DNA of 64,000 nt from an uncultured Isosphaeraceae bacterium (GTDB lineage: Bacteria > Planctomycetota > Planctomycetia > Isosphaerales > Isosphaeraceae), in contig CAMFLR010000026.1 of the NCBI GenBank assembly GCA_945957605.1, forward strand, positions 1 to 64,000. The letters are read 5' to 3'. The notes beneath the pieces were generated by a model that saw only the letters and a list, made by a program, of their open reading frames with translations, ran no database searches and was not told the origin of the DNA. Of this stretch, positions 1 to 64,000 are shown piece by piece (position 1 is the first letter of the stretch; the number at the start of each line of letters is the position of its first letter). The translations under genes and the position numbers were made by a program.

Positions 1-2
1 AC

Positions 3-191
3 CTCTCAAAAAGCGCAAGCGAAGATTTGATGAAGACGAATCCCGGACACTATTGCGTACTCGACCAGTGCGAACAAGTCGAGCGGTGGGAACAGGTCGA
101 AGCGGCAGTTCAAAGATCCAAATCCCAAGCCGGGCCGTGGATTACCGGGGGTTTTTCGTCCAACGACGTTGCCCCACCTTCATTTTGGTAA
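3..191 (+). CDS. Possible 3' end of an unidentified gene entering from the left
   Basis: An open frame enters from outside the window and stops at TAA 189-191, giving about 62 residues that end in WITGGFSSNDVAPPSFW. The composition looks protein-like (C, W and aromatic residues, acidic patches), but I recognise no family. It overlaps the 3' end of the RAYT gene on the other strand by about 80 bases. Either the two genes converge with overlap or one of the frames is spurious. Low confidence. Confidence 0.3.
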   Translation, partial: LSKSASEDLMKTNPGHYCVLDQCEQVERWEQVEAAVQRSKSQAGPWITGGFSSNDVAPPSFW

Positions 192-694
192 TGACGCACA
201 CTTGACCAACGCCAATCAGCCGCAGACTGACAGAGACCTCTACGCACCGGGTTTTCGTGAATGTAAGCAATCGAAGCTTCGATAACCTTCCTCGTTCGTA
301 CATTCCGACCGTATCCGCCCCCTTCCTGCCAGAAGCGAAAGCAAAAGACGCCAGGCCGTTCTCGCACAGTCAGTTGCTCAAGTAGCGGACTGCCAATACA
401 TTCGAGCTGTTTCTTTATCCGTGATGAAAAGAGAGCTTTGATCGCCTTGAGAAATAAATCGATGCGAAATGCTTCACTTATCGGTTGAACCAAGATGTGA
501 ACGTGCTCCGGCATGAAGACATAGGCGACGAGTCGGCACTTCTGGGCGAGGGTTGCGTTGTCGAGACTCTCTGCCAAGGCGTGCCGCCGTTCATCGTTCG
601 ACAGCAGAGGCATCCTCCGGTAGCACGAAAACGTAATCTCGTGGAGATCTCCAGGCTCGTGGAATCGTTTGACGGTTTTCCGATGGGTTGTCAT
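110..694 (-). CDS. REP-associated tyrosine transposase (RAYT, Y1/IS200-like)
   Basis: Single-stranded-DNA endonuclease of the Y1 transposase family, 194 residues, the usual size for RAYTs. The HUH metal-binding motif is visible as HVH at residues 64-66 inside MPEHVHILVQP. The likely catalytic tyrosine is Y144 in IAYIHENPVRRGL, and the FWQEGGGYGRN stretch (121-131) precedes it as in relatives. RAYTs are domesticated transposases that recognise REP palindromes and usually occur once per genome beside them. A REP-like hairpin lies about 70 bases upstream of the start, and related hairpins are scattered through the window. No terminal inverted repeats or partner genes are visible, so this is not a typical insertion sequence. 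The family call is firm; activity is inferred. Confidence 0.88.
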   Translation of the reverse strand: MTTHRKTVKRFHEPGDLHEITFSCYRRMPLLSNDERRHALAESLDNATLAQKCRLVAYVFMPEHVHILVQPISEAFRIDLFLKAIKALFSSRIKKQLECIGSPLLEQLTVRERPGVFCFRFWQEGGGYGRNVRTRKVIEASIAYIHENPVRRGLCQSAADWRWSSVRHYQNEGGATSLDEKPPVIHGPAWDLDL

Positions 695-764
695 GGGAAC
701 GGAGAATACAAGAAGAAATTGGTGAGCCGCAACTCTCGACGGATACGGAGTTTACGTGAGAAAA

Positions 765-830
765 CACTGGTCGGGTACGACCAGTGGCACCCAGATATCA
801 ACACTACTGCTATCGCACACCCAGATATCA
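765..830. repeat. REP-like hairpin (family A) beside the RAYT, plus a 13-bp direct repeat
   Basis: CACTGGTCG and CGACCAGTG form a perfect 9-bp stem around GGTA, followed by GCACCC (765-792), the same tail carried by the other family A elements. CACCCAGATATCA occurs twice, at 788-800 and 818-830. This is the copy closest to the RAYT gene. Confidence 0.7.
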
Positions 831-861
831 TACCGCTACCACCAGCGTTGCACTCTGACCA

Positions 862-2073
862 TCAATGCTTTGTTCGATTCTCCAAATAGTCGACATGAAA
901 CTTGCCGGCGACTCCATTGCCTGAAAACGCACTCCACGGCTTGGAACAAATGTCGATGTCACCGTCGCCATCGACGTCACCCACCTGAAGCTCGTGGCCG
1001 CCGAGTTTCTTATCAAGCAGAATCCTTTCGGCGAACTTGCTGCCACCGAGATTTTCCCAGACGACCCAGCGGGAATTATCGCGACCATGGGGCAAGAGTT
1101 CTTCCTGCTCGTTGGCGATGATCTCGGGCCGGCCATCGCCGTTCAGGTCGGCAACTGCCAGGGCGTGCAACGACCCATAAGGGAAACTCTGAGGCAGTTC
1201 CTGCTTTTTCCAATCAGTCCCTTTGCCGTTCTGATTCCAGAGAATCGCCACCTTTGAACCAGTGATATCCGCATCACCAACGACGAGTTCGAGCCGACCG
1301 TCGCCGTCCAGGTCTGCAAAAGCCGATCGCACGCAAATTCCATACGGCCCCGAACGGCCCATCGGTAGGTTTTTGTGAGCTTCCCATTTGAGCCCTTTGC
1401 CGTCGCGATTCTCGTACCAGGTATCGCCGCGAGCGACGTCGAGATCGCCGTCTCCGTCGATGTCGGATGCGCCATTGGGCGTGATGGCGCCGTGGATTCC
1501 GGGGGCGATTTCGTGCCGTACCCAGGGTTTTCGCGGATCGGTCGGGATGCTGAACCAGCAGAGGGCGTTCAGGGCAGTGCGTGAGTCGCCCATCATGAGA
1601 ATATCTTTGCGCTTATCACCGTCGACGTCGGCGACCAAGATGTCGTGCGCACCAGCGGCGTTCTCAGCGAATACGATGCGTTCAAATGCCTCCGTGCGAG
1701 GCTTGCGCGTGTTGCGATACCAAACGCCGCTGCAAACGAGGTCGACCCAGCCATCGCCGTCGACGTCGTGCGAAGTCAGGCCGACGTCGGACTGATAATT
1801 CGTGCCGACATCGTGCCGCACCCAGTCATCCGCGCCCCGATATTCGAACCAGTAAAGCCGCTCGGGCCGAGGGATTCGACCACCGCAAACGAAGTCGAGA
1901 TCGCCGTCGTGGTCGAGGTCGACGAGGGCAGTCAGGCCGTAGTCGCCTTGCCCCTTGTTCGTGGGAAGATTCAGCGACACGAAATGATGGCGGAATTCAA
2001 GCTCGGCGGCTTGAATCGGTCCTGCGGCCGCGGAAACGACAAACGCGGCAACGCCAAGTCTCCATAATTTCAT
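862..2073 (-). CDS. Secreted FG-GAP/VCBS repeat protein
   Basis: 403 residues with an N-terminal signal peptide (about 1-22, ending AAGPIQAAE). At least six calcium-binding-type DxDGDGxxD repeats follow, such as VDLDHDGDLDFV, SDIDGDGDLDVA and GDVDGDGDIDIC, spaced about 50 residues apart as in integrin-like beta-propellers. I see no enzymatic domain. Such proteins are extracytoplasmic and bind calcium through the loops; the ligand is unknown. The start is supported by AAAGG about 8 bases upstream of ATG. The gene stands alone, 40 bases downstream of the protease gene on the same strand, so co-transcription is possible. Confidence 0.85.
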   Translation of the reverse strand: MKLWRLGVAAFVVSAAAGPIQAAELEFRHHFVSLNLPTNKGQGDYGLTALVDLDHDGDLDFVCGGRIPRPERLYWFEYRGADDWVRHDVGTNYQSDVGLTSHDVDGDGWVDLVCSGVWYRNTRKPRTEAFERIVFAENAAGAHDILVADVDGDKRKDILMMGDSRTALNALCWFSIPTDPRKPWVRHEIAPGIHGAITPNGASDIDGDGDLDVARGDTWYENRDGKGLKWEAHKNLPMGRSGPYGICVRSAFADLDGDGRLELVVGDADITGSKVAILWNQNGKGTDWKKQELPQSFPYGSLHALAVADLNGDGRPEIIANEQEELLPHGRDNSRWVVWENLGGSKFAERILLDKKLGGHELQVGDVDGDGDIDICSKPWSAFSGNGVAGKFHVDYLENRTKH

Positions 2074-2113
2074 ATCGCAACCTTTAGATGAAGTGGCTTC
2101 TTCTTGCGGTTTC

Positions 2114-3145
2114 TCAGGGCAATGCCCCTTGCGGAATCTCAGCCATCAAGGCGAACACCGAAGCCAGCAGGACGTATGCAAGGAGCCCCTGAGAATCCGG
2201 CTTGGTGGCTGATTTGCCGGCGAGCGCGGAGAGTGCGCCGCCAATCATCAGGAGGATGAGTACCCCTGTGAAATGTTCGTCGTGCGTCACTGTTAGCAGC
2301 AGCCCGAGGGCGATCACCGCCAGCCAGCGTTGATTCTTGGTCATCGACCGGAAGGCTCGGCCGCCATCGAGTGAGCCGAGGGGAAGCATGTTGAACAGGT
2401 TGATCCACGCTCCGAATTTGGCAATGACGAACATGACGGGCAGGCCGGTCGCCATGCCGATGCCATAAAACATGATCGCCGCGAACAGGCCCCAAAGTGG
2501 GCCGGCCAGGCCGCAACGTGCATCCTGTCGAGGATCATCCAGCGCCTGCCGGAGCCGGACCATTGCGCCCAGTCCGGGTACGAACATGGGGGCACTTATC
2601 TTGACTCCATATCGCGTCAACGCGAAAACATGACCCATCTCGTGAATATAAATCGAAAGGACGAGACCAAGCGCCAGGGGCCAGCCGAACATCGTCCAGT
2701 AGACGCCGAAGGAAAGGATCATCGACGTGAACGTACTGGCCTTTGTCAGTCCCAAGAGCAGCAGTTTACCCTTCGTCAAAACCAGGAGGGCGATGGTCTT
2801 GAACTTCCAGCAGAGCAGTGCAAATGCACCAATGCCGGCCGCTCCATTACCCCACGCGCCTTGCGTTGGCTTGGATGCGGCCGGAGAGGCATCGACGACC
2901 TGTCCAAGCTCGGTGATTTTGGCCTGAATCGTTTCGTGCTGTCGTGTGCCGCGCGGAAGGAGTTCCAGGGCTTCGCGCCAGGCGGCCAGTGCCTTGACCG
3001 GAGTGTCGGCCCGGGCTGCCTCATTGGCGAGTGCCTTCAGACGCTCGGCATGAATGAGGCGTTTGCACTTGGGGCACGTGAGCAGGTTGGGGGCCAGCTC
3101 CGTGCCGCATGTCATGCAGATTGCAGGCGAGGAGATGTCAGACAT
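2114..3145 (-). CDS. Membrane-embedded M50 (site-2 protease-like) metallopeptidase with zinc ribbon
   Basis: 343 residues. An N-terminal zinc ribbon (C10, C13, C24, C27) is followed by a helical TPR-like stretch (about 30-85) and a multi-pass membrane region. The zinc-protease motif HEMGH lies at 168-172, and the second M50 motif, NLFNMLPLGSLDGGR, ends at about 263 with the metal-ligand aspartate. Both catalytic motifs are intact, so it should cleave substrates within or near the membrane. Its start overlaps the end of the preceding zinc-ribbon membrane gene by 8 bases, indicating translational coupling. That neighbour is a reasonable candidate partner or substrate, though this is inference. 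Confidence 0.88.
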   Translation of the reverse strand: MSDISSPAICMTCGTELAPNLLTCPKCKRLIHAERLKALANEAARADTPVKALAAWREALELLPRGTRQHETIQAKITELGQVVDASPAASKPTQGAWGNGAAGIGAFALLCWKFKTIALLVLTKGKLLLLGLTKASTFTSMILSFGVYWTMFGWPLALGLVLSIYIHEMGHVFALTRYGVKISAPMFVPGLGAMVRLRQALDDPRQDARCGLAGPLWGLFAAIMFYGIGMATGLPVMFVIAKFGAWINLFNMLPLGSLDGGRAFRSMTKNQRWLAVIALGLLLTVTHDEHFTGVLILLMIGGALSALAGKSATKPDSQGLLAYVLLASVFALMAEIPQGALP

Positions 3146-3989
3146 CGTAGGCTGTCACGCCGACGCTGTGCGGACCTGTAATGTTGATCGGCACTTTGCG
3201 GTTCAGCTTGAACGCTTCCCAGAGTGCGAACGCGATGATCAACAAACTGATCGGCTGGGAAATCCCGGCGGCGATGGGAAGCGCGACAAAAATCACGAGG
3301 AGTGCGACGAATCCCAGTGCGACCGCGCTGAACGTCAATTCCTCTTCCGCAATGTTTGGCTTGAGGTCGGGCACCGCCTTGGCGTCGGCGGGCGGCGCGG
3401 GCTGCGGATCATTTGCCGCAACATTCGGTTTCGGCTTAGGCTTCGCCGTGGCGTCTGCAATGTTTGGCTTCTTGGCGGCGGCGGGGTCGGCAGGCGCTGC
3501 GGCCTGCGGCTCGTTTGCGATCTTGCCGCTGATCCATTCTGAAATGAGCATCGCGCCGTAACTCAAACAAATCGCCATGTAGGTGAAGAATACGGCTGTC
3601 AACTGATAGAGGATCCCTCCGCGTCCGTTGCTCCCTTTGCGTACTGCCGAGCCCACCATGAAGCCCACCAGAATCGAGATCAGTCCAATCTCCATTCCGG
3701 TGATTTTGAGAACGCCGAAATAGATCGCAAAGCCGGCAACGGCCGCGCCGAAGCCGAAGAGGCAGGCTTTGAGAAAACGCGGAAGCCAAGACCCGCTGGT
3801 CAAGTAGTTCTTCAACCCCGTGCTGCAAGTTTCGCAAAGAATCGCGCCATTGATTTGATAATAATCATGCGCGATTAGCTGTTTACAACTTACGCAACTG
3901 AGATCGGCCGCCGGCTCGCTCTCGTTGTATTCGGCCTGGTCGAATTGCATCTCATTGTCAGACGCATCGATCGGCGTATTCTCAGACAT
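3138..3989 (-). CDS. Zinc-ribbon polytopic membrane protein, unknown function
   Basis: 283 residues from the ATG at 3989; an earlier in-frame start would add 26 unconvincing residues. An acidic N-terminus precedes a CxxC...CxxC ribbon (C32, C35, C52, C55). Three hydrophobic segments follow (about 74-93, 99-116, 126-150), then a Pro/Ala/Lys-rich linker of about 60 residues and two further hydrophobic segments near the C-terminus. First gene of a two-gene unit with the M50 protease. No catalytic motif is visible and I do not recognise a named family. Confidence 0.75.
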   Translation of the reverse strand: MSENTPIDASDNEMQFDQAEYNESEPAADLSCVSCKQLIAHDYYQINGAILCETCSTGLKNYLTSGSWLPRFLKACLFGFGAAVAGFAIYFGVLKITGMEIGLISILVGFMVGSAVRKGSNGRGGILYQLTAVFFTYMAICLSYGAMLISEWISGKIANEPQAAAPADPAAAKKPNIADATAKPKPKPNVAANDPQPAPPADAKAVPDLKPNIAEEELTFSAVALGFVALLVIFVALPIAAGISQPISLLIIAFALWEAFKLNRKVPINITGPHSVGVTAYDV

Positions 3990-4186
3990 TGCACGTGTTC
4001 CCGTGAGCCGTAAACACATCAACGTGACAAACTTTGTCTCCAGTATTGGAGACGATCGGCCGTGCAAGTTCCAGTGGTTGCATGCGAGATTTTATTCGTC
4101 GCGTCTTTTGTGTAAGGCGCAGCGGCGAACGACTCACTCTGTTGAGTGAAATCGCTCGAAATGATGCTTGATTACCTCGCGATGCG

Positions 4187-5221
4187 CTAGTGCGATGAGC
4201 TCTCCAGCCGGCGCCCAACTTCCGCCGCGACCGCCGCAGTGAAGCTATCGGTCGACTCCTGGCCGCCGAGGTCACGCGTGCGCACACCTTGTCTTAACAA
4301 ATCGAGCGTGGCGTTCTTCACCGCCTGGCCGACTGAGATTTCGCCAAGCTGATAAAGCATCATCGAAACGGCGAGGAAAATCGCCGTGGGATTGGCGAGT
4401 CCTTTGCCGGCGATGTCAGGCGCGGTGCCGTGTGCGGCGTCGTAAAGCGCGACGCGCACTACCGCCGAGGCGTCGAACGCAAGATTCGCACTGGCACCGA
4501 TTCCGAGACTTCCCGCCAGGCCGCAGGCCATGTCGGAGAGGAAGTCGCCGTACTCGTTGAGCACGAGGACGATCTCGAACTTTTCGGGTGCCATGATGAT
4601 CTTGCCGAGCAGGGCGTCGAACAGCTCGGCGTTGTGTGGCACTTCGGGGAACTGGCCGGCCACTTCCTTGGCGACGCTTTCGAACAGGCCGTCGGTGGCT
4701 TTCTGGATCGTATATTTTGATGCGGTTGTGACGCGTTTATTGGTTTTGCGGGCAAGACTGAAGGCGTAGCGAGCGGCTTCGCGAACGGGACGACGCTCGA
4801 CGATACGCAGGCTGACTGCGCCATCTTCGCCGATCATCCGGCCGGGGTCGTCATAGGTTCCGCCGGTGGCGATGCGGACGATATCGACATCAAGGTCGCG
4901 GCGGAAATTGGTGGGCACGCCGGGAATTGTGTAAACGGGGCGGTGGATGACGGAGAGATCCAAGCGTCGGCGGAGGACTTGATTCGGGCTCTCTTCGACC
5001 GTGGCAGTCGGGTGCTTGAGCGCGACCTTGGTTTGCTCGATCGACTCGACTGCTTCGTCGTAGATCGTTTTCTTGTTGGCGCGGCGGTTCTCGAGTGAGA
5101 AATCGACCTGGCGGAATTCGAGTTGGATGGGGAGGGCTTCGGCGAGCGTATGAACGGCGCGAGAAAGCTCGGGACCGATTCCATCGCCGAGAAGTTCGGT
5201 CACGGGATATGTCGGGCGCAT
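4187..5221 (-). CDS. Isocitrate/isopropylmalate dehydrogenase family protein
   Basis: 344 residues from ATG 5221, preceded by a GAGGAG Shine-Dalgarno; the ORF extends further upstream but that part is poor. Family landmarks are present: ELLGDGIGPEL at the N-terminus, the lysine region TTASKYTIQK, the metal-ligand aspartates in NEYGDFLSDMA, and the cofactor signature HGTAPDIAGKGLANPTA. These predict an NAD(P)-dependent beta-decarboxylating dehydrogenase. The loop that normally reads ENTEGEYSG in NAD-isocitrate dehydrogenases here reads IATGGTYDDPGRM, so the substrate is uncertain among isocitrate, isopropylmalate and related hydroxyacids. Divergent from the coiled-coil gene, and not near leucine or lysine biosynthesis genes. 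Confidence 0.85.
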   Translation of the reverse strand: MRPTYPVTELLGDGIGPELSRAVHTLAEALPIQLEFRQVDFSLENRRANKKTIYDEAVESIEQTKVALKHPTATVEESPNQVLRRRLDLSVIHRPVYTIPGVPTNFRRDLDVDIVRIATGGTYDDPGRMIGEDGAVSLRIVERRPVREAARYAFSLARKTNKRVTTASKYTIQKATDGLFESVAKEVAGQFPEVPHNAELFDALLGKIIMAPEKFEIVLVLNEYGDFLSDMACGLAGSLGIGASANLAFDASAVVRVALYDAAHGTAPDIAGKGLANPTAIFLAVSMMLYQLGEISVGQAVKNATLDLLRQGVRTRDLGGQESTDSFTAAVAAEVGRRLESSSH

Positions 5222-5404
5222 CGGCGTGAAAATTCTCCTCGCTTCGTTTCCCTTCGCGAACGCTGGCCGCCGCCCGCGCGTTGAGATCGAACAATCCATT
5301 CCATTTTAGATTGTGCGCTATTCCCCGCCAGGGGGCGGTGCATGCTATGATTGAAGTCGACCGTTGCAGACCTCCCCGTTTCCGCCAGTTCTCATTTCGT
5401 CAGA

Positions 5405-5433
5405 CTGGCACAGCGGGGAAAGCGGGGTATAAT
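5405..5433 (+). promoter_or_regulatory. Candidate sigma-70-type promoter for the coiled-coil gene
   Basis: CTGGCA (5405-5410), a 17-base spacer, and a perfect TATAAT (5428-5433). The start codon at 5576 would leave a leader of about 135 bases. This sits in the 354-base divergent gap between the dehydrogenase and the coiled-coil gene; I see nothing else there. Confidence 0.45.
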
Positions 5434-5575
5434 AGGTTACCTGAAGGTCTGTCCTTTACGTTGACAGGCATCGCGCGCAGCCACCTCCATCGCCCCTTTA
5501 AGCGGCTAGTCTGACGAATCGCCGGTTCTGCCGCGATTTTCGGACTCGTCCTTTCCTGTTCAGGGAGTCGGTTCC

Positions 5576-6148
5576 ATGTCGACCGCGGGAAAAGTCCTGG
5601 TAGTTCTGAACGTCTTGCTGCTGGGCGTCTGGACGTTCCTTGCCGCGGCAGTTGACCAGAACAATGTGAACTGGGCCAAGGGGATCGAGAAGATCAAGGC
5701 CGACATGGTCAAGGTCCAGGCTGACCTCGAAGAAACCAAGGCGAAGGCCGACCAGACGCTGCATAAGGTGACGGAACATCAGATCGCCAAGGAACGCGAC
5801 ATGCGTTTGGTGCTGATGCGTGTTTCGGCGGCCGAACGCCAGCTCTCGAACACGAACGAGTCGCTGAGCCGAGTGAAGATCCAGCTCGACAACTACAAGG
5901 CAGCGGTCGAAACGGCCAAGAATGGCCTCGAAGCCCGCAAGGCCGAGAAGGCGAAGCTGGAAAAAGACAAGGCCGACGAGGAAGCCCTGGTGAAGCGTCT
6001 TCAAGGCGAAAACGCCGACAAGACCGGCGAACTTGTCTCGTTGCGTGACGAGTTTGTCGCGAAGCTCAAAGAGAACCAGACCGACGTTGAGAAGCAGCTC
6101 AAGGGTGGCAAGCCGCTTACTCGCCGGGCATCCTTGATTCGCGAATAA
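5576..6148 (+). CDS. Membrane-anchored coiled-coil protein
   Basis: 190 residues. One N-terminal hydrophobic segment (about 5-24, VLVVLNVLLLGVWTFLAAAV) is followed by an almost uninterrupted Lys/Glu/Ala-rich coiled coil (about 35-175) and a short basic tail. AGGGAG lies 9 bases before ATG. The anchor-plus-coil layout suggests an envelope or scaffold role, possibly reaching into the periplasm. There is no enzymatic motif and I do not recognise a named family. A candidate terminator lies about 45 bases downstream, so it is probably monocistronic. Confidence 0.8.
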   Translation: MSTAGKVLVVLNVLLLGVWTFLAAAVDQNNVNWAKGIEKIKADMVKVQADLEETKAKADQTLHKVTEHQIAKERDMRLVLMRVSAAERQLSNTNESLSRVKIQLDNYKAAVETAKNGLEARKAEKAKLEKDKADEEALVKRLQGENADKTGELVSLRDEFVAKLKENQTDVEKQLKGGKPLTRRASLIRE

Positions 6149-6193
6149 AGCTGAGTTCGCGGATATTTTGATCTCTGCACGAGTAGAAAACGG

Positions 6194-6236
6194 GGCTGGG
6201 GAGCCATGAGTTTGGCACTCCGGCCTCGCGTTTTTT
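6194..6236 (+). terminator. Candidate Rho-independent terminator
   Basis: GGCTGGGGAG pairs imperfectly (one bulge) with CTCCGGCC across a 13-base loop, followed by TCGCG and six Ts. Placed after the coiled-coil gene. Confidence 0.5.
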
Positions 6237-6361
6237 CGGGGCTGTGCGCGGGCAAGCGACTGTTAATGCGCAAGCCGCCTATGTTAAGCTAAAAGTTCAC
6301 ATAGGGAAGAATTGCCGGCTGGGTAGCCAATTCTGGGTTCGGCGTCGTTCTGGGAGGTAAG

Positions 6362-7108
6362 ATGGCGACAGGTGAGCCTGTGTCCGGTGCATCGAAGCGT
6401 GCCGGATCGACGCCTGCCGGTGATCGGGATCGCACTCTGAAAGTGGGTGGCGTTCCCTCTGGCTGGATGATCGAAACGATCGTCAGCCCCTTCCATTGCA
6501 TGTATCAAGACGCGCTCCACTTCCACTCACAAAGCCGACTGACGCTCAACCGATCCGAGCCCGAGGCCAGCCGCCTGGCACGCGCCGCGCTTTTGCTCTA
6601 CGTGGCGAGCGCCGAAGCCCTGGTGCATCACGCCGCGACCGAGCTGGCCAATCCCGAGCTGGCAGCGATCGTCGCCGATCCCGCGCGACCGATGCCGGTA
6701 CTCGACGTCTGGCGCATGCTGCCGTCGATTCTGGGTGCGGGACGCCCCGGCCTGATCGATCCCGAGGTCGCCCCCTGGCCGCAGTTCGCCGAATTGCTTT
6801 CGCTCCGCGATTCCTGGACCTATCCCGGTCACGCCGATTCGCGCCGGGCCTTTTATCGCTCGCCGGCGAAATCGGCACCTTACGAGCCGCTGCAACCGCA
6901 CCAGATTCCGCCAAACCTCGACGTCACGCCGAGTGATATTCACTATCCCCGCACCGGACTGCCGCGCGATCCTTACGCGCTTCGGCCCAATCATCTCGAC
7001 ACCGCGCGTGGAGTACTCGACGCGGCGATCGAAGCACTCGACCGCCGCCTTGATGGGGCAATCACGCACGAAAACCGGCATCGTCGTGAATTGACGCGGT
7101 TGGTTTGA
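6362..7108 (+). CDS. Hypothetical protein
   Basis: 248 residues; GGGAGGT just upstream of ATG supports the start. No signal peptide or membrane segment. The N-terminal 30 residues look disordered. A helical Ala/Leu-rich region (about 60-100, ARAALLLYVASAEALVHHAATEL) may form a helical bundle like those in HEPN or AbiV-type proteins, but the RxxxxH motif of HEPN RNases is not evident. The C-terminal part is Pro/Arg-rich. Convergent with the TPR gene. Function unknown. Confidence 0.7.
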   Translation: MATGEPVSGASKRAGSTPAGDRDRTLKVGGVPSGWMIETIVSPFHCMYQDALHFHSQSRLTLNRSEPEASRLARAALLLYVASAEALVHHAATELANPELAAIVADPARPMPVLDVWRMLPSILGAGRPGLIDPEVAPWPQFAELLSLRDSWTYPGHADSRRAFYRSPAKSAPYEPLQPHQIPPNLDVTPSDIHYPRTGLPRDPYALRPNHLDTARGVLDAAIEALDRRLDGAITHENRHRRELTRLV

Positions 7109-7128
7109 CGATAGCGGGATGAGTCAGA

Positions 7129-8238
7129 TCAACGAATGATCTGGCGCGAGACGACCCAGCTCATGGGATTTCGTTGCGGAAGCCCTACGGCTTGCCGTAG
7201 GTGACCTTGCGCTTTTTCAAAGCGCCCCTGCGCGAGTGCCACCTGGGCAAGGACGAAATGAAATTCCCGAATGCGATCGTAAACCCACTCTCGCTCGTAG
7301 AGCACGAGTATTGGATCACTCGCGTCAAAATCCTTCCGATTGAGAATTACTTCCGCGTCAATCTCTCCTGCGAGCAGCCGCGCCAACGGCACAGGCCAGG
7401 CTTCTGGCCGCTGAGCGCGGGTGTAATCTCGCTGAACACCACGCGCTTCGTTCAAGTACCAGTCCATGTATTCGTGGAACGCTTCGCGCCCCAGCTCGGG
7501 CTTGCCCTCGAATCGCCTCGCGAGCCAGATCCAGATAACTCGCTCCGCTCCCAAGTACGGAGCGATTGAATACCGCCAGCGGAAGTCCTGATTCGTAAAG
7601 TCGTCGGCCGCCTGCGTCCAACGCTCCTGACAGTAGCGGATGCAACCGCGCTCCGTTTTATACCACTCGGCCTCGGGCCGAAGTCGGATGGCGGTCTCCA
7701 GGTCGGGCAACGCATCCTCGGGGATAAACCCAGGCTTTTTATGGAGTAACGCCGTGGCCCGCGCGTAGTAATAGTGCGCGTGGTCTGGCTCGAGACGGAT
7801 CGCTTCGTCGAAGTTCGTCAGTGCGTTGGCGAGGTCGTCTCTGTTCTGCCAGACGAGCCCGCGCTGATAGGGGTAGTCCGATTCGAGCGGGTCGAGGGCG
7901 ACCGCTCGATCCAAGTCTTTCAGAGCCTCATCATCGTCGTGATTCAGCCTGTGGTTTGTGCCACGGGCTCCATACGACTCCGCATCAGGGGCGAGGTCGA
8001 CCGCCCGGTTCATGTCGTTTTGAGAATAAGTGATGCGTCCCAAAATCTGATGAATCCGACCTCGGGTTCGCCAGAATTCTGGTTCGTCCGGTTCGAGCTC
8101 GATCGCCTTCGTGAGGTCCTGCAGAGCGAGCTTGTGCTGGTATTCGCTACCGAGAAGAGAGCCCCGTTCCCAGTAAAGCCAGGCGTTGGTCGGGTCGTTT
8201 TCAATTTGGCGCGTGAGTTCGTCGATCTTCGCGGACAT
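7129..8238 (-). CDS. Tetratricopeptide repeat (TPR) protein
   Basis: 369 residues without a clear signal peptide, so probably cytoplasmic. At least five TPR units of about 34 residues run from residue 10 to about 190, with typical LDRAVALDPLESDYPYQRGLV-like helices. The C-terminal 180 residues are less regular and include one further TPR-like pair near the end (EKAQGHLRQAVGL). TPR arrays act as protein-binding scaffolds; the partner is unknown. The nearest same-strand genes are over 380 bases away, so it is probably transcribed alone. Confidence 0.8.
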   Translation of the reverse strand: MSAKIDELTRQIENDPTNAWLYWERGSLLGSEYQHKLALQDLTKAIELEPDEPEFWRTRGRIHQILGRITYSQNDMNRAVDLAPDAESYGARGTNHRLNHDDDEALKDLDRAVALDPLESDYPYQRGLVWQNRDDLANALTNFDEAIRLEPDHAHYYYARATALLHKKPGFIPEDALPDLETAIRLRPEAEWYKTERGCIRYCQERWTQAADDFTNQDFRWRYSIAPYLGAERVIWIWLARRFEGKPELGREAFHEYMDWYLNEARGVQRDYTRAQRPEAWPVPLARLLAGEIDAEVILNRKDFDASDPILVLYEREWVYDRIREFHFVLAQVALAQGRFEKAQGHLRQAVGLPQRNPMSWVVSRQIIR

Positions 8239-8625
8239 GCGGTCGGGGGCTTAGCGATCCCCCGGAATACGATAACCAAGACGCGTTGCGCGGGCCGCCG
8301 CCGAATATTGGTACAAGCGGCTCGTTTGGTCATGAATTGACCAGAGCGGATGTTATCATAACCTAAGTCGTTCGCAAAGAGCAGAGAATCTGTCTCATCA
8401 GACTATATAAGAAATAGCAATTAAGTTTTAGATCAGTTGTGCATTCGTTGGGCGAAATCGCTCTTATGCCGATTCTCGACTTATCCGAGCGAACATTGGT
8501 GCGCTCGCGTGATTGATTCGAGTTGTTGATCGCCCGTCCAAACTGCGCCACGCGGAAGCGAGACCAGGACCGATGCCGTCGGATAACGACACCGATCCTG
8601 AAAAGTTTCTTACAATTCATCCTAC
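8239..8625. other. Intergenic stretch without a credible gene
   Basis: About 390 bases between two minus-strand genes. It contains a local AT-rich patch (about 8380-8440) and the small palindrome GTTATCATAAC near 8351, possibly part of the TPR gene's promoter region. The open frames here have no coding character. Confidence 0.5.
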
Positions 8626-10452
8626 TCAGGTGCGCGGGATGAGATCGAGTTCTCGCTCGAGGTCGAAATCATCATCCGTTTCTGCCCGCTGATCGCGGTG
8701 ACGGGGCGGTCCATCGTCGCGATCCTCACGATCGTCACGTCGTTCGGATTTACGGCTCTCGGGCCGCGGCCGATCTCCGCGACCTTCTGGCCGACGGGCC
8801 TTACGCGCTTCGGCCTTCGATCCCTCTTCGCGCTTTTCAGCCTTGTGTGCATCGCCCTCTTCGTGCGTCTCGGGCTTACGCGGCTTGTGTGCTTCGGCCT
8901 TTGGCTCAGCTTTGTGATCGTCAACCTTCGCGTCGTCTTCGTGCGCTCCAGGCTTACGCGGCTTGTGTGCTTCGGCTTTCGGCTCTTCATCGCGTTTTTC
9001 AGGCTTGTGAGCTTCTGCCTTTGCACTTTCTTTGTGTGCTTCGGGCTTGCGAGCTTCAACCTTCGGCCCTTCTTCACGCCCTTCCGGCTTGCGCGGTTTG
9101 TGGGCCTCGGACTTAGTTTCTTCGTCGCGTTTTTCAGGCTTGTGTGCTGCAGCCTTTGCACCCTCCTTGCGAGCTTCGGCCTTCGATCCTTCTTCACGCC
9201 CCTCCGACTTACGCGGCTTATGCGCTTCCGGCTTTGATCCTTCTTCATGCGCTTGGGGCTTGTGCGGCTTGTGTGCTTCGGCCTTTGAACCTTCTTCGTG
9301 CGCTTCAGATTTACGCGTCTTGTGTGCTTCGGCCTTGGATCCTTCTTCGCGCCCCTCCGGCTTATGCGGGTTGTGCTTTTCAAGCTTCGATTCTTCTTTG
9401 TTCGCTTCGGGCTTGTGGGGTTTATGCTTTTCGGCCTTCGGTTCTTCTTCACGTCCTTCAGGCTTGCGCGGCTTGTGAGCTTCTGCCTTCGCACTTTCTT
9501 CGTGCCGTTCCGACTTGCGCGACTTATTCGCCTCGTCCCGCTCCTCCTCACGTCCTTCAGGTTTGTGCGGGCCCCGCGCCTCGGGCTTCGATCCTTCATC
9601 GCGACGTTCACCGCGCTTGCGTGTTTCAGGCGGTGGTCCGTCTTCACGCCTTTCGGGTCGACGACCACGACGTCCTTCCGGCGGCGGGGGCGGTCCGTCG
9701 TCGCGGCGCTCATCACGTCGACGTCCCTCAGGAGGCGGCCCGTCTTCGCGTCCTTCGGGTCGACGTCCACGACGTCCTTCAGGCGGAGGCGGGGGTCCGT
9801 CTTCGCGGCGCTCATCTCGTCGACGTCCCTCGGGCGGCGGTCCGTCCTCGCGTCCTTCCGGCCGACGACCACGACGTCCTTCCGGCGGAGGCGGGGGTCC
9901 GTCTTCGCGGCGCTCATCACGTCGACGTCCCTCAGGCGGCGGTCCGCCTTCACGTCCTTCAGGTCGACGTCCGCGACGTCCCTCTGGCGGAGGCGGGGGG
10001 CCGTCTTTGCGGCCTTCGGGTCGTCCAAAGCGACGTCCCTCAGGTGGAGGCGGCGGGCCATCTTCGCGACCTTCGGGCCGGCCGGGGCGGCGTCCTTCGG
10101 GCGGAGGCGGCGGACCTTCGCCACGTCGCGGACCGCCGAACGGCGGGCGCGGGGCGATTTCGTCACGGGTCAAGTCGCCGTCACGATTGCGGTCGAGCGA
10201 CTTCAGCGCCTTGCCAGCGGCGGCAATCTCGTCCTTGGAGATCTTGCCGTCCTTGTTGGCGTCGAGTGCTTCAAAGAGCGGGGAACGCGGGAGAGCGAAC
10301 GGCGGACGATCGGGGCGCGGGCCGCGTTCGTGATCGCCGGGGCCATCGTCCTCAGCCCGGGCGGTTGAGACCGGTGAGAAGATCGCGAGTCCCAATCCCA
10401 AAATAACGGTAGCACCGCTCATCCATGGCTTGCGCCTGGTGTTCGTGAGCAT
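8626..10452 (-). CDS. Secreted EF-hand protein with long charged tandem repeats
   Basis: 608 residues. The signal peptide ends near residue 33 (VSTARAED). Two EF-hand loops follow, D64-ANKDGKISKDE and D87-RNRDGDLTRDE, with intact calcium-ligand positions. After that comes low complexity: first Gly/Pro/Arg-rich units of 34 residues (DGPPPPPEGRR, RRPEGRE, RRRDERRE), then about 17-residue Lys/Glu/Ala/His units such as EGSKAEAHKPRKPEGRE until near the C-terminus. It should be exported, bind calcium through the N-terminal pair, and expose a long flexible polyampholyte. The role is unknown; matrix or cell-surface structure is a guess. The repeats keep other frames open on both strands; this frame is chosen for its signal peptide, EF-hands and Shine-Dalgarno. 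Confidence 0.8.
   Translation of the reverse strand: MLTNTRRKPWMSGATVILGLGLAIFSPVSTARAEDDGPGDHERGPRPDRPPFALPRSPLFEALDANKDGKISKDEIAAAGKALKSLDRNRDGDLTRDEIAPRPPFGGPRRGEGPPPPPEGRRPGRPEGREDGPPPPPEGRRFGRPEGRKDGPPPPPEGRRGRRPEGREGGPPPEGRRRDERREDGPPPPPEGRRGRRPEGREDGPPPEGRRRDERREDGPPPPPEGRRGRRPEGREDGPPPEGRRRDERRDDGPPPPPEGRRGRRPERREDGPPPETRKRGERRDEGSKPEARGPHKPEGREEERDEANKSRKSERHEESAKAEAHKPRKPEGREEEPKAEKHKPHKPEANKEESKLEKHNPHKPEGREEGSKAEAHKTRKSEAHEEGSKAEAHKPHKPQAHEEGSKPEAHKPRKSEGREEGSKAEARKEGAKAAAHKPEKRDEETKSEAHKPRKPEGREEGPKVEARKPEAHKESAKAEAHKPEKRDEEPKAEAHKPRKPGAHEDDAKVDDHKAEPKAEAHKPRKPETHEEGDAHKAEKREEGSKAEARKARRPEGRGDRPRPESRKSERRDDREDRDDGPPRHRDQRAETDDDFDLERELDLIPRT
9650..9990. repeat. Tandem 102-bp coding repeat
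   Basis: Within the EF-hand gene, a 102-bp unit (34 codons) recurs in register with landmarks at 9703, 9805 and 9907, plus partial flanking copies. The copies differ mostly at third positions. Such arrays change length readily by recombination or slippage. Confidence 0.75.
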
Positions 10453-10604
10453 GGATATCCTCGGAGAGTGAGTGCAAAAGCGCTGAAATTCAGGCCAAAA
10501 AACGAAGTTCGTTGTTCGGCCCGCTCTCCTAGGGAATACGAAACCGTCGACTCCGCGCGGACATACGTGAAGTGAATTTCATCCAGGCGCCAATGAGTTT
10601 ACGT

Positions 10605-11993
10605 TCAGGGCCGACCCTTGCGGAATGGCGGTGGCGGCCTTCTGCGACCATTCGGTTCGCCGCGCGGCCCGCCATCGGGCGGCGGCTCCATCTCGCCTCG
10701 ATCAAAAGCGCGATCGAGCTCGTCGGGGGGCCTCATGCCGTCGCGAGGGAACGGAGGGGCAAGGAACCAAAATCGAATGAAAATAACTGCAAGAACACCA
10801 AACACGATCGATGTGGCCGAAAGTGCAGCGACGACCGGATTGCGCCGACACCAGCGCACAAACCCTTCCGGCGCCGTGGTTCGACGCGCAAGTGGTGGCA
10901 GGCCGTTGAGAAAACGATCGAGATCATTCGCCATTGCATCGGCGGTGGCGTATCGACCGGCAGGGTCCGGCGAAATCGCTTTGAGAATGATCGTTTCGAG
11001 GTCGCGCGGCAATTCCGGCAACCGCTCGCGAGGCGGGGGTACTTGCTGTGCCTCGACTTGACGCAAAAGCCGAATGCGGTCGGTTTCGGTGAACGCCGGC
11101 TGCCCGAGACAGAGCTCGTAAAGCGTAATTCCCAGGCTGTAAATATCGCTCTGCTCGGTCGCTTCGGAGTTCAAGCATTCGGGGGCGAGATAGCGCAACG
11201 TTCCTGGCAAATCGCCGCTACCTGTGAGCGAAAGGTCGTCAACCAGCTTGGCGAGACCGAAATCGGCGAGCCAGACAATCCCTCCCGAGTCGAGCAGCAG
11301 GTTCGCCGGTTTGATATCTCGATGCAAGATTTGTTGTGAATGAGCATATGCGAGCGCAATGGCGGCTTGCCGCCCGATTTCTGCGACCCAGCGTGCACGA
11401 GCGCGAACTTCAGCCGGCGGACCGTTGGGATCGCCAGGCGCGAGGCGATCGAGACCAAACCCATCAATCACCGGCATGACGTAATAGGGCAGGCCGTCCT
11501 GCTCGCCGATCAGGTGGATCGGCACGATGTTGGGATGCTGGAGCTTCGCAATCACCCGGGCTTCGCGGAGAAAGCGTTGGCGGTTGGTCTCGTCGGCGTG
11601 GCTGTGGCGCGGCAGAACCTTCACGGCGACCTTGCGCCCGAGCGGTTCCTGAACCGCCTCGTAAACAATCCCCATCCCACCGCGACCCAACTCGCGAATG
11701 ATGCGGTTCTCGCCAAGCTGGGCAAGACCGGGGGCAAGGGCACCTGCGAGCAAGCTGGGCCGGCTTCCCGAGCGATGGGGGGCGCTGGGCATCGGCGTGG
11801 AGCGTTTGCCCTTTTCCAAAAACGCAACGGCCGGCAAAAGCTGGCGGATCTCGGCGGCAAGCTCGGGAAAGCGTTCGGCGTATTCCTCGATCGACGGCGA
11901 TCCTCCCGCCCGGCATCGCGCGGAGTATTCCTCGGCGATGATATCGAGCTCGTCGCGGTCGATTGGCTCGGTCGGCTCGGGGGAGTTTTTCAT
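10605..11993 (-). CDS. Transmembrane Ser/Thr protein kinase (planctomycete type)
   Basis: 462 residues from ATG 11993. An upstream extension to 12089 is rejected because it reads through a repeat remnant. The N-terminal segment GSPSIEEYAERFPEL (31-45) is typical of planctomycete Hanks kinases. The kinase domain has the P-loop GRGGMG (103-108), the ATP lysine K125, the catalytic loop HRDIKPANLL (224-233) and DFG (244-246), so it should be active. One membrane helix (about 383-405) precedes a short Pro/Arg-rich tail on the far side. The sigma-factor gene lies 260 bases upstream on the same strand. Sigma/kinase pairing is known in planctomycetes, so the kinase probably controls that sigma factor; this is inference. 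Confidence 0.93.
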   Translation of the reverse strand: MKNSPEPTEPIDRDELDIIAEEYSARCRAGGSPSIEEYAERFPELAAEIRQLLPAVAFLEKGKRSTPMPSAPHRSGSRPSLLAGALAPGLAQLGENRIIRELGRGGMGIVYEAVQEPLGRKVAVKVLPRHSHADETNRQRFLREARVIAKLQHPNIVPIHLIGEQDGLPYYVMPVIDGFGLDRLAPGDPNGPPAEVRARARWVAEIGRQAAIALAYAHSQQILHRDIKPANLLLDSGGIVWLADFGLAKLVDDLSLTGSGDLPGTLRYLAPECLNSEATEQSDIYSLGITLYELCLGQPAFTETDRIRLLRQVEAQQVPPPRERLPELPRDLETIILKAISPDPAGRYATADAMANDLDRFLNGLPPLARRTTAPEGFVRWCRRNPVVAALSATSIVFGVLAVIFIRFWFLAPPFPRDGMRPPDELDRAFDRGEMEPPPDGGPRGEPNGRRRPPPPFRKGRP

Positions 11994-12035
11994 AGGGAAA
12001 CGCGAGTTTGGTATTGGAGACCGGGAGCGATGGGT

Positions 12036-12060
12036 TAGCCGGCACAAGTCATTGTCCCGG
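12036..12060. repeat. Degenerate family C repeat fragment
   Basis: TAGCCGG-CACAAGTC-ATTGTCCCGG resembles the left end of the 20.3 kb family C element (TAGCCGGGACAACTTG, TCGTCCCGG). It is imperfect and could be coincidental. Confidence 0.3.
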
Positions 12061-12120
12061 CGGACTTGCTTGCAGGGAGGCGGAACCACTTAAGCGCGAT
12101 CAGAGCGAGACCTTGGAGTC

Positions 12121-12195
12121 GGGTGCCACCGGCTATGCCAGTGTCCTGGATTTTTTTATGCATACTCAAGAGCACTGGCATAGCCAGTGGCACCC
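12121..12195. repeat. Paired inverted REP-like element (family A)
   Basis: GGGTGCCACCGGCTATGCCA (12121-12140, completed by GTG) and its inverted partner CACTGGCATAGCCAGTGG (12173-12190, completed by CACCC), separated by 29 bases. Each half is a hairpin, and the two halves can also pair with each other. Intergenic between kinase and sigma factor. Confidence 0.85.
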
Positions 12196-12253
12196 AAGTC
12201 GTAAGGGGTAACACATTGTTGAACTCGTCTTACTAACCTCGACCAATCGCGAG

Positions 12254-12892
12254 TTAGCTCAGGTTATCGAGCATCCCGGGAATCTGCTCAAGAATCGCTC
12301 TAAGTCTCGCCAGAGCACGCACATAACGCTTGCTGGCCGTGCTCTTGGGAATGTCTAGCAACTGGGCGACTTCGTCGTTCGATAGCTCATCGAAGTGCCG
12401 GAGTGAAAGGATTTCGCGGTCGAGCGCGGGCATCGCCTCGATCGCGTGGACGAGCATCTCCTGCGCTTCGTGCTTGACGGCCGCCTGGCTGGGGGAGGTC
12501 AGATCGCCCGTGATCATCGCCGCGAGATTGGCCGAGCTGGTCGCGGGGCTGGCGTTGTCGATCGAGACTTCGCGACCGGCGTCGCGGGCTTCGGCACCGA
12601 GGTGGCGGCGGTGGGCGTCGATGAGCCGCTGGCCGGCGATTAACCGAACCCAAACGGAGAACGACATATCGGGCAAGTCGCGGAAGTGTTCCAGCCGCTG
12701 TTCGGCGGCCATGTACACTTCCTGGACAACGTCGGACGGGGACATCCGGCCCCACATTCGGGGGTCGAGCCGCAGTTCAACCCAGCGCCTGAGGCGGTCG
12801 CGGTGCTCCGAGTAAAGCTTGGCGAGGGCGGCGCGATCGCCGTCGCGGGCCTGCGTTTCCCAGCGTTGCGCCTGTTCGGGGTCGAGCGCCAT
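12254..12892 (-). CDS. ECF-like RNA polymerase sigma factor
   Basis: 212 residues. The sigma-2 region spans about 20-95, including WVELRLDPRMWGRMSPSDVV and VWVRLIAGQRLIDAHRR. A linker of about 50 residues leads to sigma-4 (about 140-200) with the helix-turn-helix NDEVAQLLDIPKSTASKRYV. There is no sigma-1 or sigma-3, as expected for an extracytoplasmic-function type factor. No anti-sigma gene is visible; the neighbouring transmembrane kinase is the likely regulator. A paired REP-like element lies between the two genes and may separate or attenuate their transcription. Confidence 0.9.
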   Translation of the reverse strand: MALDPEQAQRWETQARDGDRAALAKLYSEHRDRLRRWVELRLDPRMWGRMSPSDVVQEVYMAAEQRLEHFRDLPDMSFSVWVRLIAGQRLIDAHRRHLGAEARDAGREVSIDNASPATSSANLAAMITGDLTSPSQAAVKHEAQEMLVHAIEAMPALDREILSLRHFDELSNDEVAQLLDIPKSTASKRYVRALARLRAILEQIPGMLDNLS

Positions 12893-13125
12893 GAACGTCT
12901 CAGCAGATGAGGGACGAAACCGCCGGCTTCGAGAGTTTGCGTCGCAAAATTCCGCCCTCTCGCCTGTTTATTGTGGCTTTGAACGACGGGTGAGGGAAGA
13001 GGTATGTTGACGTTCGACCACTGATGCGAAACCGGTCGTGCCATGCGTCGCGAATTTGGTTATGATCATAAGGCCTTTGACCAACCGTAACGCAGAGCGC
13101 CGTCCATCCTGTCTGGCAGGTCCCG

Positions 13126-13983
13126 ATGCCGCAAAACTTTGTTGTCCGCTACGGCCAGATGCGCTTCCTGGGCGAATTCTCAGGGCGCGATGACGTCGGC
13201 CATGCGCGCGGCGACCAGGTGGTGGTCCGCACCGATCGCGGCACCGAGATGGGAGAAATCCTTTGCCCAGCGACCGATCGGTCGGCGAAATCGATGGCGA
13301 ATCCGTTCCGGGGAGAAATCGCCCGGTTCGCAAGTCCCGACGATCTCGCTGCTTCCACTGCCCTTGTCGATAAGTCGAAGAAGGGGATGGAAGTTTGCCG
13401 CGAGTACATCGCCAGGCGCCGGCTGCAAATGAATCTGATCGACGTCGAGGTAATTCTCGGCGGCGAGCGCATGGTGTTTTACTATCTCTCGGAACGTCGA
13501 GTTGACTTCCGAGAGTTGGTGAAGGACCTGGCGCGGACGTTCCAAACCCGCATCGAAATGCGCCAAGTGGGCGTGCGGGACGAGGCGAAGCTGCTGGCCG
13601 ATTACGGCGATTGCGGCAAGCCGGTGTGCTGTAACACGCATCTTTCACGCATGCCACCCGTGTCGATGCGGATGGCGAAGATGCAAAAAACCACGCTCGA
13701 CCCCTCGAAGATTTCGGGGAGGTGCGGCCGGCTCAAGTGCTGCCTGCGCTATGAGTTCGACACGTACCGCGATATCGAGCGCGAACTGCCGAGCGTCGGC
13801 TCGGTGGTGGTAACAACGCGCGGCCGCGGGCGCGTGCTGGCGCTAGAAATCCTGGCTGAGAAGATTGTCGTTGAATTCGAGGACCGTCGGCGCGTCGTGA
13901 TTGGCGCGCAAGAAGTGCTGTCAACCGAGTACAAGGCCCGTCCAGGAAACCATGACGAGGCCGACGATGAAATTGACCAGTGA
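13126..13983 (+). CDS. PSP1 domain protein (RicT/YaaT-like)
   Basis: 285 residues. The PSP1 domain covers about 5-220. Its cysteine set is conserved: C163, C168 and C169 in GDCGKPVCC, then C200, C205 and C206 in GRCGRLKCC. In Bacillus, RicT/YaaT binds an iron-sulfur cluster with RicA and RicF and affects mRNA processing and competence/sporulation; the role in planctomycetes is unknown. No RicA or RicF partner is in the window. The stop codon overlaps the open frame of the following gene, suggesting an operon of three genes. Confidence 0.9.
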   Translation: MPQNFVVRYGQMRFLGEFSGRDDVGHARGDQVVVRTDRGTEMGEILCPATDRSAKSMANPFRGEIARFASPDDLAASTALVDKSKKGMEVCREYIARRRLQMNLIDVEVILGGERMVFYYLSERRVDFRELVKDLARTFQTRIEMRQVGVRDEAKLLADYGDCGKPVCCNTHLSRMPPVSMRMAKMQKTTLDPSKISGRCGRLKCCLRYEFDTYRDIERELPSVGSVVVTTRGRGRVLALEILAEKIVVEFEDRRRVVIGAQEVLSTEYKARPGNHDEADDEIDQ

Positions 13984-14018
13984 CGCTGCTGGTCTCAAAT
14001 CTCAAAGGATGGAGCAAC

Positions 14019-14441
14019 ATGAGTCTTCGGAACGACCTGGCGCGCGTGATGGCGCGCGATAGCCGCTATCCAATTTCTGCTTATATTTTCATTTTCGAAG
14101 CGATCGACTACACCAAAAAGCGGCACCACCGCTCGGCCATGGCCAGCAAGACGCGCAGCGATAAACCCGTCACGCCCGCACACGTGACGGCAGCGCAGCT
14201 TTGCGACGGCGCGGCCGATCTGGCGCTGCAACAATATGGCCTGATGGCGCGAACTGTGCTTCGCCAGTGGGGAATTCGGTCGACGTCCGACCTTGGTGAG
14301 ATCGTTTATAACCTGATCCGCTCGGGCGACCTCGAACAATCACCGAGCGACTCGCGGTCCGATTTCGACAATCTCTTCAACCTCGAAGACGTGCTCGTAC
14401 GCCGCTTCGAACTCGCACTCGAGGATGTCGATGCGGCCTGA
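14019..14441 (+). CDS. Minf_1886-type conserved protein
   Basis: 140 residues from ATG 14019, preceded by GGATGGAGC; the frame extends 13 codons upstream into the PSP1 stop. Contains the YPISAYIFIFEAIDYT and HVTAAQLCDGAADLALQQYG segments characteristic of the uncharacterised Minf_1886 family, and an acidic C-terminus (FELALEDVDAA). No membrane segment or catalytic motif. Commonly linked to PSP1 genes in this phylum as far as I recall, but the function is unknown. Confidence 0.8.
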   Translation: MSLRNDLARVMARDSRYPISAYIFIFEAIDYTKKRHHRSAMASKTRSDKPVTPAHVTAAQLCDGAADLALQQYGLMARTVLRQWGIRSTSDLGEIVYNLIRSGDLEQSPSDSRSDFDNLFNLEDVLVRRFELALEDVDAA

Positions 14442-14625
14442 GCTTGCGGTCGATCCACGAACGGAGAATGGCGGAATGGATGCGCGGCGCCGGTTTCAGG
14501 TGATCCTGGCGATTTTTGGCGTGTGGGTCGTCGCGCTCGGCGTGATGGCCGTGGCAACCGCCGTTAAGCCGCGGGCGCCCGAACCGCCCCGCGCCGCCGC
14601 GCCGGCAGCGGCCTCCGAACGGTAG
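14431..14625 (+). CDS. Small single-pass membrane protein
   Basis: About 64 residues with one hydrophobic helix (FQVILAIFGVWVVALGVMAV) and a Pro/Ala/Arg-rich tail. Two starts are plausible: ATG 14431 (GAGG 6 bases upstream) and ATG 14476 (GGAG 9 bases upstream), the latter giving 49 residues. It overlaps the end of the Minf_1886-type gene, so it is probably translated from the same message. Function unknown. Confidence 0.5.
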   Translation: MRPELAVDPRTENGGMDARRRFQVILAIFGVWVVALGVMAVATAVKPRAPEPPRAAAPAAASER

Positions 14626-14649
14626 CGCACTTGTCACGGCAAAAGACTC

Positions 14650-14720
14650 GGGTGCCACTGGCTATGCCAGTGCTCCAAGACATAAGGGAAAGAAGATCAC
14701 TGGCAAAGCCAGTGGCACCC
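14650..14720. repeat. Paired inverted REP-like element (family A)
   Basis: GGGTGCCACTGGCTATGCCA plus GTG (14650-14672), and the inverted CACTGGCAAAGCCAGTGG plus CACCC (14698-14720), 25 bases apart. Intergenic. Confidence 0.88.
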
Positions 14721-14841
14721 AACTCCAAATCTTCAATGTGAGTCGCGCTAGGATCAAGATTTCAGGGGCTTGCGACCGGATTGGTTCAAGATATGCTCGG
14801 GGTGGCCTTCTCTCTCGCTTGCCACCTCGAGGATTCTCAGC

Positions 14842-16962
14842 ATGATTCGGTCGATCGGCAACATCACGGGCGCGCTTTTCATCGCGGGCCTTGGTTTACT
14901 GGCCCACGCCAGCCCCGCGCGAGCCGCTGACCCCAGCGGACTTGCCGACGCCGTGCTCGTCGCCGATTTCGAGGCCGAAACGTATGGTGACTGGACAGTC
15001 ACTGGCAAGGCGTTCGGCCCCGCGCCCGCGCTGGGAGCGCTTCCGGGCCAGATGGCCGTCGAAGGATTTCTCGGCAAGCGGCTCGTCAATAGTTTTACCG
15101 GTGGTGATGCTTCCACCGGCACGCTGACTTCCCGCTCCTTCAAGATCGAGCGCAAGGCGATCAACTTCCTGATCGGCGGCGGCAAGTCGCTCGATGGCAC
15201 GTTTATCGAGCTGATTGTCGACGGCAAATCGGTCCGGCGGTCCACCGGCCCGAACGACTCCCCGGGCGGCAGCGAACGGCTCGCATGGAAGTCGTGGGAC
15301 GTTCGCGAATTCGTCGGCAAGATGGGGACAGTTCGAATCGTCGACGATCGCAAGGGAGGGTGGGGCCATATCAATGTCGACCACATCGTCCAATCCGACG
15401 ACAAGCTTGAACCCGAGCCGGTTCGTCGCGAGCTGATTGCGACGGCACGCTATCTTTTGTTGCCAGTCAAGAACGGTGCGCCGAAGCAGCGGATGACGCT
15501 TACCCTCGATGGCAAGATCATTCGCGAGTTTGAAATCGAGCTGGCGGAAGGCCCCGGCGATTTCCAAGTCTTTGCCGATCTTGGCGCGTATCAAGGAAAA
15601 ACGATCGTTGCCGCGACTGATAGTGGTCGCCGGAAAGATGCGCTTGCGGGATTGGTCTTCTCCGAGACGCTGCCGAATGCCGACGGACTTTATAAGGAAG
15701 CCTGCCGCCCCCAGTTCCATTTCACGTCGCGCAGAGGTTGGCTGAACGACCCCAATGGCTTGGTCTTTCACAAGGGGAAATATCACCTCTTCTACCAGCA
15801 CAACCCGTACGGGCGTGAGTGGGGAAACATGCACTGGGGCCACGCCATTAGCGATGATCTGGTGCGCTGGAAGGAATTGCCGGTTTCGGTTTACCCCTAC
15901 AAGTTTGGCGACTGGGCGTTCTCCGGCAGTGCGATTTCCCTCGACGGCGACATTATTGCGGCCTTCACCAGCACCGGCCGGGGCGAATGCTTGCTTCGCA
16001 GCAAGGACGAAGGGCTGACGTGGACCGAGTTTCCCGGCAATCCCGCTGTGAAGCACGAAGGCCGCGACCCCAAGCTCGTCTGGCATGAGCCGACGAAGCA
16101 ATGGATTATGGCTTTGTACGACGAATATCAAAACAAGCGGATGATTGCATTTCATGGCTCGGCCGATCTGAGGACATGGAAATTCCTTAGCCGAATTGAT
16201 GGCTTCTTTGAATGCCCCGACCTGTTTGAAGCCGAGGTTCAGGGTGAGCCAGGCGCCAGGCGCTGGGTGCTCTACGCCGCCGATGGGAAGTATGTGATCG
16301 GCCAGTTCGACGGTAAGGACTTCCACGCCGAGCCGGGCAAACACCAGCTTTGGTTCGGCAATTTCTACGCCGCACAAACGTATGCCAACGTGCCCGACGG
16401 CCGTCACATTCAAATTGGCTGGGCGAACGGGATGAAATATCCCGGCATGCCGTTCAACCAGCAAATGACGGTCGCCACCGAGCTGACGCTTCGCAAAACG
16501 CCCGACGGCATTCGCATGTTTGGCACGCCGGTCAAGGAAATCGCTTCGCTCCGCGGTTCTGCGACAAGCGTTTCGGCTCAAACCATTACGCGCGATCATC
16601 ACATTGGAATCGAGGGAGTATGGGACGACGTTTTCGAGCTGAATCTCAGTCTGAAACCGGGTGAGGGAAGTGTCGGCAACCTCAAGGTGCGCGGATTGCC
16701 GATTCAATACGACGCCGCCAAGCGAACGCTGCAATGCGGCACAGTTTCGGCGCCGCTCGAGCCGGTCGATGGCAAAATATCGCTGAAAATCCTTGTCGAT
16801 CGTGCATCGGTCGAAGTTTTCGCGAACGACGGCCGGGTTGCGATGTCGGTCGGCTTCACGCCGGCGGCGAAAGACCGTTCGGTCGAGTTGTCCGCAAGCA
16901 AGGGCTCGATCGACGTGTCTGATATCAAAGTGTACGAGCTTCGTTCCATTTGGACGCGTTGA
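14842..16962 (+). CDS. Secreted GH32 beta-fructosidase (levanase/inulinase-like)
   Basis: 706 residues from ATG 14842 (GAGG about 9 bases upstream); the frame extends upstream without support. The signal peptide ends near ASPARAAD. Residues 30-285 form an N-terminal beta-rich region like the DUF4980-type module of other levanases. The five-bladed propeller carries all three catalytic acids: nucleophile D303 in WLNDPNG, D409 in GRDPK and acid/base E457 in ECPDLFE. A C-terminal beta-sandwich ends with the typical DRASVEVFANDG segment. It should hydrolyse fructans or sucrose outside the cytoplasm. No fructose transporter is adjacent. Confidence 0.93.
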   Translation: MIRSIGNITGALFIAGLGLLAHASPARAADPSGLADAVLVADFEAETYGDWTVTGKAFGPAPALGALPGQMAVEGFLGKRLVNSFTGGDASTGTLTSRSFKIERKAINFLIGGGKSLDGTFIELIVDGKSVRRSTGPNDSPGGSERLAWKSWDVREFVGKMGTVRIVDDRKGGWGHINVDHIVQSDDKLEPEPVRRELIATARYLLLPVKNGAPKQRMTLTLDGKIIREFEIELAEGPGDFQVFADLGAYQGKTIVAATDSGRRKDALAGLVFSETLPNADGLYKEACRPQFHFTSRRGWLNDPNGLVFHKGKYHLFYQHNPYGREWGNMHWGHAISDDLVRWKELPVSVYPYKFGDWAFSGSAISLDGDIIAAFTSTGRGECLLRSKDEGLTWTEFPGNPAVKHEGRDPKLVWHEPTKQWIMALYDEYQNKRMIAFHGSADLRTWKFLSRIDGFFECPDLFEAEVQGEPGARRWVLYAADGKYVIGQFDGKDFHAEPGKHQLWFGNFYAAQTYANVPDGRHIQIGWANGMKYPGMPFNQQMTVATELTLRKTPDGIRMFGTPVKEIASLRGSATSVSAQTITRDHHIGIEGVWDDVFELNLSLKPGEGSVGNLKVRGLPIQYDAAKRTLQCGTVSAPLEPVDGKISLKILVDRASVEVFANDGRVAMSVGFTPAAKDRSVELSASKGSIDVSDIKVYELRSIWTR

Positions 16963-16986
16963 TTTCCCCAACGGTGGGAGGCGGCG

Positions 16987-17466
16987 ATGGCGAACGTCAA
17001 GCAACTCCGCGTGAACGGGCAGGTGCGGACCGTCGACATCGACGAGTCAAAGCCGCTCCTCGAAGCGCTTCGCGAAAACCTCGACCTCACCGGCACCAAG
17101 TACGGTTGCGGCGAGGGGCAGTGCGGCGCCTGCACCGTGCACGTGGATGGTGTCGCCAAACGCTCTTGCCTGATCACGGTGGGTGAAGTTGCGGACTCGG
17201 CCATCACGACGATTGAGGGGCTCGCCACTCACGATCATTTGCACCCGTTGCAGCAGGCATTTCTCGACGTCGAGGCGATGCAGTGTGCCTACTGCACGTC
17301 GGGCATGATTATGAGTGGCGCGAGCTTGCTGAAACGCCTGCCGAACCCGAGCGACGCCGAGATCGATAAGGCGATGGAAGGGAATATATGTCGATGTGGA
17401 ACGCATAACCGCATTCGCGCCGCAATTCGCCTTGCCGCCACGTCGATGAAGGAGGTCGCGCGATGA
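16987..17466 (+). CDS. [2Fe-2S] subunit of a xanthine-dehydrogenase-family oxidoreductase
   Basis: 159 residues, the usual size. The plant-type ferredoxin cluster has C41, C46, C49 and C61 (GCGEGQCGACTVHVDG). The helical second-cluster domain has C100, C103, C135 and C137 (CAYCTSG, NICRCGTH). It passes electrons from the molybdenum site of the next gene product. The stop overlaps the next start in ATGA, indicating coupling. No signal peptide of its own, so if the partner is exported by Tat it would travel as a complex. GGGAGG precedes the start. Confidence 0.95.
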   Translation: MANVKQLRVNGQVRTVDIDESKPLLEALRENLDLTGTKYGCGEGQCGACTVHVDGVAKRSCLITVGEVADSAITTIEGLATHDHLHPLQQAFLDVEAMQCAYCTSGMIMSGASLLKRLPNPSDAEIDKAMEGNICRCGTHNRIRAAIRLAATSMKEVAR

Positions 17467-19601
17467 AAACCCGCACGCTTGATCCCGCGCTGATCGAACC
17501 GGAACGCTACGAACTTCAGGCGGAAATTGAAGCGGATCTCGATGTCGACCGTCGCGGTTTTTTCGGCGCGATGGGCGGTGGTTTGGTAGTTCTTTCGCTC
17601 TTGAGCGAAGCTGGGGCGCAGGAACCCGCGCGTGCCAAGGGTGGACGTCGCGGCGGCGGTGGTGCTGCGCCTCGCGAGATTGGTGCCTGGATTCACATCG
17701 GCGAGGATGGGAACGTCACCGCGTTCACCGGCAAGATGGAAGAGGGGCAGAACATTCGGACCTCACTTTCACAAGGTGTGGCGGAGGAACTTCGTGTCCC
17801 TGTTGCCCGTGTGAAACTCGTGATGGCCGACACCGCACTTTCGCCCTTCGACATGGGAACCTTCGGCAGTCGCACCACGCCGGCGATGTTACCTCAAATG
17901 CGAAGCGCAGCCGCAGCGGCGAGGCTGGCTTTGATTGATCTGGCGGCGGAGAAGTGGAAGGTTGAACGTGCAAGTCTTGTTGCAACTGATGGGCATATCA
18001 AACGCAACGACACCGGCGAAACCATCGGCTACGGTGAATTGACGCACGGCCAGAAGCTGCTGAAAACGATTGGTCCCGAAGCTTCAACCACTCCCGCCGA
18101 CAAGTGGGAAGTGCTTGGTCATCCAACGCCCAAGGTGAACGGCCGCGCGTATGTGACGGGCGGGCACCAGTACGCGTCGGACATCAAGCGCGAGGGGATG
18201 CGTTACGGCAAGGTGATTCACCCGCCTGGCCCCGGCGCGAAGCTGCTTTCCGCAGACGAAGCTGCAGCAAACGCGATTCCCGGCGTGACGATCGTGCGCG
18301 ACGGCGATTTCCTGGCGTTAGTGGCGCCCGGCTCGCATCTCGTTCGTCAGGCGGTGGAAGCGCTCAAACCGAAATGGTCGCCGTCGAACGGATCGTCGGA
18401 CCAAACGCTGTTCAATGACTTGCATCCCGAAGAGTCAAAAGCTGTAGGAGAGACTCAGTCTACAAAAGAAGGCTGGAAGTCGCTGGTGGCGCGATACACA
18501 GTGGCCTACATCGCACACGCGCCGATGGAACCGCGCGCGGCCGTCGCCGAGTGGCAGGACGGCAAGCTTACCGTGTGGACTGGCACGTCTCGGCCGTTCG
18601 GCGTGAAGGGCGAATTGACTCAGGCCCTCGGAATTCCGGACGCCAACGTGCGGGTGATCGTTCCCGATACAGGCGGCGGATACGGCGGTAAGCACACGGG
18701 CGAGGCGGCGGTTGAAGCAGCTAAACTCGCTCGTGCGGTGAAGGCGCCAGTTAAGGTGATTTGGACGCGTGAAGATGAATTCGCGCACGCGTATTTGCGT
18801 CCGGCTGGTGTGATTGAAGCATCGGCGGCTGTGCATCCCAATGGCACGATCAGCCGGTGGTCGTTCGACAATTACAATTCGGGCGGTTCGGGAATCGATT
18901 CGCCTTATCGCGTCGAATCGCCTCGCCAGGCCTTTCATCAGACGAAATCGCCGCTCCGGCAAGGATCTTATCGCGCTCTCGCATCGACAGCGAACCACTT
19001 CGCGCGTGAGTCGTTCATGGACGAACTCGCGCACGTCGCCGGACTTGACCCGCTCGAATTCCGGCTCAAGAACATCCGCGAACCTCGCCTCCGCGCCGTG
19101 CTAACCGCCGCGGCCGACAAGTTCGGCTGGGGTAAGCGACCCTCTCGCGACGGGATCACCGGCAGTGGTCTTGCTTGTGGGACGGAGAAGGGGGGATTTG
19201 TCGGCACGGCGGCGGAAGTTGAGATCGACGCCAAGACCGGACGCGTGCACGTGCGACGCCTGGTTGTGGCGTTCGAATGTGGCGCCATCACGAACCCCGA
19301 TGGCGTGAAGAATCAGGCTGAAGGGGGCGTCATCATGGGACTGGGCGGCGCATTGTTCGAGGCGATCAAGTTCAAGGATGGCGCTGTCGCAAATGCGCGA
19401 TTCTCGAAATACCGCGTGCCACGATTCAGCGACGTGCCGCCGATCGAAATCGTCTTGCTCGATCGCAAGGATCTCCCCTCGGCCGGCGCGGGCGAAGCGC
19501 CGATTATTGGCGTCGCGCCGGCGATTGGCAACGCGATCTTCAATGCCACGGGCCGGCGACTGCGAGCGATACCGATGGTTCCTGAAGGTCTGAAGGTATG
19601 A
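17463..19601 (+). CDS. Molybdopterin-binding subunit, Tat-exported aldehyde/isoquinoline oxidoreductase type
   Basis: 712 residues. A twin-arginine motif R30-R31 (DVDRRGFFGAMGGG) followed by a hydrophobic stretch predicts Tat export. The molybdenum-hydroxylase landmarks are the cofactor loop DTGGGYGGKHTGEAA and the C-terminal SAGAGEAPIIGVAPAIGNAIF containing the presumed catalytic glutamate. A Gly/Arg-rich low-complexity patch follows the signal (GGRRGGGGAAP). There is no FAD subunit gene, so electrons probably go to a cytochrome, as in isoquinoline 1-oxidoreductase (IorAB) relatives. The substrate cannot be told from sequence. Confidence 0.92.
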   Translation: MKTRTLDPALIEPERYELQAEIEADLDVDRRGFFGAMGGGLVVLSLLSEAGAQEPARAKGGRRGGGGAAPREIGAWIHIGEDGNVTAFTGKMEEGQNIRTSLSQGVAEELRVPVARVKLVMADTALSPFDMGTFGSRTTPAMLPQMRSAAAAARLALIDLAAEKWKVERASLVATDGHIKRNDTGETIGYGELTHGQKLLKTIGPEASTTPADKWEVLGHPTPKVNGRAYVTGGHQYASDIKREGMRYGKVIHPPGPGAKLLSADEAAANAIPGVTIVRDGDFLALVAPGSHLVRQAVEALKPKWSPSNGSSDQTLFNDLHPEESKAVGETQSTKEGWKSLVARYTVAYIAHAPMEPRAAVAEWQDGKLTVWTGTSRPFGVKGELTQALGIPDANVRVIVPDTGGGYGGKHTGEAAVEAAKLARAVKAPVKVIWTREDEFAHAYLRPAGVIEASAAVHPNGTISRWSFDNYNSGGSGIDSPYRVESPRQAFHQTKSPLRQGSYRALASTANHFARESFMDELAHVAGLDPLEFRLKNIREPRLRAVLTAAADKFGWGKRPSRDGITGSGLACGTEKGGFVGTAAEVEIDAKTGRVHVRRLVVAFECGAITNPDGVKNQAEGGVIMGLGGALFEAIKFKDGAVANARFSKYRVPRFSDVPPIEIVLLDRKDLPSAGAGEAPIIGVAPAIGNAIFNATGRRLRAIPMVPEGLKV

Positions 19602-19643
19602 AGCTCAGTTCGAGCGATCGGCTATTCCTCGAGATCTGATCCT

Positions 19644-20270
19644 ATGTGCGCCAGTGAAAGGCCTGCCCGCACATTCAGGGTGACGATTCGAGGTATGTTA
19701 CTTCTGAATCTGTATGCCGCCGTCATCATGGCAGGTGTTGTTTACGTATTAACCAGGGAGAACTCAGACGAAAAATATCGGGCACTGGTGAATGCGATCG
19801 TGGCGATTCCGGGCGTACTTTGCCCCTTGACTGCCGTCATTCTGAGATCCGGGCCGCGCCGGGATCTTGTTATGCGCATGATCTTGCTCTGGGGCTATGT
19901 GTTGTACTTGACGCTGCTCAGCCTGCCACTCTTTCCGACCTTTCGATATTGGTTGTTTGACACAATTGGCATGCGACAGCCATTTTTTAGACCAAAAGTG
20001 TCGAGTAAAGAGAGCATCATAACAACGATCATCTTTTCCATACTATGGTCAGGAGCGGTCTATTTCCGTCTTCGTTGGTATCCGAAGCAATGTCCCAACT
20101 GCCAACGGCGAGGCCTCATCAAAGCGTTTAAAAACAATTTGAGTGCTTACTCAAGAACTCATGTGTTCTATTGGTGTGCTTTTTGCGGTGTGAAACTCAA
20201 GCATACCAAGACTCGACCCATTGTCTGGTGCGATGCTTCTTCACATGAAGAGAAAAGATTTTATTGGTAG
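19644..20270 (+). CDS. Membrane protein with C-terminal zinc ribbon
   Basis: 208 residues. The N-terminus TFRVTIRGMLLLNLYAAVIM resembles the start of many short planctomycete membrane proteins. Four hydrophobic segments (about 16-40, 50-68, 78-98, 128-145) precede a C-terminal CPNCQRRG...CAFCG ribbon facing the same side as the N-terminus if the count is right. No catalytic motif. Unknown function; not obviously part of the upstream operon (42-base gap). Confidence 0.68.
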   Translation: MCASERPARTFRVTIRGMLLLNLYAAVIMAGVVYVLTRENSDEKYRALVNAIVAIPGVLCPLTAVILRSGPRRDLVMRMILLWGYVLYLTLLSLPLFPTFRYWLFDTIGMRQPFFRPKVSSKESIITTIIFSILWSGAVYFRLRWYPKQCPNCQRRGLIKAFKNNLSAYSRTHVFYWCAFCGVKLKHTKTRPIVWCDASSHEEKRFYW

Positions 20271-20273
20271 CGG

Positions 20274-20388
20274 GTAGCCGGGACAACTTGTCGTCCCGGT
20301 GCGAAGCGACAAGAGGATATCGTAATCTGTTCCGCTTCGCCCTCTTGTGGCTGCGCCACCCAGACAACAAGTTGTCCGGGCCACCCAA
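20274..20388. repeat. Composite palindromic repeat (family C)
   Basis: Several nested palindromes: GGGACAACTTGTCGTCCC, GCGAAGCGACAAGAGG facing CCTCTTGT, GTGGCTGCGCCAC, and GGACAACTTGTTGTC-like GACAACAAGTTGTC, ending GGGCCACCCAA. The right half recurs at 28.3 kb. Intergenic and non-coding. Confidence 0.75.
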
Positions 20389-20439
20389 TTCTAGCTATTG
20401 TTTTACCCCAACCGCGTAAGTCCAAATAAAGGACGCGAA

Positions 20440-23400
20440 TCAGTCAGCGAGCTTGTGGATCGTTCCATCAAGGTAGCTTTCCACTCGCTCGCCCTTGGAT
20501 CCTTGAATCGCATAGCCAATCTCAAAGCATTGCACCGGCGTGATGGTGGGAATTGCCAGCAAAACGGTTTTGCCGTCTTCAGAAAGAGTTACACGCTCGA
20601 CCTTAAGACCGTGTTCGCCCACATGCGGAGAGCCGTAGTTTTCGGATCGCTTCAGCGACCATACTTTCACATTGTATCGCGAAGGATCGGTCGCCGTTTT
20701 GCGATCGAGCGGATCGGAAAATGTCAGCGAGACACCAGTTTTCGTCGCATGAAAGCCGATCGGGAGATGAGCAGGTTTGCTGGTGGCCCGCACGCGATAG
20801 AACCCGCCGGGAGTTTGCTGAGTGCCGGCCCAGGCGAACATCCCGCAGGTGTAAAGGTGGCCGTCGCCTGGGTTGAATCGCCCGCGCATCACGCCTGTGG
20901 GAAACTGCGGAATCGGCAACGGCGAAACGCCTCCTTGCATTAGATCGCCGACGCGCTCGTGCGGAATTGCGAAGATCTTGCCATAACCATATGACAGATT
21001 GAGCAATCCACCATTCAATGCGCCCCACGACTTGCTATTCACTCGCACCACCTCCGCTGGTGAACGGTCGATCGCATTTGTAATCCAACACAATGGCGGC
21101 TCCATCACCGTGTCGGACGTGTCTGTGATGTTGTGATAGCCCCACATGTTTCCATGAAAGCTTCCGGGCTGCACCCAGTTGATCCGATTCTTGGGGAGCC
21201 AGAATCCTTCCTGATCGGTGACGAAGAACGTGCCGTCGGGATTGACGCACACGCCATTCGGTGCGCGAAAGCCGACGGCGAGAATGTCGGTCTTTTTGCC
21301 AGTTTTGTCGACACGCAGCAGTGTTCCATGCTGGGGAACAAGGGCCGTTTTGCCGTGTCGCGCGGCCTTGGTGTAGTACAGGTTGCCTGCGTCGTCGGTT
21401 TGCAGATCCATCGCGAATTCGTGGAAATGCTCGGTCACCTGATGATCGGAGTTGAAGCATTCGACGTAGTCGGTCTCGCCGTCGTTGTTCAGGTCGCGAA
21501 GAATGGCGATTTGATCACGGCAGCACACATAGATTTGACCACCGATGATCTTGAGGCCAAGCGGCTGGAATAACCCAGACGCAATGCGCCGCCACGTCAA
21601 ACCCGCGCCAGGATCGTCAAATCCCTCGACGCGCCAGACATCACCGTCCCAATCACAAAGCGCGGCCGTGCGGGCGTCGATGAAATCAAATCCCGTCACA
21701 CGCAACTGGCTATTCCAGGGCGTTTTTTCGGGAAGAGTTAGTGTATCGACCGCAAAGGCGGAATCGCTTCGGCCGATGATTCCATAGGTTTTCAAACGTT
21801 CGGGCCAACGTGAGGGGCCGCCGTTCGTCAAAAGGGAAAGAACGACAGGTGCTTCCGGCTCGCGGAGTTTCTCTTGCAGTCGCGCCTGGGGACCATCGTA
21901 GAGAAAAATCTTCACGAGACGGCGCATCGATGATGCGGGAAATCGCACGAATCGCTGGCCGTCGCGTTCGAAAGTTTCGACCTTGGAATCACCCGCGACG
22001 CAGACAGCCACACTCGCAGGCGCGGCCTGCATCACCAGCTCTTTCTCGGCGGGACCCATCTCGATTGTACGAGTGTAGAACACATCGTTGTCAGTGGCGC
22101 CGGGCTCAATTCCGGGTGATTCCAGGATCTCGGTTGTGCCGACGTTATAGGCGATGATGACGCGTTCGCCGTGGTGATAAATGCCGCGATATCGCAGCCA
22201 CGAAGAAGGCAGGGGACCGTATGGACGATCGTCGCGGCCTCGAATGCGTGGGTCGGAGAATGAGCCATTGGCGGGATTTGCCCAGCCGGGACTCGGTGAA
22301 TTGAGCACGTGCCTTTTCCCAGCAATGCTGGGGTGCACGACGTGTCGCCCGTTGAAGTTGATGCTATCCCAGTCGCTGAATCCATTGCCGCTCCACGCGG
22401 CGGCGAGTCGCATCGTGTCGTGATCGTACACCGTCCAGAAGTGACCTTTTGCGACGCCGCCGGGGCCGGTATCGAGTCGAACGGCAATCCCTTTGTAGGC
22501 GAAGTTTGTGCCGTCGCGGCCGACTTCCAATGTTGCCATCAAGCTGGGGCCGTAATCCATTTGCGACCACGGTTCGAGATGCTGGGGCGCGGGTCCGCGA
22601 GTGTTTCCTTTCGGCAATGAGGCGAGATATGCAGGAGTGATCGTAATATATTGGGAAAGATTTGAACGCTTGAGAAATGCTTCACGAATATAGTGAATGA
22701 CCTCATACTTCTGGCGCGGCACTATCCAGGGTTGGGGTGGCATCTGGCCGAAGCCGTGCGTTAGCGTTTTGTAGAGCGAATAGGGATCGTTGCCGTTTTT
22801 GAACTGTCCGCTCGCGAACTTGAGCGATGTCGGCATTGAGCCTTCCTGACTTCCCATGCCATGGCAATTAGCGCAAACGCGCGAGTAAATTGCTTCGCCA
22901 TTTGCATAACTGTCTTGGTTCATACTGGAAATCAGGCCAGCGTGATCGAGTTTCGATTCATAATCGGCGATGCGAGGAACGAGCAATGCAGGATCGGGCC
23001 GAAGCTCCTGCGCTCTTAGCACCCCATGATCGGCGATTTCGCGCAAATAACGCGCGAGGTCCAGGAACTCCTGCCGCGTTTGCAGCGTGTTCGCGAGACC
23101 GTCGGGCATGATCGAGCGATCGCTAATCCGTTTGGCCTCGATCTCGGCGCGCGAGATCGAAATCAACTTCCCTTCGGCAGTCGCCTCGCGAATCACCAGC
23201 CCATCAGCGTTTTCTGAAACCAGCAGGCCGCCAATCGTTTTCCCTTGTGTGGTGGCGACCACAACTTGCTCGAAGCCTTTTTTGATCTGCTTGCTCGGAA
23301 AGAGAATCGATTCGATCAGATATTCATCCGTTACGTCCTTGCCAAGCTGCGCCAGGTCGGGACCAAGGCGATTTTTCGGATCGGAAGGCGCGTGGCAGGT

Positions 23401-23577
23401 AGCGCACTGGGTGTACGACTGATGAAAAACAATCGCCCCGCGCCTCGCATCTCCCTGAAGTCGAACGGCGCGGGCGAGCGCAACAGGGTCTTCGTGGAGA
23501 AGTTCTTGCGTCAGCGGCGGGGCGGCGTTCTGGCCGATCAATGTGGCGATCACGGCGGTGGCGACGAACGAAATCAC
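20440..23577 (-). CDS. Large secreted di-heme c-type cytochrome with beta-propeller domain (DUF6797-like)
   Basis: 1045 residues with a short signal-like N-terminus. Two heme-attachment motifs are present: CATCH (58-62), in a domain of the PVC cytochrome type (PSKQIKKGFEQVVV), and CANCH (235-239), in a second cytochrome domain. Residues about 330-560 resemble the uncharacterised DUF6797 region. From about 600 there is a glucose/sorbosone-dehydrogenase-like propeller with GWVxxxG-type segments such as GFRAPNGVCVNPDGTFFVTDQ. Predicted periplasmic redox protein; the substrate is unknown. Divergent from another cytochrome/propeller gene across a 187-base gap, and it could accept electrons from the nearby molybdenum enzyme. 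Confidence 0.85.
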   Translation of the reverse strand: MISFVATAVIATLIGQNAAPPLTQELLHEDPVALARAVRLQGDARRGAIVFHQSYTQCATCHAPSDPKNRLGPDLAQLGKDVTDEYLIESILFPSKQIKKGFEQVVVATTQGKTIGGLLVSENADGLVIREATAEGKLISISRAEIEAKRISDRSIMPDGLANTLQTRQEFLDLARYLREIADHGVLRAQELRPDPALLVPRIADYESKLDHAGLISSMNQDSYANGEAIYSRVCANCHGMGSQEGSMPTSLKFASGQFKNGNDPYSLYKTLTHGFGQMPPQPWIVPRQKYEVIHYIREAFLKRSNLSQYITITPAYLASLPKGNTRGPAPQHLEPWSQMDYGPSLMATLEVGRDGTNFAYKGIAVRLDTGPGGVAKGHFWTVYDHDTMRLAAAWSGNGFSDWDSINFNGRHVVHPSIAGKRHVLNSPSPGWANPANGSFSDPRIRGRDDRPYGPLPSSWLRYRGIYHHGERVIIAYNVGTTEILESPGIEPGATDNDVFYTRTIEMGPAEKELVMQAAPASVAVCVAGDSKVETFERDGQRFVRFPASSMRRLVKIFLYDGPQARLQEKLREPEAPVVLSLLTNGGPSRWPERLKTYGIIGRSDSAFAVDTLTLPEKTPWNSQLRVTGFDFIDARTAALCDWDGDVWRVEGFDDPGAGLTWRRIASGLFQPLGLKIIGGQIYVCCRDQIAILRDLNNDGETDYVECFNSDHQVTEHFHEFAMDLQTDDAGNLYYTKAARHGKTALVPQHGTLLRVDKTGKKTDILAVGFRAPNGVCVNPDGTFFVTDQEGFWLPKNRINWVQPGSFHGNMWGYHNITDTSDTVMEPPLCWITNAIDRSPAEVVRVNSKSWGALNGGLLNLSYGYGKIFAIPHERVGDLMQGGVSPLPIPQFPTGVMRGRFNPGDGHLYTCGMFAWAGTQQTPGGFYRVRATSKPAHLPIGFHATKTGVSLTFSDPLDRKTATDPSRYNVKVWSLKRSENYGSPHVGEHGLKVERVTLSEDGKTVLLAIPTITPVQCFEIGYAIQGSKGERVESYLDGTIHKLAD

Positions 23578-23764
23578 GGCCTGCCTCCCGGTCGATGCGT
23601 CAAGATTGCGCTCGCTCCACTATTTCGCGAGTTGTGGGGCGAAGTCCAGACGCTTCTCTCTGAGGCACGGAAAGGTTGAACTCCGGCCTCGAAGACCGCA
23701 TACTCGTTGCAATTCTCTCCCTCCCGAGGCTGAGTTCCGCTTGCTCCTTCCTTGAGGTTTTCTC

Positions 23765-26398
23765 ATGCGTTCGATTCGTCACCGCGCAGCCATAGCGGCT
23801 GCCGTTACGGCGTGTTCGCTGCTCGCGAGCTATGCCGTCTCGCTTTCCCCAACTGCCGCTCAGGCTCCTGCCAAGGCCGACGCCAAGAAGCAAACAAAGG
23901 CGAAGGGAAAGCGTCCCGCCCCTCCAGCCACACCCGCTCCTCCCGCACTGGCAATCGACAGGATGCGCGTGCAAAAGGGCTTCAAGGTTGAGCTGGTTTA
24001 CACCGTCCCCCGCGAAACGCAGGGTTCGTGGGTCAGCCTGACGATTGATCCCAAGGGACGCCTTATCGCGTCTGACCAGTATGGCAAGCTGTTCCGCATC
24101 ACGCCCGCGCCGGTCGGTCAAGATGCTTCGGCCACGAAGGTTGAAGCTCTTTCGGTCGAAATCGGCGAGGCGCAGGGACTCCTCTGGGCGTTCGATAGCC
24201 TTTACGTCGTGGTGAACTCGGGCGGCAAGTTCCCGAGCGGTCTCTATCGCGCTCGCGACACGGATGGCGACGATCAGCTCGATAAGGTCGAGCTGCTGCG
24301 TTCGCTCAAGGGTGGCGGCGAGCACGGTCCCCATGCGGTTGTGCTCTCGCCCGACGGCAAGTCGCTGCACATCGTCGCGGGTAATGCGACGGCCGTGCCC
24401 GACCTCGCCGGCTCGCTCGTTCCTAAGGTTTGGGGTGAAGATAATCTCCTCCCGCGTATGACCGATGGCCGTGGCTTCATGGCCGACGAAAAGGCCCCTG
24501 GCGGCTACGTTTGCAAGGTTGATCCCGACGGCAAGGCCTTCGAGCTGCGGTCGATGGGATATCGCAACCCGTACGACATCGCCTTCAACCGCTACGGCGA
24601 TCTCTTCACCTACGACGCCGATATGGAGTGGGACGTCAACACGCCGTGGTATCGCCCGACGCGCGTGTGCGACGTCGCCAGCGGCTCCGACTTCGGTTAT
24701 CGCAACGGTGCCGGCAAGTGGCCCACCTATTACTTCGACAGCCTGCCGCCGGCTGCGAACGTCGGCCCCGGCTCGCCCACGGGTATCGGCTTCGGCTACG
24801 GCGCGAAGTTCCCTGCGAAGTATCAGGATGCGCTTTTCATTTCCGACTGGAGCTACGGCAAGCTTTACGCCGTGCATCTCAAACCCAAGGGCGCGAGCTA
24901 CACCGGCGAAGTCGAAGAGTTCGTGACCGGCGCTCCGCTGCCGCTTACGGATCTGGTTGTGCATCCGGTCGATGGCTCGCTCTACTTCGCAATCGGTGGA
25001 CGCCGGACGACTTCGAGCCTCTACCGCGTCGTTTACGCCGGTGATGAGTCGACCGCTCCTTCCGCCGCGAGCGACGAAGGTGCCTCGGCCCGCGCAGAGC
25101 GCCGCAAGCTGGAAGCGTTCCATGGTCATAAGGACGCCGCGGCGGTTGAAACCGCCTGGCCGTACCTCTCGAACCCCGACCGTTTCCTGCGCTACGCCGC
25201 CCGCGTGGCGATCGAGTTCCAGGACGTTGCGACCTGGAAGCAGCGTGCGTTGGCGGAAACCAATCCCCAGGCCGCACTCGAAGCTTTGCTGGCGCTGACG
25301 CAAGTGACCGAGACTGATCCCGCACATCGCGCGGCTGGTGCTGCCGGCCCCGATCTCGCGACTCGCGACCAGATCTTGCAGGCGCTCGACAAGCTCGACT
25401 GGAAGAGCCTGACCGCAACGCAGAAGCTCGACCTCGTGCGGGTTTACCAAGTCCTGCTTAACCGTACGGGCAAGCCCGACTCGGAAATCACAACAAAGCT
25501 GCTGGCAAAGTTCGAGCCACTCTATCCGTCGCCGAGCCGCGACCTGACGGTCGAGCTGCTCAACGTCCTCGTGTTCCTGGGCTCGAAGGAAGTCGCGGCG
25601 AAGACGGTTCCGCTGCTCGCGAACGCCCCGACGCAGGAAGAGCAAATTGACATCGCCCGCGCTCTTCGCGTGCTGCAAGTCGGCTGGACTCCCGAGCTGC
25701 GCAAGGCGTATTTCTCGTGGTTCCCCAAGGCTTCGGGCTACAAGGGCGGAGCGAGCTTCGGCGGCTTCTTGACGAAGATCAAGAACGACGCGGTCGCCAC
25801 GCTGAGTGACGCCGAAAAGGCCGAGCTTAAGTCGATCATCGAAGCGAAGGGAACGGGCCAGGTGAAGGCCGTGGTTGCCCCTGCGCGACCGGTCGTCAAG
25901 GAATGGACTCTCGACGAACTGGTGCCGATTGCGGAAGCGGGACTTAAAACGAAGCGTGACTTCGACAAGGGCCGCAACCTGTTCGCCGCCGCCCAGTGCT
26001 TCGCCTGCCACCGTTTCGACAACGAAGGCGGCTCGGTCGGCCCTGACCTGACTGGTGCCTCGGGCCGCTTCAGCTCACGCGATTTGCTTGAGTCGATCAT
26101 CGTGCCGAGCAAGGTGATCAGCGATCAGTATGCGGCGATTGTTGTGTCGACAACCGATGGTCGCGTGGTGACCGGCCGCGTTGTGAACCTGAATAACGAC
26201 GGCATGATGATCAACACGAACATGCTCGACCCCGATGCGCAGGTCACCGTCGACCGCAAATCGATCGAGGAAGTGAAGCCTTCGCCGATTTCGATGATGC
26301 CGGTCGGTCTCTTGAACACGCTGCAGAAGGAGGAGATTCTCGACTTGCTCGCGTACCTCCTCTCGCGCGGTGATCGCGAGAATCCGATGTTCAAGTAA
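23765..26398 (+). CDS. Secreted PVC-type propeller protein with C-terminal cytochrome c domain
   Basis: 877 residues. The signal peptide (about 1-38) is followed by a Lys/Pro/Ala-rich linker. A propeller (about 65-420) opens with RMRVQKGFKVELVY and contains GYRNPYDIAFNRYGDLFTYD, typical of membrane-bound dehydrogenase-like PVC proteins. A helical HEAT-like region (about 430-680) leads to a heme domain with CFACH (745-749) and the PSKVISDQYAAIVV...GRVVTGRVV signature shared with the divergent gene's first heme domain. Likely a periplasmic electron-transfer or dehydrogenase protein. A strong terminator follows. Confidence 0.88.
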   Translation: MRSIRHRAAIAAAVTACSLLASYAVSLSPTAAQAPAKADAKKQTKAKGKRPAPPATPAPPALAIDRMRVQKGFKVELVYTVPRETQGSWVSLTIDPKGRLIASDQYGKLFRITPAPVGQDASATKVEALSVEIGEAQGLLWAFDSLYVVVNSGGKFPSGLYRARDTDGDDQLDKVELLRSLKGGGEHGPHAVVLSPDGKSLHIVAGNATAVPDLAGSLVPKVWGEDNLLPRMTDGRGFMADEKAPGGYVCKVDPDGKAFELRSMGYRNPYDIAFNRYGDLFTYDADMEWDVNTPWYRPTRVCDVASGSDFGYRNGAGKWPTYYFDSLPPAANVGPGSPTGIGFGYGAKFPAKYQDALFISDWSYGKLYAVHLKPKGASYTGEVEEFVTGAPLPLTDLVVHPVDGSLYFAIGGRRTTSSLYRVVYAGDESTAPSAASDEGASARAERRKLEAFHGHKDAAAVETAWPYLSNPDRFLRYAARVAIEFQDVATWKQRALAETNPQAALEALLALTQVTETDPAHRAAGAAGPDLATRDQILQALDKLDWKSLTATQKLDLVRVYQVLLNRTGKPDSEITTKLLAKFEPLYPSPSRDLTVELLNVLVFLGSKEVAAKTVPLLANAPTQEEQIDIARALRVLQVGWTPELRKAYFSWFPKASGYKGGASFGGFLTKIKNDAVATLSDAEKAELKSIIEAKGTGQVKAVVAPARPVVKEWTLDELVPIAEAGLKTKRDFDKGRNLFAAAQCFACHRFDNEGGSVGPDLTGASGRFSSRDLLESIIVPSKVISDQYAAIVVSTTDGRVVTGRVVNLNNDGMMINTNMLDPDAQVTVDRKSIEEVKPSPISMMPVGLLNTLQKEEILDLLAYLLSRGDRENPMFK

Positions 26399-26431
26399 TC
26401 GGCTGTACATTCGGAATAATGTTCCTGTGAT

Positions 26432-26467
26432 GCCGGCAGGCTGCGTTGCCTGTCGGCTCATTTTTTT
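26432..26467 (+). terminator. Rho-independent terminator
   Basis: GCCGGCAGGC pairs with GCCTGTCGGC over a TGCGTT loop (10-bp stem, one G-T pair), then TCA and seven Ts. Ends the cytochrome/propeller transcript. Confidence 0.85.
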
Positions 26468-26596
26468 GGTTGGTACTTCCAGGACGTACATTTCTGTCTC
26501 CATCATCACCAATGCTCGGAATGCGGAATGCTCCCGAAGTTACTGGCCAAACGGAAGTCCGGCGAACTTTCTCTTGACCACCTTCTCCGCGCCGGA

Positions 26597-26619
26597 TACT
26601 TTGTATTTCAAAGTACTTT
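26597..26619. promoter_or_regulatory. Candidate operator: inverted repeat before the serine hydrolase gene
   Basis: TACTTTG-TATTT-CAAAGTA (26597-26615) is a perfect 7-bp inverted repeat, overlapping the second palindrome AAAGTACTTT (26610-26619) and followed at once by the GGGAGGTGG ribosome-binding site. The position suits a repressor blocking initiation. The cognate regulator is not in the window. Confidence 0.55.
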
Positions 26620-26631
26620 GGGAGGTGGTTT

Positions 26632-27945
26632 ATGATCGTAGGCGTTCTGCTTGCAACCGTGCTCTGTGTGGCTCAACCGGAGACCTCTCCGGACACGGCC
26701 AAGCTCGACCAGTTTCTGGATCGGCTTGCTGAAAAGTCCAAGGCGATGGGCAGCCTGACCATTGTGAAGGATGGGAAGGTGCTGTATGCCCGCGCCATTG
26801 GCTACGGCCGGATCGATGGGCTCGTGAAAGATCCGCTGACTGCGGCGAGCCGGTTCCGGATCGGGTCGATCACCAAGATGTTCACCGCGGCGATGGTCTT
26901 CCAACTCGTCGACGAGGGGAAGCTGAAGCTGACCGACACCCTCGACAAGTTCTACCCGCAGATCCCGAACTCCCGGACGATCACCGTCTCCCATCTCTTA
27001 GGCCACAGGAGCGGTGTTCCGAACGTCCGGCGAGACGGGGACAACGTGAATACGCTCCCCATCACTCCAGAAGAGATGCTCGCCTTGATCGCCAAAGCCA
27101 AGCCCGACTTCGAGCCTGACACCCAGTTCCGCTACAGCAACGCTGGCTACATTCTCCTGGGACTGATCGTTGAGAAGGTGACCGGCAAGCCCTACGGAGA
27201 AGCTCTGCAGGACAGAATCACCTCGAAGGTCGGGCTGAAGGATACGTATCTGGCGACCGGCACTATCGATGTGAAGAAGAACGAGGCGCTTACCTACATG
27301 CGTCTCGGCACGGAATGGAAGCCGGTCCCGGAGACTCACCCGAGCATCCTTTTCAGCGCAGGCGGAATCGTTTCCACGCCCGGCGATCTGGCGAAATTCG
27401 CGCAGGCGCTCTTCGATGGGAAGGTTGTCTCGAAGGAGAGCCTCGACCAGATGAAGACGATCCGCAACGAAATGGGAATGGGGATGGAGTCGTACGCATT
27501 CGCCGGAAAGACGTTCTACGGGCACGCCGGCGGGGCCGACAATTACGGGGCCTGGCTTGCTTACCTGCCGGAGGAGCGGCTGGCGGTCGCTTACACGACG
27601 AACGCGAAGGTGTACCCAGTGCCCGACATCGTGCGCGGTGCCGTCGACATCTACTACAACAGACCGTTCACCATTCCCGCATTCGAGTCGTTCGCCGTTC
27701 GCCCGGAAGTCCTGGACAGGTACGTCGGCGTGTATTCCAACCCCGGTGCGCCTGCAAAGGCCAGGGTTACCCGTGAAGGCGCGACGCTGTTCTTCAAGCC
27801 GCCGGGTGCAGAATCAGCAGTTCCGCTGGAGGCGACCGCCGAGAACCGGTTCCAGATCGGGGGCGCGGTGGTTATCGAGTTCGATAAGGGCCGGATGACG
27901 GTCAAGCGTCGCGGGGTGGAGCGGGTGTTTACGAAGGAGCAGTGA
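26632..27945 (+). CDS. Secreted serine hydrolase, beta-lactamase/class C penicillin-binding-protein fold
   Basis: 437 residues. A short signal (about 1-15, ending LCVAQPE) precedes the S12-type domain: nucleophile S79 and K82 in GSITK, Y168-S-N170 as the second motif, and HAGG near 295 at the KTG position. All three active-site boxes are present. The C-terminal about 95 residues form an extra beta-rich domain (YVGVYSN...). It may hydrolyse peptidoglycan peptides, esters or D-amino peptides; the family cannot be resolved to a substrate. Codon choice (more CGG, CTC and ATC by eye) looks a little different from its neighbours, and with its own operator it may be a transferred gene. Confidence 0.9.
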   Translation: MIVGVLLATVLCVAQPETSPDTAKLDQFLDRLAEKSKAMGSLTIVKDGKVLYARAIGYGRIDGLVKDPLTAASRFRIGSITKMFTAAMVFQLVDEGKLKLTDTLDKFYPQIPNSRTITVSHLLGHRSGVPNVRRDGDNVNTLPITPEEMLALIAKAKPDFEPDTQFRYSNAGYILLGLIVEKVTGKPYGEALQDRITSKVGLKDTYLATGTIDVKKNEALTYMRLGTEWKPVPETHPSILFSAGGIVSTPGDLAKFAQALFDGKVVSKESLDQMKTIRNEMGMGMESYAFAGKTFYGHAGGADNYGAWLAYLPEERLAVAYTTNAKVYPVPDIVRGAVDIYYNRPFTIPAFESFAVRPEVLDRYVGVYSNPGAPAKARVTREGATLFFKPPGAESAVPLEATAENRFQIGGAVVIEFDKGRMTVKRRGVERVFTKEQ

Positions 27946-28107
27946 GCGCCCAGATGCTGACGCCCCGATCTTCGTTTGGAGATGGGCTGGGAAGGTCGTA
28001 CCTCGGCGGTGAAGCTCAAATTGGCCAACCGCTGCGTTTGCATTGGTGAAGGCAGCCGGCGCTTTTCGACCGTAAATCCGTCGCAGTGGAACGTTTGCGA
28101 CGTCGGC

Positions 28108-28137
28108 TTGACTTTACCGGCCTTGTGTCACTAAAAT
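28108..28137 (+). promoter_or_regulatory. Promoter of the tRNA-Thr gene
   Basis: TTGACT (28108-28113), an 18-base spacer, TAAAAT (28132-28137). The tRNA begins 12 bases after the -10 box, the expected distance for a short leader. Confidence 0.65.
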
Positions 28138-28148
28138 ACAGCCCTGAC

Positions 28149-28221
28149 GCCACCGTAGCTCAATTGGCAGAGCACCGCTTTCGTAAAGCGGGGGTTGATG
28201 GTTCGACTCCATTCGGTGGCT
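28149..28221 (+). tRNA. tRNA-Thr (anticodon CGU)
   Basis: A 73-base cloverleaf: acceptor GCCACCG with CGGTGGC, D-stem GCTC/GAGC, anticodon stem CCGCT/AGCGG around TTCGTAA (CGT at 28182-28184), and T-arm loop GTTCGACTC. Reads ACG codons. CCA is not encoded. It has its own promoter and terminator, so it is a single-gene transcript. Confidence 0.96.
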
Positions 28222-28244
28222 CTTCAACGCAAATACTTGCAAAT

Positions 28245-28269
28245 AAGGGGCTTCAGCCCCTTTTTTTTT
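28245..28269 (+). terminator. Rho-independent terminator of the tRNA
   Basis: AAGGGGCT-TC-AGCCCCTT, a perfect 8-bp stem running into a nine-T tract, 23 bases after the tRNA. Confidence 0.93.
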
Positions 28270-28328
28270 ATTGGTATGAACGGGGCGGTTGCTCGGCCTT
28301 GGTCGCATTCGCTGGTCGCAAACCGATC

Positions 28329-28417
28329 GCGAAGCGACAAGAGAGTGTCGCAGACTATTCCGCTACACCCTCTTGTGGCTGCGCCACCTGGACAACGAGT
28401 TGTCCAGGCCACCCAAT
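28329..28417. repeat. Composite palindromic repeat (family C), second copy
   Basis: GCGAAGCGACAAGAG, CCTCTTGTGGCTGCGCCACC, GGACAACGAGTTGTCC and GGCCACCCAAT follow in the same order as at 20.3 kb. The final stem here is GGACAAC/GTTGTCC; in the other copy the outer pairs differ. It lies between the tRNA terminator and the 3' end of the phosphofructokinase gene. Confidence 0.75.
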
Positions 28418-28433
28418 CCAATTCATCGAGCGA

Positions 28434-29813
28434 TTAGTCGGTCCCGTCGAGGCGGTGAATACGCTTGTTGATATGAGTGTTGACCGAGTCGTATGGATGC
28501 ACCAGGTTCCCGCTGTTGAAGAGGGAGCGGATGCATTCGACGTCGTCGGCGCCGAGCGCGTTGCTGAAAATCGTGCGCAGGTATTCGACGCCTTTTTTCG
28601 ACGGTTGGAAGCGCGTCGAATCGTAGAACGACGTGCTCAGCGGCCGGGCGTGGATGTTGCCCCAGCGGTCGCGCAACTTGTTGGCGTCGATGCTGTCGAG
28701 GCTCAATCCGCCGTCCTCGTATTTCAGCGTCGAAACGCAATTGTGATATCCGCTGGCTAGCAGGTCGACTGCCTTGCCGCCGAGTTGCGAGGCGTTGAAA
28801 TGGTCGAACAGGATCGGCCTTCCGCCGCGCTGGGTGTGGCCGATTTTGCGGACGAAAATCGCCGCGTCGGCACTTTCGTTGCGGCGTGCCTTGGTGAAAA
28901 AGGCGTCGCCAATGCGGTTCACCAGGATGCGCTTCACAGCTTCCGCGGCGCCGCTGTATTGAATGTTGCCGGCAGGGTCTTTGCTCGCGGTGAGGGCGCC
29001 GAGGTTGTTCCCCTCGTTGTCGCGAATCCCTTCGGAAACGCAGATCACCGCGTGTTTTTGCACGTCGAGGATCGATTTGACGCGGTCGACGAGCGGGCCT
29101 GGATCGATCGGCGATTCGGGGATGAGGATCATATCGGGCTGGCCGTAGGCCGTGCCTAGCGCGATCATTCCGCTGTCGCGGCCCATCACTTCGATGATCG
29201 CGATCCGGCGATGGCTTTCGGCCGTCGTGCGGATGCGTTGGACGCTGAGTGAGGTGACATAAACCGCCGTGGCGTAGCCGGGCGTTACGTAGTTCACCAT
29301 CTCGCTCAGCTCGAATGCACGCTCGGGCTGCTTCTCGTAGTGGTAGCCGCGCGAGGAGCTATTTTCGACGCGGTTCCATTCGTTCGACTCGTCGGGGTAG
29401 TTCATCCCGAGGTCGTTGTCGATCGTTTTGGGCGCGAGCACGGTTGGCAGGTGGTCGCTCAGGGGCTGCATGCCGTTGAGCGTGCCGTCGCCGCCGACGC
29501 AGATCAGGCCGTCGACCTTTAGCCGGCCAAGTCGCTCGGCCACCTTGGCGATGGTGGCGGAGTCGTTGCCGTCGACGTAGTCGCGCGAGGCGCCCAAAAT
29601 GGTGCCGCCGCGGGTTGCGTCAAGTTCCGGAATGGCGCGGAACAGGGGGTTCAGGTGGACGTGGGGGACTCGCGGATTGAGCAGGCCGCTGAAGCCTTTG
29701 ATGACGCCGATCACTTCGACGCGAAGTTGATTGGCTCGCTCGACGGCTCCAGCGATCGTCGCGTTGAGGGCAGGAGTATCTCCGCCCGCCGTAAGGATGC
29801 CGATTCTCTTCAT
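28434..29813 (-). CDS. pfkA: 6-phosphofructokinase
   Basis: 459 residues, longer than the roughly 320 of Escherichia coli PfkA and close to the long PFK clades. The N-terminal GILTAGGDTPALN is the nucleotide/phosphate site. GGDGT (107-111) keeps the glycine usually seen in ATP-using enzymes, whereas PKTIDND (128-134) has the lysine found in pyrophosphate-dependent and some ATP-dependent long PFKs. Catalytic aspartates are present, and MGRDSGMIA is the usual fructose-6-phosphate region. Last gene of a cvpA-like/S4/PFK unit (24-base gap). The reaction, fructose-6-phosphate to 1,6-bisphosphate, is secure; the phosphoryl donor is not. Confidence 0.93.
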   Translation of the reverse strand: MKRIGILTAGGDTPALNATIAGAVERANQLRVEVIGVIKGFSGLLNPRVPHVHLNPLFRAIPELDATRGGTILGASRDYVDGNDSATIAKVAERLGRLKVDGLICVGGDGTLNGMQPLSDHLPTVLAPKTIDNDLGMNYPDESNEWNRVENSSSRGYHYEKQPERAFELSEMVNYVTPGYATAVYVTSLSVQRIRTTAESHRRIAIIEVMGRDSGMIALGTAYGQPDMILIPESPIDPGPLVDRVKSILDVQKHAVICVSEGIRDNEGNNLGALTASKDPAGNIQYSGAAEAVKRILVNRIGDAFFTKARRNESADAAIFVRKIGHTQRGGRPILFDHFNASQLGGKAVDLLASGYHNCVSTLKYEDGGLSLDSIDANKLRDRWGNIHARPLSTSFYDSTRFQPSKKGVEYLRTIFSNALGADDVECIRSLFNSGNLVHPYDSVNTHINKRIHRLDGTD

Positions 29814-29837
29814 CGCCGTACTATTCCTCTCCGGTCG

Positions 29838-30062
29838 TTAGTCTCGAACAAGAACAAGTGAGGGGCCGCCTTCGAGTTCCACGGTGTCGCCGACCGCCAT
29901 TTGCTTGCGCTTGCGGTACTCGGTTTCACCGTTGACTCGAACGTGCCCCTCGGAAATGAGCGACTTCGCTTCGCCCCCATGCATGACCCAGCCGGAGAGT
30001 TTCAAAACCTGGGTCAGGTTGATTTCCCGGTCACCGACGATAAGTCGCTCGACTTCGGCCAT
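29838..30062 (-). CDS. S4-domain RNA-binding protein (YbcJ-like)
   Basis: 74 residues from ATG 30062 (GAGG just upstream); a longer frame starts at 30134 but runs inside the previous gene. An S4 fold is evident from INLTQVLKLSGWVMHGGEAK and SEGHVRVNGETEYRKRKQM. Small stand-alone S4 proteins such as YbcJ/RlbA bind structured RNA, often linked to ribosome assembly. Overlaps the end of the CvpA-like gene by 32 bases, so it is translationally coupled. Confidence 0.85.
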   Translation of the reverse strand: MAEVERLIVGDREINLTQVLKLSGWVMHGGEAKSLISEGHVRVNGETEYRKRKQMAVGDTVELEGGPSLVLVRD

Positions 30063-30648
30063 GATCCTCACTCGTCCGAGTCGCTGTGGTCGACTCTCTG
30101 TCGTCGTCATTGTCATCGGAGCCGGGGGTCTCACGATCGGAGGCTAGCGTGTCTTGTGGATTGTCCCAGAATGGCTTCAGAACGTCACGCGCCTCGGTAG
30201 GGAGCACCGGGCCGACGTTCGCGAGGACCACGCCCACCGCCTTACCTGAAAGGCTGGAGAAGATGGGCTGACGGCTTTGCGGGGCCAGGCTGACGACGAA
30301 AATGGTGGCGATGATTCCAACCAAGGCCCCTTCGAGTCCGCCCAGCACCATGCCCAGGTGCCGGTCGTACGCTTCAAAACGGAGTTTTCGCAGAGTTGCG
30401 CGGATGAGCCAGGCGCCGAAGAACACTCCGCCCGAGGTGCAAACGTAAATCACCATCATGGCGAGCCCACGCGCAACAATCGGATCACCGGGGAAGTGAA
30501 CGGCCAGGTCGTCCGACGTCGTGTGGGCTACCGTGTAACCCAGAACGAGCGAGAGCAGACTCGCAATTTGCCAGACGATGCCCCTCCACGCTCCCCAAAC
30601 CATGCCTCCTATGATCAATCCAACCATGGCGGCGTCGTAGAGCGTCAT
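30031..30648 (-). CDS. CvpA family inner-membrane protein
   Basis: 205 residues with four hydrophobic segments in the first 130: MVGLIIGGMVWGAWRGIVWQ, GLAMMVIYVCTSGGVFFGAW, LGGLEGALVGIIATIFVV and a shorter one between. This arrangement and the G-W-RG motif match CvpA (colicin V production) proteins. The C-terminal 50 residues are an acidic/basic disordered tail. GGAGGT precedes ATG. CvpA proteins affect envelope integrity in other bacteria; the exact function is unknown. First gene of a three-gene unit. Confidence 0.85.
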   Translation of the reverse strand: MTLYDAAMVGLIIGGMVWGAWRGIVWQIASLLSLVLGYTVAHTTSDDLAVHFPGDPIVARGLAMMVIYVCTSGGVFFGAWLIRATLRKLRFEAYDRHLGMVLGGLEGALVGIIATIFVVSLAPQSRQPIFSSLSGKAVGVVLANVGPVLPTEARDVLKPFWDNPQDTLASDRETPGSDDNDDDRESTTATRTSEDHGRSRATYRR

Positions 30649-30888
30649 CCGTGACCTCCGGTGTTACACCTGTGCTGCGTCAGTTCTCCAGCTTCGTACT
30701 TTACCCAACCTCGTCGTTTTCGGGAAGTGAAAGCGAATCCGACGCGTGGGACGACGCTTCTTACCATTCGAAAGCACGATGTGAATGACGATGGTGTGAA
30801 GATGGGGTAAGAAGCGGATAAAGCGGGGAATGAGGCGATCGGCGGGCTCGATCTTGAAATCTGTGATCATGGCTCAACAACGGGCAGC

Positions 30889-30987
30889 TCTCGTGACGAT
30901 GCTCTGCGTCGTCACGAATCTTCGGCCGCTCCTGCGGCCATTTGCGATCCGCGAGAAGTAGCGTCAAGTCATGACCGCGGAGCGGTC
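30889..30987. repeat. Two-hairpin repeat (family B), with a half copy in inverted orientation
   Basis: The first hairpin is CGTGACG-ATGCTCTGCGT-CGTCACG (30892-30916) and the second GGCCGCTCCTGCGGCC (30924-30939). An inverted half element GACCGCGGAGCGGTC follows at 30973-30987. The loop ATGCTCTGCGT is shared with the other copies although the stem differs. Confidence 0.75.
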
Positions 30988-30998
30988 GGGGAAATGCC

Positions 30999-31074
30999 GG
31001 GTGCCACTGGCTTGGCCAGTGCTCTTCTTTTCCTCGCTTGAATTCAAGGAGCACTGGCAAAGCCAGTGACGACC
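30999..31074. repeat. Paired inverted REP-like element (family A)
   Basis: GGGTGCCACTGGCTTGGCCA plus GTG (30999-31021) and inverted CACTGGCAAAGCCAGTG (31052-31068), whose outer tail has decayed to ACGACC. It directly follows a family B half element. Confidence 0.85.
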
Positions 31075-31606
31075 TAATTAATATAAACTCATTAATTATC
31101 AAGATATAATACAAATATCGGTTGCCAATTATGATCCACGCTCGCCCTTGGATGTGGTCGCGATGAAGAGTGCATGAGGGTTAGCGGTGTGGAATTCGGA
31201 AATGGGAGCCATGTGTCGAATCGGCATGTCCTGGGCGAATTCGTCGCGACGAACTCCGCCAAATCTTGCTTAGAATTTTTTTGGGACCGAATTGAATCGT
31301 TTCACGCCTATAACCAAAGACCGCGTTGTTCCGCCCTTGTTTGAGATGTCTGCAAGGCGTGGTCTCTGAGTTTTCGCGAAAGAAACGGCAAGTGAGCGCA
31401 TGTTGAATGCGCTGACGCTGACGTTTCGCAGTCCACGGCGATGCGCTCGTTGCCGAGCCCACATCACCCCGCACGGATCCGCGTAACTCCCAATCCAGTG
31501 TGTTCCCTGCCGTAGTGCCGCAACTGCGCATTGTGCGCGAAATGTTGCGAGTAAAGCCCTTGCGCTTTGCGCTCGATCGCGCCGATCGAAAGAAAGGAGA
31601 ACTCGG

Positions 31607-33166
31607 TTGCACTCCATCGCCGAATCACTCGCTCTTCGATCGCCCTATCGGTCGCAATCGCATTCCGAGAGTTTGTCGAGCCGGGGAACGCCCTATCTGG
31701 GTACCGTGCTCGAGTCGTGGATCGTCAGCACGCTCGTCGATCAGAAAGAAGCAGCGACAGCGCAAATCGCCTGGAAAGACCGGCTCGACGACTTCCTGAA
31801 AAAGCGTTCGGCCGACGAGCCTCGCGAAAAGAAACCACGCAAGCGACAGAAGCCCGAAGGCGGGTGGTACCATTTTCACCTTAAACGCGGGCCGAATGTT
31901 TATGTGGTGACGCTTACGGATAAGTCGCTACTCAAGCTCGAAGACCTTGCCGAGCTGGAGCAAGATCTGGCGGCGCTGATTGAAGCAAGTCATCGCCGTT
32001 TAGTGATCAACTTCGCGCACGTTCAGCGCATGACGAGCTGGACCGGCCAGTCGATCGTGAACCTGATGGCAATGTGCAAAGGGCTCCGTGGCGCGACGCT
32101 ACGGCTCTGTGGAATCACCCCCGATCTTGCACGAATGTTCGAGATCACCCAGCTCGCCGGCGTGCTTTCGCTCTACCCTGATGAGGCCACGGCAATCGAG
32201 TCGACTTGGCCCGAATTGCCCGAGATGAACCCTCTACCGATCGATGTGATCCAGGCGCTTTGTCCTCGCAATGTGTCCCGCGCAATCGCTGCTCCCCCCG
32301 CCCGTGTCGAGACGGTGAAATCCATGAAAAGCCGCGATCTGCGCCGAACCGAGATGAGCGCCAACGACTCTACGAGCCTGCCTGTCTGGAAGCTCGTAGT
32401 CGATCAGGGAACGCAGCCAGGCAAGGCGATCACGGTCAAGAAATCGAAGGTCATCATCGGCCGCGATTCGACCTGCAAGCTTCGGCCGAAGTCGGCATTT
32501 GTGAGCCGGTTTCACGCGTCAATTGAACAGCGCGATGCACGACTGTATCTGAAGGATCTCGGCAGCACGAACGGCACGCAGCTCAATGGTCGCGTGCTCA
32601 AGAGCGAAGAGGCCGAGCTTCAGGACGGCGACCGCGTACAGATTGGCGCGTTTGGATTCAATGTCGAACAAGACTATGCGATCGCGAATGACGATGAGGG
32701 AATACGGCTCGCTGACGACGTTTTCGGCGAGTCGAAAGACGCAATCCCCGTCAATGTAGAACCAGAGCTTCAGACGCTCGACTTCAACGCGCAGGCCCAA
32801 GAGTCCGGCGTTGTTCCGCCTCGCGTCGAGTTGATCGAGGATACGCTCGTGGTGACACCGATGTCGCCGGAGCTGGATTCGGCCGCGAATATCGAGCTGC
32901 TGCGAAACTGCTTGATCGAGCTGATGGACCGCACGTCATGCCTGCGCTGGGTGCTCGATTTGAAGCATGTCGGGCATATGAGCGGACGATCGATTGGCGT
33001 GGTGATTGCACATTATCTCAACCTTGCACAGGTTGGCGGTGTATTGCGCATCTGCGAGGCCAACCCGCGCGTGGCTGTGGTGCTCGAACATATCAAGATT
33101 GGGCAGCTTGTTGATTGCCATGAAACGCTCGACGACGCTGTGCTGGCGCCGTGGGAAACGGTGTGA
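31607..33166 (+). CDS. STAS-FHA-STAS signalling protein
   Basis: 519 residues from TTG 31607, supported by AAAGGAGA seven bases upstream. The N-terminal about 85 residues are basic and disordered. STAS-like domain 1 (about 98-200; FAHVQRMTSWTGQSIVNL) is followed by a linker and an FHA domain (about 258-355) with GRD (285-287), SRFHA (300-304) and GSTNGT (319-324), so phosphothreonine binding should work. STAS-like domain 2 (about 406-512; LDLKHVGHMSGRSIGVVI) closes the protein. STAS domains usually act in partner switching with kinases; here the canonical D-S-S-G site is altered in both. It probably reads phosphorylation by Hanks kinases of the kind seen elsewhere in the window; this is inference. 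Confidence 0.85.
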   Translation: MHSIAESLALRSPYRSQSHSESLSSRGTPYLGTVLESWIVSTLVDQKEAATAQIAWKDRLDDFLKKRSADEPREKKPRKRQKPEGGWYHFHLKRGPNVYVVTLTDKSLLKLEDLAELEQDLAALIEASHRRLVINFAHVQRMTSWTGQSIVNLMAMCKGLRGATLRLCGITPDLARMFEITQLAGVLSLYPDEATAIESTWPELPEMNPLPIDVIQALCPRNVSRAIAAPPARVETVKSMKSRDLRRTEMSANDSTSLPVWKLVVDQGTQPGKAITVKKSKVIIGRDSTCKLRPKSAFVSRFHASIEQRDARLYLKDLGSTNGTQLNGRVLKSEEAELQDGDRVQIGAFGFNVEQDYAIANDDEGIRLADDVFGESKDAIPVNVEPELQTLDFNAQAQESGVVPPRVELIEDTLVVTPMSPELDSAANIELLRNCLIELMDRTSCLRWVLDLKHVGHMSGRSIGVVIAHYLNLAQVGGVLRICEANPRVAVVLEHIKIGQLVDCHETLDDAVLAPWETV

Positions 33167-33225
33167 TCTTGTCTGCGAGCCGAATGCTTAGTGGCTCGTA
33201 ATGGATTCTGGCTTTGTAGATCGTC

Positions 33226-33284
33226 GGGTGCCACTGGTGGTACCGCACCAGTCTGCTCTGAGTGACGCCCAAACACTGGCACCC
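33226..33284. repeat. REP-like element (family A), partly decayed
   Basis: GGGTGCCACTGGTGGTACCG and CACCAGT form a hairpin with stem ACTGGTG/CACCAGT. A truncated inverted tail CACTGGCACCC sits at 33274-33284. Intergenic. Confidence 0.7.
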
Positions 33285-33348
33285 AGAAGAGGCTGCCCTA
33301 GCCGCGAATTTCGCTCGCCACTCTGAATTTCAGTATGAACTCACCCCA

Positions 33349-34251
33349 TTACTGGCCGGGGACGGCCCAATCGGATGATTCTCGGGTGATTCGCACGAAA
33401 TCGGCCAGAGAATCGCTCAAGGGGCGCATCACGCCTGGCAGTAGCGAATCCAGCTTGTTCGCGAGCAGTCCGCCGTTCAGTGGGCGAGGCGCGCCTTGCG
33501 CGAGCTCGCTTGTGCGCTTGCCGATGATTTCGTCTGTTGGCAGTTCGAATGCGCGCGCGATCGCTTCGGCGAATGACTTGCGATCGATGATCTCCGGACC
33601 CACGACATGCAATAGTCCGCTTCGCCCCAGCTCAAATAATCGAACCGCCGCGAGGGCGACATCCGGCCCATAGCTGGGGCTGGAAATCTGGTCGACGGGG
33701 CATTCGACGGTTTTGCTATTCCTGAGCGCTTTCACAAGCTGATATGCAAAATTCTTCCCCTGTCGCTCGGGACCAAATACCCAGGATGTGCGCAAAGTGA
33801 GCTGGTTGTCACCGAGCTCGTTTTCGAGCGCGTGTTCGGCATCGAGCTTCGCGCGGCCGTAAGCAGAGAGCGGATTCGTCGGCGATGATTCGTCGTACGG
33901 ACCATTAACGCCGTCGAAGACGTAATCGGTCGAGAAATAAACGAATTTCGCCCCAAGCGCGGCGGCGGCTCGGGCGACGTTCATCGGCTGTTCGAGATTG
34001 GCCGCGCGTGCGAGCGCAGGGTCGCGCTCGCAGCCGTCGACCCAGGTGAAACCGGCGGGGTAAAAGACGACGTCGGGCCGCTCTGCTCGAACGAGCGCGG
34101 CGGCCTGGTCGAGGTTTGCGGCGTCGAGCGGGGCAAGGCCGGGGTAGGGGACCTTTTGAAAGGTCCCCGTGGCGGTGTGGCCGCGTTCACGCAAAACGTG
34201 CAGCAGCCACCCGCCGATTTGTCCCGACCCGCCGATGACAAGCGCGCGCAT
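33349..34251 (-). CDS. RmlD-like NAD(P)-dependent sugar reductase (extended SDR)
   Basis: 300 residues from ATG 34251, or six residues longer from 34269, which overlaps the pyrophosphatase end. The Rossmann motif is GGSGQIG near the N-terminus. The active site shows FSTDYVFDG and YGRAK (Y-x3-K), and the WVFGP segment is typical of dTDP-4-dehydrorhamnose reductase. No other dTDP-rhamnose genes are nearby, so a role in nucleotide-sugar synthesis is only presumed; MAT2B-like regulatory homologues share the fold. Follows the pyrophosphatase gene on the same strand with near-zero spacing. Confidence 0.85.
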   Translation of the reverse strand: MRALVIGGSGQIGGWLLHVLRERGHTATGTFQKVPYPGLAPLDAANLDQAAALVRAERPDVVFYPAGFTWVDGCERDPALARAANLEQPMNVARAAAALGAKFVYFSTDYVFDGVNGPYDESSPTNPLSAYGRAKLDAEHALENELGDNQLTLRTSWVFGPERQGKNFAYQLVKALRNSKTVECPVDQISSPSYGPDVALAAVRLFELGRSGLLHVVGPEIIDRKSFAEAIARAFELPTDEIIGKRTSELAQGAPRPLNGGLLANKLDSLLPGVMRPLSDSLADFVRITRESSDWAVPGQ

Positions 34252-34255
34252 GGGA

Positions 34256-34798
34256 TTAATGGAACCCACGGCGGCGATGCTGGCTATAACGATGCAGCGC
34301 GTCTTCGATAATCGGCAGCGCCTTGTCGGACGACTGAATCTCCTCGACGGCCACTTCTTTGCCCTCGAGCATCTTGTAGTCCTGGAAGAAGCGCCTGAGC
34401 ATGTTCAAGCGGTGGGGCGGCAATTCTTCGGCTTCGTGGAAGCTGCTGAATTCCGGATCGCCGACGGCCACGGCAAGAATTTTATGGTCGGGCTTGCCGG
34501 TGTCGACCATCGTCATGAGGCCGATCGCTCGCGCGGTGACGAGGGTCATGGGGGCGACCGCTTCCTGGCAGAGAACGAGAACGTCGAGCGGGTCGTCATC
34601 TTCGGCGTACGTCTGCGGAATGAATCCGTAGTTCGCGGGGTAATACACCGCCGAATAGAGCACGCGGTCGAGCCGCAACAAACCGGTGCGCTTGTCGAGC
34701 TCGTACTTGACGCTCGAGCCCATGGGGATCTCAACAAGCGCATTGAACTCGTGAGGAAGCTTTTCCCCGGGAGTTACGTCGTGCCACGGATGAAACAT
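34256..34798 (-). CDS. ppa: Inorganic pyrophosphatase (family I)
   Basis: 180 residues, the usual bacterial length. Active-site segments are conserved: [39 protein letters not shown] with the D-x-D-P-x-x-D metal cluster, and [15 protein letters not shown] in the C-terminal half. Soluble, Mg-dependent hydrolysis of pyrophosphate to phosphate, pulling biosynthetic reactions forward. First gene of a two-gene unit with the RmlD-like reductase. Confidence 0.96.
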
Positions 34799-34935
34799 GG
34801 GATCGATTCAATTCCACGAGACGATAAATTCGCACGAAAACGGACCGTATCGTACCAGAATTGCCCACACATCGGAATCGCGCATGGCTGAATGGGTAGT
34901 TTTCGACTGTTTTTACAAATGATGTTATGAAAAAT

Positions 34936-35091
34936 CCTCGCTCCTACGCTCTGCGCGGGAGCGGAATTCTGGCCGCACTTCGGCCATTCGATTGACGTTG
35001 AATCAGGAACTGGCGCGATCAATGAGGCTACGAGTCGAATGACCGCGGAGCGGTCGAAGAAACGCTCCCACGCAGGAGCATGGGAGCGAGG
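34936..35091. repeat. Inverted pair of two-hairpin repeats (family B)
   Basis: Forward copy: CCTCGCTCCTACGCTCTGCG then CGGGAGCG (34936-34963) and GGCCGCACTTCGGCC (34971-34985). Inverted copy: GACCGCGGAGCGGTC (35041-35055) and CGCTCCCACGCAGGAGCATG then GGAGCG (35063-35088). The two face each other across about 55 bases. They fill most of the 334-base gap between pyrophosphatase and the SpoVR cluster. Confidence 0.8.
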
Positions 35092-35132
35092 AGTTTATGC
35101 GCTTTGATATGAGAGCGGAAGGGGAGAAAACG

Positions 35133-35609
35133 TCACGCGGCGGTTGCGGTGAAGTCTTCGACCAATCTTTCAAGGGCTTCAGCGCCTAGCGTGCAGGGGA
35201 CGGTCGAACGAGTGCGGGTGTCGCGGTCGAAGAGGACGCGACGCAGGTGTGCTGCTCCGGAACTTTCGAGACGCAGCTCGTAGTATCGTAACTGGCTCTC
35301 GCGGACTGATGGCTTGGCGCTACGAAGCTCGACCTCGGTGCCGATGCGGTCGACTTCGAGAACCACGAGCGGTTCCATCAGATAGGTCAGGCGAGAAGCG
35401 AGTCGTTCGCCCCACGCTTTGAGCGTTTCAACGGAACGCGGCGATGCGTCGAGAGCGCGGAAGTCGAGGCCGTCGAATGAGACGCCGATTTCGGGGTCGG
35501 CTGAACGGAGTTCAAGGCAGATTTCGTATCGGTCATCGTCGACCGTCAGTGCCCCTTTTTGAGGATGCGCACTAACCGCGTCGGCGATCTTTCGGCTCAG
35601 CAGGCTCAT
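35133..35609 (-). CDS. Uncharacterised protein coupled to the SpoVR gene
   Basis: 158 residues from ATG 35609. The frame is open further upstream, but that part lies inside spoVR. No signal or membrane segment; mixed alpha/beta composition, with [20 protein letters not shown] and [24 protein letters not shown] suggesting antiparallel strands. The start overlaps the spoVR end by 38 bases, pointing to coupled translation and a shared role. I do not recognise a family. As the last gene of the prkA set it is a candidate accessory factor. Confidence 0.75.
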
Positions 35610-37125
35610 GGCTAGTTCCCCCCAGCGGGCGGATGGTTTGGTCCGACCCGTCGAATGATAAAAGAGTTGGCCGCCCATCGACGCTGGTTTCAATATGAAC
35701 CGGACGCCCCCAAAGGCGGTTAAGATGACGAAGCGTGTCCTGAGCATGGTCGAGCTTCAAATCCAAACCCGAATGCTCGTGCTGGAGATAAAGCTCGCCG
35801 CGGTTGCGGTAGTTCCCTTCCTTCACGCGAATGATCGGCTGTCCAAAATTGGTCAGACCAAAAAGCAAACGCTCCTTGATCTTTTTGAACTCGCGGCTTT
35901 CGATCTCGTACAATTCGTTTGTCGAATTATGTTTGAAACTAAACATATTATAGCGCCGACAGAATTCCGGAGTCAAAAAAGTGTCGATAAACGTGACATC
36001 ATTATGGATTTGTCGCACCTCGAAAATCTTCTTACGACCCAGGCCAAGTCCCTTATCCCAGCGCAAACGTTCCTCGTAGTCGTCGCAGTCATCGTACTCA
36101 GCGCCAAACTGGCCGCGATTCCAGCGGTCTTCGATATCGCGCAGGAGCTCGATTCCCAATTTGTAGGGATTTAAACGACCGGGCTGCGTGGCCATCGTGC
36201 CGGAGTGGTGATCGGCGTAGTCGATGACTTCGGAGTGGTCAAGGATGCGCGTGGTCATGATGGTCGAGTGCCAGTAGCTCGCCCATCCTTCGTTCATGAT
36301 CTTCGTTTGACCTTGCGGCGTGAAGTAATAAGCTTCCTGCCGGATGATATCGAGCACGTCACGCTGCCAGGCGTTGAGCGGCGCGTGTTCAAGCAGAAAC
36401 AGCAGCACATCGCGCTCGGGCTGTTCGGGGAAGGTGCGAGCCTTTTGCTTCTCGGTCTCGCGCGCCTTGGCCTCCTCCTTCAAAACGGAAGGAGGGTTCA
36501 AGTATTGATCCATGTAATCTTTGCTTTGAAACTTGACGACACCTGACGCATTCTCGCCGTCCTCGCCGAATTCGTAGCGTTCGACGGTCGGCCGACGCTT
36601 GATGAACGGCGAGTGAATGTCGATCAGGTTTTCGAGTGAGAGGCAGCTATCGATGAAATTCTCGACCGTTTCCTCGCCAAACCGCTCCATGTAGGAACGA
36701 ATGCGGTTACCGTGGTTCGCGGTCTCGTCCATCATTTTCCGGTTCGTCTGGCTGAACCAGATGTTGTTCTTGAAGAAGTCGTTGTGGCCGTAAACGTGGG
36801 CCATCACCAGCTTCTGGTCGACCCGCTGATTGCAGCGCAACAAATAGGCGTAGCACGGGTCATTATTGATGACCATCTCATAGATCTTTTGCAGACCGTA
36901 GCGATAGCCTTTCGAGAGTTGTTCATATTCCATGCCGAAGCGCCAGTGCGGGTAGCGCGTGGGGAACCCGCCGAGCGCGGCGATTTCGGAAAGCTCGTCG
37001 TAGTCGAGCACCTCGAAAATCGTCTCGTAGAAGTCGAGGCCGTAGTCACGCGCGTGTCCTTCGATCTCGACCTGGAGGTCGCGAAGATCGGCCGGCAAGT
37101 TGTGTTGCGTGCTCATCAAAGACAT
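35572..37125 (-). CDS. spoVR: SpoVR family protein (YcgB-like)
   Basis: 517 residues, full length. Signature stretches include [47 protein letters not shown] and [12 protein letters not shown] near the middle. SpoVR proteins take part in spore cortex formation in Bacillus, and in Gram-negatives occur with PrkA and YeaH as a stress/stationary-phase set of unknown biochemical activity. It lies 74 bases downstream of the YeaH homologue on the same strand. Conserved His/Asp/Glu residues suggest possible metal binding; this is inference. Confidence 0.95.
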
Positions 37126-37199
37126 CGGCGTGGAACCTCAAACGCTTCGCGTGATCGGGAAGAGGACACTTGCGTGATGTATTGTCTACTCTCTGTCGA

Positions 37200-38300
37200 T
37201 TATCGGCCTCGGCCGAGAAACTCCTTGATCGAGTCGAAAATCCCATCTTTATTACGAATCTCGGAGAGGGCGAGGTTCGGCACATCCTCGAACGCTTCTT
37301 CGAGCTCGCGAAAAAACTCACCCGAGCCGTAAGGGCTTTCGACCTGGCCGTAACCGAAGAGGTTGCTCTTCGGGAGAATCTCATCGCGGAGCAGCGACAC
37401 GCATTGCCGGTTGTCTTCGCCCCAGTTGTCGCCGTCGGAAAAGTGGAGAACGTAAATGTTCCAGTCGATCGGCGGATGCTCGGCGTCGATGATTTTATTC
37501 GCGAGCTGATAGGCCGAGCTAATGCGCGTGCCGCCGCTTTCGCGCGTGTGATAGAACGTGTGTTGGTCGACCTCGCGGGCCACGGCGTCGTGAATGATGT
37601 AGCGGGTGGTCACGCCGTCGTACTGGCTGCGGAGCCAGGTGTCGATCCAGAATGCTTCGATGCGGACGATCTCTTTCTGGTCGTCGGTCATCGAGCCCGA
37701 AACGTCCATCAGGTAAAGCACAACGGCATTCGAGTGCGGCAGCGGAATTGGGTTCCACGACCGATAAAGCTTGTCTTCGCGGATGGGAATGACGATCGGG
37801 TCGTTGCGGTTATAGGTGTTCGAGGCGATCTGTCGCCGGAGCGCCTTCTTGTAAGTTCGCTTGAAGTGGCGAAGGCTTTCAGGACCGGTCTGGCGGATGC
37901 CGGTGTATTTATCTTTTTCCTCGATGATATTGGCGCGCCCCTTGGGCTGAATGCGGGGTAGCGCGAGACCTTCGCCGAGGATTTCGGCGAGTTCGTCGAG
38001 AGTGAGTTCGACTTCTAATAGATGCTGGCCGGGCGCATCGCCAGCGGCGCCTGGTTCGTCTCCTTCACCTGAGCGGCCGATGGGCGTGCCGACATCGCCT
38101 GGCCCTTGACCGACGCCACCGCCGTTTTTCTGACCGTAACGGAATTCGGGTATCTGGATTTGTGGCAAGGGGATGGAGACGAGCTCGCCGCCGGTTTTGC
38201 CGATCATCTCGCCATGCGTGATGTACTTGCGCAGGTCGGACTTGATCTTCCCGCGAACGATCTGCCGGAATCTGTTCTGGTCACTCTCGATTTTTCGCAC
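37200..38300 (-). CDS. YeaH/YhbH (DUF444) family protein with von Willebrand A domain
   Basis: 366 residues from a GTG at 38300, chosen because family members begin near [20 protein letters not shown]; the frame continues 43 codons upstream into low-quality sequence. GGAGAAGGGA lies upstream of the GTG. The N-terminal region has [20 protein letters not shown], followed by a Gly-rich linker. The vWA-like domain carries the MIDAS motif DVSGSM. Part of the PrkA-YeaH-SpoVR trio; relatives are thought to be partners or substrates of PrkA. A promoter candidate and a hairpin lie in the 481-base gap upstream. Confidence 0.92.
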
Positions 38301-38519
38301 GTGCGGCCGTGTCCCTTCTCCGTCCGAGAAGCCGTTGCGGGGCGAACACAATCCCTTTTGCCGTTTGCGAAGGACGGGCTCAGCGCGTCTCGCGCTTTGC
38401 CTACAAGCGCGGCGGGTTCTGCCCGCCACCAGGGCGGTTCGCGAAGGTTTTCATGGCAAAGATCGAGGAAGCCCAGGTGAAATGTCGACGAGGCAGGCCG
38501 GCTGCGCAGGCTTAAAGAG

Positions 38520-38595
38520 CAAGCGGTCTACTGACTGAGACGACGACCGCTTGTAGCCTTCAGCAAATTATAGACCGATGCTAGTATTTGCTCAA
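38520..38595 (-). promoter_or_regulatory. Candidate promoter and leader hairpin of the YeaH gene
   Basis: On the minus strand: TTGAGC (38595-38590), a 17-base spacer, TATAAT (38572-38567). The predicted transcript would begin near 38560 and immediately contains a perfect 9-bp hairpin, CAAGCGGTC/GACCGCTTG (38553-38520), with a 16-base loop. The leader to the GTG at 38300 would be about 260 bases. Confidence 0.55.
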
Positions 38596-38700
38596 GGTCG
38601 GGTGTGTTGGCCGACGCTTATCCGAAACACCGCGCCTGCTTCATATTCATCGTCGAATCGCATTCACGCTGAGCAGTCCTGGTTTTCTGAGGCGCGGAAC

Positions 38701-38751
38701 GACCGCGGAGCGGTCGGGGAAGCGCTCCCACGCCGGAGCATGGGAGCGAGG
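38701..38751. repeat. Two-hairpin repeat (family B), inverted orientation
   Basis: GACCGCGGAGCGGTC (38701-38715), GGGGAAG, then CGCTCCCACGCCGGAGCATG followed by GGAGCG and AGG. Nearly identical to the 35.04 kb copy. It lies between prkA and the YeaH gene. Confidence 0.82.
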
Positions 38752-38781
38752 AAAAAACGCTCGGTGGTCACAACCGATTAA

Positions 38782-40842
38782 TCAATGGTTGCCGCGTTTT
38801 ACGTCGCCGCGGGCGAAGATGCTGGCGACGTAGTTGAGCACGTCGGTCGCTGAATCATCGTCGTAGCCGTAGTTCCGAATCAGGCGGCTCTTGACGATGT
38901 CGATCTTCTCCTGCGTGTCCTTGTCGACGACGCTCGACACCAGGCTTGTGAGCTTGATCGTATCTTTCTGATCCTGGAACAACTTCAGCTCAAGCGCCTT
39001 TTGGAGCCGCTCGTTCGTTTTGTAGTCGAACTTGCGGCCGTCGAGTGCCAGGGCACCGATGTAGTTCATGATCTCGCGGCGGAAATCGTCTTTGCGGCTC
39101 TCGGGGATGTCGATCTTTTCTTCGATCGACCGCATGAGCCGTTCGTCCGGTTCTTCGGTCTGGCCGGTGTATTTATTCTTCACCTTCTCGCGCTGGGTGT
39201 AGGCTTTCACGTTGTCGATGTAGTTGCCGCAGAGGCGCGTGAGGGCATCTTCGTCGGCCGCGATGGCGCGCTGGACCTCGTTTTTCACGATGTCCTCGTA
39301 TTCCTCTTTGACGACCGAAAGCAGGTGCTTGTAATGCTTTCGCACCTCCTCGCTGTTGATGAGCGAGTGGTGCTTCAGGCCCGATTCCAGCTCGTTGAGC
39401 ACCATGAACGGATTGACCGACCGTTCGGACGCGTGCGCGACGAGGGCGTTGGAAATCTTGTCCTGCACGTAGCGCGGGCTGATGCCGTGCATCCCTTCGC
39501 GCTCGGCCTCTTCACGCAGCTCCTTGATGTTGTCTTCAGTGAAGCCGGGAAGCGTTTTGCCGTTGTAGAGCTTCAGTTTCTGTAAGAGCGTCAACCCTGC
39601 GTTCTTCGGCTCTTCGAGGCGCGTGAGAACGGCCCACATCGCTGCGACTTCGAGCGTGTGCGGCGCGATCTTCTTGCCGCGCACTTTTCGACTATTGTAG
39701 TCCTTCTGATAAATGTGAATCTCGTCGGCCAGCCGCGTGACGTAAGGCACGTCAATCTTGACCGTTCGGTCGCGAAGCGCCTCCATGAATTCGTTCGACT
39801 GTAGCTTCTTGTACTCGGGCTCGTTCGTGTGACCGATGATCACCTCGTCGATGTCGGTCTGCGCGAACTTCTTGGGCTTGATCTTGTGTTCCTGGCTGGC
39901 GCCCAGCAGGTCGTAAAGGAATGCGACGTCGAGTTTAAGAACTTCGATGAATTCAATGATGCCGCGATTCGCGATATTGAACTCGCCGTCGAAATTGAAC
40001 GCCCGCGGGTCGCTCTCGGTGCCGTATTCGGCGATCTTGCGATAGTTGATGTCGCCCGTCAGCTCGGTTGCGTCCTGGTTCTTCTCATCCTTGGGCTGGA
40101 ACGTGCCAATGCCGACGCGATCCTGCTCGGACAGAACCAATCGGCGCACGCGCACATCGCCCAGCAGGCGAGACCAGTCGCCGTCGTAGCGCGCCATGCG
40201 CTCGTTGAACATCTGTCGGCAATACGGGCAGAGATCGCCGTCGACCGTGATCTCATAACCGCCCGCTTCGACCGACTCGTTGAGCTTGTCGAGCAGTGGT
40301 CCGCGATGTTCGGTGGGGACGAGGTGCAGCGGGTCCTCGTGCATCGGGCAGTCGGCCCAAACCTCGACGCCTTCGAGACCTTCGTCGCGCCACTGGTAGG
40401 TGTACATCGCGCCGTCGTCGGTGCGCGAGTACTGTTCGAGACCCTTTTTCAGCAGGCGAACGATCGTGCTCTTTGACGAGCCGACGGGGCCGTGGAGCAA
40501 TAACACGCGGCGTTCGGTGCCATAACGATGCGCGGCGCTTTTGAGGATGTTGACGAGGCTCATCAAAGTCCGGTCGAGGCCGAAGATTGCGTCCTGGCCG
40601 TCGTTCGCTTCGTCGTCGAAGAAGCGGTGGCGGATGAACTTTTCCTTGTTGACCGTGATCTCCTCGGTGCCGTGCGAGAGGATCATGTCATACAGCCTTT
40701 GATAGGCTGTGCGAGTGACATGGGGGGTCGACTTGACGATTTCGAGGTAGTCGGCAAACGAACCGACCCAGTGCGTCTTCTGGTAATCCGCCGTGTTCTG
40801 GCGGTTGGAAATCAAGGTGATCAAATCCGATCCAGCGGACAT
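38782..40842 (-). CDS. prkA: PrkA family serine protein kinase (AAA+ domain)
   Basis: 686 residues, slightly longer than Escherichia coli YeaG. The N-terminal AAA-like domain has the P-loop GPVGSSKST (118-126) and acidic Walker-B-type segments; a CPYCRQMF motif near 205 is also typical. The C-terminal part (about 420-686) matches the PrkA kinase domain with [18 protein letters not shown]. The ribosome-binding region AGGAGGGAGAGGAG is very strong. PrkA/YeaG responds to nutrient stress and sporulation in other bacteria, and some homologues act as ATP-dependent proteases. First gene of the prkA-yeaH-spoVR set; a promoter candidate lies about 300 bases upstream. Confidence 0.95.
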
Positions 40843-41145
40843 GGCTCCTCTCCCTCCTGATATTAGGATCCGTATGCGTCAGCGCAGCGCGAGTTGATGA
40901 CGTGCGGTCCCGGTGCCGCCCGTTCCGAGAAGGAGCGGACGCGCGTGGACTCGGGCCTCGCGCTGACCGAGGCGGTTCCGAATTGTCAATTTTGTCCGAA
41001 AGGGGTTTCGAAATAGGTCCCGCGGACGAGGGTAGCCGAACGATCGGCCGGGAACGAGGACGATTCGCCTTGAGAACAGGCGCTCACGCCTCGGGGCGGG
41101 TGTTGGCGACGCTTGCAATCCGTCTCACGCCGAGCCAGACACTTC

Positions 41146-41175
41146 ATTACAACCCCGAATCTTCTCGGCTGTCAA
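41146..41175 (-). promoter_or_regulatory. Candidate promoter of prkA
   Basis: On the minus strand: consensus TTGACA (41175-41170), an 18-base spacer, TGTAAT (41151-41146). The start site would be near 41139, giving a leader of about 297 bases before the ATG at 40842. The rest of the 402-base gap shows no gene. Confidence 0.55.
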
Positions 41176-41244
41176 GCGAACCCGCGCACGAAAGATTTCA
41201 CTGTCCTTCTCGTTCAACGTCGCGCACGCGGGGTTCAAACGCGC

Positions 41245-42645
41245 TCATGCCACCGGCGCTTCGACGAACTCGACTTCCTCGGGTACCGCCGTGTTCGCAA
41301 GGGTCGCCTGGGGCAGTGACCGTTCGGCCAGTTCAACGAATGCCGCGATCATCAGGAGACCTACGGGAAGCGTGGCATAATGCGCGTAGCTATCGGCAGC
41401 GCCCAGAACCCAGGTCTGCGTCGGAAGCGACAGCACGACCCAGTATGCGAGCGTCGTCAAGCCTCCCGCGAGAACCATACCAAACACGAGCGCTCCGAAC
41501 AGCCGGCCGCCTTCTGCGCGAAGCAGTCGAGTGTAAGACACGAGGACACTCTTGAAGGTTCCCCGCGACCACGCGACCGCGCCTGTGAGTCCAAACGCCA
41601 CAACTGCCGCCGCCTGGAGGAGAATGATCCCATCGGTCACGATCCACCCGAGTGCTCGATTCAAACCGTTCGACGTGCCGAGGGACAGCGTGTAATACAG
41701 CCCCAATTCTGCGGCGGGAACGAGATAACGCGCGGGAAAAACCAGAAGACACACAAGACTCGTGGCCGGCATCAGCCCGACGACTCCGTTCAACCCGAGC
41801 GGGTCGTTCTCCGGACGCTCAGGCAGATTCAAACTGCGCAGCTCGACGCAAATCCAAGCTAGCATCAGGCCATCGGACAGAAGCATCAATGCGGGAATGC
41901 CAACAACTTCGAGCCCCATGCAACTACCGATGGGGACGTCGGGCGAGCCATAAAGCCACGAGATGCAACGATAAACGGCGTAAAGGGCACAGGCGCACCA
42001 GGAAATCGTTCCCCAGGCGGCGTCGCGTGTGCCGCGCGGCGAGATCACGCGGGATACGCTGCCCCAGCGGTCGGACGAGAACTGGAAGATGACGATCGCG
42101 GCGATCAAGAGCAGCGGGAACATGTTCCCCAGGCCGATGACATCGCGCATCGGCGTGAGACCGGCGAGTGCGCCGTGTTCGGTCGCAACACCTGTGAGTG
42201 TGCGGGCTCTGAGCAGCGAAACGAGGTCGTCTCGCCCTTGTGGTGCGCTGTAAGTGATGGCCTGCGTGGTGGTCCAGCAGAGGACCGTGACACCAACGAC
42301 CGTGGCGATGAGCCGTCCCGATCGCCGGATTCGAAGCGCAGCGGCCGACTGGAGCCGCATCGCAGAGGGGATATCGAAAAGCTGCCGCAGGAATCGACCC
42401 GGGCCCTGAAAAATCATGATCAGGACGGCGGTGGCGACGAGTCCCAAAACGATCGGCACCAACCAGGTATTCGTACCAGCGCCGGCGGGCGAAGACAGAG
42501 TGAGGCTCGAATACCATCGCCTCAATGCGAGCGAAACGGCTTGAACCGTGCCGGTACCCGGGGTGGTGCCCGTGCCGACGCCGGCCGAACCGCCCACGGT
42601 GGTGGCCTGCGCCCAGATCGACGAGGTGATTACACCGATATCCAT
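41245..42645 (-). CDS. Polytopic membrane protein, unknown
   Basis: 466 residues. A Gly/Thr-rich N-terminus (about 15-35) is followed by about ten hydrophobic segments, for example LVPIVLGLVATAVLIMIF, LIATVVGVTVLCWTTTQAI, GNMFPLLLIAAIVIFQF and the final LPVGLLMIAAFVELAE. No transporter or enzyme signature is recognised. Same strand as, and 144 bases downstream of, the toroid-domain gene, so the two may be co-transcribed and act together at the membrane. Confidence 0.75.
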   Translation of the reverse strand: MDIGVITSSIWAQATTVGGSAGVGTGTTPGTGTVQAVSLALRRWYSSLTLSSPAGAGTNTWLVPIVLGLVATAVLIMIFQGPGRFLRQLFDIPSAMRLQSAAALRIRRSGRLIATVVGVTVLCWTTTQAITYSAPQGRDDLVSLLRARTLTGVATEHGALAGLTPMRDVIGLGNMFPLLLIAAIVIFQFSSDRWGSVSRVISPRGTRDAAWGTISWCACALYAVYRCISWLYGSPDVPIGSCMGLEVVGIPALMLLSDGLMLAWICVELRSLNLPERPENDPLGLNGVVGLMPATSLVCLLVFPARYLVPAAELGLYYTLSLGTSNGLNRALGWIVTDGIILLQAAAVVAFGLTGAVAWSRGTFKSVLVSYTRLLRAEGGRLFGALVFGMVLAGGLTTLAYWVVLSLPTQTWVLGAADSYAHYATLPVGLLMIAAFVELAERSLPQATLANTAVPEEVEFVEAPVA

Positions 42646-42789
42646 CGTCGCCTACCTCGCTCAGCTCTTGGCCTGATGCAGACTCACGGTCGACCAGCGA
42701 CTTGTCCTGCGATTGTACGCTCCGAATCCATTCGGAGCCAGATCCATCCCCCGACGAATGTAAAATCCCGCGAACGGGTATGATTCGCC

Positions 42790-45318
42790 TTAGCGCGGCA
42801 GATTCGTCGGTTCGGAGACGATCGAGGGCGGCGCCGCGACAGGTGGTCGGCTGACGGACGAAGGGGCCGACGATGTGGTCGGCGGTGATTCGTACAGTCG
42901 CAGGTAGCGATAGTAGACTTCGAGGCTGAGGGTCGCCAGCGCGGTTGAGTAAATCCGGCCGCCGAGTGAGCCGAATTTGCTCGAATCGGGATCCCACGAG
43001 CCCGCGGCGTGTCCGTTCAAACGCTGGCGTTTCACAAGCTGGTCGCGTACCTGTGTGTTCCACGCCACCCAGGGGGTGCCGCCGTGCTGGTACATCGCCA
43101 GCGTGCCGTAATACCAGGTGTAGAGGTTGTATTCCGAGCGATCGGGTGAGTTGCGGAGGAGGTAATCGGCCGCTTCATTGCTCGCCGTGCCCGGGCCGCC
43201 GACTCCGAGGAATTGGCGGCAAACCCACGCTTCGGCCGTCATCGAGGCTGTCGGCATTTCGCCCGGCTGATAGAACGCCAGGCCGCGCGCAGCACCGGTC
43301 GAGACGCGCGCAAGCCATTTCAAAATGCCCTGTCGCGTATCGGCTGACATCGGCAGGCCGTTTTCCTGCGCCGATTTCAGCACCATCACGACCCAGCCGA
43401 GAATCGATGTATCACCAGTCGCCGCGCCTGGAGAGTAGCGCCAGGCCTGGCGGTCGGTCGCCCGCGCTGAGACGAGGAACGAGACAGCTTTTTCGACCGG
43501 GGCTTTCAGCTTGGGATCGCCAGTGAGGGCGTAGGCTTCGCAAAGTGCGAGCGTTGCCATCGCATGGCAATACATGCCGACGGCCTTGCTATCGCCGCGA
43601 AGGTCGCCGTCGGGGCGCTGGGCATGCCGGAGGAATTCGAGGCCACGGGCGACGGTGTCGGCGTATTGACCGTCGGTGTGCGTGTAGCCCGAGCCGAGGT
43701 AGGCGAGCAACGCCAGACCGGTGAGCGCGGTGTCAGCTTCCCAGTAGAAGCATTCACCGAAGCAAACATCGCCGGCGGGACAGTGGCTCGTGAAATCATC
43801 TTCGCCGCGGAGCACAGCGCCGTCGCGTAGTTTGGCCGAGCCGCCATCCCAGCGGCCATCGGCGTCCTGATGTTTCCGCAGCCATTCGAGCGCTCGTTCG
43901 ACGGCTTGTTCGCTTTCGCGCGTCGCACCGTCGCGCAGGGCGAGGGCGAAGCGGTTGGGATCAAGTCGCGAACGGTAGACCTGCGGTATGTCGCCGGCGG
44001 GACGTGTCAGGCCCGACGCGCCCGCGATTGCAGGTAGCCCGGGCAATCCCGATGGCGTGGCGCGCGGCATGGCGAGATCGGGCCGGCGCTCGGTGTTGAG
44101 TGCGAGTGCCTGAGTTTCACGCGCGGGACGTTGCGTGCGTCGCGCGTTCGATTCGGCCAACGTGTCGCGCGGACCCTCGATCGCCGGTCGTCTGGGCTCT
44201 GCTTTTGCCGTCGATGCTTCGACTGGAGTTGCGGTTGGCGATGCGATGGGTGTTGTCGGTGTCATCGCGCGATTTGCGGGCGCGAGTGTTGGTTTGGGAT
44301 TCGTTGCGCTTGGAGCAACGCCGCGCGGGGTGGCGGTGGTGGCGGGAAGATTCATCGCCAGCGACGTGTTCGGTGCACCGGTCTCGCGAGTGCCCGTTTG
44401 TGGAACGCGAACACGTCCGCTTCCGGTGAATCCCGCGCCATTGTCGCTCGGAGTTGCGGCCGTGCGCGGTGCAGTTTTGATCTCCGATGGATCGCCCTGA
44501 ACGACACCACCGGCCGCGGGATTCATCCGTTCGCTCGACGGTCCTGGCGCATCGCCCGCGGGGCGGTTCGTCAATGCGCCCAACGTCGGTGCCGCGGTCA
44601 AGCTGGGGCTTGATCCGGGAGTCGACGACGCTGCGGGGGCGGTCAGTTCGGGCAAATTCGTCGCCATCGCTGGACGTGCACGAGTCTCTGAATCCAGACG
44701 ATCGACGGGCGTTTCGGTCGTGCGTCGAGCCGTTGGCGCGGCGACTTCCGATGAGTCGGTCGCTGCTGCCGTCGCGGTTGGGGCTTCGGCCTTGTTATCT
44801 ACCGAAACGGGCGAGGGGGGAGGCGGATTGATCTCGGGTGAAGCCGTTTCGGTGTTGAGTTTCGCCAGGTCGGGCGGCGCGGGAGCGGGCTGCGATACAT
44901 CAACGCGGGGCGTCATCGGTCGAATCGATGGGTCAACAAGCGTTGCCTTGTCGTTCGCGCGGTCCCACGCGGCGACGTTTCGCGTGCGCTTGCCGTTGCC
45001 GCCGTTAGGTCCGCCATAAGCAGAGGCGGACGAATCAGGATCGGCGGCGAGTTGCACGTGGACGGGCGTCGGCTCGTCTTCGCTCGTCGAGCGTTCGCCG
45101 GCCAGCACCATTTGCACGACCGGAATCGTGCTGCCGTAAAGAACGAGGCCGACGTGTGCGGCAATCGAAAGCACGAGGCACTTGCGCAGAGCCCTGCGCG
45201 AGCCCCAGCTTGTCCAAGCCATCACTGCGAGGACGAACACTACGAGCGCCAGTGTGAACCAGGCGCCAACGTCGGCACGCAGCAGTTGGAGGAATGTCTC
45301 GAGGTCGAGGCCGGTCAT
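42790..45318 (-). CDS. TonB-like anchored protein with squalene-cyclase/prenyltransferase-like toroid
   Basis: 842 residues. Two N-terminal membrane helices (about 18-36 and 47-70) are separated by a positively charged loop, RRALRK (41-46). The second helix has S51-x3-H55 (SIAAH), the spacing of the essential Ser/His pair in the TonB anchor. About 380 residues of Pro/Ala/Thr-rich linker follow. From about 470 to 826 come repeated helices of the alpha/alpha-toroid family (ALEWLRKHQDADGRW, GLEFLRHAQRPDGD, YNLYTWYYGTLAMYQHGG), then a Pro/Ser tail. No cyclase DxDD or zinc site is evident, so enzymatic activity is doubtful. Predicted periplasmic toroid on a long tether; an ExbB-like channel gene lies 1.1 kb upstream. 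Confidence 0.8.
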   Translation of the reverse strand: MTGLDLETFLQLLRADVGAWFTLALVVFVLAVMAWTSWGSRRALRKCLVLSIAAHVGLVLYGSTIPVVQMVLAGERSTSEDEPTPVHVQLAADPDSSASAYGGPNGGNGKRTRNVAAWDRANDKATLVDPSIRPMTPRVDVSQPAPAPPDLAKLNTETASPEINPPPPSPVSVDNKAEAPTATAAATDSSEVAAPTARRTTETPVDRLDSETRARPAMATNLPELTAPAASSTPGSSPSLTAAPTLGALTNRPAGDAPGPSSERMNPAAGGVVQGDPSEIKTAPRTAATPSDNGAGFTGSGRVRVPQTGTRETGAPNTSLAMNLPATTATPRGVAPSATNPKPTLAPANRAMTPTTPIASPTATPVEASTAKAEPRRPAIEGPRDTLAESNARRTQRPARETQALALNTERRPDLAMPRATPSGLPGLPAIAGASGLTRPAGDIPQVYRSRLDPNRFALALRDGATRESEQAVERALEWLRKHQDADGRWDGGSAKLRDGAVLRGEDDFTSHCPAGDVCFGECFYWEADTALTGLALLAYLGSGYTHTDGQYADTVARGLEFLRHAQRPDGDLRGDSKAVGMYCHAMATLALCEAYALTGDPKLKAPVEKAVSFLVSARATDRQAWRYSPGAATGDTSILGWVVMVLKSAQENGLPMSADTRQGILKWLARVSTGAARGLAFYQPGEMPTASMTAEAWVCRQFLGVGGPGTASNEAADYLLRNSPDRSEYNLYTWYYGTLAMYQHGGTPWVAWNTQVRDQLVKRQRLNGHAAGSWDPDSSKFGSLGGRIYSTALATLSLEVYYRYLRLYESPPTTSSAPSSVSRPPVAAPPSIVSEPTNLPR

Positions 45319-45507
45319 GGGCAGGGACTCGTCAGGACTCGAAAAACCGCACTCAAGCTTACGGTTTCAGGCGATTTTCGGCCAGACGAAGGACGGTCGA
45401 CTGCGGCTGTTTCCCGATCGACGAAATGAACGTCCGCATTTTACCCAGTCAGCGTATTTTCGGAGTTCCTTTGCGACCGCAGTCAGTGTGGATTTAATAC
45501 GTCATGT

Positions 45508-46215
45508 TTATTTGACGATTTGATCTGGTGAAACCGGCAGATCGATCATTTCGAGGTTTTCTGGCAATGATGTTTGTTCTTGAGTTGGGATAATTGGGGT
45601 GCCGATCGATTTAACGTGTTTCCGACCGCCGTTCGCTTCCTGGAATTCCTGCCAATTCAGAAACAACAGATTCCAGGGGCACCTGACATAGTGTTTGAAC
45701 AATTGCTCCTTTTCACGACGAAACTCTTCGCTTTCGTCAAATGTGGAGTCGTCACGAGGACCGGACTCCCAATAACGCCCCCTCTCGCAACAGTAGTTCC
45801 ACTTGGATTTTAAAGTCCAAGCCGAGTTCACCATGGCAAACTCGATTCCGAGGAATGCGATGGCAAGCATTAGCGTTGCAACTCGGAAGTTGAAGCGCGG
45901 ACGCCACGGCCTGAGCCGGTAGAGCGATAATCCAACGACAACAGCGAATGCAGAGCTTGCCCCCAAGTAGAAGATCCATTGAAGTCCGAGATCAGTCCCA
46001 ATAACAAGCCTCGAATTACAAATGGTGGCCTCTAGATTCTCTAAAGCTTCGCTGAATGAGGACGCACGGCGGAACAGACTCCAGAGTTCTTGGCCCAGCG
46101 ACATCGCAAATTCGGACTGTAACTCTGTCAGCGACTGATACACCCACATCAGGGTGATCCCGAGTCCATTGAGGCCGATGACAAGAAGCCAAATCCAGCG
46201 TGGATTTCGTTTCAT
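45508..46215 (-). CDS. Hypothetical membrane protein
   Basis: 235 residues. Four hydrophobic segments: IWLLVIGLNGLGITLMWVY near the start, LGLQWIFYLGASSAFAVVVG, and FRVATLMLAIAFLGIEFAMV, the last resembling the common planctomycete pattern for short membrane proteins. The C-terminal about 90 residues are soluble and charged. GGAGGT sits 8 bases before ATG. It lies between the ExbB-like and toroid genes, but a strong terminator precedes it, so it starts a new transcript. Function unknown. Confidence 0.68.
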   Translation of the reverse strand: MKRNPRWIWLLVIGLNGLGITLMWVYQSLTELQSEFAMSLGQELWSLFRRASSFSEALENLEATICNSRLVIGTDLGLQWIFYLGASSAFAVVVGLSLYRLRPWRPRFNFRVATLMLAIAFLGIEFAMVNSAWTLKSKWNYCCERGRYWESGPRDDSTFDESEEFRREKEQLFKHYVRCPWNLLFLNWQEFQEANGGRKHVKSIGTPIIPTQEQTSLPENLEMIDLPVSPDQIVK

Positions 46216-46339
46216 GGATCCGTACCTCCGTGTCCTGCAATCTCAAGGAATGTTGCTGCATACCATATCAAAGGTTTTCGTGAAACTGAATTTACCGTTC
46301 CGATCGGTTCAAGAGATCTTCACGAAGCCCCTTCGAAAT

Positions 46340-46374
46340 CAAAAATCCCCGCAGTCAGTGGAGACTACGGGGAT
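46340..46374 (-). terminator. Rho-independent terminator after the ExbB-like gene
   Basis: Read on the minus strand: ATCCCCGTAGTC with GACTGCGGGGAT, a long stem with one mismatch and a 6-base loop, followed by a run of Ts (46345-46341). It lies about 30 bases past the stop at 46404 and ends the TPR/ExbB transcript. Confidence 0.85.
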
Positions 46375-46403
46375 CTGCTGAATCAAAGGACGAATTCACA
46401 ACA

Positions 46404-47324
46404 TCAAAGGTCGTACAAATCTTCATCATGCTCCATCGCGCGAGCAATCGCGTTGGGGATATCAACGCGATACTGATGCGGCGTGCGAGCGGGGCCTGAG
46501 GGACCGTGCGAGTGTCGGCGCTGGGGCGGCTCGGAGGGCTGTGGGTGCGCGGTACGCGGGGGCTCGGGCGGGGCGGCCATGCTGATCGCGTCGATCGTCT
46601 CGGCGCCCAGGCGTTCGAGATTGCCGACGAGCTTTTCGACGCGTCCCATCAGGCCGTCGTAGGCGACGAGTGAGAGAATCGCCATCGCCACACCCGCCGT
46701 AACGGGGGCGAGGGCGGTCGCCATCGCTGGCGCCCAATCGTTGCCGCCGGTGGCAAACGCGCGGCCGGCGGCGAGTAGGCTGCCGAGCAGGCCGAGGAGG
46801 GGGGCCATTGCGGCGATTCGTCGTAGCGTGCCGACGTTGCGCTTGAGCCGATCGGCTTCGACGCGCGTGGCGATCGAAACGCCGCGTTCGAGGTCGAGCG
46901 TCGAGCGTCCCCACCGCTTCACCGCCGCAAGCGCGACGCGCGAGGCGGGGCTCGAGTTCAGCTCGCAGAGGTCGAGAATCTTGCCGCGTTCGAGCTTCAC
47001 GTCGTCCATGCGGTCCTTGAACCGCTTCATGAAGTCATTCGGCATGACCCGGCGGCGGCGGAGGCGGAACATGCGGTCGAGCAGAGTGAGACCGCCCAGA
47101 ACTCCGCATGCGACAAGGCCGGCGGAGGGAATACGTTCGGCAGGGGGGGTTGCCCAGTACCAGGCGGCGATTTTCGCGCCCGTTTGCTTTGCGAGTTGAA
47201 GGCCGCGTTCGACCCACGGATTTACGTTTCCATCCGCGCCGCTACACGTCACAACGACAACTAAAACAGCCAGCCCGAAGGCGGCTCGCAACCCGTGGTG
47301 ACGTACCAGTGATGGCCGAAGCAT
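46404..47324 (-). CDS. MotA/TolQ/ExbB family proton-channel protein
   Basis: 306 residues. A signal-like N-terminal helix (about 10-28) is followed by a membrane helix at 66-83, a cytoplasmic stretch (about 88-168), and the paired helices of the MotA_ExbB domain (171-189, MAPLLGLLGSLLAAGRAF; 199-222, MATALAPVTAGVAMAILSLV). The preceding DLERGVSIATRVEADRL helix is typical. The C-terminal 60 residues are Pro/His/Arg-rich. ExbB-type channels use the proton gradient with an ExbD partner to drive TonB-like proteins; no ExbD is in the window. Translated from a message shared with the TPR gene. Confidence 0.88.
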   Translation of the reverse strand: MLRPSLVRHHGLRAAFGLAVLVVVVTCSGADGNVNPWVERGLQLAKQTGAKIAAWYWATPPAERIPSAGLVACGVLGGLTLLDRMFRLRRRRVMPNDFMKRFKDRMDDVKLERGKILDLCELNSSPASRVALAAVKRWGRSTLDLERGVSIATRVEADRLKRNVGTLRRIAAMAPLLGLLGSLLAAGRAFATGGNDWAPAMATALAPVTAGVAMAILSLVAYDGLMGRVEKLVGNLERLGAETIDAISMAAPPEPPRTAHPQPSEPPQRRHSHGPSGPARTPHQYRVDIPNAIARAMEHDEDLYDL

Positions 47325-47335
47325 GAAAAGGGGTC

Positions 47336-47392
47336 CTTCCCTTGTCAGATGATCGCGACCCTGTCTTATCGGTCAAATCGCGGCAAGGGAAG
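47336..47392 (-). promoter_or_regulatory. Inverted repeat covering the ExbB ribosome-binding site
   Basis: CTTCCCTTG and CAAGGGAAG (9-bp perfect arms, 47384-47392 and 47336-47344) flank a loop of about 39 bases in the TPR-ExbB gap. The arm nearest the ATG contains the Shine-Dalgarno AAGGGAAGGA, so folding would hide it. Confidence 0.4.
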
Positions 47393-47422
47393 TCGGGCCA
47401 ATTCAGCATCTGCCTGATCGGC

Positions 47423-50400
47423 CTACTGTCCTTCGCCAGTCGATTTGACGCCCTCCGCGCGCTTGCGGGCGGCGGCCAGCCGTTCCTCCGCCTTGGCCGC
47501 GTTCGGGTCGGACGGGAACTTGGAGCGCAGCCTTTCATATGTTTCGGCAGCTTCAGCCCATTGACCTAACTGTTCGTGAACTTTTCCTGCCTCAAGCAAA
47601 GCATTCGCCTGCCAGACCGGAGATTCATACAGGTAATCGACCTTGAGGAACTCCGGCAGCGCCTTGCGATAATCCTTTTGGTGGAAATAAGTTTCGCCGC
47701 GCATGAACTGGGCTTTCGCGGCTAATTCACTCCCCTTGCGAGCGGCGATCACTCGAGTGAAAGCCTCACGTGCCTCGTCGAATCGCGCCAGACCTTGAAG
47801 CGCCCTGCCGCGCGAATAGTCAACTTCTGGCAAGAATGGATCGTTTTCGCCCTTCGGCTGGCTGGCGATGTACGCATCACCCGCCTTCAGGCCGTCCGCC
47901 CATTTTTCAAGCTGAACGAGCGCCTGTACCTCGCGGCGCTTGGCGGTACGAACGAGGCCAGGCGGATCGGAAGGTTTGGCCGGTTCGGCGATGAGCTTCG
48001 CGAACTGAGTGAGTGCGGATTGGATGTCGCCGCCCTGGAATGTAATTTCGCCCAGCCAGAACTGTCCTTCGCGACGATAGCTGCCTTCGGGATGATCCTT
48101 GATCAGCCGTTCGAACGTCGCTTGAGCTTCCTTGGGCTGCTTCAACTCGACTTGCGTGCGACCGAGCCGATAGAGCGCCGATTGCACGAGCTCGGGCTTC
48201 GCCTTGGAATCGGCGGCCAGCAGCGGCTGGAGAAGCGGCGCGACTTCGTCGAACTTCTTCGCCGTGAAGGCGGATTCGGCGAGATTGAACCGGGCGTCGA
48301 GAGCCTTTGCGCTGTTGGGGAATTCCTTGAGCACGCGATTGAACAGGGCATCGGCGTCAGCGGTTTTTTCGGCGTCGACGAGTGCCCAGGCGTGCTCGGC
48401 CAGAATCACTTCGGGGGCGTCGGCTTTGGGATAATCGCGTTCGATCGTCGTGTAAGCCTCGGCGGCTTCAGATCCCCGCTTCAATTCGACGAGCAAGCGC
48501 GCCCGCGCGAGCGCTGCCTTGCCGGCCGCTTCAGCCTTGGGATAACGCGAGACGACAGCCACATACGCACTCAAACCGGCTTCGGATTGCTTTGCGGCTT
48601 CGAGGGCGCGACCCTTGGCGAAGGCGGCGTCGGGGGCGAGGGGATCGTCGCTGCTTTCCTTGGCGAATTTCTCGAATGCTTCGGCGGCGTCGGTAGCCTT
48701 CCCGGCTGAGAGCAAAGCCCAGCCGTTGCCCCAGCGAGCCCGTGCCTTGACGGCGGGGTCGGCCCCTTCGGCGGCGAGGCGGAAGAGTTCGGCGGCGCGG
48801 TCGTATTGCTTCGCGGCCTGGGCCGATTCGGCGAGACGTAGCCGGGTGATCGGCAATGCCTTGCTCTTGGGGAAGCGGGTGGCGAGTTGTTCCATCGTCG
48901 CGCGGGCGGCGTCGGCCTGACCGGTTTCGATCTGGGCCTGCGCGATGTGCGCGAGTGCGAAATCGGCGACCTCGCCATTTGGTTTGCTCGACAGGTATTT
49001 CTCGAGCGCGGGGATCGCTTCGGCAAAGCGGCCGGCTTCGACGTGTCCCTGGCCCAGCATGAACTGGGCGTCGGTCGCGGCGGTGGCGGCAGGGGTCTTG
49101 GCGAGTGAGTCGAGAATCTCGTTGGCCTTGGCAGATTGGCCGTCGGCGCGATAGGCGAGCGCCAGATAGTAGTGCGTGGCCTGCGCTGTGGCGGGGCTGG
49201 GATGACCGGTTTCGATCACCTCGGTGAGAATGCGAATCGCTTCCTTGGGGGCGGGCTTGGCGAGGGCGACTCGTCCTTGAATGAGCATCGCATCGGCGAT
49301 CAGGTCCGACCTCGGGAATTTGGTTGCGAATGAGTCGGCCAGCGAGCCAGCGCGGGTGAGATCATTCGCTTCGAGCGCCATGCCGGCGAGTCGCAAGAGC
49401 GCATCGTCGGCGAGAGTATCTGACGCATCTTTCTCACTGGCTTTTTGGAAACGAACGCGAGCTTCGTCGAGCTTGCCCGCCGCCTGCGCTGCCTCGGCGG
49501 CGTGGAAGAGGAGGAGCGAGCCCGAGGGCGTTGTTGCGAATTTTGTGGCGGCGTCGTCGAGTGTTGCGAGCGCGTCGGCTGCTTTGCCTCTTGCAAGAAG
49601 AGAAGCTCCCAACGCATCGGCTGCCCGAGCCGCCAGTGCAGGGCTTGATGATTTCGTGAGCGGTTTCAACAGCGATTCGCCTTCGTCGCGACGATCGAGT
49701 TTTCCCAAGACTTCCGCGCGTTGAAGCTGAGCTTCGCCGATCAAGGCGCTGCGGGGGAACTTGGTCTCGAACGCTGCGAAGGCTTTGGCGGCGGGTTCGA
49801 GGCGATTTTCCTGCGCCTCAACTCGCGCGATTTCAAAGCTCGCGCGCTCGGTCCATTCGGGGGTGCCGGTCTTCGCGAGGTCGTTCAGAACTTTGATGGC
49901 GCCGTCGGGATCTTTCAGATTGACGAGCGTATGTCCGAGAAAGAGCTTCGATCGCTCGGCCAGGCGGCCATTGGGAAAAGCGATGACCTTTTCATATGCC
50001 GTTTTCGCCCGCGCATAGTCGTTGAGCCGATACGATACGTCGGCCAGGTGTGACCATGCGGTTTCGGCGTTTCTGTGCTTCGGGCTTTCGGTCAAGAATC
50101 CTTCGAGAGCCGTGCGGGCGGCGGCGAGGTCGCCGAGGAGATAGGCGGTTTCACCCACGCGGAAACGGGCAGTCGCGTGGTTGGGATGATTGGCCGGCGC
50201 ATCTTTCACGAACGTTTCGAACTCGGTGCGAGCTTCCTTGTAACGTCCCAGCGCGAGGCGGGCGCTGGCGAGGCCGAAGTGGGCGTCGAGAGCGTCGGGG
50301 CCGTTGGGATTTGTGCGGAGGAAGTTCTGGAATTCGTCAGCCGCGAGATCGTAGCGACGGTCGCGATAGAGTCGATTGGCGAATTCGAGCGCTTCGGGAA

Positions 50401-50518
50401 CCTCGCGCGCCGCGGGCGAGCTGGCCGCGGGAGCCTGCGCCTGGGAGGTCTCGGTAGGAACGGTAAGCACACCGGCCAGGCCAACGGCCGACCAGACCGA
50501 GATCCAATGGATGCGCAT
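47423..50518 (-). CDS. Large exported TPR protein
   Basis: 1031 residues from ATG 50518 (AGGGAG upstream); the frame opens 25 codons earlier without support. The signal peptide ends near SQAQA. The rest is an almost continuous array of TPR units (over twenty), e.g. RLYRDRRYDLAADEFQNFL, ARTEFETFVKDAPANHPNH and AAETYERLRSKFPSDPN. YbgF/CpoB- and BamD-like proteins share this solenoid type. First gene of the unit with the ExbB-like channel, so it is probably a periplasmic scaffold for that machine, much as YbgF partners with Tol-Pal; this is inference. Confidence 0.88.
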   Translation of the reverse strand: MRIHWISVWSAVGLAGVLTVPTETSQAQAPAASSPAAREVPEALEFANRLYRDRRYDLAADEFQNFLRTNPNGPDALDAHFGLASARLALGRYKEARTEFETFVKDAPANHPNHATARFRVGETAYLLGDLAAARTALEGFLTESPKHRNAETAWSHLADVSYRLNDYARAKTAYEKVIAFPNGRLAERSKLFLGHTLVNLKDPDGAIKVLNDLAKTGTPEWTERASFEIARVEAQENRLEPAAKAFAAFETKFPRSALIGEAQLQRAEVLGKLDRRDEGESLLKPLTKSSSPALAARAADALGASLLARGKAADALATLDDAATKFATTPSGSLLLFHAAEAAQAAGKLDEARVRFQKASEKDASDTLADDALLRLAGMALEANDLTRAGSLADSFATKFPRSDLIADAMLIQGRVALAKPAPKEAIRILTEVIETGHPSPATAQATHYYLALAYRADGQSAKANEILDSLAKTPAATAATDAQFMLGQGHVEAGRFAEAIPALEKYLSSKPNGEVADFALAHIAQAQIETGQADAARATMEQLATRFPKSKALPITRLRLAESAQAAKQYDRAAELFRLAAEGADPAVKARARWGNGWALLSAGKATDAAEAFEKFAKESSDDPLAPDAAFAKGRALEAAKQSEAGLSAYVAVVSRYPKAEAAGKAALARARLLVELKRGSEAAEAYTTIERDYPKADAPEVILAEHAWALVDAEKTADADALFNRVLKEFPNSAKALDARFNLAESAFTAKKFDEVAPLLQPLLAADSKAKPELVQSALYRLGRTQVELKQPKEAQATFERLIKDHPEGSYRREGQFWLGEITFQGGDIQSALTQFAKLIAEPAKPSDPPGLVRTAKRREVQALVQLEKWADGLKAGDAYIASQPKGENDPFLPEVDYSRGRALQGLARFDEAREAFTRVIAARKGSELAAKAQFMRGETYFHQKDYRKALPEFLKVDYLYESPVWQANALLEAGKVHEQLGQWAEAAETYERLRSKFPSDPNAAKAEERLAAARKRAEGVKSTGEGQ

Positions 50519-50946
50519 AAGCACGGGTCCGTCTCCCTGGCGCGCTTTAACGAGAAGGTCGCTGCATTCTCGCGATGGGCGGAGTCTCTCCAAATCCGCT
50601 TCGAGGGAGGCGTCATGCCTCTCTCAACGGTGCTCCGCAACGCTAGGGACGTTATACCCCGACTCGCCGTCGTCCCTCAAGACGAGCAAATTCGTTTGGG
50701 CTCATACTGGAATTCAGGGTGGCGAGCCATATGTTGTCCATAAGTCGGCCTTTTCCGGTGTGCCACTTGTTGTACTCAACCGGTGTGTTGGACGTCACTT
50801 AGGGCACACTGGTGGGGTACCACCAGTGGCGTACCACCAGTGGCACCCGACAGTCTAATGCAGACCGCCACCCCGAAATCCATCATGAGCCTTCGTCGAT
50901 GAAAGGGGAGTCGACTTAAACGCAAAGATGCGCGGCGATTGCGAAA
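50519..50946. other. Intergenic region upstream of the TPR gene
   Basis: About 430 bases between two minus-strand genes. It contains one family A repeat at 50807-50848 and no credible gene. It should contain the promoter for the TPR/ExbB unit, which I could not locate with confidence. Confidence 0.5.
50807..50848. repeat. REP-like element (family A) with duplicated arm
   Basis: CACTGGTGGGGTACCACCAGTG is a hairpin with stem CACTGGTGG/CCACCAGTG, and the right arm is repeated in GTACCACCAGTGGCACCC. The arms match those of the 33.2 kb copy more than the GCC-type copies. Confidence 0.75.
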
Positions 50947-51861
50947 TCAGTCGTGATTTGCGGTCGCCGGCTCGGCAACGCGATTTTCCGCGAAGAACGC
51001 GTCATCTTGAAACATCGAACTGCGCGACCATTCAGCGCCGGTCCAGGCGTGATGAAACACAGCGATCGAGTCGCCTTCGAGGTCAATTTCGAGAAAGCCC
51101 GGCAATCGCTTGCCGGTGGGATCACTCATCAGTGGAGCACCCGAATTGAGGCAAAGCTCGTTGGGCAGGGCGGCCGGGCGAAATGCCCAGGCTGCGTGGA
51201 CATGACCGCAGCAATAAAGATGCGGTCCGATCCTGGCGAGCCACTCGATTACTTCGTAGTCGTTCTTCATCCGTTTCTTGGTAAGCTCGGCGGAATAGTC
51301 AGGTGGGGCAGCTACGGGGTAATGGCTAGCGATGATCAACCGGTGCGGAACACCTGCGGAACTGGCGATAAGCTCTTGCGCGGCTCGAAGCTGAGAGTCA
51401 GGGAGGCGGCCGGTTGGTTCGAGCCGTGCACGGGTGGCGTCGAGCCCGAGGATCGCTGTGTCCTCGCCGATTTTGCGAAGCCAGGGGAAATTGGGACTCG
51501 GGAGAAATTCGCGAAACGCCACTTCAAATCGCTTCGAGTAGTTCGAATACCATGTGCTGCGATCGTGGTTGCCGGGCACGATGGTGACTCGCGAAGGGTC
51601 GCCGAGCAGGGGGGCAAGGCGATGCTTGGCCTCGCTGAACTCGACCGGAAGTGCCATGGTTGTGAGGTCGCCGGTGATCAAAATATGATCGGCCGCGAGC
51701 GATTGCACCCGCGCGACGACGTCTTCGAGCCGCGTGAGATTGAAGCGACTCGCGCGGCCTGAGAGCAGTTCGATCGTCCGGAAAAACCGCGTGCTCAGCA
51801 AGCGACGCGGGTTCCATGTGTAGTGCCAAACGTGAATATCGGAAAGGTGAACGAGCTTCAT
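50947..51861 (-). CDS. Calcineurin-like metallophosphoesterase
   Basis: 304 residues. Metal-ligand blocks are complete: SDIHVW (D8, H10), ITGDLTT, VPGNHDRS, ASHYPV and CGHVHAAW. No signal peptide, so cytoplasmic. The class hydrolyses phosphomonoesters, phosphodiesters or cyclic nucleotides; the substrate is unknown. It starts one base after the stop of the diacylglycerol-kinase-like gene, so the two are translated together and may act on the same phospholipid or nucleotide pathway. Confidence 0.92.
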   Translation of the reverse strand: MKLVHLSDIHVWHYTWNPRRLLSTRFFRTIELLSGRASRFNLTRLEDVVARVQSLAADHILITGDLTTMALPVEFSEAKHRLAPLLGDPSRVTIVPGNHDRSTWYSNYSKRFEVAFREFLPSPNFPWLRKIGEDTAILGLDATRARLEPTGRLPDSQLRAAQELIASSAGVPHRLIIASHYPVAAPPDYSAELTKKRMKNDYEVIEWLARIGPHLYCCGHVHAAWAFRPAALPNELCLNSGAPLMSDPTGKRLPGFLEIDLEGDSIAVFHHAWTGAEWSRSSMFQDDAFFAENRVAEPATANHD

Positions 51862-51862
51862 C

Positions 51863-52792
51863 TCAATTGCTCGCCATTGCGTTGGACACGGCGACGCTCA
51901 ATGCGCGAGAGACGACGCGAACCTCGATGGGAGTTTCGCCCAGCAACTCGCCGTCGCCTTGAGCGGGCAGTCGATGATCGCACTGAATCTTGACCGAGCG
52001 CGACGCGGTCATGAATGACACGCAGCGCTCCTGATGCTGATTGCGACGGATCACACTCCAGCCGATCCGAAGATAGTCGACCACCGTTCGCGCCTTGACG
52101 ACGCACACCTCAACTTGCCCGTCATCGACACGCGAGTGCGGACACCAACGCAGCCCCGAGCTTCCCAGCGCACCGCTGTTGATGATCGCCACCTGCGAAG
52201 CCCTTGTCCTGTAGGCCTGCCCGCTATCAACGGCGATCGTGAACCGTCGGGGCTGAAAGCCCGCGAGGCTCGACCCTGCGGTCCACAAATAGGCGAACAC
52301 GCCGAACCGTTTCTTGCTCGGAGTGGTCGTGTCGCGAATCATCAATGCATCAACACCAACGCCGATTTGTGTGAAGTAATACGCTTCGCCGACCTGCATC
52401 GCATCAATCTCGGCGGTGCGATTCTCGCCGGCGAGCAAGTCGCAGGCGGCGTCGATATCGAGCGGGATCGCCAGCTCGCGCGCCAGAACGTTGGTCGTGC
52501 CCAGCGGGAGGATTCCCAGCCGCGCCGGCGAATTGACGAGCGCCTGGGCCACGGTCGACACCGTGCCGTCTCCGCCCGCGGCGATCACAAGTTCACAGCC
52601 ATCGCGCACAGCGGCGCGAATTACGTCATGGAGATTTTCGTCGGGGCTTACGTGGTGATAGTCGAACGAGAATCGCGATTGATCGGCACAGCGATCTAGC
52701 GCGGCGCGTACGCGATCCCATTGTTGGTTTCCCGAACCCAGGTTAACCACCACCAGCACACGAGTCGCGCGATCTGGCACATCAACCGTCAT
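51863..52792 (-). CDS. Diacylglycerol kinase/YegS-like lipid kinase
   Basis: 309 residues, typical length. The catalytic domain (about 8-140) has the phosphate loop NLGSGN, the nucleotide motif AAGGDGTVSTVAQAL and LGILPLGTTNVLARELAIPLD. The C-terminal half is beta-rich with FTQIGVGVDALMI and the expected accessory metal region. It should phosphorylate a lipid such as diacylglycerol or a long-chain base using ATP at the inner face of the membrane. First of two coupled genes with the metallophosphoesterase. Confidence 0.92.
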   Translation of the reverse strand: MTVDVPDRATRVLVVVNLGSGNQQWDRVRAALDRCADQSRFSFDYHHVSPDENLHDVIRAAVRDGCELVIAAGGDGTVSTVAQALVNSPARLGILPLGTTNVLARELAIPLDIDAACDLLAGENRTAEIDAMQVGEAYYFTQIGVGVDALMIRDTTTPSKKRFGVFAYLWTAGSSLAGFQPRRFTIAVDSGQAYRTRASQVAIINSGALGSSGLRWCPHSRVDDGQVEVCVVKARTVVDYLRIGWSVIRRNQHQERCVSFMTASRSVKIQCDHRLPAQGDGELLGETPIEVRVVSRALSVAVSNAMASN

Positions 52793-53017
52793 GGCAGCTC
52801 CTCAAAGCATGAAGACTGCCGCGAATGTTAGGCAACTCATGTGCCCGAATGACTGTCTTTTTCGGGTTAACTGCGTTTGAGGCGACTCAAGTTGTAGGCT
52901 AATGATGGCGACGGTGTATTTTGAAGGATGCTCAATTCCTGTAAGAACCTTGTGATAACGCATCGTGTCGTCGGCAGGAATTTTTCGTCTCAAAACGATA
53001 TCGCATACCGACTGAAT

Positions 53018-55693
53018 TCAAGGGCGCTTCATCGTCTTAATCAAGCCACGTAAGCGTTCCATTGCGGCATCGCAGATGTTGCGGTCGTTGTTCACGCAGG
53101 CTGGCGCGAGCTGCTCCCAGACTTTGATGGCAATATCGGGGCGATTTGCGCGGGTATGGATCTCCGATGCAAGAGATGCAATCATGACGAGCTGTTCGGA
53201 GAGCCGCTCGCGCCCTTCGGGTTTCTTGGCCCACTCAAATGCAAGCTGCGCAGATGTTTCGCAATCCTTGAGCGACTCGTTGTATTGCCCCATATCGAAC
53301 TCGATGATCGCGCGAGCGCGTAACGCGCTGATATTTGCAAGCGCGACTGCGAACACGGAAGGGGCGCTCGCCCTCTGCGCTGATAAAGTTGCCACCAGAT
53401 CGTTCGCCTCGTCGAGGCCAGTTCGCGGCCGGTTCAGCCGGGCACCGGTTCGATGATAGCCTTCGACCGATATGATCCAGATATGTTTTTCATTAAAGGG
53501 ACTTCCAATGGGGTACGCAAGCAGCCGCGCGAGTTCGAGGATGCGCTTGCGTGCGGCGAGCGCGCGTTCGAGGTCGTTGGCTGTTTCGAGCGAACGTGCC
53601 ATGCCGCTCAGCGCGTGCAACTCGGGCGCATTGAAGGCTTCGGGTGGTATCCCGCGTTTGCGGCCTTCGGCAATCAATTCGGCCGATCGGGCATAAGCGG
53701 CGCGAGATTCATCCGTGCGGTTCAAGTCGGCGAGCAGACTGCCTCGCATGCTTGAGGCGCGGATCAAATTGAACAGAATTCCCGCGTCATTTTGTTCGGC
53801 GCGGTGCGCGGGTTCGAGAACATCGACGGCTTTCACGGTGAATTCAAGCGCGGTCTGATTCGCCGCTCGAAAATGTGACGCGTTAGCGATTGTCAGGAGG
53901 CCGAGCGCGAGCCGGTGCGATCGCCATGGTGTGTCGGGATAGTGTTCTTCGAGGAACGCATTGTGGCGCTTCGAGAATGCAATCGCTTCATCGAGCTTTT
54001 TCGCATCCGCAAGTTGTATCGAGCACAAATCGAGGATACCAACGGTGCCCCAGCGTGCGTCTTCATGCTTGGGGTTTGCCTTCAAAATTCCCGCGTAAAT
54101 CGCGACGATCGCGTTCGCGGTTTTGATCACGTCGTCGAAATGGCCGAGCCGGCTGTACGCCTGCATGAGCTGCTCGAGGACCTTGGCCCGTTCCATCGCG
54201 TCGACGGGCGTTTCGGGGTTGGCGAAAGGCTCGTTCAGCAGCGCAGCGACGTTGTTGAGAAAGGCGAAATCCTGATCGTTACGCGATCCGCCGCGATTGA
54301 GCATCTCTTGCACGGGGCGGTCCATCAGCGACTTGATCGCACGCAGCGCCCGGTTGCGCGCAGCCAGACTTTCCGTAAGCGCGGCGTTCGTTTTGATTTG
54401 CTGGTCTTCGAGCTGCGTCAGCGATTTGGCCTGCGCTCGAATGTGATACGCAGCGCCAGCGCCGGCAGCAATGACAGCAACAATCGCAAACACGGCAGCA
54501 GTCGCAACCGCAGGTTTGCGTCGTGCGAACTTCGCCGCGCGAAGTGGCCAGGAAATTGGCCGGGCCAGAACGGGGCGGCCGTCGAGAAAACGATCGAGCT
54601 CGTCGGCCAATTCACCCGCCGACCGATATCGCCGCGCGGGACTCGATTCGAGGCAGCGCGCGACGATCGTTTCCAGATCGCGCGGAACATCGGGACGGAG
54701 CTTACGCACGGCGTCTGGCGTCCCCTGCGATACGCGCAAAAGCGCCTGCCAGGTGCTGTCGCCGCCGTAGGGCGGTTTGCCTGTGAGCATCGCGTGCAAT
54801 ATCGCACCCAGGCCGTGTACGTCGGTCGCTGGGCCGACCTGCCCGCGCGAGCCGCGCAGTCCCGTTTGCTCGGGCGCCATGTAGCTTGGCGTACCCAACA
54901 CCATCCCGGTTTCGGTGACATTCGAGTCATCGCCATCGCCCCAGGCTCGTGCGAGACCGAAGTCGGCAAGCTTGGGAACGACGGGAGTTCCAGCGCTGAG
55001 CAGAATATTCGCCGGCTTGAGATCGCGGTGAACGATCCCTAGCGAGTGTGCCTCGGCGACGGCTCGCGCCAGATCGCGCACGAGCGCCGCTGCCTCGCGA
55101 ATGGGAATTCGCTCGCTCTGCTTGTCGAGCCGCTGCTGCAGACTTCCGCCTTCAACGAACTCCATCACCAAAAACGGCAAGCCGTCGGCCTCGCCCGAGC
55201 CGAAAATCGCCACGATGTTGGGATGACGCAGACGCGCGAGCGTGAGGCCTTCGCGAATCGCCCGCGCTCGCGCTGAGGGGGAAAGCACGCTCGATGACAG
55301 CACTTTCACCGCAACCACGCGTTCGAGTGCGACTTGTCGGGCGCGAAAAACCACGCCCATTCCGCCGCGGCCGATCTCCTGCCAATCGACGAGCCCTGGA
55401 ATATCGGGCGGGGCGATAGGCTCGACTTCGGGGCGAAGGGAAACTGGCGGGTCGCCGGGACGGTGCAGCACTCCCGCGAGGACGGCGTGCGTGTTCGCGC
55501 CAATCGCTGCGACGTTGATTCGCCCTGCGAGGCTCCAGTCGCCGGCGATGCCGACGAAGGCGTCGCGGCATGCGTTGCACGATTCGAGGTGCGTTTCGAG
55601 TTCGTCGCGGTCTGAGGGAGAAACCTCATCGCGCAGGAGTTGGAGCCAGGAATCACCGGCGGGACAGGCGATGGGCCGCGGATCGGCGATCAT
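53018..55693 (-). CDS. Ser/Thr protein kinase with zinc-finger N-terminus and TPR-like extracytoplasmic region
   Basis: 891 residues. The N-terminus carries an anti-sigma-type zinc finger H35-x3-C39-x2-C42 (HLESCNAC). The kinase domain (about 100-365) has GRGGMG, VAVKVL, HRDLKPANILL, DFGLAR and an intact APE, so it should be active. One membrane helix (about 405-425) leads to a helical TPR-like C-terminal region (about 440-880). The zinc finger beside a kinase suggests direct sequestration of the adjacent sigma factor, released or set by phosphorylation. The sigma gene ends 48 bases upstream on the same strand. Confidence 0.92.
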   Translation of the reverse strand: MIADPRPIACPAGDSWLQLLRDEVSPSDRDELETHLESCNACRDAFVGIAGDWSLAGRINVAAIGANTHAVLAGVLHRPGDPPVSLRPEVEPIAPPDIPGLVDWQEIGRGGMGVVFRARQVALERVVAVKVLSSSVLSPSARARAIREGLTLARLRHPNIVAIFGSGEADGLPFLVMEFVEGGSLQQRLDKQSERIPIREAAALVRDLARAVAEAHSLGIVHRDLKPANILLSAGTPVVPKLADFGLARAWGDGDDSNVTETGMVLGTPSYMAPEQTGLRGSRGQVGPATDVHGLGAILHAMLTGKPPYGGDSTWQALLRVSQGTPDAVRKLRPDVPRDLETIVARCLESSPARRYRSAGELADELDRFLDGRPVLARPISWPLRAAKFARRKPAVATAAVFAIVAVIAAGAGAAYHIRAQAKSLTQLEDQQIKTNAALTESLAARNRALRAIKSLMDRPVQEMLNRGGSRNDQDFAFLNNVAALLNEPFANPETPVDAMERAKVLEQLMQAYSRLGHFDDVIKTANAIVAIYAGILKANPKHEDARWGTVGILDLCSIQLADAKKLDEAIAFSKRHNAFLEEHYPDTPWRSHRLALGLLTIANASHFRAANQTALEFTVKAVDVLEPAHRAEQNDAGILFNLIRASSMRGSLLADLNRTDESRAAYARSAELIAEGRKRGIPPEAFNAPELHALSGMARSLETANDLERALAARKRILELARLLAYPIGSPFNEKHIWIISVEGYHRTGARLNRPRTGLDEANDLVATLSAQRASAPSVFAVALANISALRARAIIEFDMGQYNESLKDCETSAQLAFEWAKKPEGRERLSEQLVMIASLASEIHTRANRPDIAIKVWEQLAPACVNNDRNICDAAMERLRGLIKTMKRP

Positions 55694-55741
55694 CGGAAAA
55701 CACCGCCTCGCTGCATTTCGAGCGACTCGCGCGATGGTCGG

Positions 55742-56335
55742 CTATTCCGGCGGATCGAGCCGGGCCATCTCCTCGCGAATCATGCGCTGGACCTTGTTAC
55801 GAATCGCGTACACCGTATTCAGCTTGAGCGCGAGCTTTTCGGCGACTTCCTTGCCGGAAACATTGTCGAGCGCGAGCAGGCGGAAAGTCTCCCACGTATG
55901 GGCTTCTACCCGATTTCGCACGTGTTCAATTGCCAGCTCGAGCAACTCTCGATCATACTCCTCTTCCAGGCGTGCGACGAGGTTTTCCCGCGCCGGCAGT
56001 TCTTCAAGCAAACTCTGTGCCTTGACATCGCCCGTGCCGGTATGCCAGTCGCGCTTCCGATTCACCCAGGCATACCAGCTCGCGTGAACAAGTGTTCGCA
56101 GCCAGCCGCGGAAGCTCTTGGAAGGGTCGTACTCGAAGCGGCCGATTTGCTTGGAGAATTGCAGGAGCACATCCTGCGCAACGTCGTGTGCGTCGGCCTC
56201 TTGCAGGCCGTAATTCCTGCACCAACGAACGACTTGCGGACCGTAAACCAGCACGAACCTCGACCACGCTTCGGGGTCGTTGTTTCCCGACCCGAGACGG
56301 GCGAGCATCATCAGGCTAGTTTGTGGTGCTTGCAT
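55742..56335 (-). CDS. ECF-like RNA polymerase sigma factor
   Basis: 197 residues. Sigma-2 (about 20-90): FVLVYGPQVVRWCRN, QEADAHDVAQDVLLQF and FRGWLRTLVHASWYAW. Sigma-4 (about 135-190): LLALDNVSGKEVAEKLALKLNTVYAIRNKV as the helix-turn-helix. A charged linker lies between. First gene of a unit with the zinc-finger kinase, which is its probable regulator. It differs clearly in sequence from the sigma factor at 12.3 kb, so the two pairs are not a recent duplication. Confidence 0.9.
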   Translation of the reverse strand: MQAPQTSLMMLARLGSGNNDPEAWSRFVLVYGPQVVRWCRNYGLQEADAHDVAQDVLLQFSKQIGRFEYDPSKSFRGWLRTLVHASWYAWVNRKRDWHTGTGDVKAQSLLEELPARENLVARLEEEYDRELLELAIEHVRNRVEAHTWETFRLLALDNVSGKEVAEKLALKLNTVYAIRNKVQRMIREEMARLDPPE

Positions 56336-56578
56336 CGGTCAGAAGCGACAGTGGAGTGACAACGTCTTCCCACGGAGCACCGTCGCGCCGAGGAAATGGC
56401 AGCCATCGCCCAACGAGTGCGAGCGTTGCGAACGCTTTTTCAAGCTGGCATGAGCAGAGTTTATCATAATGACGGATCTGGAACCAACCCGCCGTTGGAT
56501 CCGCCGAATGTTCAGCGTCCAACTGGCGTCTACAATCGAGCAAGACATTCTACGCGGCCGGCAAGGGGGAATTGTGAC

Positions 56579-57400
56579 ATGGATCCGACACAACCGGACG
56601 ACCCGAACATTCCTCTAAAAACCCCGCATCCACGCCAAGGTAAGCGTGGGCTGACTTTGCGGGCGCTGATGCTCCTTGTGGTAATCGTTGGCGGCGTGCT
56701 GGGGACGCAAGTCCGCCTGGCACATCGCCAGCGCGACGTCGCTACGTTTCTTCGACAGAACCGGTGGTCGATCGACTACGACTGGCAATGGGAGGGCGAT
56801 CGACCCGTGACCAACCGCAAACCCTGGGCGCCTCAGTGGTTGGTCGAACAGCTCGGCGTCGATTTTTTTGGGCACGTCTACTCAATCGGCCATACGCAGG
56901 CGACCGACACGATGCTCGCGGAAGTCGGCAAACTCGACCAACTTGAGCAACTCAACATCTTTGGCAACGAGGTGACCGACGCCGGACTTGGGCATATACG
57001 CAATCTGACAAATCTTCACGCGCTCTACCTGAGCAACACTTCGATTACAGGAGCAGGATTGGCGAACCTCGAACGCATGACAAAGCTGCGTTATCTCGGC
57101 CTGCAAGGCAGCCGGATTGATGACGCCAGTCTCGTACACATCAAGGATTTGCAGCGTTTGGAATTTCTCTCGCTCAACTCGGTAACCGTCGGCGATGGTG
57201 CGATGATGCATCTTGCCGGCTTAACGAGCCTGACCGAACTGGCGCTCGACAACACGAACGTCAGCGACGCAGGTTTGCTTCAACTCAAAGGGCTGAAGAA
57301 TCTTAAAACGCTTTGGTTAGGCGGCACGCGGGCGACACCTGCAGGAGTGATCGCACTCAAGAAGTTTTTGCCGAACGTTGAGATAAAGGGGATCGACTGA
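56579..57400 (+). CDS. Membrane-anchored leucine-rich repeat protein
   Basis: 273 residues from ATG 56579, with AAGGGGGA 8 bases upstream; the longer frame upstream is not supported. A single helix (about 25-43, LRALMLLVVIVGGVLGTQV) is followed by about six LRR units of about 24 residues (LDQLEQLNIFGNEVTDAGLGH, LTNLHALYLSNTSITGAGL, and so on), the GALA-like type common in planctomycetes. A protein-binding surface; partner unknown. Divergent from the sigma/kinase pair with a gap of about 240 bases. Confidence 0.85.
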   Translation: MDPTQPDDPNIPLKTPHPRQGKRGLTLRALMLLVVIVGGVLGTQVRLAHRQRDVATFLRQNRWSIDYDWQWEGDRPVTNRKPWAPQWLVEQLGVDFFGHVYSIGHTQATDTMLAEVGKLDQLEQLNIFGNEVTDAGLGHIRNLTNLHALYLSNTSITGAGLANLERMTKLRYLGLQGSRIDDASLVHIKDLQRLEFLSLNSVTVGDGAMMHLAGLTSLTELALDNTNVSDAGLLQLKGLKNLKTLWLGGTRATPAGVIALKKFLPNVEIKGID

Positions 57401-57551
57401 AGGGCCGGCTTTGAACCGGCGCAAGGCCTCGCGTGTCTTGTCGAAACGGACATCCGGTTCGCGCATTCGACCACTTGAGGCGATCAACGTGATGAAGTCG
57501 AATATGCATCGGGAATAGGTTGACTTGGAGCGAGTCTGGGCAGGGAATTCA

Positions 57552-58184
57552 ATGGAGTTCACGGGCGATTTCGAGACGCATATCACAGTTCACTGCCCAC
57601 AAGAGATGAACGTCGAATCGCTCCGCGCATGGGGTGAGTCGCGAGGTCTCAAGTTCCATCACATCGTTCTCGATCGCGGCCAGTTCACCTCTCAGCCGAT
57701 GTTGACGCGAGTCGGCAACGGCCGTCTCTCTGGTGAGTTGATGGCGGCGACAGAAATCGTCAATGAACTTACGTCTGCGGGTTTTGCGGTGAGCCGCATC
57801 AAAGTCGAAGCCGCTCCCTGGAACGACGGCGTTCCGCGAACTTCGGCGGAGACGGCCAGTCAATCGGACGACCAGTACTTCGAGCACCACATCAAGCTTC
57901 TGCTCCTCGCACACGCGAATGTGTCCGCTCTCGTTGCGCTGGCCCAAGGACATGCGGCGCATCTGTCACGTAATAGTCGACGAATTCGTGATGATGGTCT
58001 TCACGAACGATTCATAACTCAGCGGTGTCAGGGTGTAGGCCGGGTTGAGTCGCGCGCAAGACTCGATGCACTGCTCGACCAAATTCATTCGGCCGGTCAC
58101 CAGATCCTCGAGGTCGAAGAAGAATACGTCGTTTACGATACAAACCTCGAGCTTGACGCCGGTTGGATCTCCACGGGGCCTTGA
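57552..58184 (+). CDS. Duplicated-domain protein of an AbiEii-linked cassette
   Basis: 210 residues from ATG 57552. Two halves look homologous: DFETHITVHC (6-15) matches YFEHHIKLLL (109-118), FHHIVLDRGQF...LTR matches LSRNSRRIRDD...ITQR, and LMAATEIVNELTSAGFAV matches RARLDALLDQIHSAGHQI. The H-I-T-V/H-I-K-L pair recalls the HxT motifs of 2H phosphoesterases, but the second lacks the T/S. I do not recognise a named family. Only three bases separate it from the nucleotidyltransferase gene, so they form one translational unit. Confidence 0.72.
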   Translation: MEFTGDFETHITVHCPQEMNVESLRAWGESRGLKFHHIVLDRGQFTSQPMLTRVGNGRLSGELMAATEIVNELTSAGFAVSRIKVEAAPWNDGVPRTSAETASQSDDQYFEHHIKLLLLAHANVSALVALAQGHAAHLSRNSRRIRDDGLHERFITQRCQGVGRVESRARLDALLDQIHSAGHQILEVEEEYVVYDTNLELDAGWISTGP

Positions 58185-58187
58185 ACC

Positions 58188-59228
58188 ATGGCATCAATCT
58201 GGCAGCGCATCAAAAACAGCTTCTTTCTCCCTCCGCCCGTTCGCATCGAGCCCGATCGTCCTGAGGTGACGTCAGACCCGGACGCGATCTTTTGCGACGC
58301 CGCTGTCGGTTATGACGGGCTGAGCGGATTCCCGATCAGTTTTGCCGATTGGGGGCTGGTCGACGCGAATCGCCCGCAGTTCTTCGACCCGGCGTTGACC
58401 AAATACATACACGCATTTCGTTTGGGCGATCCCGAATTCGATGACGCCAAATCCGCCCAGCGATGGCGGACAGCGCGCAATGAAGTCATGCATCACGTTC
58501 TGCGCATCGCCATCGAATCGCCCCGCACGCCGCATCTGGTGTTGCGTGGAAGTCTGTTGCTTACCACCTGGCTTGGAGCCGAGGCGCGGCAGCCGGGAGA
58601 CCTCGATTTCGTGTTTCAGCCCGCTACGGCGAGCATGAATAGCCAGGCAACAAAGTCGCTACTCGACGGGCTTGTCGCAGCGATTTCTGAGCGCACGCGC
58701 GTCGGCGAGGCACTTATCGACGCCAACCGGATCGTGATGGACGACATCTGGACCTACGAACGTGCACCTGGCCGGCGCATCGTCATTCCCTGGACAGTCG
58801 AAGGCTTGCCGTCTGGTGAAGTGCAGATCGATATCGTCTTCGGAGACGAACTGGCGGAATTGCCGATCGCGGTATCAATTCCACGCCTCGACGGAGGCAG
58901 CATGCGGGTAATTGCTGCAACCCCGGCGCTTTCTCTCGCGTGGAAGCTACTTTGGCTCGAGTCCGATTGTCACCCACAGGGCAAAGATCTTTACGACGCC
59001 ACGCTGCTCGCCGAACGAACGCCACTCCCACTGAGCTTGCTCAACGTCGTGCTGCAAGCTGGGGGTGTTCAAGTCGATCGGCTGCAGGCCGATTTTCCCA
59101 TGCGCTGGGACGTTGATTGGCCCAATTTCCAACTGGAATGTCCGTGGGTTACGGGCCAGGTCAACGAATGGCAGAAACGGCTGACAGATGCTCTCGCACC
59201 GACGTTCATGTCACCGGATAATGGTTGA
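58188..59228 (+). CDS. AbiEii/AbiGii-type nucleotidyltransferase
   Basis: 346 residues. The nucleotidyltransferase core is LRGSLLLTTWLGAEARQPGDLDFVF with G120-S, R134 and the D138-x-D140 metal pair; a third acid is in VQIDIVFGD. The helical C-terminal part has KDLYDATLL, matching the AbiEii family. AbiEii toxins transfer nucleotides to tRNA and normally pair with an AbiEi winged-helix antitoxin; the upstream gene here is not AbiEi-like. The N-terminal 110 residues are an extension not seen in short members. Likely a nucleotidyltransferase; a toxin or defence role is unproven. Confidence 0.82.
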   Translation: MASIWQRIKNSFFLPPPVRIEPDRPEVTSDPDAIFCDAAVGYDGLSGFPISFADWGLVDANRPQFFDPALTKYIHAFRLGDPEFDDAKSAQRWRTARNEVMHHVLRIAIESPRTPHLVLRGSLLLTTWLGAEARQPGDLDFVFQPATASMNSQATKSLLDGLVAAISERTRVGEALIDANRIVMDDIWTYERAPGRRIVIPWTVEGLPSGEVQIDIVFGDELAELPIAVSIPRLDGGSMRVIAATPALSLAWKLLWLESDCHPQGKDLYDATLLAERTPLPLSLLNVVLQAGGVQVDRLQADFPMRWDVDWPNFQLECPWVTGQVNEWQKRLTDALAPTFMSPDNG

Positions 59229-59231
59229 CGA

Positions 59232-60032
59232 TCACGGCCCCGTCACAACGAGCGGCGATGTGAACGTGACGGACTTCTTGGCAACCTTGTCGGTCACCGT
59301 CATCTTCACTGTGAACTCACCGGTGCAGTTGAGGGCGAAGTCGGCCTTGAAGCGGACGAATCCCACGTCGGCGAGAACCTTGGGGTTATCCTCGCGAATT
59401 GTGACTGTGATTGGCTCGGGCATCGTGGGTTTGTTCTGCTTGTCGTAGATCTGGAAGTTCATCTCGGCGTCGAGCAAACCTCCTTTGAGGTCGAGTCCCA
59501 CAGCGCGAACCGAAAGATGGAGCGTCTCGCCGATCAGGCCTCCGGCGGGCGCGGGGATTTCGCCGTTGGCGTCGCGTGCAAATCGCGGCTGAACGAGCGC
59601 GAACTCGGTGGCTTTGAGGTTCATGTCGACTGACTTCTCGGTGGTTTCGCCCGAGACCTTGTCGGTGATTTTCAGTGTGAACTTGTATTTGCCCAGCTTG
59701 AAGTTCTCGGGAAACGTGAAAATCGCCTGGCCGGTGAAGGAATCGCCGCCGAGCGCCATCCGCTGCTTTTGGGTGGTCGAAGCGCTGTTCACCGTCTTGC
59801 CGCCGGAGTCTTCAACGAGTTCGTCGAGCACGATATCGAGATTACCGTGCTTGTCGGTTCGCACGCCGGTAACCGTGTAGCGAAAGAACACCTCTTCATT
59901 GGCGAACACGTTGAGATTTTCGCGTTTGGGGCCGTAACTTCCGTGCGACGCCTGGAATTCGCGAATCTCGAGCGCAGCGTATGCGTTTGCACTCAGAACC
60001 AGGAGGAAGAGCGAGGCGATGATGGGCTTCAT
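59232..60032 (-). CDS. Secreted beta-rich protein of unknown function
   Basis: 266 residues from ATG 60032. The signal peptide ends at SANAYAAL. The mature part is rich in beta strands with Ig-like spacing (FFRYTVTGVRTD, YKFTLKITDKVSGE, FTVKMTVTDKVAKKSVTF), suggesting two or three Ig/FN3-type sandwiches, and few cysteines. No enzyme motif. Convergent with the nucleotidyltransferase gene with three bases between stops. Probably a periplasmic or surface protein; family not recognised. Confidence 0.78.
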   Translation of the reverse strand: MKPIIASLFLLVLSANAYAALEIREFQASHGSYGPKRENLNVFANEEVFFRYTVTGVRTDKHGNLDIVLDELVEDSGGKTVNSASTTQKQRMALGGDSFTGQAIFTFPENFKLGKYKFTLKITDKVSGETTEKSVDMNLKATEFALVQPRFARDANGEIPAPAGGLIGETLHLSVRAVGLDLKGGLLDAEMNFQIYDKQNKPTMPEPITVTIREDNPKVLADVGFVRFKADFALNCTGEFTVKMTVTDKVAKKSVTFTSPLVVTGP

Positions 60033-60149
60033 TGCGTCGGTCCTTGCGTCGGGCAGGAGCGGCCTTGGGTGATGAATTGGCACGCCCGCGGCTGGGAATG
60101 ATACGCGATGCTGGGAGATTTCGCGACGCTCAACGAAGACGGCGGGGGC

Positions 60150-60178
60150 TTGCCGGGTTGCATTGCGCCGCGTAAATT
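60150..60178 (+). promoter_or_regulatory. Candidate promoter for the following secreted protein
   Basis: TTGCCG (60150-60155), a 17-base spacer and TAAATT (60173-60178), about 95 bases before ATG 60273. A modest match. Confidence 0.3.
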
Positions 60179-60272
60179 GGCGTGCCGGTTGGAGCCCACC
60201 TTTGGGTATTGGCCACGGATCCCGGTCCCGCCACGTTTTCCGGTGAATTGCACACCGTTGGAGCTACCTGCC

Positions 60273-60800
60273 ATGTCGAAGAAGAATCGTTTCATCACCG
60301 CGGCTGCACTCGTTCTGGTCGCTGCATCGCTGGCGATGGTGAAGGCGGGGGGGATTCTCTTCCCGGATTGGTCGAAGCCGACGAAGGGGACCTACGACGC
60401 CCCCGCCGCCGAGCTCGGCAAGAAGTCGGCCAAGCCCTGGACGACCACGACCGTTGCCTCGTCGATCGAAGGCAAGACGATCGCCGGCACGCCCGTCACG
60501 GTCGTTGGTGAAATCGTCGACCTCTCGTGCTACCTCCAGGTTGGCAAGCATGGCGACAAGCACAAGGCTTGCGGCCAGAAGTGCGCCAAGAACGGCCAGC
60601 CGATCGGCCTGCTCGCCGCCGACGGTGCCATCTACATGCTGATCGACGAAGAACACGACCCCCGCCGCGACGGCCTGACCACCTTCCGTGAGTCGGCCAT
60701 CGAAAACATGGCGAACGTCGTCACCGTCAACGGCACGTCGACCGAAGTCGAAGGCCAGAAGGCGATCTACGTCTCGGGTTACCTCAAGGCCGCCAACTGA
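60273..60800 (+). CDS. Small secreted cysteine-containing protein
   Basis: 175 residues from ATG 60273 (GGAG 9 bases upstream). The signal peptide ends near MVKAGG. The core GEIVDLSCYLQVGKHGDKH is followed by KACGQKCAKNGQPIGLL, with three cysteines and a nearby histidine pair that could bind a metal or heme edge. The rest is beta-rich (IYMLIDEE, VVTVNGTSTEVEGQKAIYV). I have seen this Cys/His pattern in uncharacterised planctomycete exported proteins, but no function is known. It precedes a di-heme peroxidase gene by about 200 bases; a redox link is possible. Confidence 0.75.
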   Translation: MSKKNRFITAAALVLVAASLAMVKAGGILFPDWSKPTKGTYDAPAAELGKKSAKPWTTTTVASSIEGKTIAGTPVTVVGEIVDLSCYLQVGKHGDKHKACGQKCAKNGQPIGLLAADGAIYMLIDEEHDPRRDGLTTFRESAIENMANVVTVNGTSTEVEGQKAIYVSGYLKAAN

Positions 60801-61004
60801 GACTCGTTGAGAGTCGCAGCAAACGCCTGATGACGAATGGGACCCGCGCCGGTTGCTCGATCGACCACGCGGGTCTCGTTCAGTCTGGCCCGCTCAATGG
60901 CGCAGCACAAACGACAGCTGCGCGGCCGTTACCCAGATTCTCCGTTTCATTTGCGTTACGGCTGTTCATACATCGACGATCTGATCTTCGGGAAGATTCT
61001 TGCC

Positions 61005-62057
61005 ATGGTCCTCAAGCCCTTCCAAACTCTGGCCGCTGTTTTGAGCCTGGGTGCGACGTCGCTGCTCTTCATCGCCGCAACCCCCGCGCAAAAGGCTGAC
61101 ACCCCGCCCAAGCCGCCCCTGGGGTTGCCTGAAGTCGACTGGCCCGAAGACAACCAGTATTCCGCCGCCAAGGCCGAGCTGGGCCGCTTGCTCTACTTCG
61201 ATACACGCCTCTCGTCCGACAACACGGTGTCGTGCGCCAGTTGCCACGCCCCCGACAAGGCCTTCACCGACGGCGCTCCGTTCTCAACCGGCATCGGCAA
61301 GCAAGTCGGCGGCCGAAGCGCTCCGACCGTCATCAATCGCGCCTACAGCACCCAGCAATTCTGGGACGGCCGCGCCGCTTCGCTCGAAGCGCAGGCAATT
61401 GGACCGATCGCCAATCCGATCGAAATGACAAGCCTCAAAACCGCCGACGAAGCCCACGAAGCCGTCGTCGCGTTGCTCCGCAAGGTGCCGGGTTACGCCG
61501 AGCGATTCAAGGCTGTGTTTGGCAATGAGAGAGTCACGATCAAGCACGTCGCCAAGGCGATTGCCACGTTTGAGCGCACGGTTTACTCGGGCAACGCAGG
61601 GTACGATCGCTACAAGGCCGGCGACAAGAACGCGCTCTCGGCCGAGCAGATCAAGGGGATGAACGTCTTCTTCAACAAGGCCGCGTGCGATAGCTGCCAC
61701 CTGGGTTTCAACTTCACCGATGGTTCTTATGTGAACATTGGTATTGGTATGGATAAGCCAATGCCGGACCTCGGCCGCTTCAACGTGAGCAAGCGTGAAG
61801 ACGACAAGGGCGCCTTCAAGACGCCGACGCTCCGCGAAGTGACCCGCCACGGCCCCTACATGCACGACGGCCGCTTCAAGACGCTGGAAGAAGTGGTTGA
61901 CCACTACGACAAGGGCGGTATTAAAAACCCGCACCTCGACGAGCGCTTGAAGCCGCTGCACCTGACGGCCGAGGAAAAGAAGGCACTCGTCGAGTTCCTC
62001 AAGGGACTCGAAGGCGAAGGCTGGCAGCACATCACTGCCCCCAAGGAATTTCCTTGA
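61005..62057 (+). CDS. Di-heme cytochrome c peroxidase family protein
   Basis: 350 residues from ATG 61005 (GGGAAG upstream); the frame opens 56 codons earlier without support. The signal peptide ends near ATPAQ. Heme motifs are CASCH (77-81) and CDSCH (228-232). Family signatures include LGRLLYFDTRLSSDNTVSC, GGRSAPTVINRAY, FWDGRAASLEAQA and LREVTRHGPYMHDGRF. Predicted periplasmic; reduces peroxide or, as in MauG-like relatives, oxidises protein substrates. The high-potential heme ligand near M (about 276) is likely GMDKPMPDLG. A family A repeat follows the gene. Confidence 0.93.
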   Translation: MVLKPFQTLAAVLSLGATSLLFIAATPAQKADTPPKPPLGLPEVDWPEDNQYSAAKAELGRLLYFDTRLSSDNTVSCASCHAPDKAFTDGAPFSTGIGKQVGGRSAPTVINRAYSTQQFWDGRAASLEAQAIGPIANPIEMTSLKTADEAHEAVVALLRKVPGYAERFKAVFGNERVTIKHVAKAIATFERTVYSGNAGYDRYKAGDKNALSAEQIKGMNVFFNKAACDSCHLGFNFTDGSYVNIGIGMDKPMPDLGRFNVSKREDDKGAFKTPTLREVTRHGPYMHDGRFKTLEEVVDHYDKGGIKNPHLDERLKPLHLTAEEKKALVEFLKGLEGEGWQHITAPKEFP

Positions 62058-62085
62058 TCGCGTGTTTTGTTACGACTGAAGACTC

Positions 62086-62114
62086 GGGTGCCACTGGCTT
62101 TGGCAGTGGCACCC
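62086..62114. repeat. Single REP-like element (family A)
   Basis: GGGTGCCACTGGCTTTGGCA plus GTGGCACCC. Here one hairpin carries both the GGGTGCC head and the GGCACCC tail, so the whole 29-base element is a single palindrome. Between the peroxidase and DUF1080 genes. Confidence 0.85.
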
Positions 62115-62160
62115 AGCATTGATATCCCCACTCTCCCGATCATCTCAACGAGTCCCAACC

Positions 62161-62973
62161 ATGACACTCGCCCGACGTCCTGCAATCCTCCTCATGACAT
62201 GGGCCGTCGTCGCGTGTCTGGCGGCTTCCGGCAACGCATACGCGGCCGATGATTCGAAGAAGGAAGAGGGCTGGATTCAGCTCTTCAACGGCAAGAATCT
62301 CGAAGGCTGGACGCCCAAGATCACCGGCTATGCCCTTGGAGAAAACTACGCCGACACCTTCCGCGTCGAGAACGGCGTGATCAAGGTCGCCTATGATAAG
62401 TGGCCCACGAAGTTCGAGGAAAAGTTCGGCCACCTCTTCTACAAGACGCCCTATTCGCACTACAAACTGCGAATCGAGTATCGGTTCGTGGGCGAACAGT
62501 GCCCCGGCGGTCCCGGTTGGGCGTTCCGCAACAGCGGCGTGATGATCCACGGACAAGCGCCCGAAACGATGAAGAAGGATCAGGACTTCCCCGTTTCAAT
62601 CGAGGTGCAATTCCTCGGCGGCAACGGCAAGGACAAGCGGTCGACCGGCAACCTTTGCACACCCGGCACGAACGTGGTGATGGACGGCAAGCTCATCCTG
62701 ACGCACTGTATCAACTCGAAGTCAAAGACGTATCACGGCGACCAGTGGGTGACCGTCGAAGTTGAAGCGCACGGCGACGGTGTGATCAAGCACTTCGTCA
62801 ACGGCGAGCTTGTGATCGAGTACGAAAAGCCGCAGCTCGACGAGCGTGACAAGAACGCCAAGGAAATGATCAAGGACGGCAACAAGCTCATCAAGGGCGG
62901 CTCGATTTCACTCCAGGCCGAAAGCCACCCGATCGAGTTCCGCAAGGTCGAGCTGATGCCGCTCAAGGACTGA
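62161..62973 (+). CDS. Secreted DUF1080 (3-keto-disaccharide hydrolase type) protein
   Basis: 270 residues from ATG 62161. The signal peptide ends at GNAYAADD. The concanavalin-like DUF1080 domain covers almost the entire mature protein: GWIQLFNGKNLEGWTPK at the start, HYKLRIEYRF, NSGVMIHGQ and GSISLQAESHPIEFRKVEL at the end. Some members hydrolyse 3-keto-glucosides; others are only sugar-binding. Planctomycetes encode many copies. The last 11 bases overlap the convergent membrane-protein gene. Confidence 0.92.
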   Translation: MTLARRPAILLMTWAVVACLAASGNAYAADDSKKEEGWIQLFNGKNLEGWTPKITGYALGENYADTFRVENGVIKVAYDKWPTKFEEKFGHLFYKTPYSHYKLRIEYRFVGEQCPGGPGWAFRNSGVMIHGQAPETMKKDQDFPVSIEVQFLGGNGKDKRSTGNLCTPGTNVVMDGKLILTHCINSKSKTYHGDQWVTVEVEAHGDGVIKHFVNGELVIEYEKPQLDERDKNAKEMIKDGNKLIKGGSISLQAESHPIEFRKVELMPLKD

Positions 62974-64000
62974 GTTTTTCCTCGGAAGGTTTGCCGACTC
63001 GCTCCCAGATGTTCCAGGTGCGGCCCGATTCGACGCGGGCCCACCCTGCGCCCAGGTGGCGGCTATCATTCCGAGTCGGCAGCGCGACATATCGCACGCC
63101 GAAGCGGTCGAGAAAAGCTGAAACATCACCGCGCACGCGATCAAACGCACGCATTCGCGCATCGACCCGTTCTTCGAACAGAACCGGGTCGCGGACCCAC
63201 GGCCCCCATCGGTTGACCGCGAGCGACTCTCGCTCGATTTCGGCGAACTGCGGACGGCTGAATCCTGTGAGAATTCCATCAAGCGCCACACGTTCGTCCC
63301 ACTCGTCGTTGCTGACAGTGGGGCTGAGGAGCGCGATATATCCTGAAAGCGGCCGGGTGTTTTCGATAATCGTCGCGAACGAGACGAACGTCGGGTCGCC
63401 CGCGACGCCAGTATTCGGCGCGAGTCTGATCGAGCCGGACTGCTGCAATCGCTCGCGATAATCTTCAAGCGCAACAGCGTTGTCTCGCGAGGTTTGCGTT
63501 CGCGCTGCTTCTTGCCATCGCAGCCAGAGTCCAGTCGAAGCATTCAGAAGAACGAGACCCCCGAGCGCAACTGCAGCCCAGGTTTGCATCTGGAATCGCT
63601 GGGCGAACGTCTGCAACTCAGTGGCCACGAGCATGACGAGCAAAAACGCGAGGACCGGCCCGGAAACGTAAGTCCAGTGAAAGTTTTCGATCTGGAGACG
63701 TGTGATAATTTGCTGATTTGTCAGCACAAATCCCGCCGCGCCCAAAAGCCAAACTCCCAATAGCTGTCTTCGCCGAAATAAAATCCAGACCAGCAGAACC
63801 ACAAACACAACAACTACTTCCGGCGACACGAGCAACTCATCGAATCGGCCGATGGTGACGAACTTATCGCTTCGCGTCAGCCAGTCCGATCCAGTGCGCT
63901 GCTTCAGAGCAAAGTCCGGGAGCAACGACGGAAGGCCAATCGCGCCGCCGATAGTCATCGCGATCAAATAGAATGAGAATCGCCGACGATCGATCAACGC
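62963..64000 (-). CDS. Polytopic membrane protein, truncated by the window edge
   Basis: The frame runs from the right edge to the stop at 62963, about 344 visible residues; the true start is probably further right. Several membrane helices lie in the first 190 residues (VVVVFVVLLVWILF, LGVWLLGAAGFVLTN, VSGPVLAFLLVMLVA, WAAVALGGLVLLNASTG). A soluble C-terminal domain of about 160 residues follows (FGVRYVALPTRNDSRHLGAGW). The layout fits the C-terminal part of a GT39/PMT-like membrane glycosyltransferase, but the catalytic N-terminus is missing, so this is only a suggestion. Confidence 0.7.
   Translation of the reverse strand, partial: ALIDRRRFSFYLIAMTIGGAIGLPSLLPDFALKQRTGSDWLTRSDKFVTIGRFDELLVSPEVVVVFVVLLVWILFRRRQLLGVWLLGAAGFVLTNQQIITRLQIENFHWTYVSGPVLAFLLVMLVATELQTFAQRFQMQTWAAVALGGLVLLNASTGLWLRWQEAARTQTSRDNAVALEDYRERLQQSGSIRLAPNTGVAGDPTFVSFATIIENTRPLSGYIALLSPTVSNDEWDERVALDGILTGFSRPQFAEIERESLAVNRWGPWVRDPVLFEERVDARMRAFDRVRGDVSAFLDRFGVRYVALPTRNDSRHLGAGWARVESGRTWNIWERVGKPSEEKLSP

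Follow-up and report, generated by a model that had tools for sequence, protein, structure and literature searches.

Among published systems, the nearest class to the one described here consists of the PVC-group vWA force transducers, and the toroid module of this report appears to be their sibling. These transducers combine an SHLS-type anchor with a disordered, Pro-rich tether and a C-terminal domain with no relation to that of TonB or TolA (Williams-Jones et al. 2025, PMC12204202). Their genes are arranged in the order TPR, tolQ-like, tolR-like, transducer (PMC12204202), and in the TolQ-only vWA systems, which have no TolR, the vWA helix bears an Asp and no SHLS (PMC12204202, Fig. 4c-d). 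A TPR partner, TtpD2, has also been described for Vibrio TonB2 (PMC6957404). On the motor side, a conserved TM1 Ser of ExbB meets the Ser and His of the TonB/TolA anchor, and Thr181 of E. coli ExbB has been named essential, along with Asp25 and Thr148 (PMC12905483). The literature searched contained no description of the toroid module itself. The combination of ExbB/ExbD, squalene, and planctomycetes returned nothing in open-access papers, and the main text of the essential-gene papers for Planctopirus and Verrucomicrobium does not mention ExbB, ExbD, TolQ, or TonB.

The window analysed here is a stretch of 64,000 nucleotides from an uncultured Isosphaeraceae bacterium (assembly GCA_945957605.1, contig CAMFLR010000026.1), and the locus under study lies on its minus strand. 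A sequence-only reading had proposed that a TonB-type anchor, fused to a squalene-cyclase-like toroid, is driven by the product of a neighbouring ExbB-like gene.

The toroid protein and its locus

The toroid protein (842 aa, 42790..45318, minus strand) has the parts that the sequence-only reading had described, namely a basic loop, the S51-x3-H55 anchor, a Pro/Ala/Thr-rich tether, and a squalene-cyclase-like toroid. Two hydrophobic helices are found at its N-terminus, and S51-x3-H55 lies in helix 2, after the basic loop SRRALRK. The tether covers about residues 76-430 and consists of 15% Pro, 17% Ala, and 13% Thr; its composition is as first described, while its extent is 355 residues in place of the earlier figure of about 380. 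The alpha/alpha toroid domain follows at about residues 440-810. Its AlphaFold2 (AF2) model (42793..44001, minus strand) has a pLDDT of 90.8, with the C-terminal 32 residues disordered. The top structural matches of this model were squalene-hopene cyclases (Z 26.4 to 2sqc, 291 residues aligned), and other toroids, such as (alpha/alpha) sugar epimerases and mannanases, were found lower down. Pfam identified SQHop_cyclase_C (PF13243) as the sole domain of the 842-aa protein, with a score just above the cut-off. Neither a TonB_C/TolA C-terminal domain nor a vWA C-terminal domain was found by Pfam, and the AF2 model has an alpha/alpha toroid in that place.

No obvious DxDD had been seen in the toroid, and the motif is indeed absent from the window's protein; it occurs in only 9 of 38 relatives, late in the domain, and is not conserved. 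W187, R188, Y189, D197, E155, and Y144 of the toroid are retained even in short paralogues that have no anchor. Conservation of aromatic and charged residues this strong is also compatible with an enzyme, and we leave room for that. The short anchor-less paralogues of the window's genome (G000 C10:237898-238776, C2:221637-222383, and C1:1194267-1195097) have W-R-Y and D-x-S residues in common with the toroid domain, hinting at a shared binding or catalytic site. In a toroid paralogue of another genome, G045 (L074 9642-11660), the N-terminus is rich in cysteine and resembles a zinc ribbon, and no anchor helix is obvious near the start of the protein.

Two further genes of the locus belong to the putative ancestral operon. 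Its first gene encodes a 1,031-aa TPR solenoid of the periplasmic type, with a signal-peptide-like N-terminus (47423..50518, minus strand), and is followed by a gene for a 306-aa ExbB-like protein, here called ExbB' (46404..47324, minus strand; PF01618, 48.5 bits against a cut-off of 22.9). The caveats raised in the earlier reading were all found to hold: a strong terminator with a 14-pair stem lies 3' of the ExbB' gene (46376-46343, minus strand), a gene for a hypothetical two-helix protein of 235 aa intervenes (45508..46215, minus strand), and there is no ExbD at the locus, the genome having nine ExbD matches elsewhere. The terminator and the hypothetical gene both lie inside a low-GC segment of 1,085 bp (45319..46403, minus strand, GC 0.499) that splits the ancestral junction between the ExbB' and toroid genes. 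Since the GC content of this segment is 50%, compared to 62–66% in its neighbours, and since a same-genus relative (L041) has only 345 bp between the two genes and no hypothetical gene there, we interpret the break as a local insertion. The distance between the ExbB and toroid genes was also considered as an argument against their coupling, and was ruled out because the lower-GC insertion is missing from that relative. Beyond the toroid gene lies a gene for a multi-pass membrane protein of no known family (41245..42645, minus strand), an optional neighbour that adjoins the toroid gene in several relatives. Together with a PrkA kinase gene, found at 38782-40842 in the window, it follows the toroid gene in several relatives.

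Conservation of the anchor and of the gene order

The anchor-helix segment around S51 and H55 (residues 47-60; 45139..45180, minus strand) was compared among 39 toroid orthologues. H55 was present in 39/39 and S51 in 38/39, and H55 was the only exception-free position among the first 75 residues. Variability of these two residues, which had been named beforehand as evidence against a TonB-type anchor, was not seen. S-x3-H was also present in 5/5 of the larger (type II) toroid homologues. In a wider, phylum-wide set of 80 loci, a Ser was found four residues before the His in 72 of 74 scored homologues, a count in which only the Ser is informative, because the His was fixed by the search as that of the most hydrophobic x-x3-H segment. 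A control set from the same loci, with 574 hydrophobic segments from 524 proteins, contained S-x3-H in 19 segments, and 18 of these 19 were toroid anchors. The S-x3-H of the toroid anchors is therefore not a chance occurrence, and it is nearly exclusive to them in the control set. The full SHLS motif (S-x3-H-x6-L-x3-S) is not kept, as its Leu and final Ser are not conserved; position 62 is mostly Gly and position 66 mostly Pro in Isosphaeraceae, and both are variable in others.

The topology of the toroid anchor is predicted to agree with that of TonB, with a basic cytoplasmic start and a periplasmic tether. The mean net charge is +3.6 for the loop versus -1.2 for the N-terminus. Two scanned homologues, L154 and L178 (Phycisphaerales), have a Pfam-identified PD40 beta-propeller ahead of helix 1, consistent with an outside (periplasmic) N-terminus of this helix. 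Given the basic loop and the propeller, a topology opposite to that of TonB, also listed at the outset as counting against the proposal, was not seen. In L154 (4956-9722) and L178 (4806-9044), a single chain runs from a TolB-like PD40 propeller through a pair of membrane helices, with S-x3-H, and a long tether to the toroid. Such propeller-toroid chains are 1,400-1,600 aa long, and L172, L180, L197, and others, several of them from Phycisphaerae, are alike in length and anchor position, with PD40 confirmed by Pfam in L154 and L178 only. A vWA domain was considered for the long (970-1,600 aa) toroid homologues and rejected: none was found in the six scanned, and two Phycisphaerae-type ones had PD40 propellers instead. 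A further toroid paralogue, shorter and with only one S-x3-H helix, was also observed (L052 870-2672, L054 1345-2946, L142 1-1284, L144 1-992, and G000 C25:57580-58710). It is transcribed divergently from the adjacent TPR-ExbB-toroid operon in Paludisphaera-like genomes and lies away from motor genes in the window's genome.

Within Isosphaeraceae, the synteny of TPR, ExbB, and toroid genes is kept. ExbB was found upstream of the toroid gene, on the same strand, in 21 of 28 loci, and the gap between the ExbB' and toroid genes was at most 345 bp in 17 of these 21. In the other families of this class, an ExbD gene separates ExbB from the toroid gene. Among the 51 non-Isosphaeraceae loci of the public genome set with over 4.5 kb of upstream sequence, the order TPR-ExbB-ExbD-toroid was observed in 32, and ExbD was directly upstream of the toroid gene in 47, including Pirellulales and Phycisphaerae. 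The sequence-only reading had asked for conservation of this neighbourhood across planctomycetes, which was found, and toroid genes usually lying far from ExbB, a pattern it would have held against itself, were not. No ExbD was seen in the Isosphaeraceae-type toroid loci of the public genome set (0/9), or in those of the window and its Isosphaeraceae relatives except the deep-branching G019, although many of the genomes are metagenome-assembled, and gene absences may represent assembly gaps. G019 has an undivided operon with ExbD and an ordinary ExbB. Based on these gene orders, the ancestral module is taken to be TPR-ExbB-ExbD-toroid, with ExbD lost from the locus in Isosphaeraceae. Because the anchor is conserved and the synteny with ExbD and ExbB extends across the phylum, support is gained for the proposal that planctomycetes widely have a Ton/Tol-like module in which a toroid replaces the TonB C-terminal domain. 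A second, paralogous TPR-ExbB-ExbD-toroid operon was seen in L110-L114, where the toroid proteins are about 970-1,220 aa long and S-x3-H is present.

The local ExbB' and a stand-alone ExbB-ExbD pair

The window's genome contains 6 MotA_ExbB and 9 ExbD matches. A search for a distant ExbD gene had been suggested, and one of the nine is paired with an ExbB from the clade of toroid-operon ExbBs, forming a stand-alone canonical ExbB-ExbD pair on a different contig from the toroid locus (G000 C2:63024-64067). In the ExbB tree, the operon ExbBs, the stand-alone ExbB, and ExbB' form one clade with a support of 97/99, to the exclusion of other ExbBs. The branch of ExbB' is very long (2.22), making its exact place in the tree unsure; the deep forks of the ExbD tree are weakly supported, and the deep ExbB branches are likewise unresolved. 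The stand-alone pair was found side by side in 32 of 37 Isosphaeraceae genomes, as read by eye from match tables, with 13 of the 32 checked in the tree. A DedA-like (VTT domain) gene was observed 3' of the pair (L078 9455-12039, also L098-L109), by Pfam in three loci and by eye in most others.

The two kinds of ExbB differ at positions of known importance. The TM3 Thr, which corresponds to Thr181 of E. coli ExbB, was present in 0/21 ExbB' proteins versus 29/29 proteins of all other groups. The TM1 Ser, which we equated with the published anchor-contacting Ser from its spacing to the [ED]R that comes next, was present in 0/21 ExbB' proteins versus 13/13 stand-alone ExbBs and 6/6 outgroup operons. 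The ExbD Asp of the stand-alone pair was present in 13/13. Neither Isosphaeraceae ExbB has the TM3 Pro by which anchor and pore are linked in Ton/Tol. No other S-x3-H protein was found within 4 kb of the stand-alone pair (13 loci). These observations do not support the window's ExbB gene as the motor, the role the sequence-only reading had given it: the Thr partner of the ExbD Asp and the anchor-contact Ser are lost, there is no ExbD partner, and a canonical pair is present elsewhere. The stand-alone pair is the likelier motor to drive the toroid anchor, and the local ExbB' has probably become a relic or scaffold that does not conduct. The retention of ExbB' in most Isosphaeraceae genomes argues for a function.

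Proposed mechanism and comparison with known systems

We think there is a reasonable case that the toroid protein is a Ton/Tol-type transducer driven in trans by the stand-alone ExbB-ExbD pair, with ExbB' a non-conducting, diverged paralogue. The toroid protein would be anchored in the inner membrane and span the periplasm, and its helix 2, with S-x3-H, may dock on the rim of an ExbB pentamer. Through coupling across loci, the stand-alone ExbB-ExbD would drive this anchor, so that the toroid may be powered by the proton-motive force; proton flow would move the tether and probably exert force through it. The disordered tether would span the periplasm, and the toroid would act on an envelope target, periplasmic or outer-membrane, which might be a glycan or a protein. 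Its conserved partner would be the periplasmic TPR protein, in the manner of CpoB in Tol-Pal. In Isosphaeraceae, the working motor would have been split from the locus, and ExbB' would be a probable non-conducting scaffold on its way to loss. Helix 1 of the toroid protein was also considered as a substitute for ExbD, a role suggested in the TolQ-only vWA systems, and this was ruled out, since acidic residues occur in either helix in 0/39 orthologues. More tentatively, we suggest a picture with somewhat less confidence than doubt: proton-driven transducers across the phylum may have a toroid as their business end, which might be an enzyme or a binder of glycans operated by pulling, and one family may have split its motor off, the local ExbB now being a non-conducting part of the machine.

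A rather doubtful alternative is that ExbB' is the true docking partner, as an ExbD-free pentamer or in mixed rings with the stand-alone ExbB, and that the toroid anchor is static or differently gated. In its favour, 21 of the 28 Isosphaeraceae toroid loci have ExbB' as a neighbour, and the sequence of ExbB' is constrained, with WY, R, E, and D invariant and a P-L-T motif that is new in TM3. It also keeps the fold, with TolQ/ExbB as the best PDB matches of its AF2 model. However, all 21 ExbB' proteins have lost the anchor-contacting TM1 Ser, and in two genomes (G016 and G007) where no ExbB' was found, the toroid S and H are nevertheless kept.

We consider it unlikely that the toroid acts in the periplasm as an enzyme, be it a glycan-processing one or one akin to terpene cyclases, tethered to the membrane by an S-x3-H helix that only localises it and transmits no force. 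Its likeness in fold to squalene-hopene cyclases, sugar epimerases, and mannanases would fit such an enzyme, as would the six residues kept in anchor-less paralogues, but the anchor matches motor-docking residues, ExbD is directly upstream in 47 of 51 non-Isosphaeraceae relatives, and the toroid has no conserved DxDD. That the anchor likeness reflects a membrane-helix habit shared among planctomycetes, with no link to ExbB/ExbD, is highly improbable: toroid paralogues with a single S-x3-H helix do exist away from motor genes (L075), yet all but 1 of the 19 S-x3-H helices from the control set belong to toroid proteins, and the gene order with ExbD is phylum-wide.

The transducer reading, preferred here, would give a candidate job to ExbB-ExbD motors in an envelope of poorly understood mechanics, in a genome where neither a TonB domain nor a TonB-dependent receptor was found and where several ExbB-ExbD pairs nevertheless have no known load. 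One ExbB paralogue has, moreover, lost pore and docking residues that a canonical copy keeps, a natural experiment on what docking needs as opposed to ion flow.

Searches for TonB_C, the TonB-dependent receptor barrel, and TolB_N gave no match in the window's genome, so that a part in a classic Ton or Tol-Pal system is unlikely. The genome does have OmpA-type domains. The module resembles TonB-ExbB-ExbD and TolA-TolQ-TolR in its S-x3-H anchor helix, basic cytoplasmic side, periplasmic tether, and, in most relatives, neighbouring ExbB and ExbD, and it resembles Tol-Pal (CpoB) and Vibrio TonB2 (TtpD2) in its TPR partner. Unlike TonB and TolA, the toroid protein has neither their C-terminal domain nor the last half of SHLS, and for these reasons it is not a member of that family, although it plausibly works like one. 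With squalene-hopene cyclase and other alpha/alpha toroids it shares the fold and the PF13243 match, but it differs from squalene-hopene cyclase in its lack of a conserved DxDD, its fusion to a motor-type anchor, and its expected position outside the membrane core. The TolQ-only vWA systems also have an ExbB/TolQ gene beside the transducer and no ExbD/TolR gene, whereas the toroid helices carry no acidic residue and keep S-x3-H. The vWA force transducers in general differ in having a vWA domain in place of the toroid and no extra N-terminal helix; most toroid operons have one ExbD, and the Isosphaeraceae locus has none. The two nevertheless share the same anchor logic, the tether, and the TPR-tolQ-tolR gene order.
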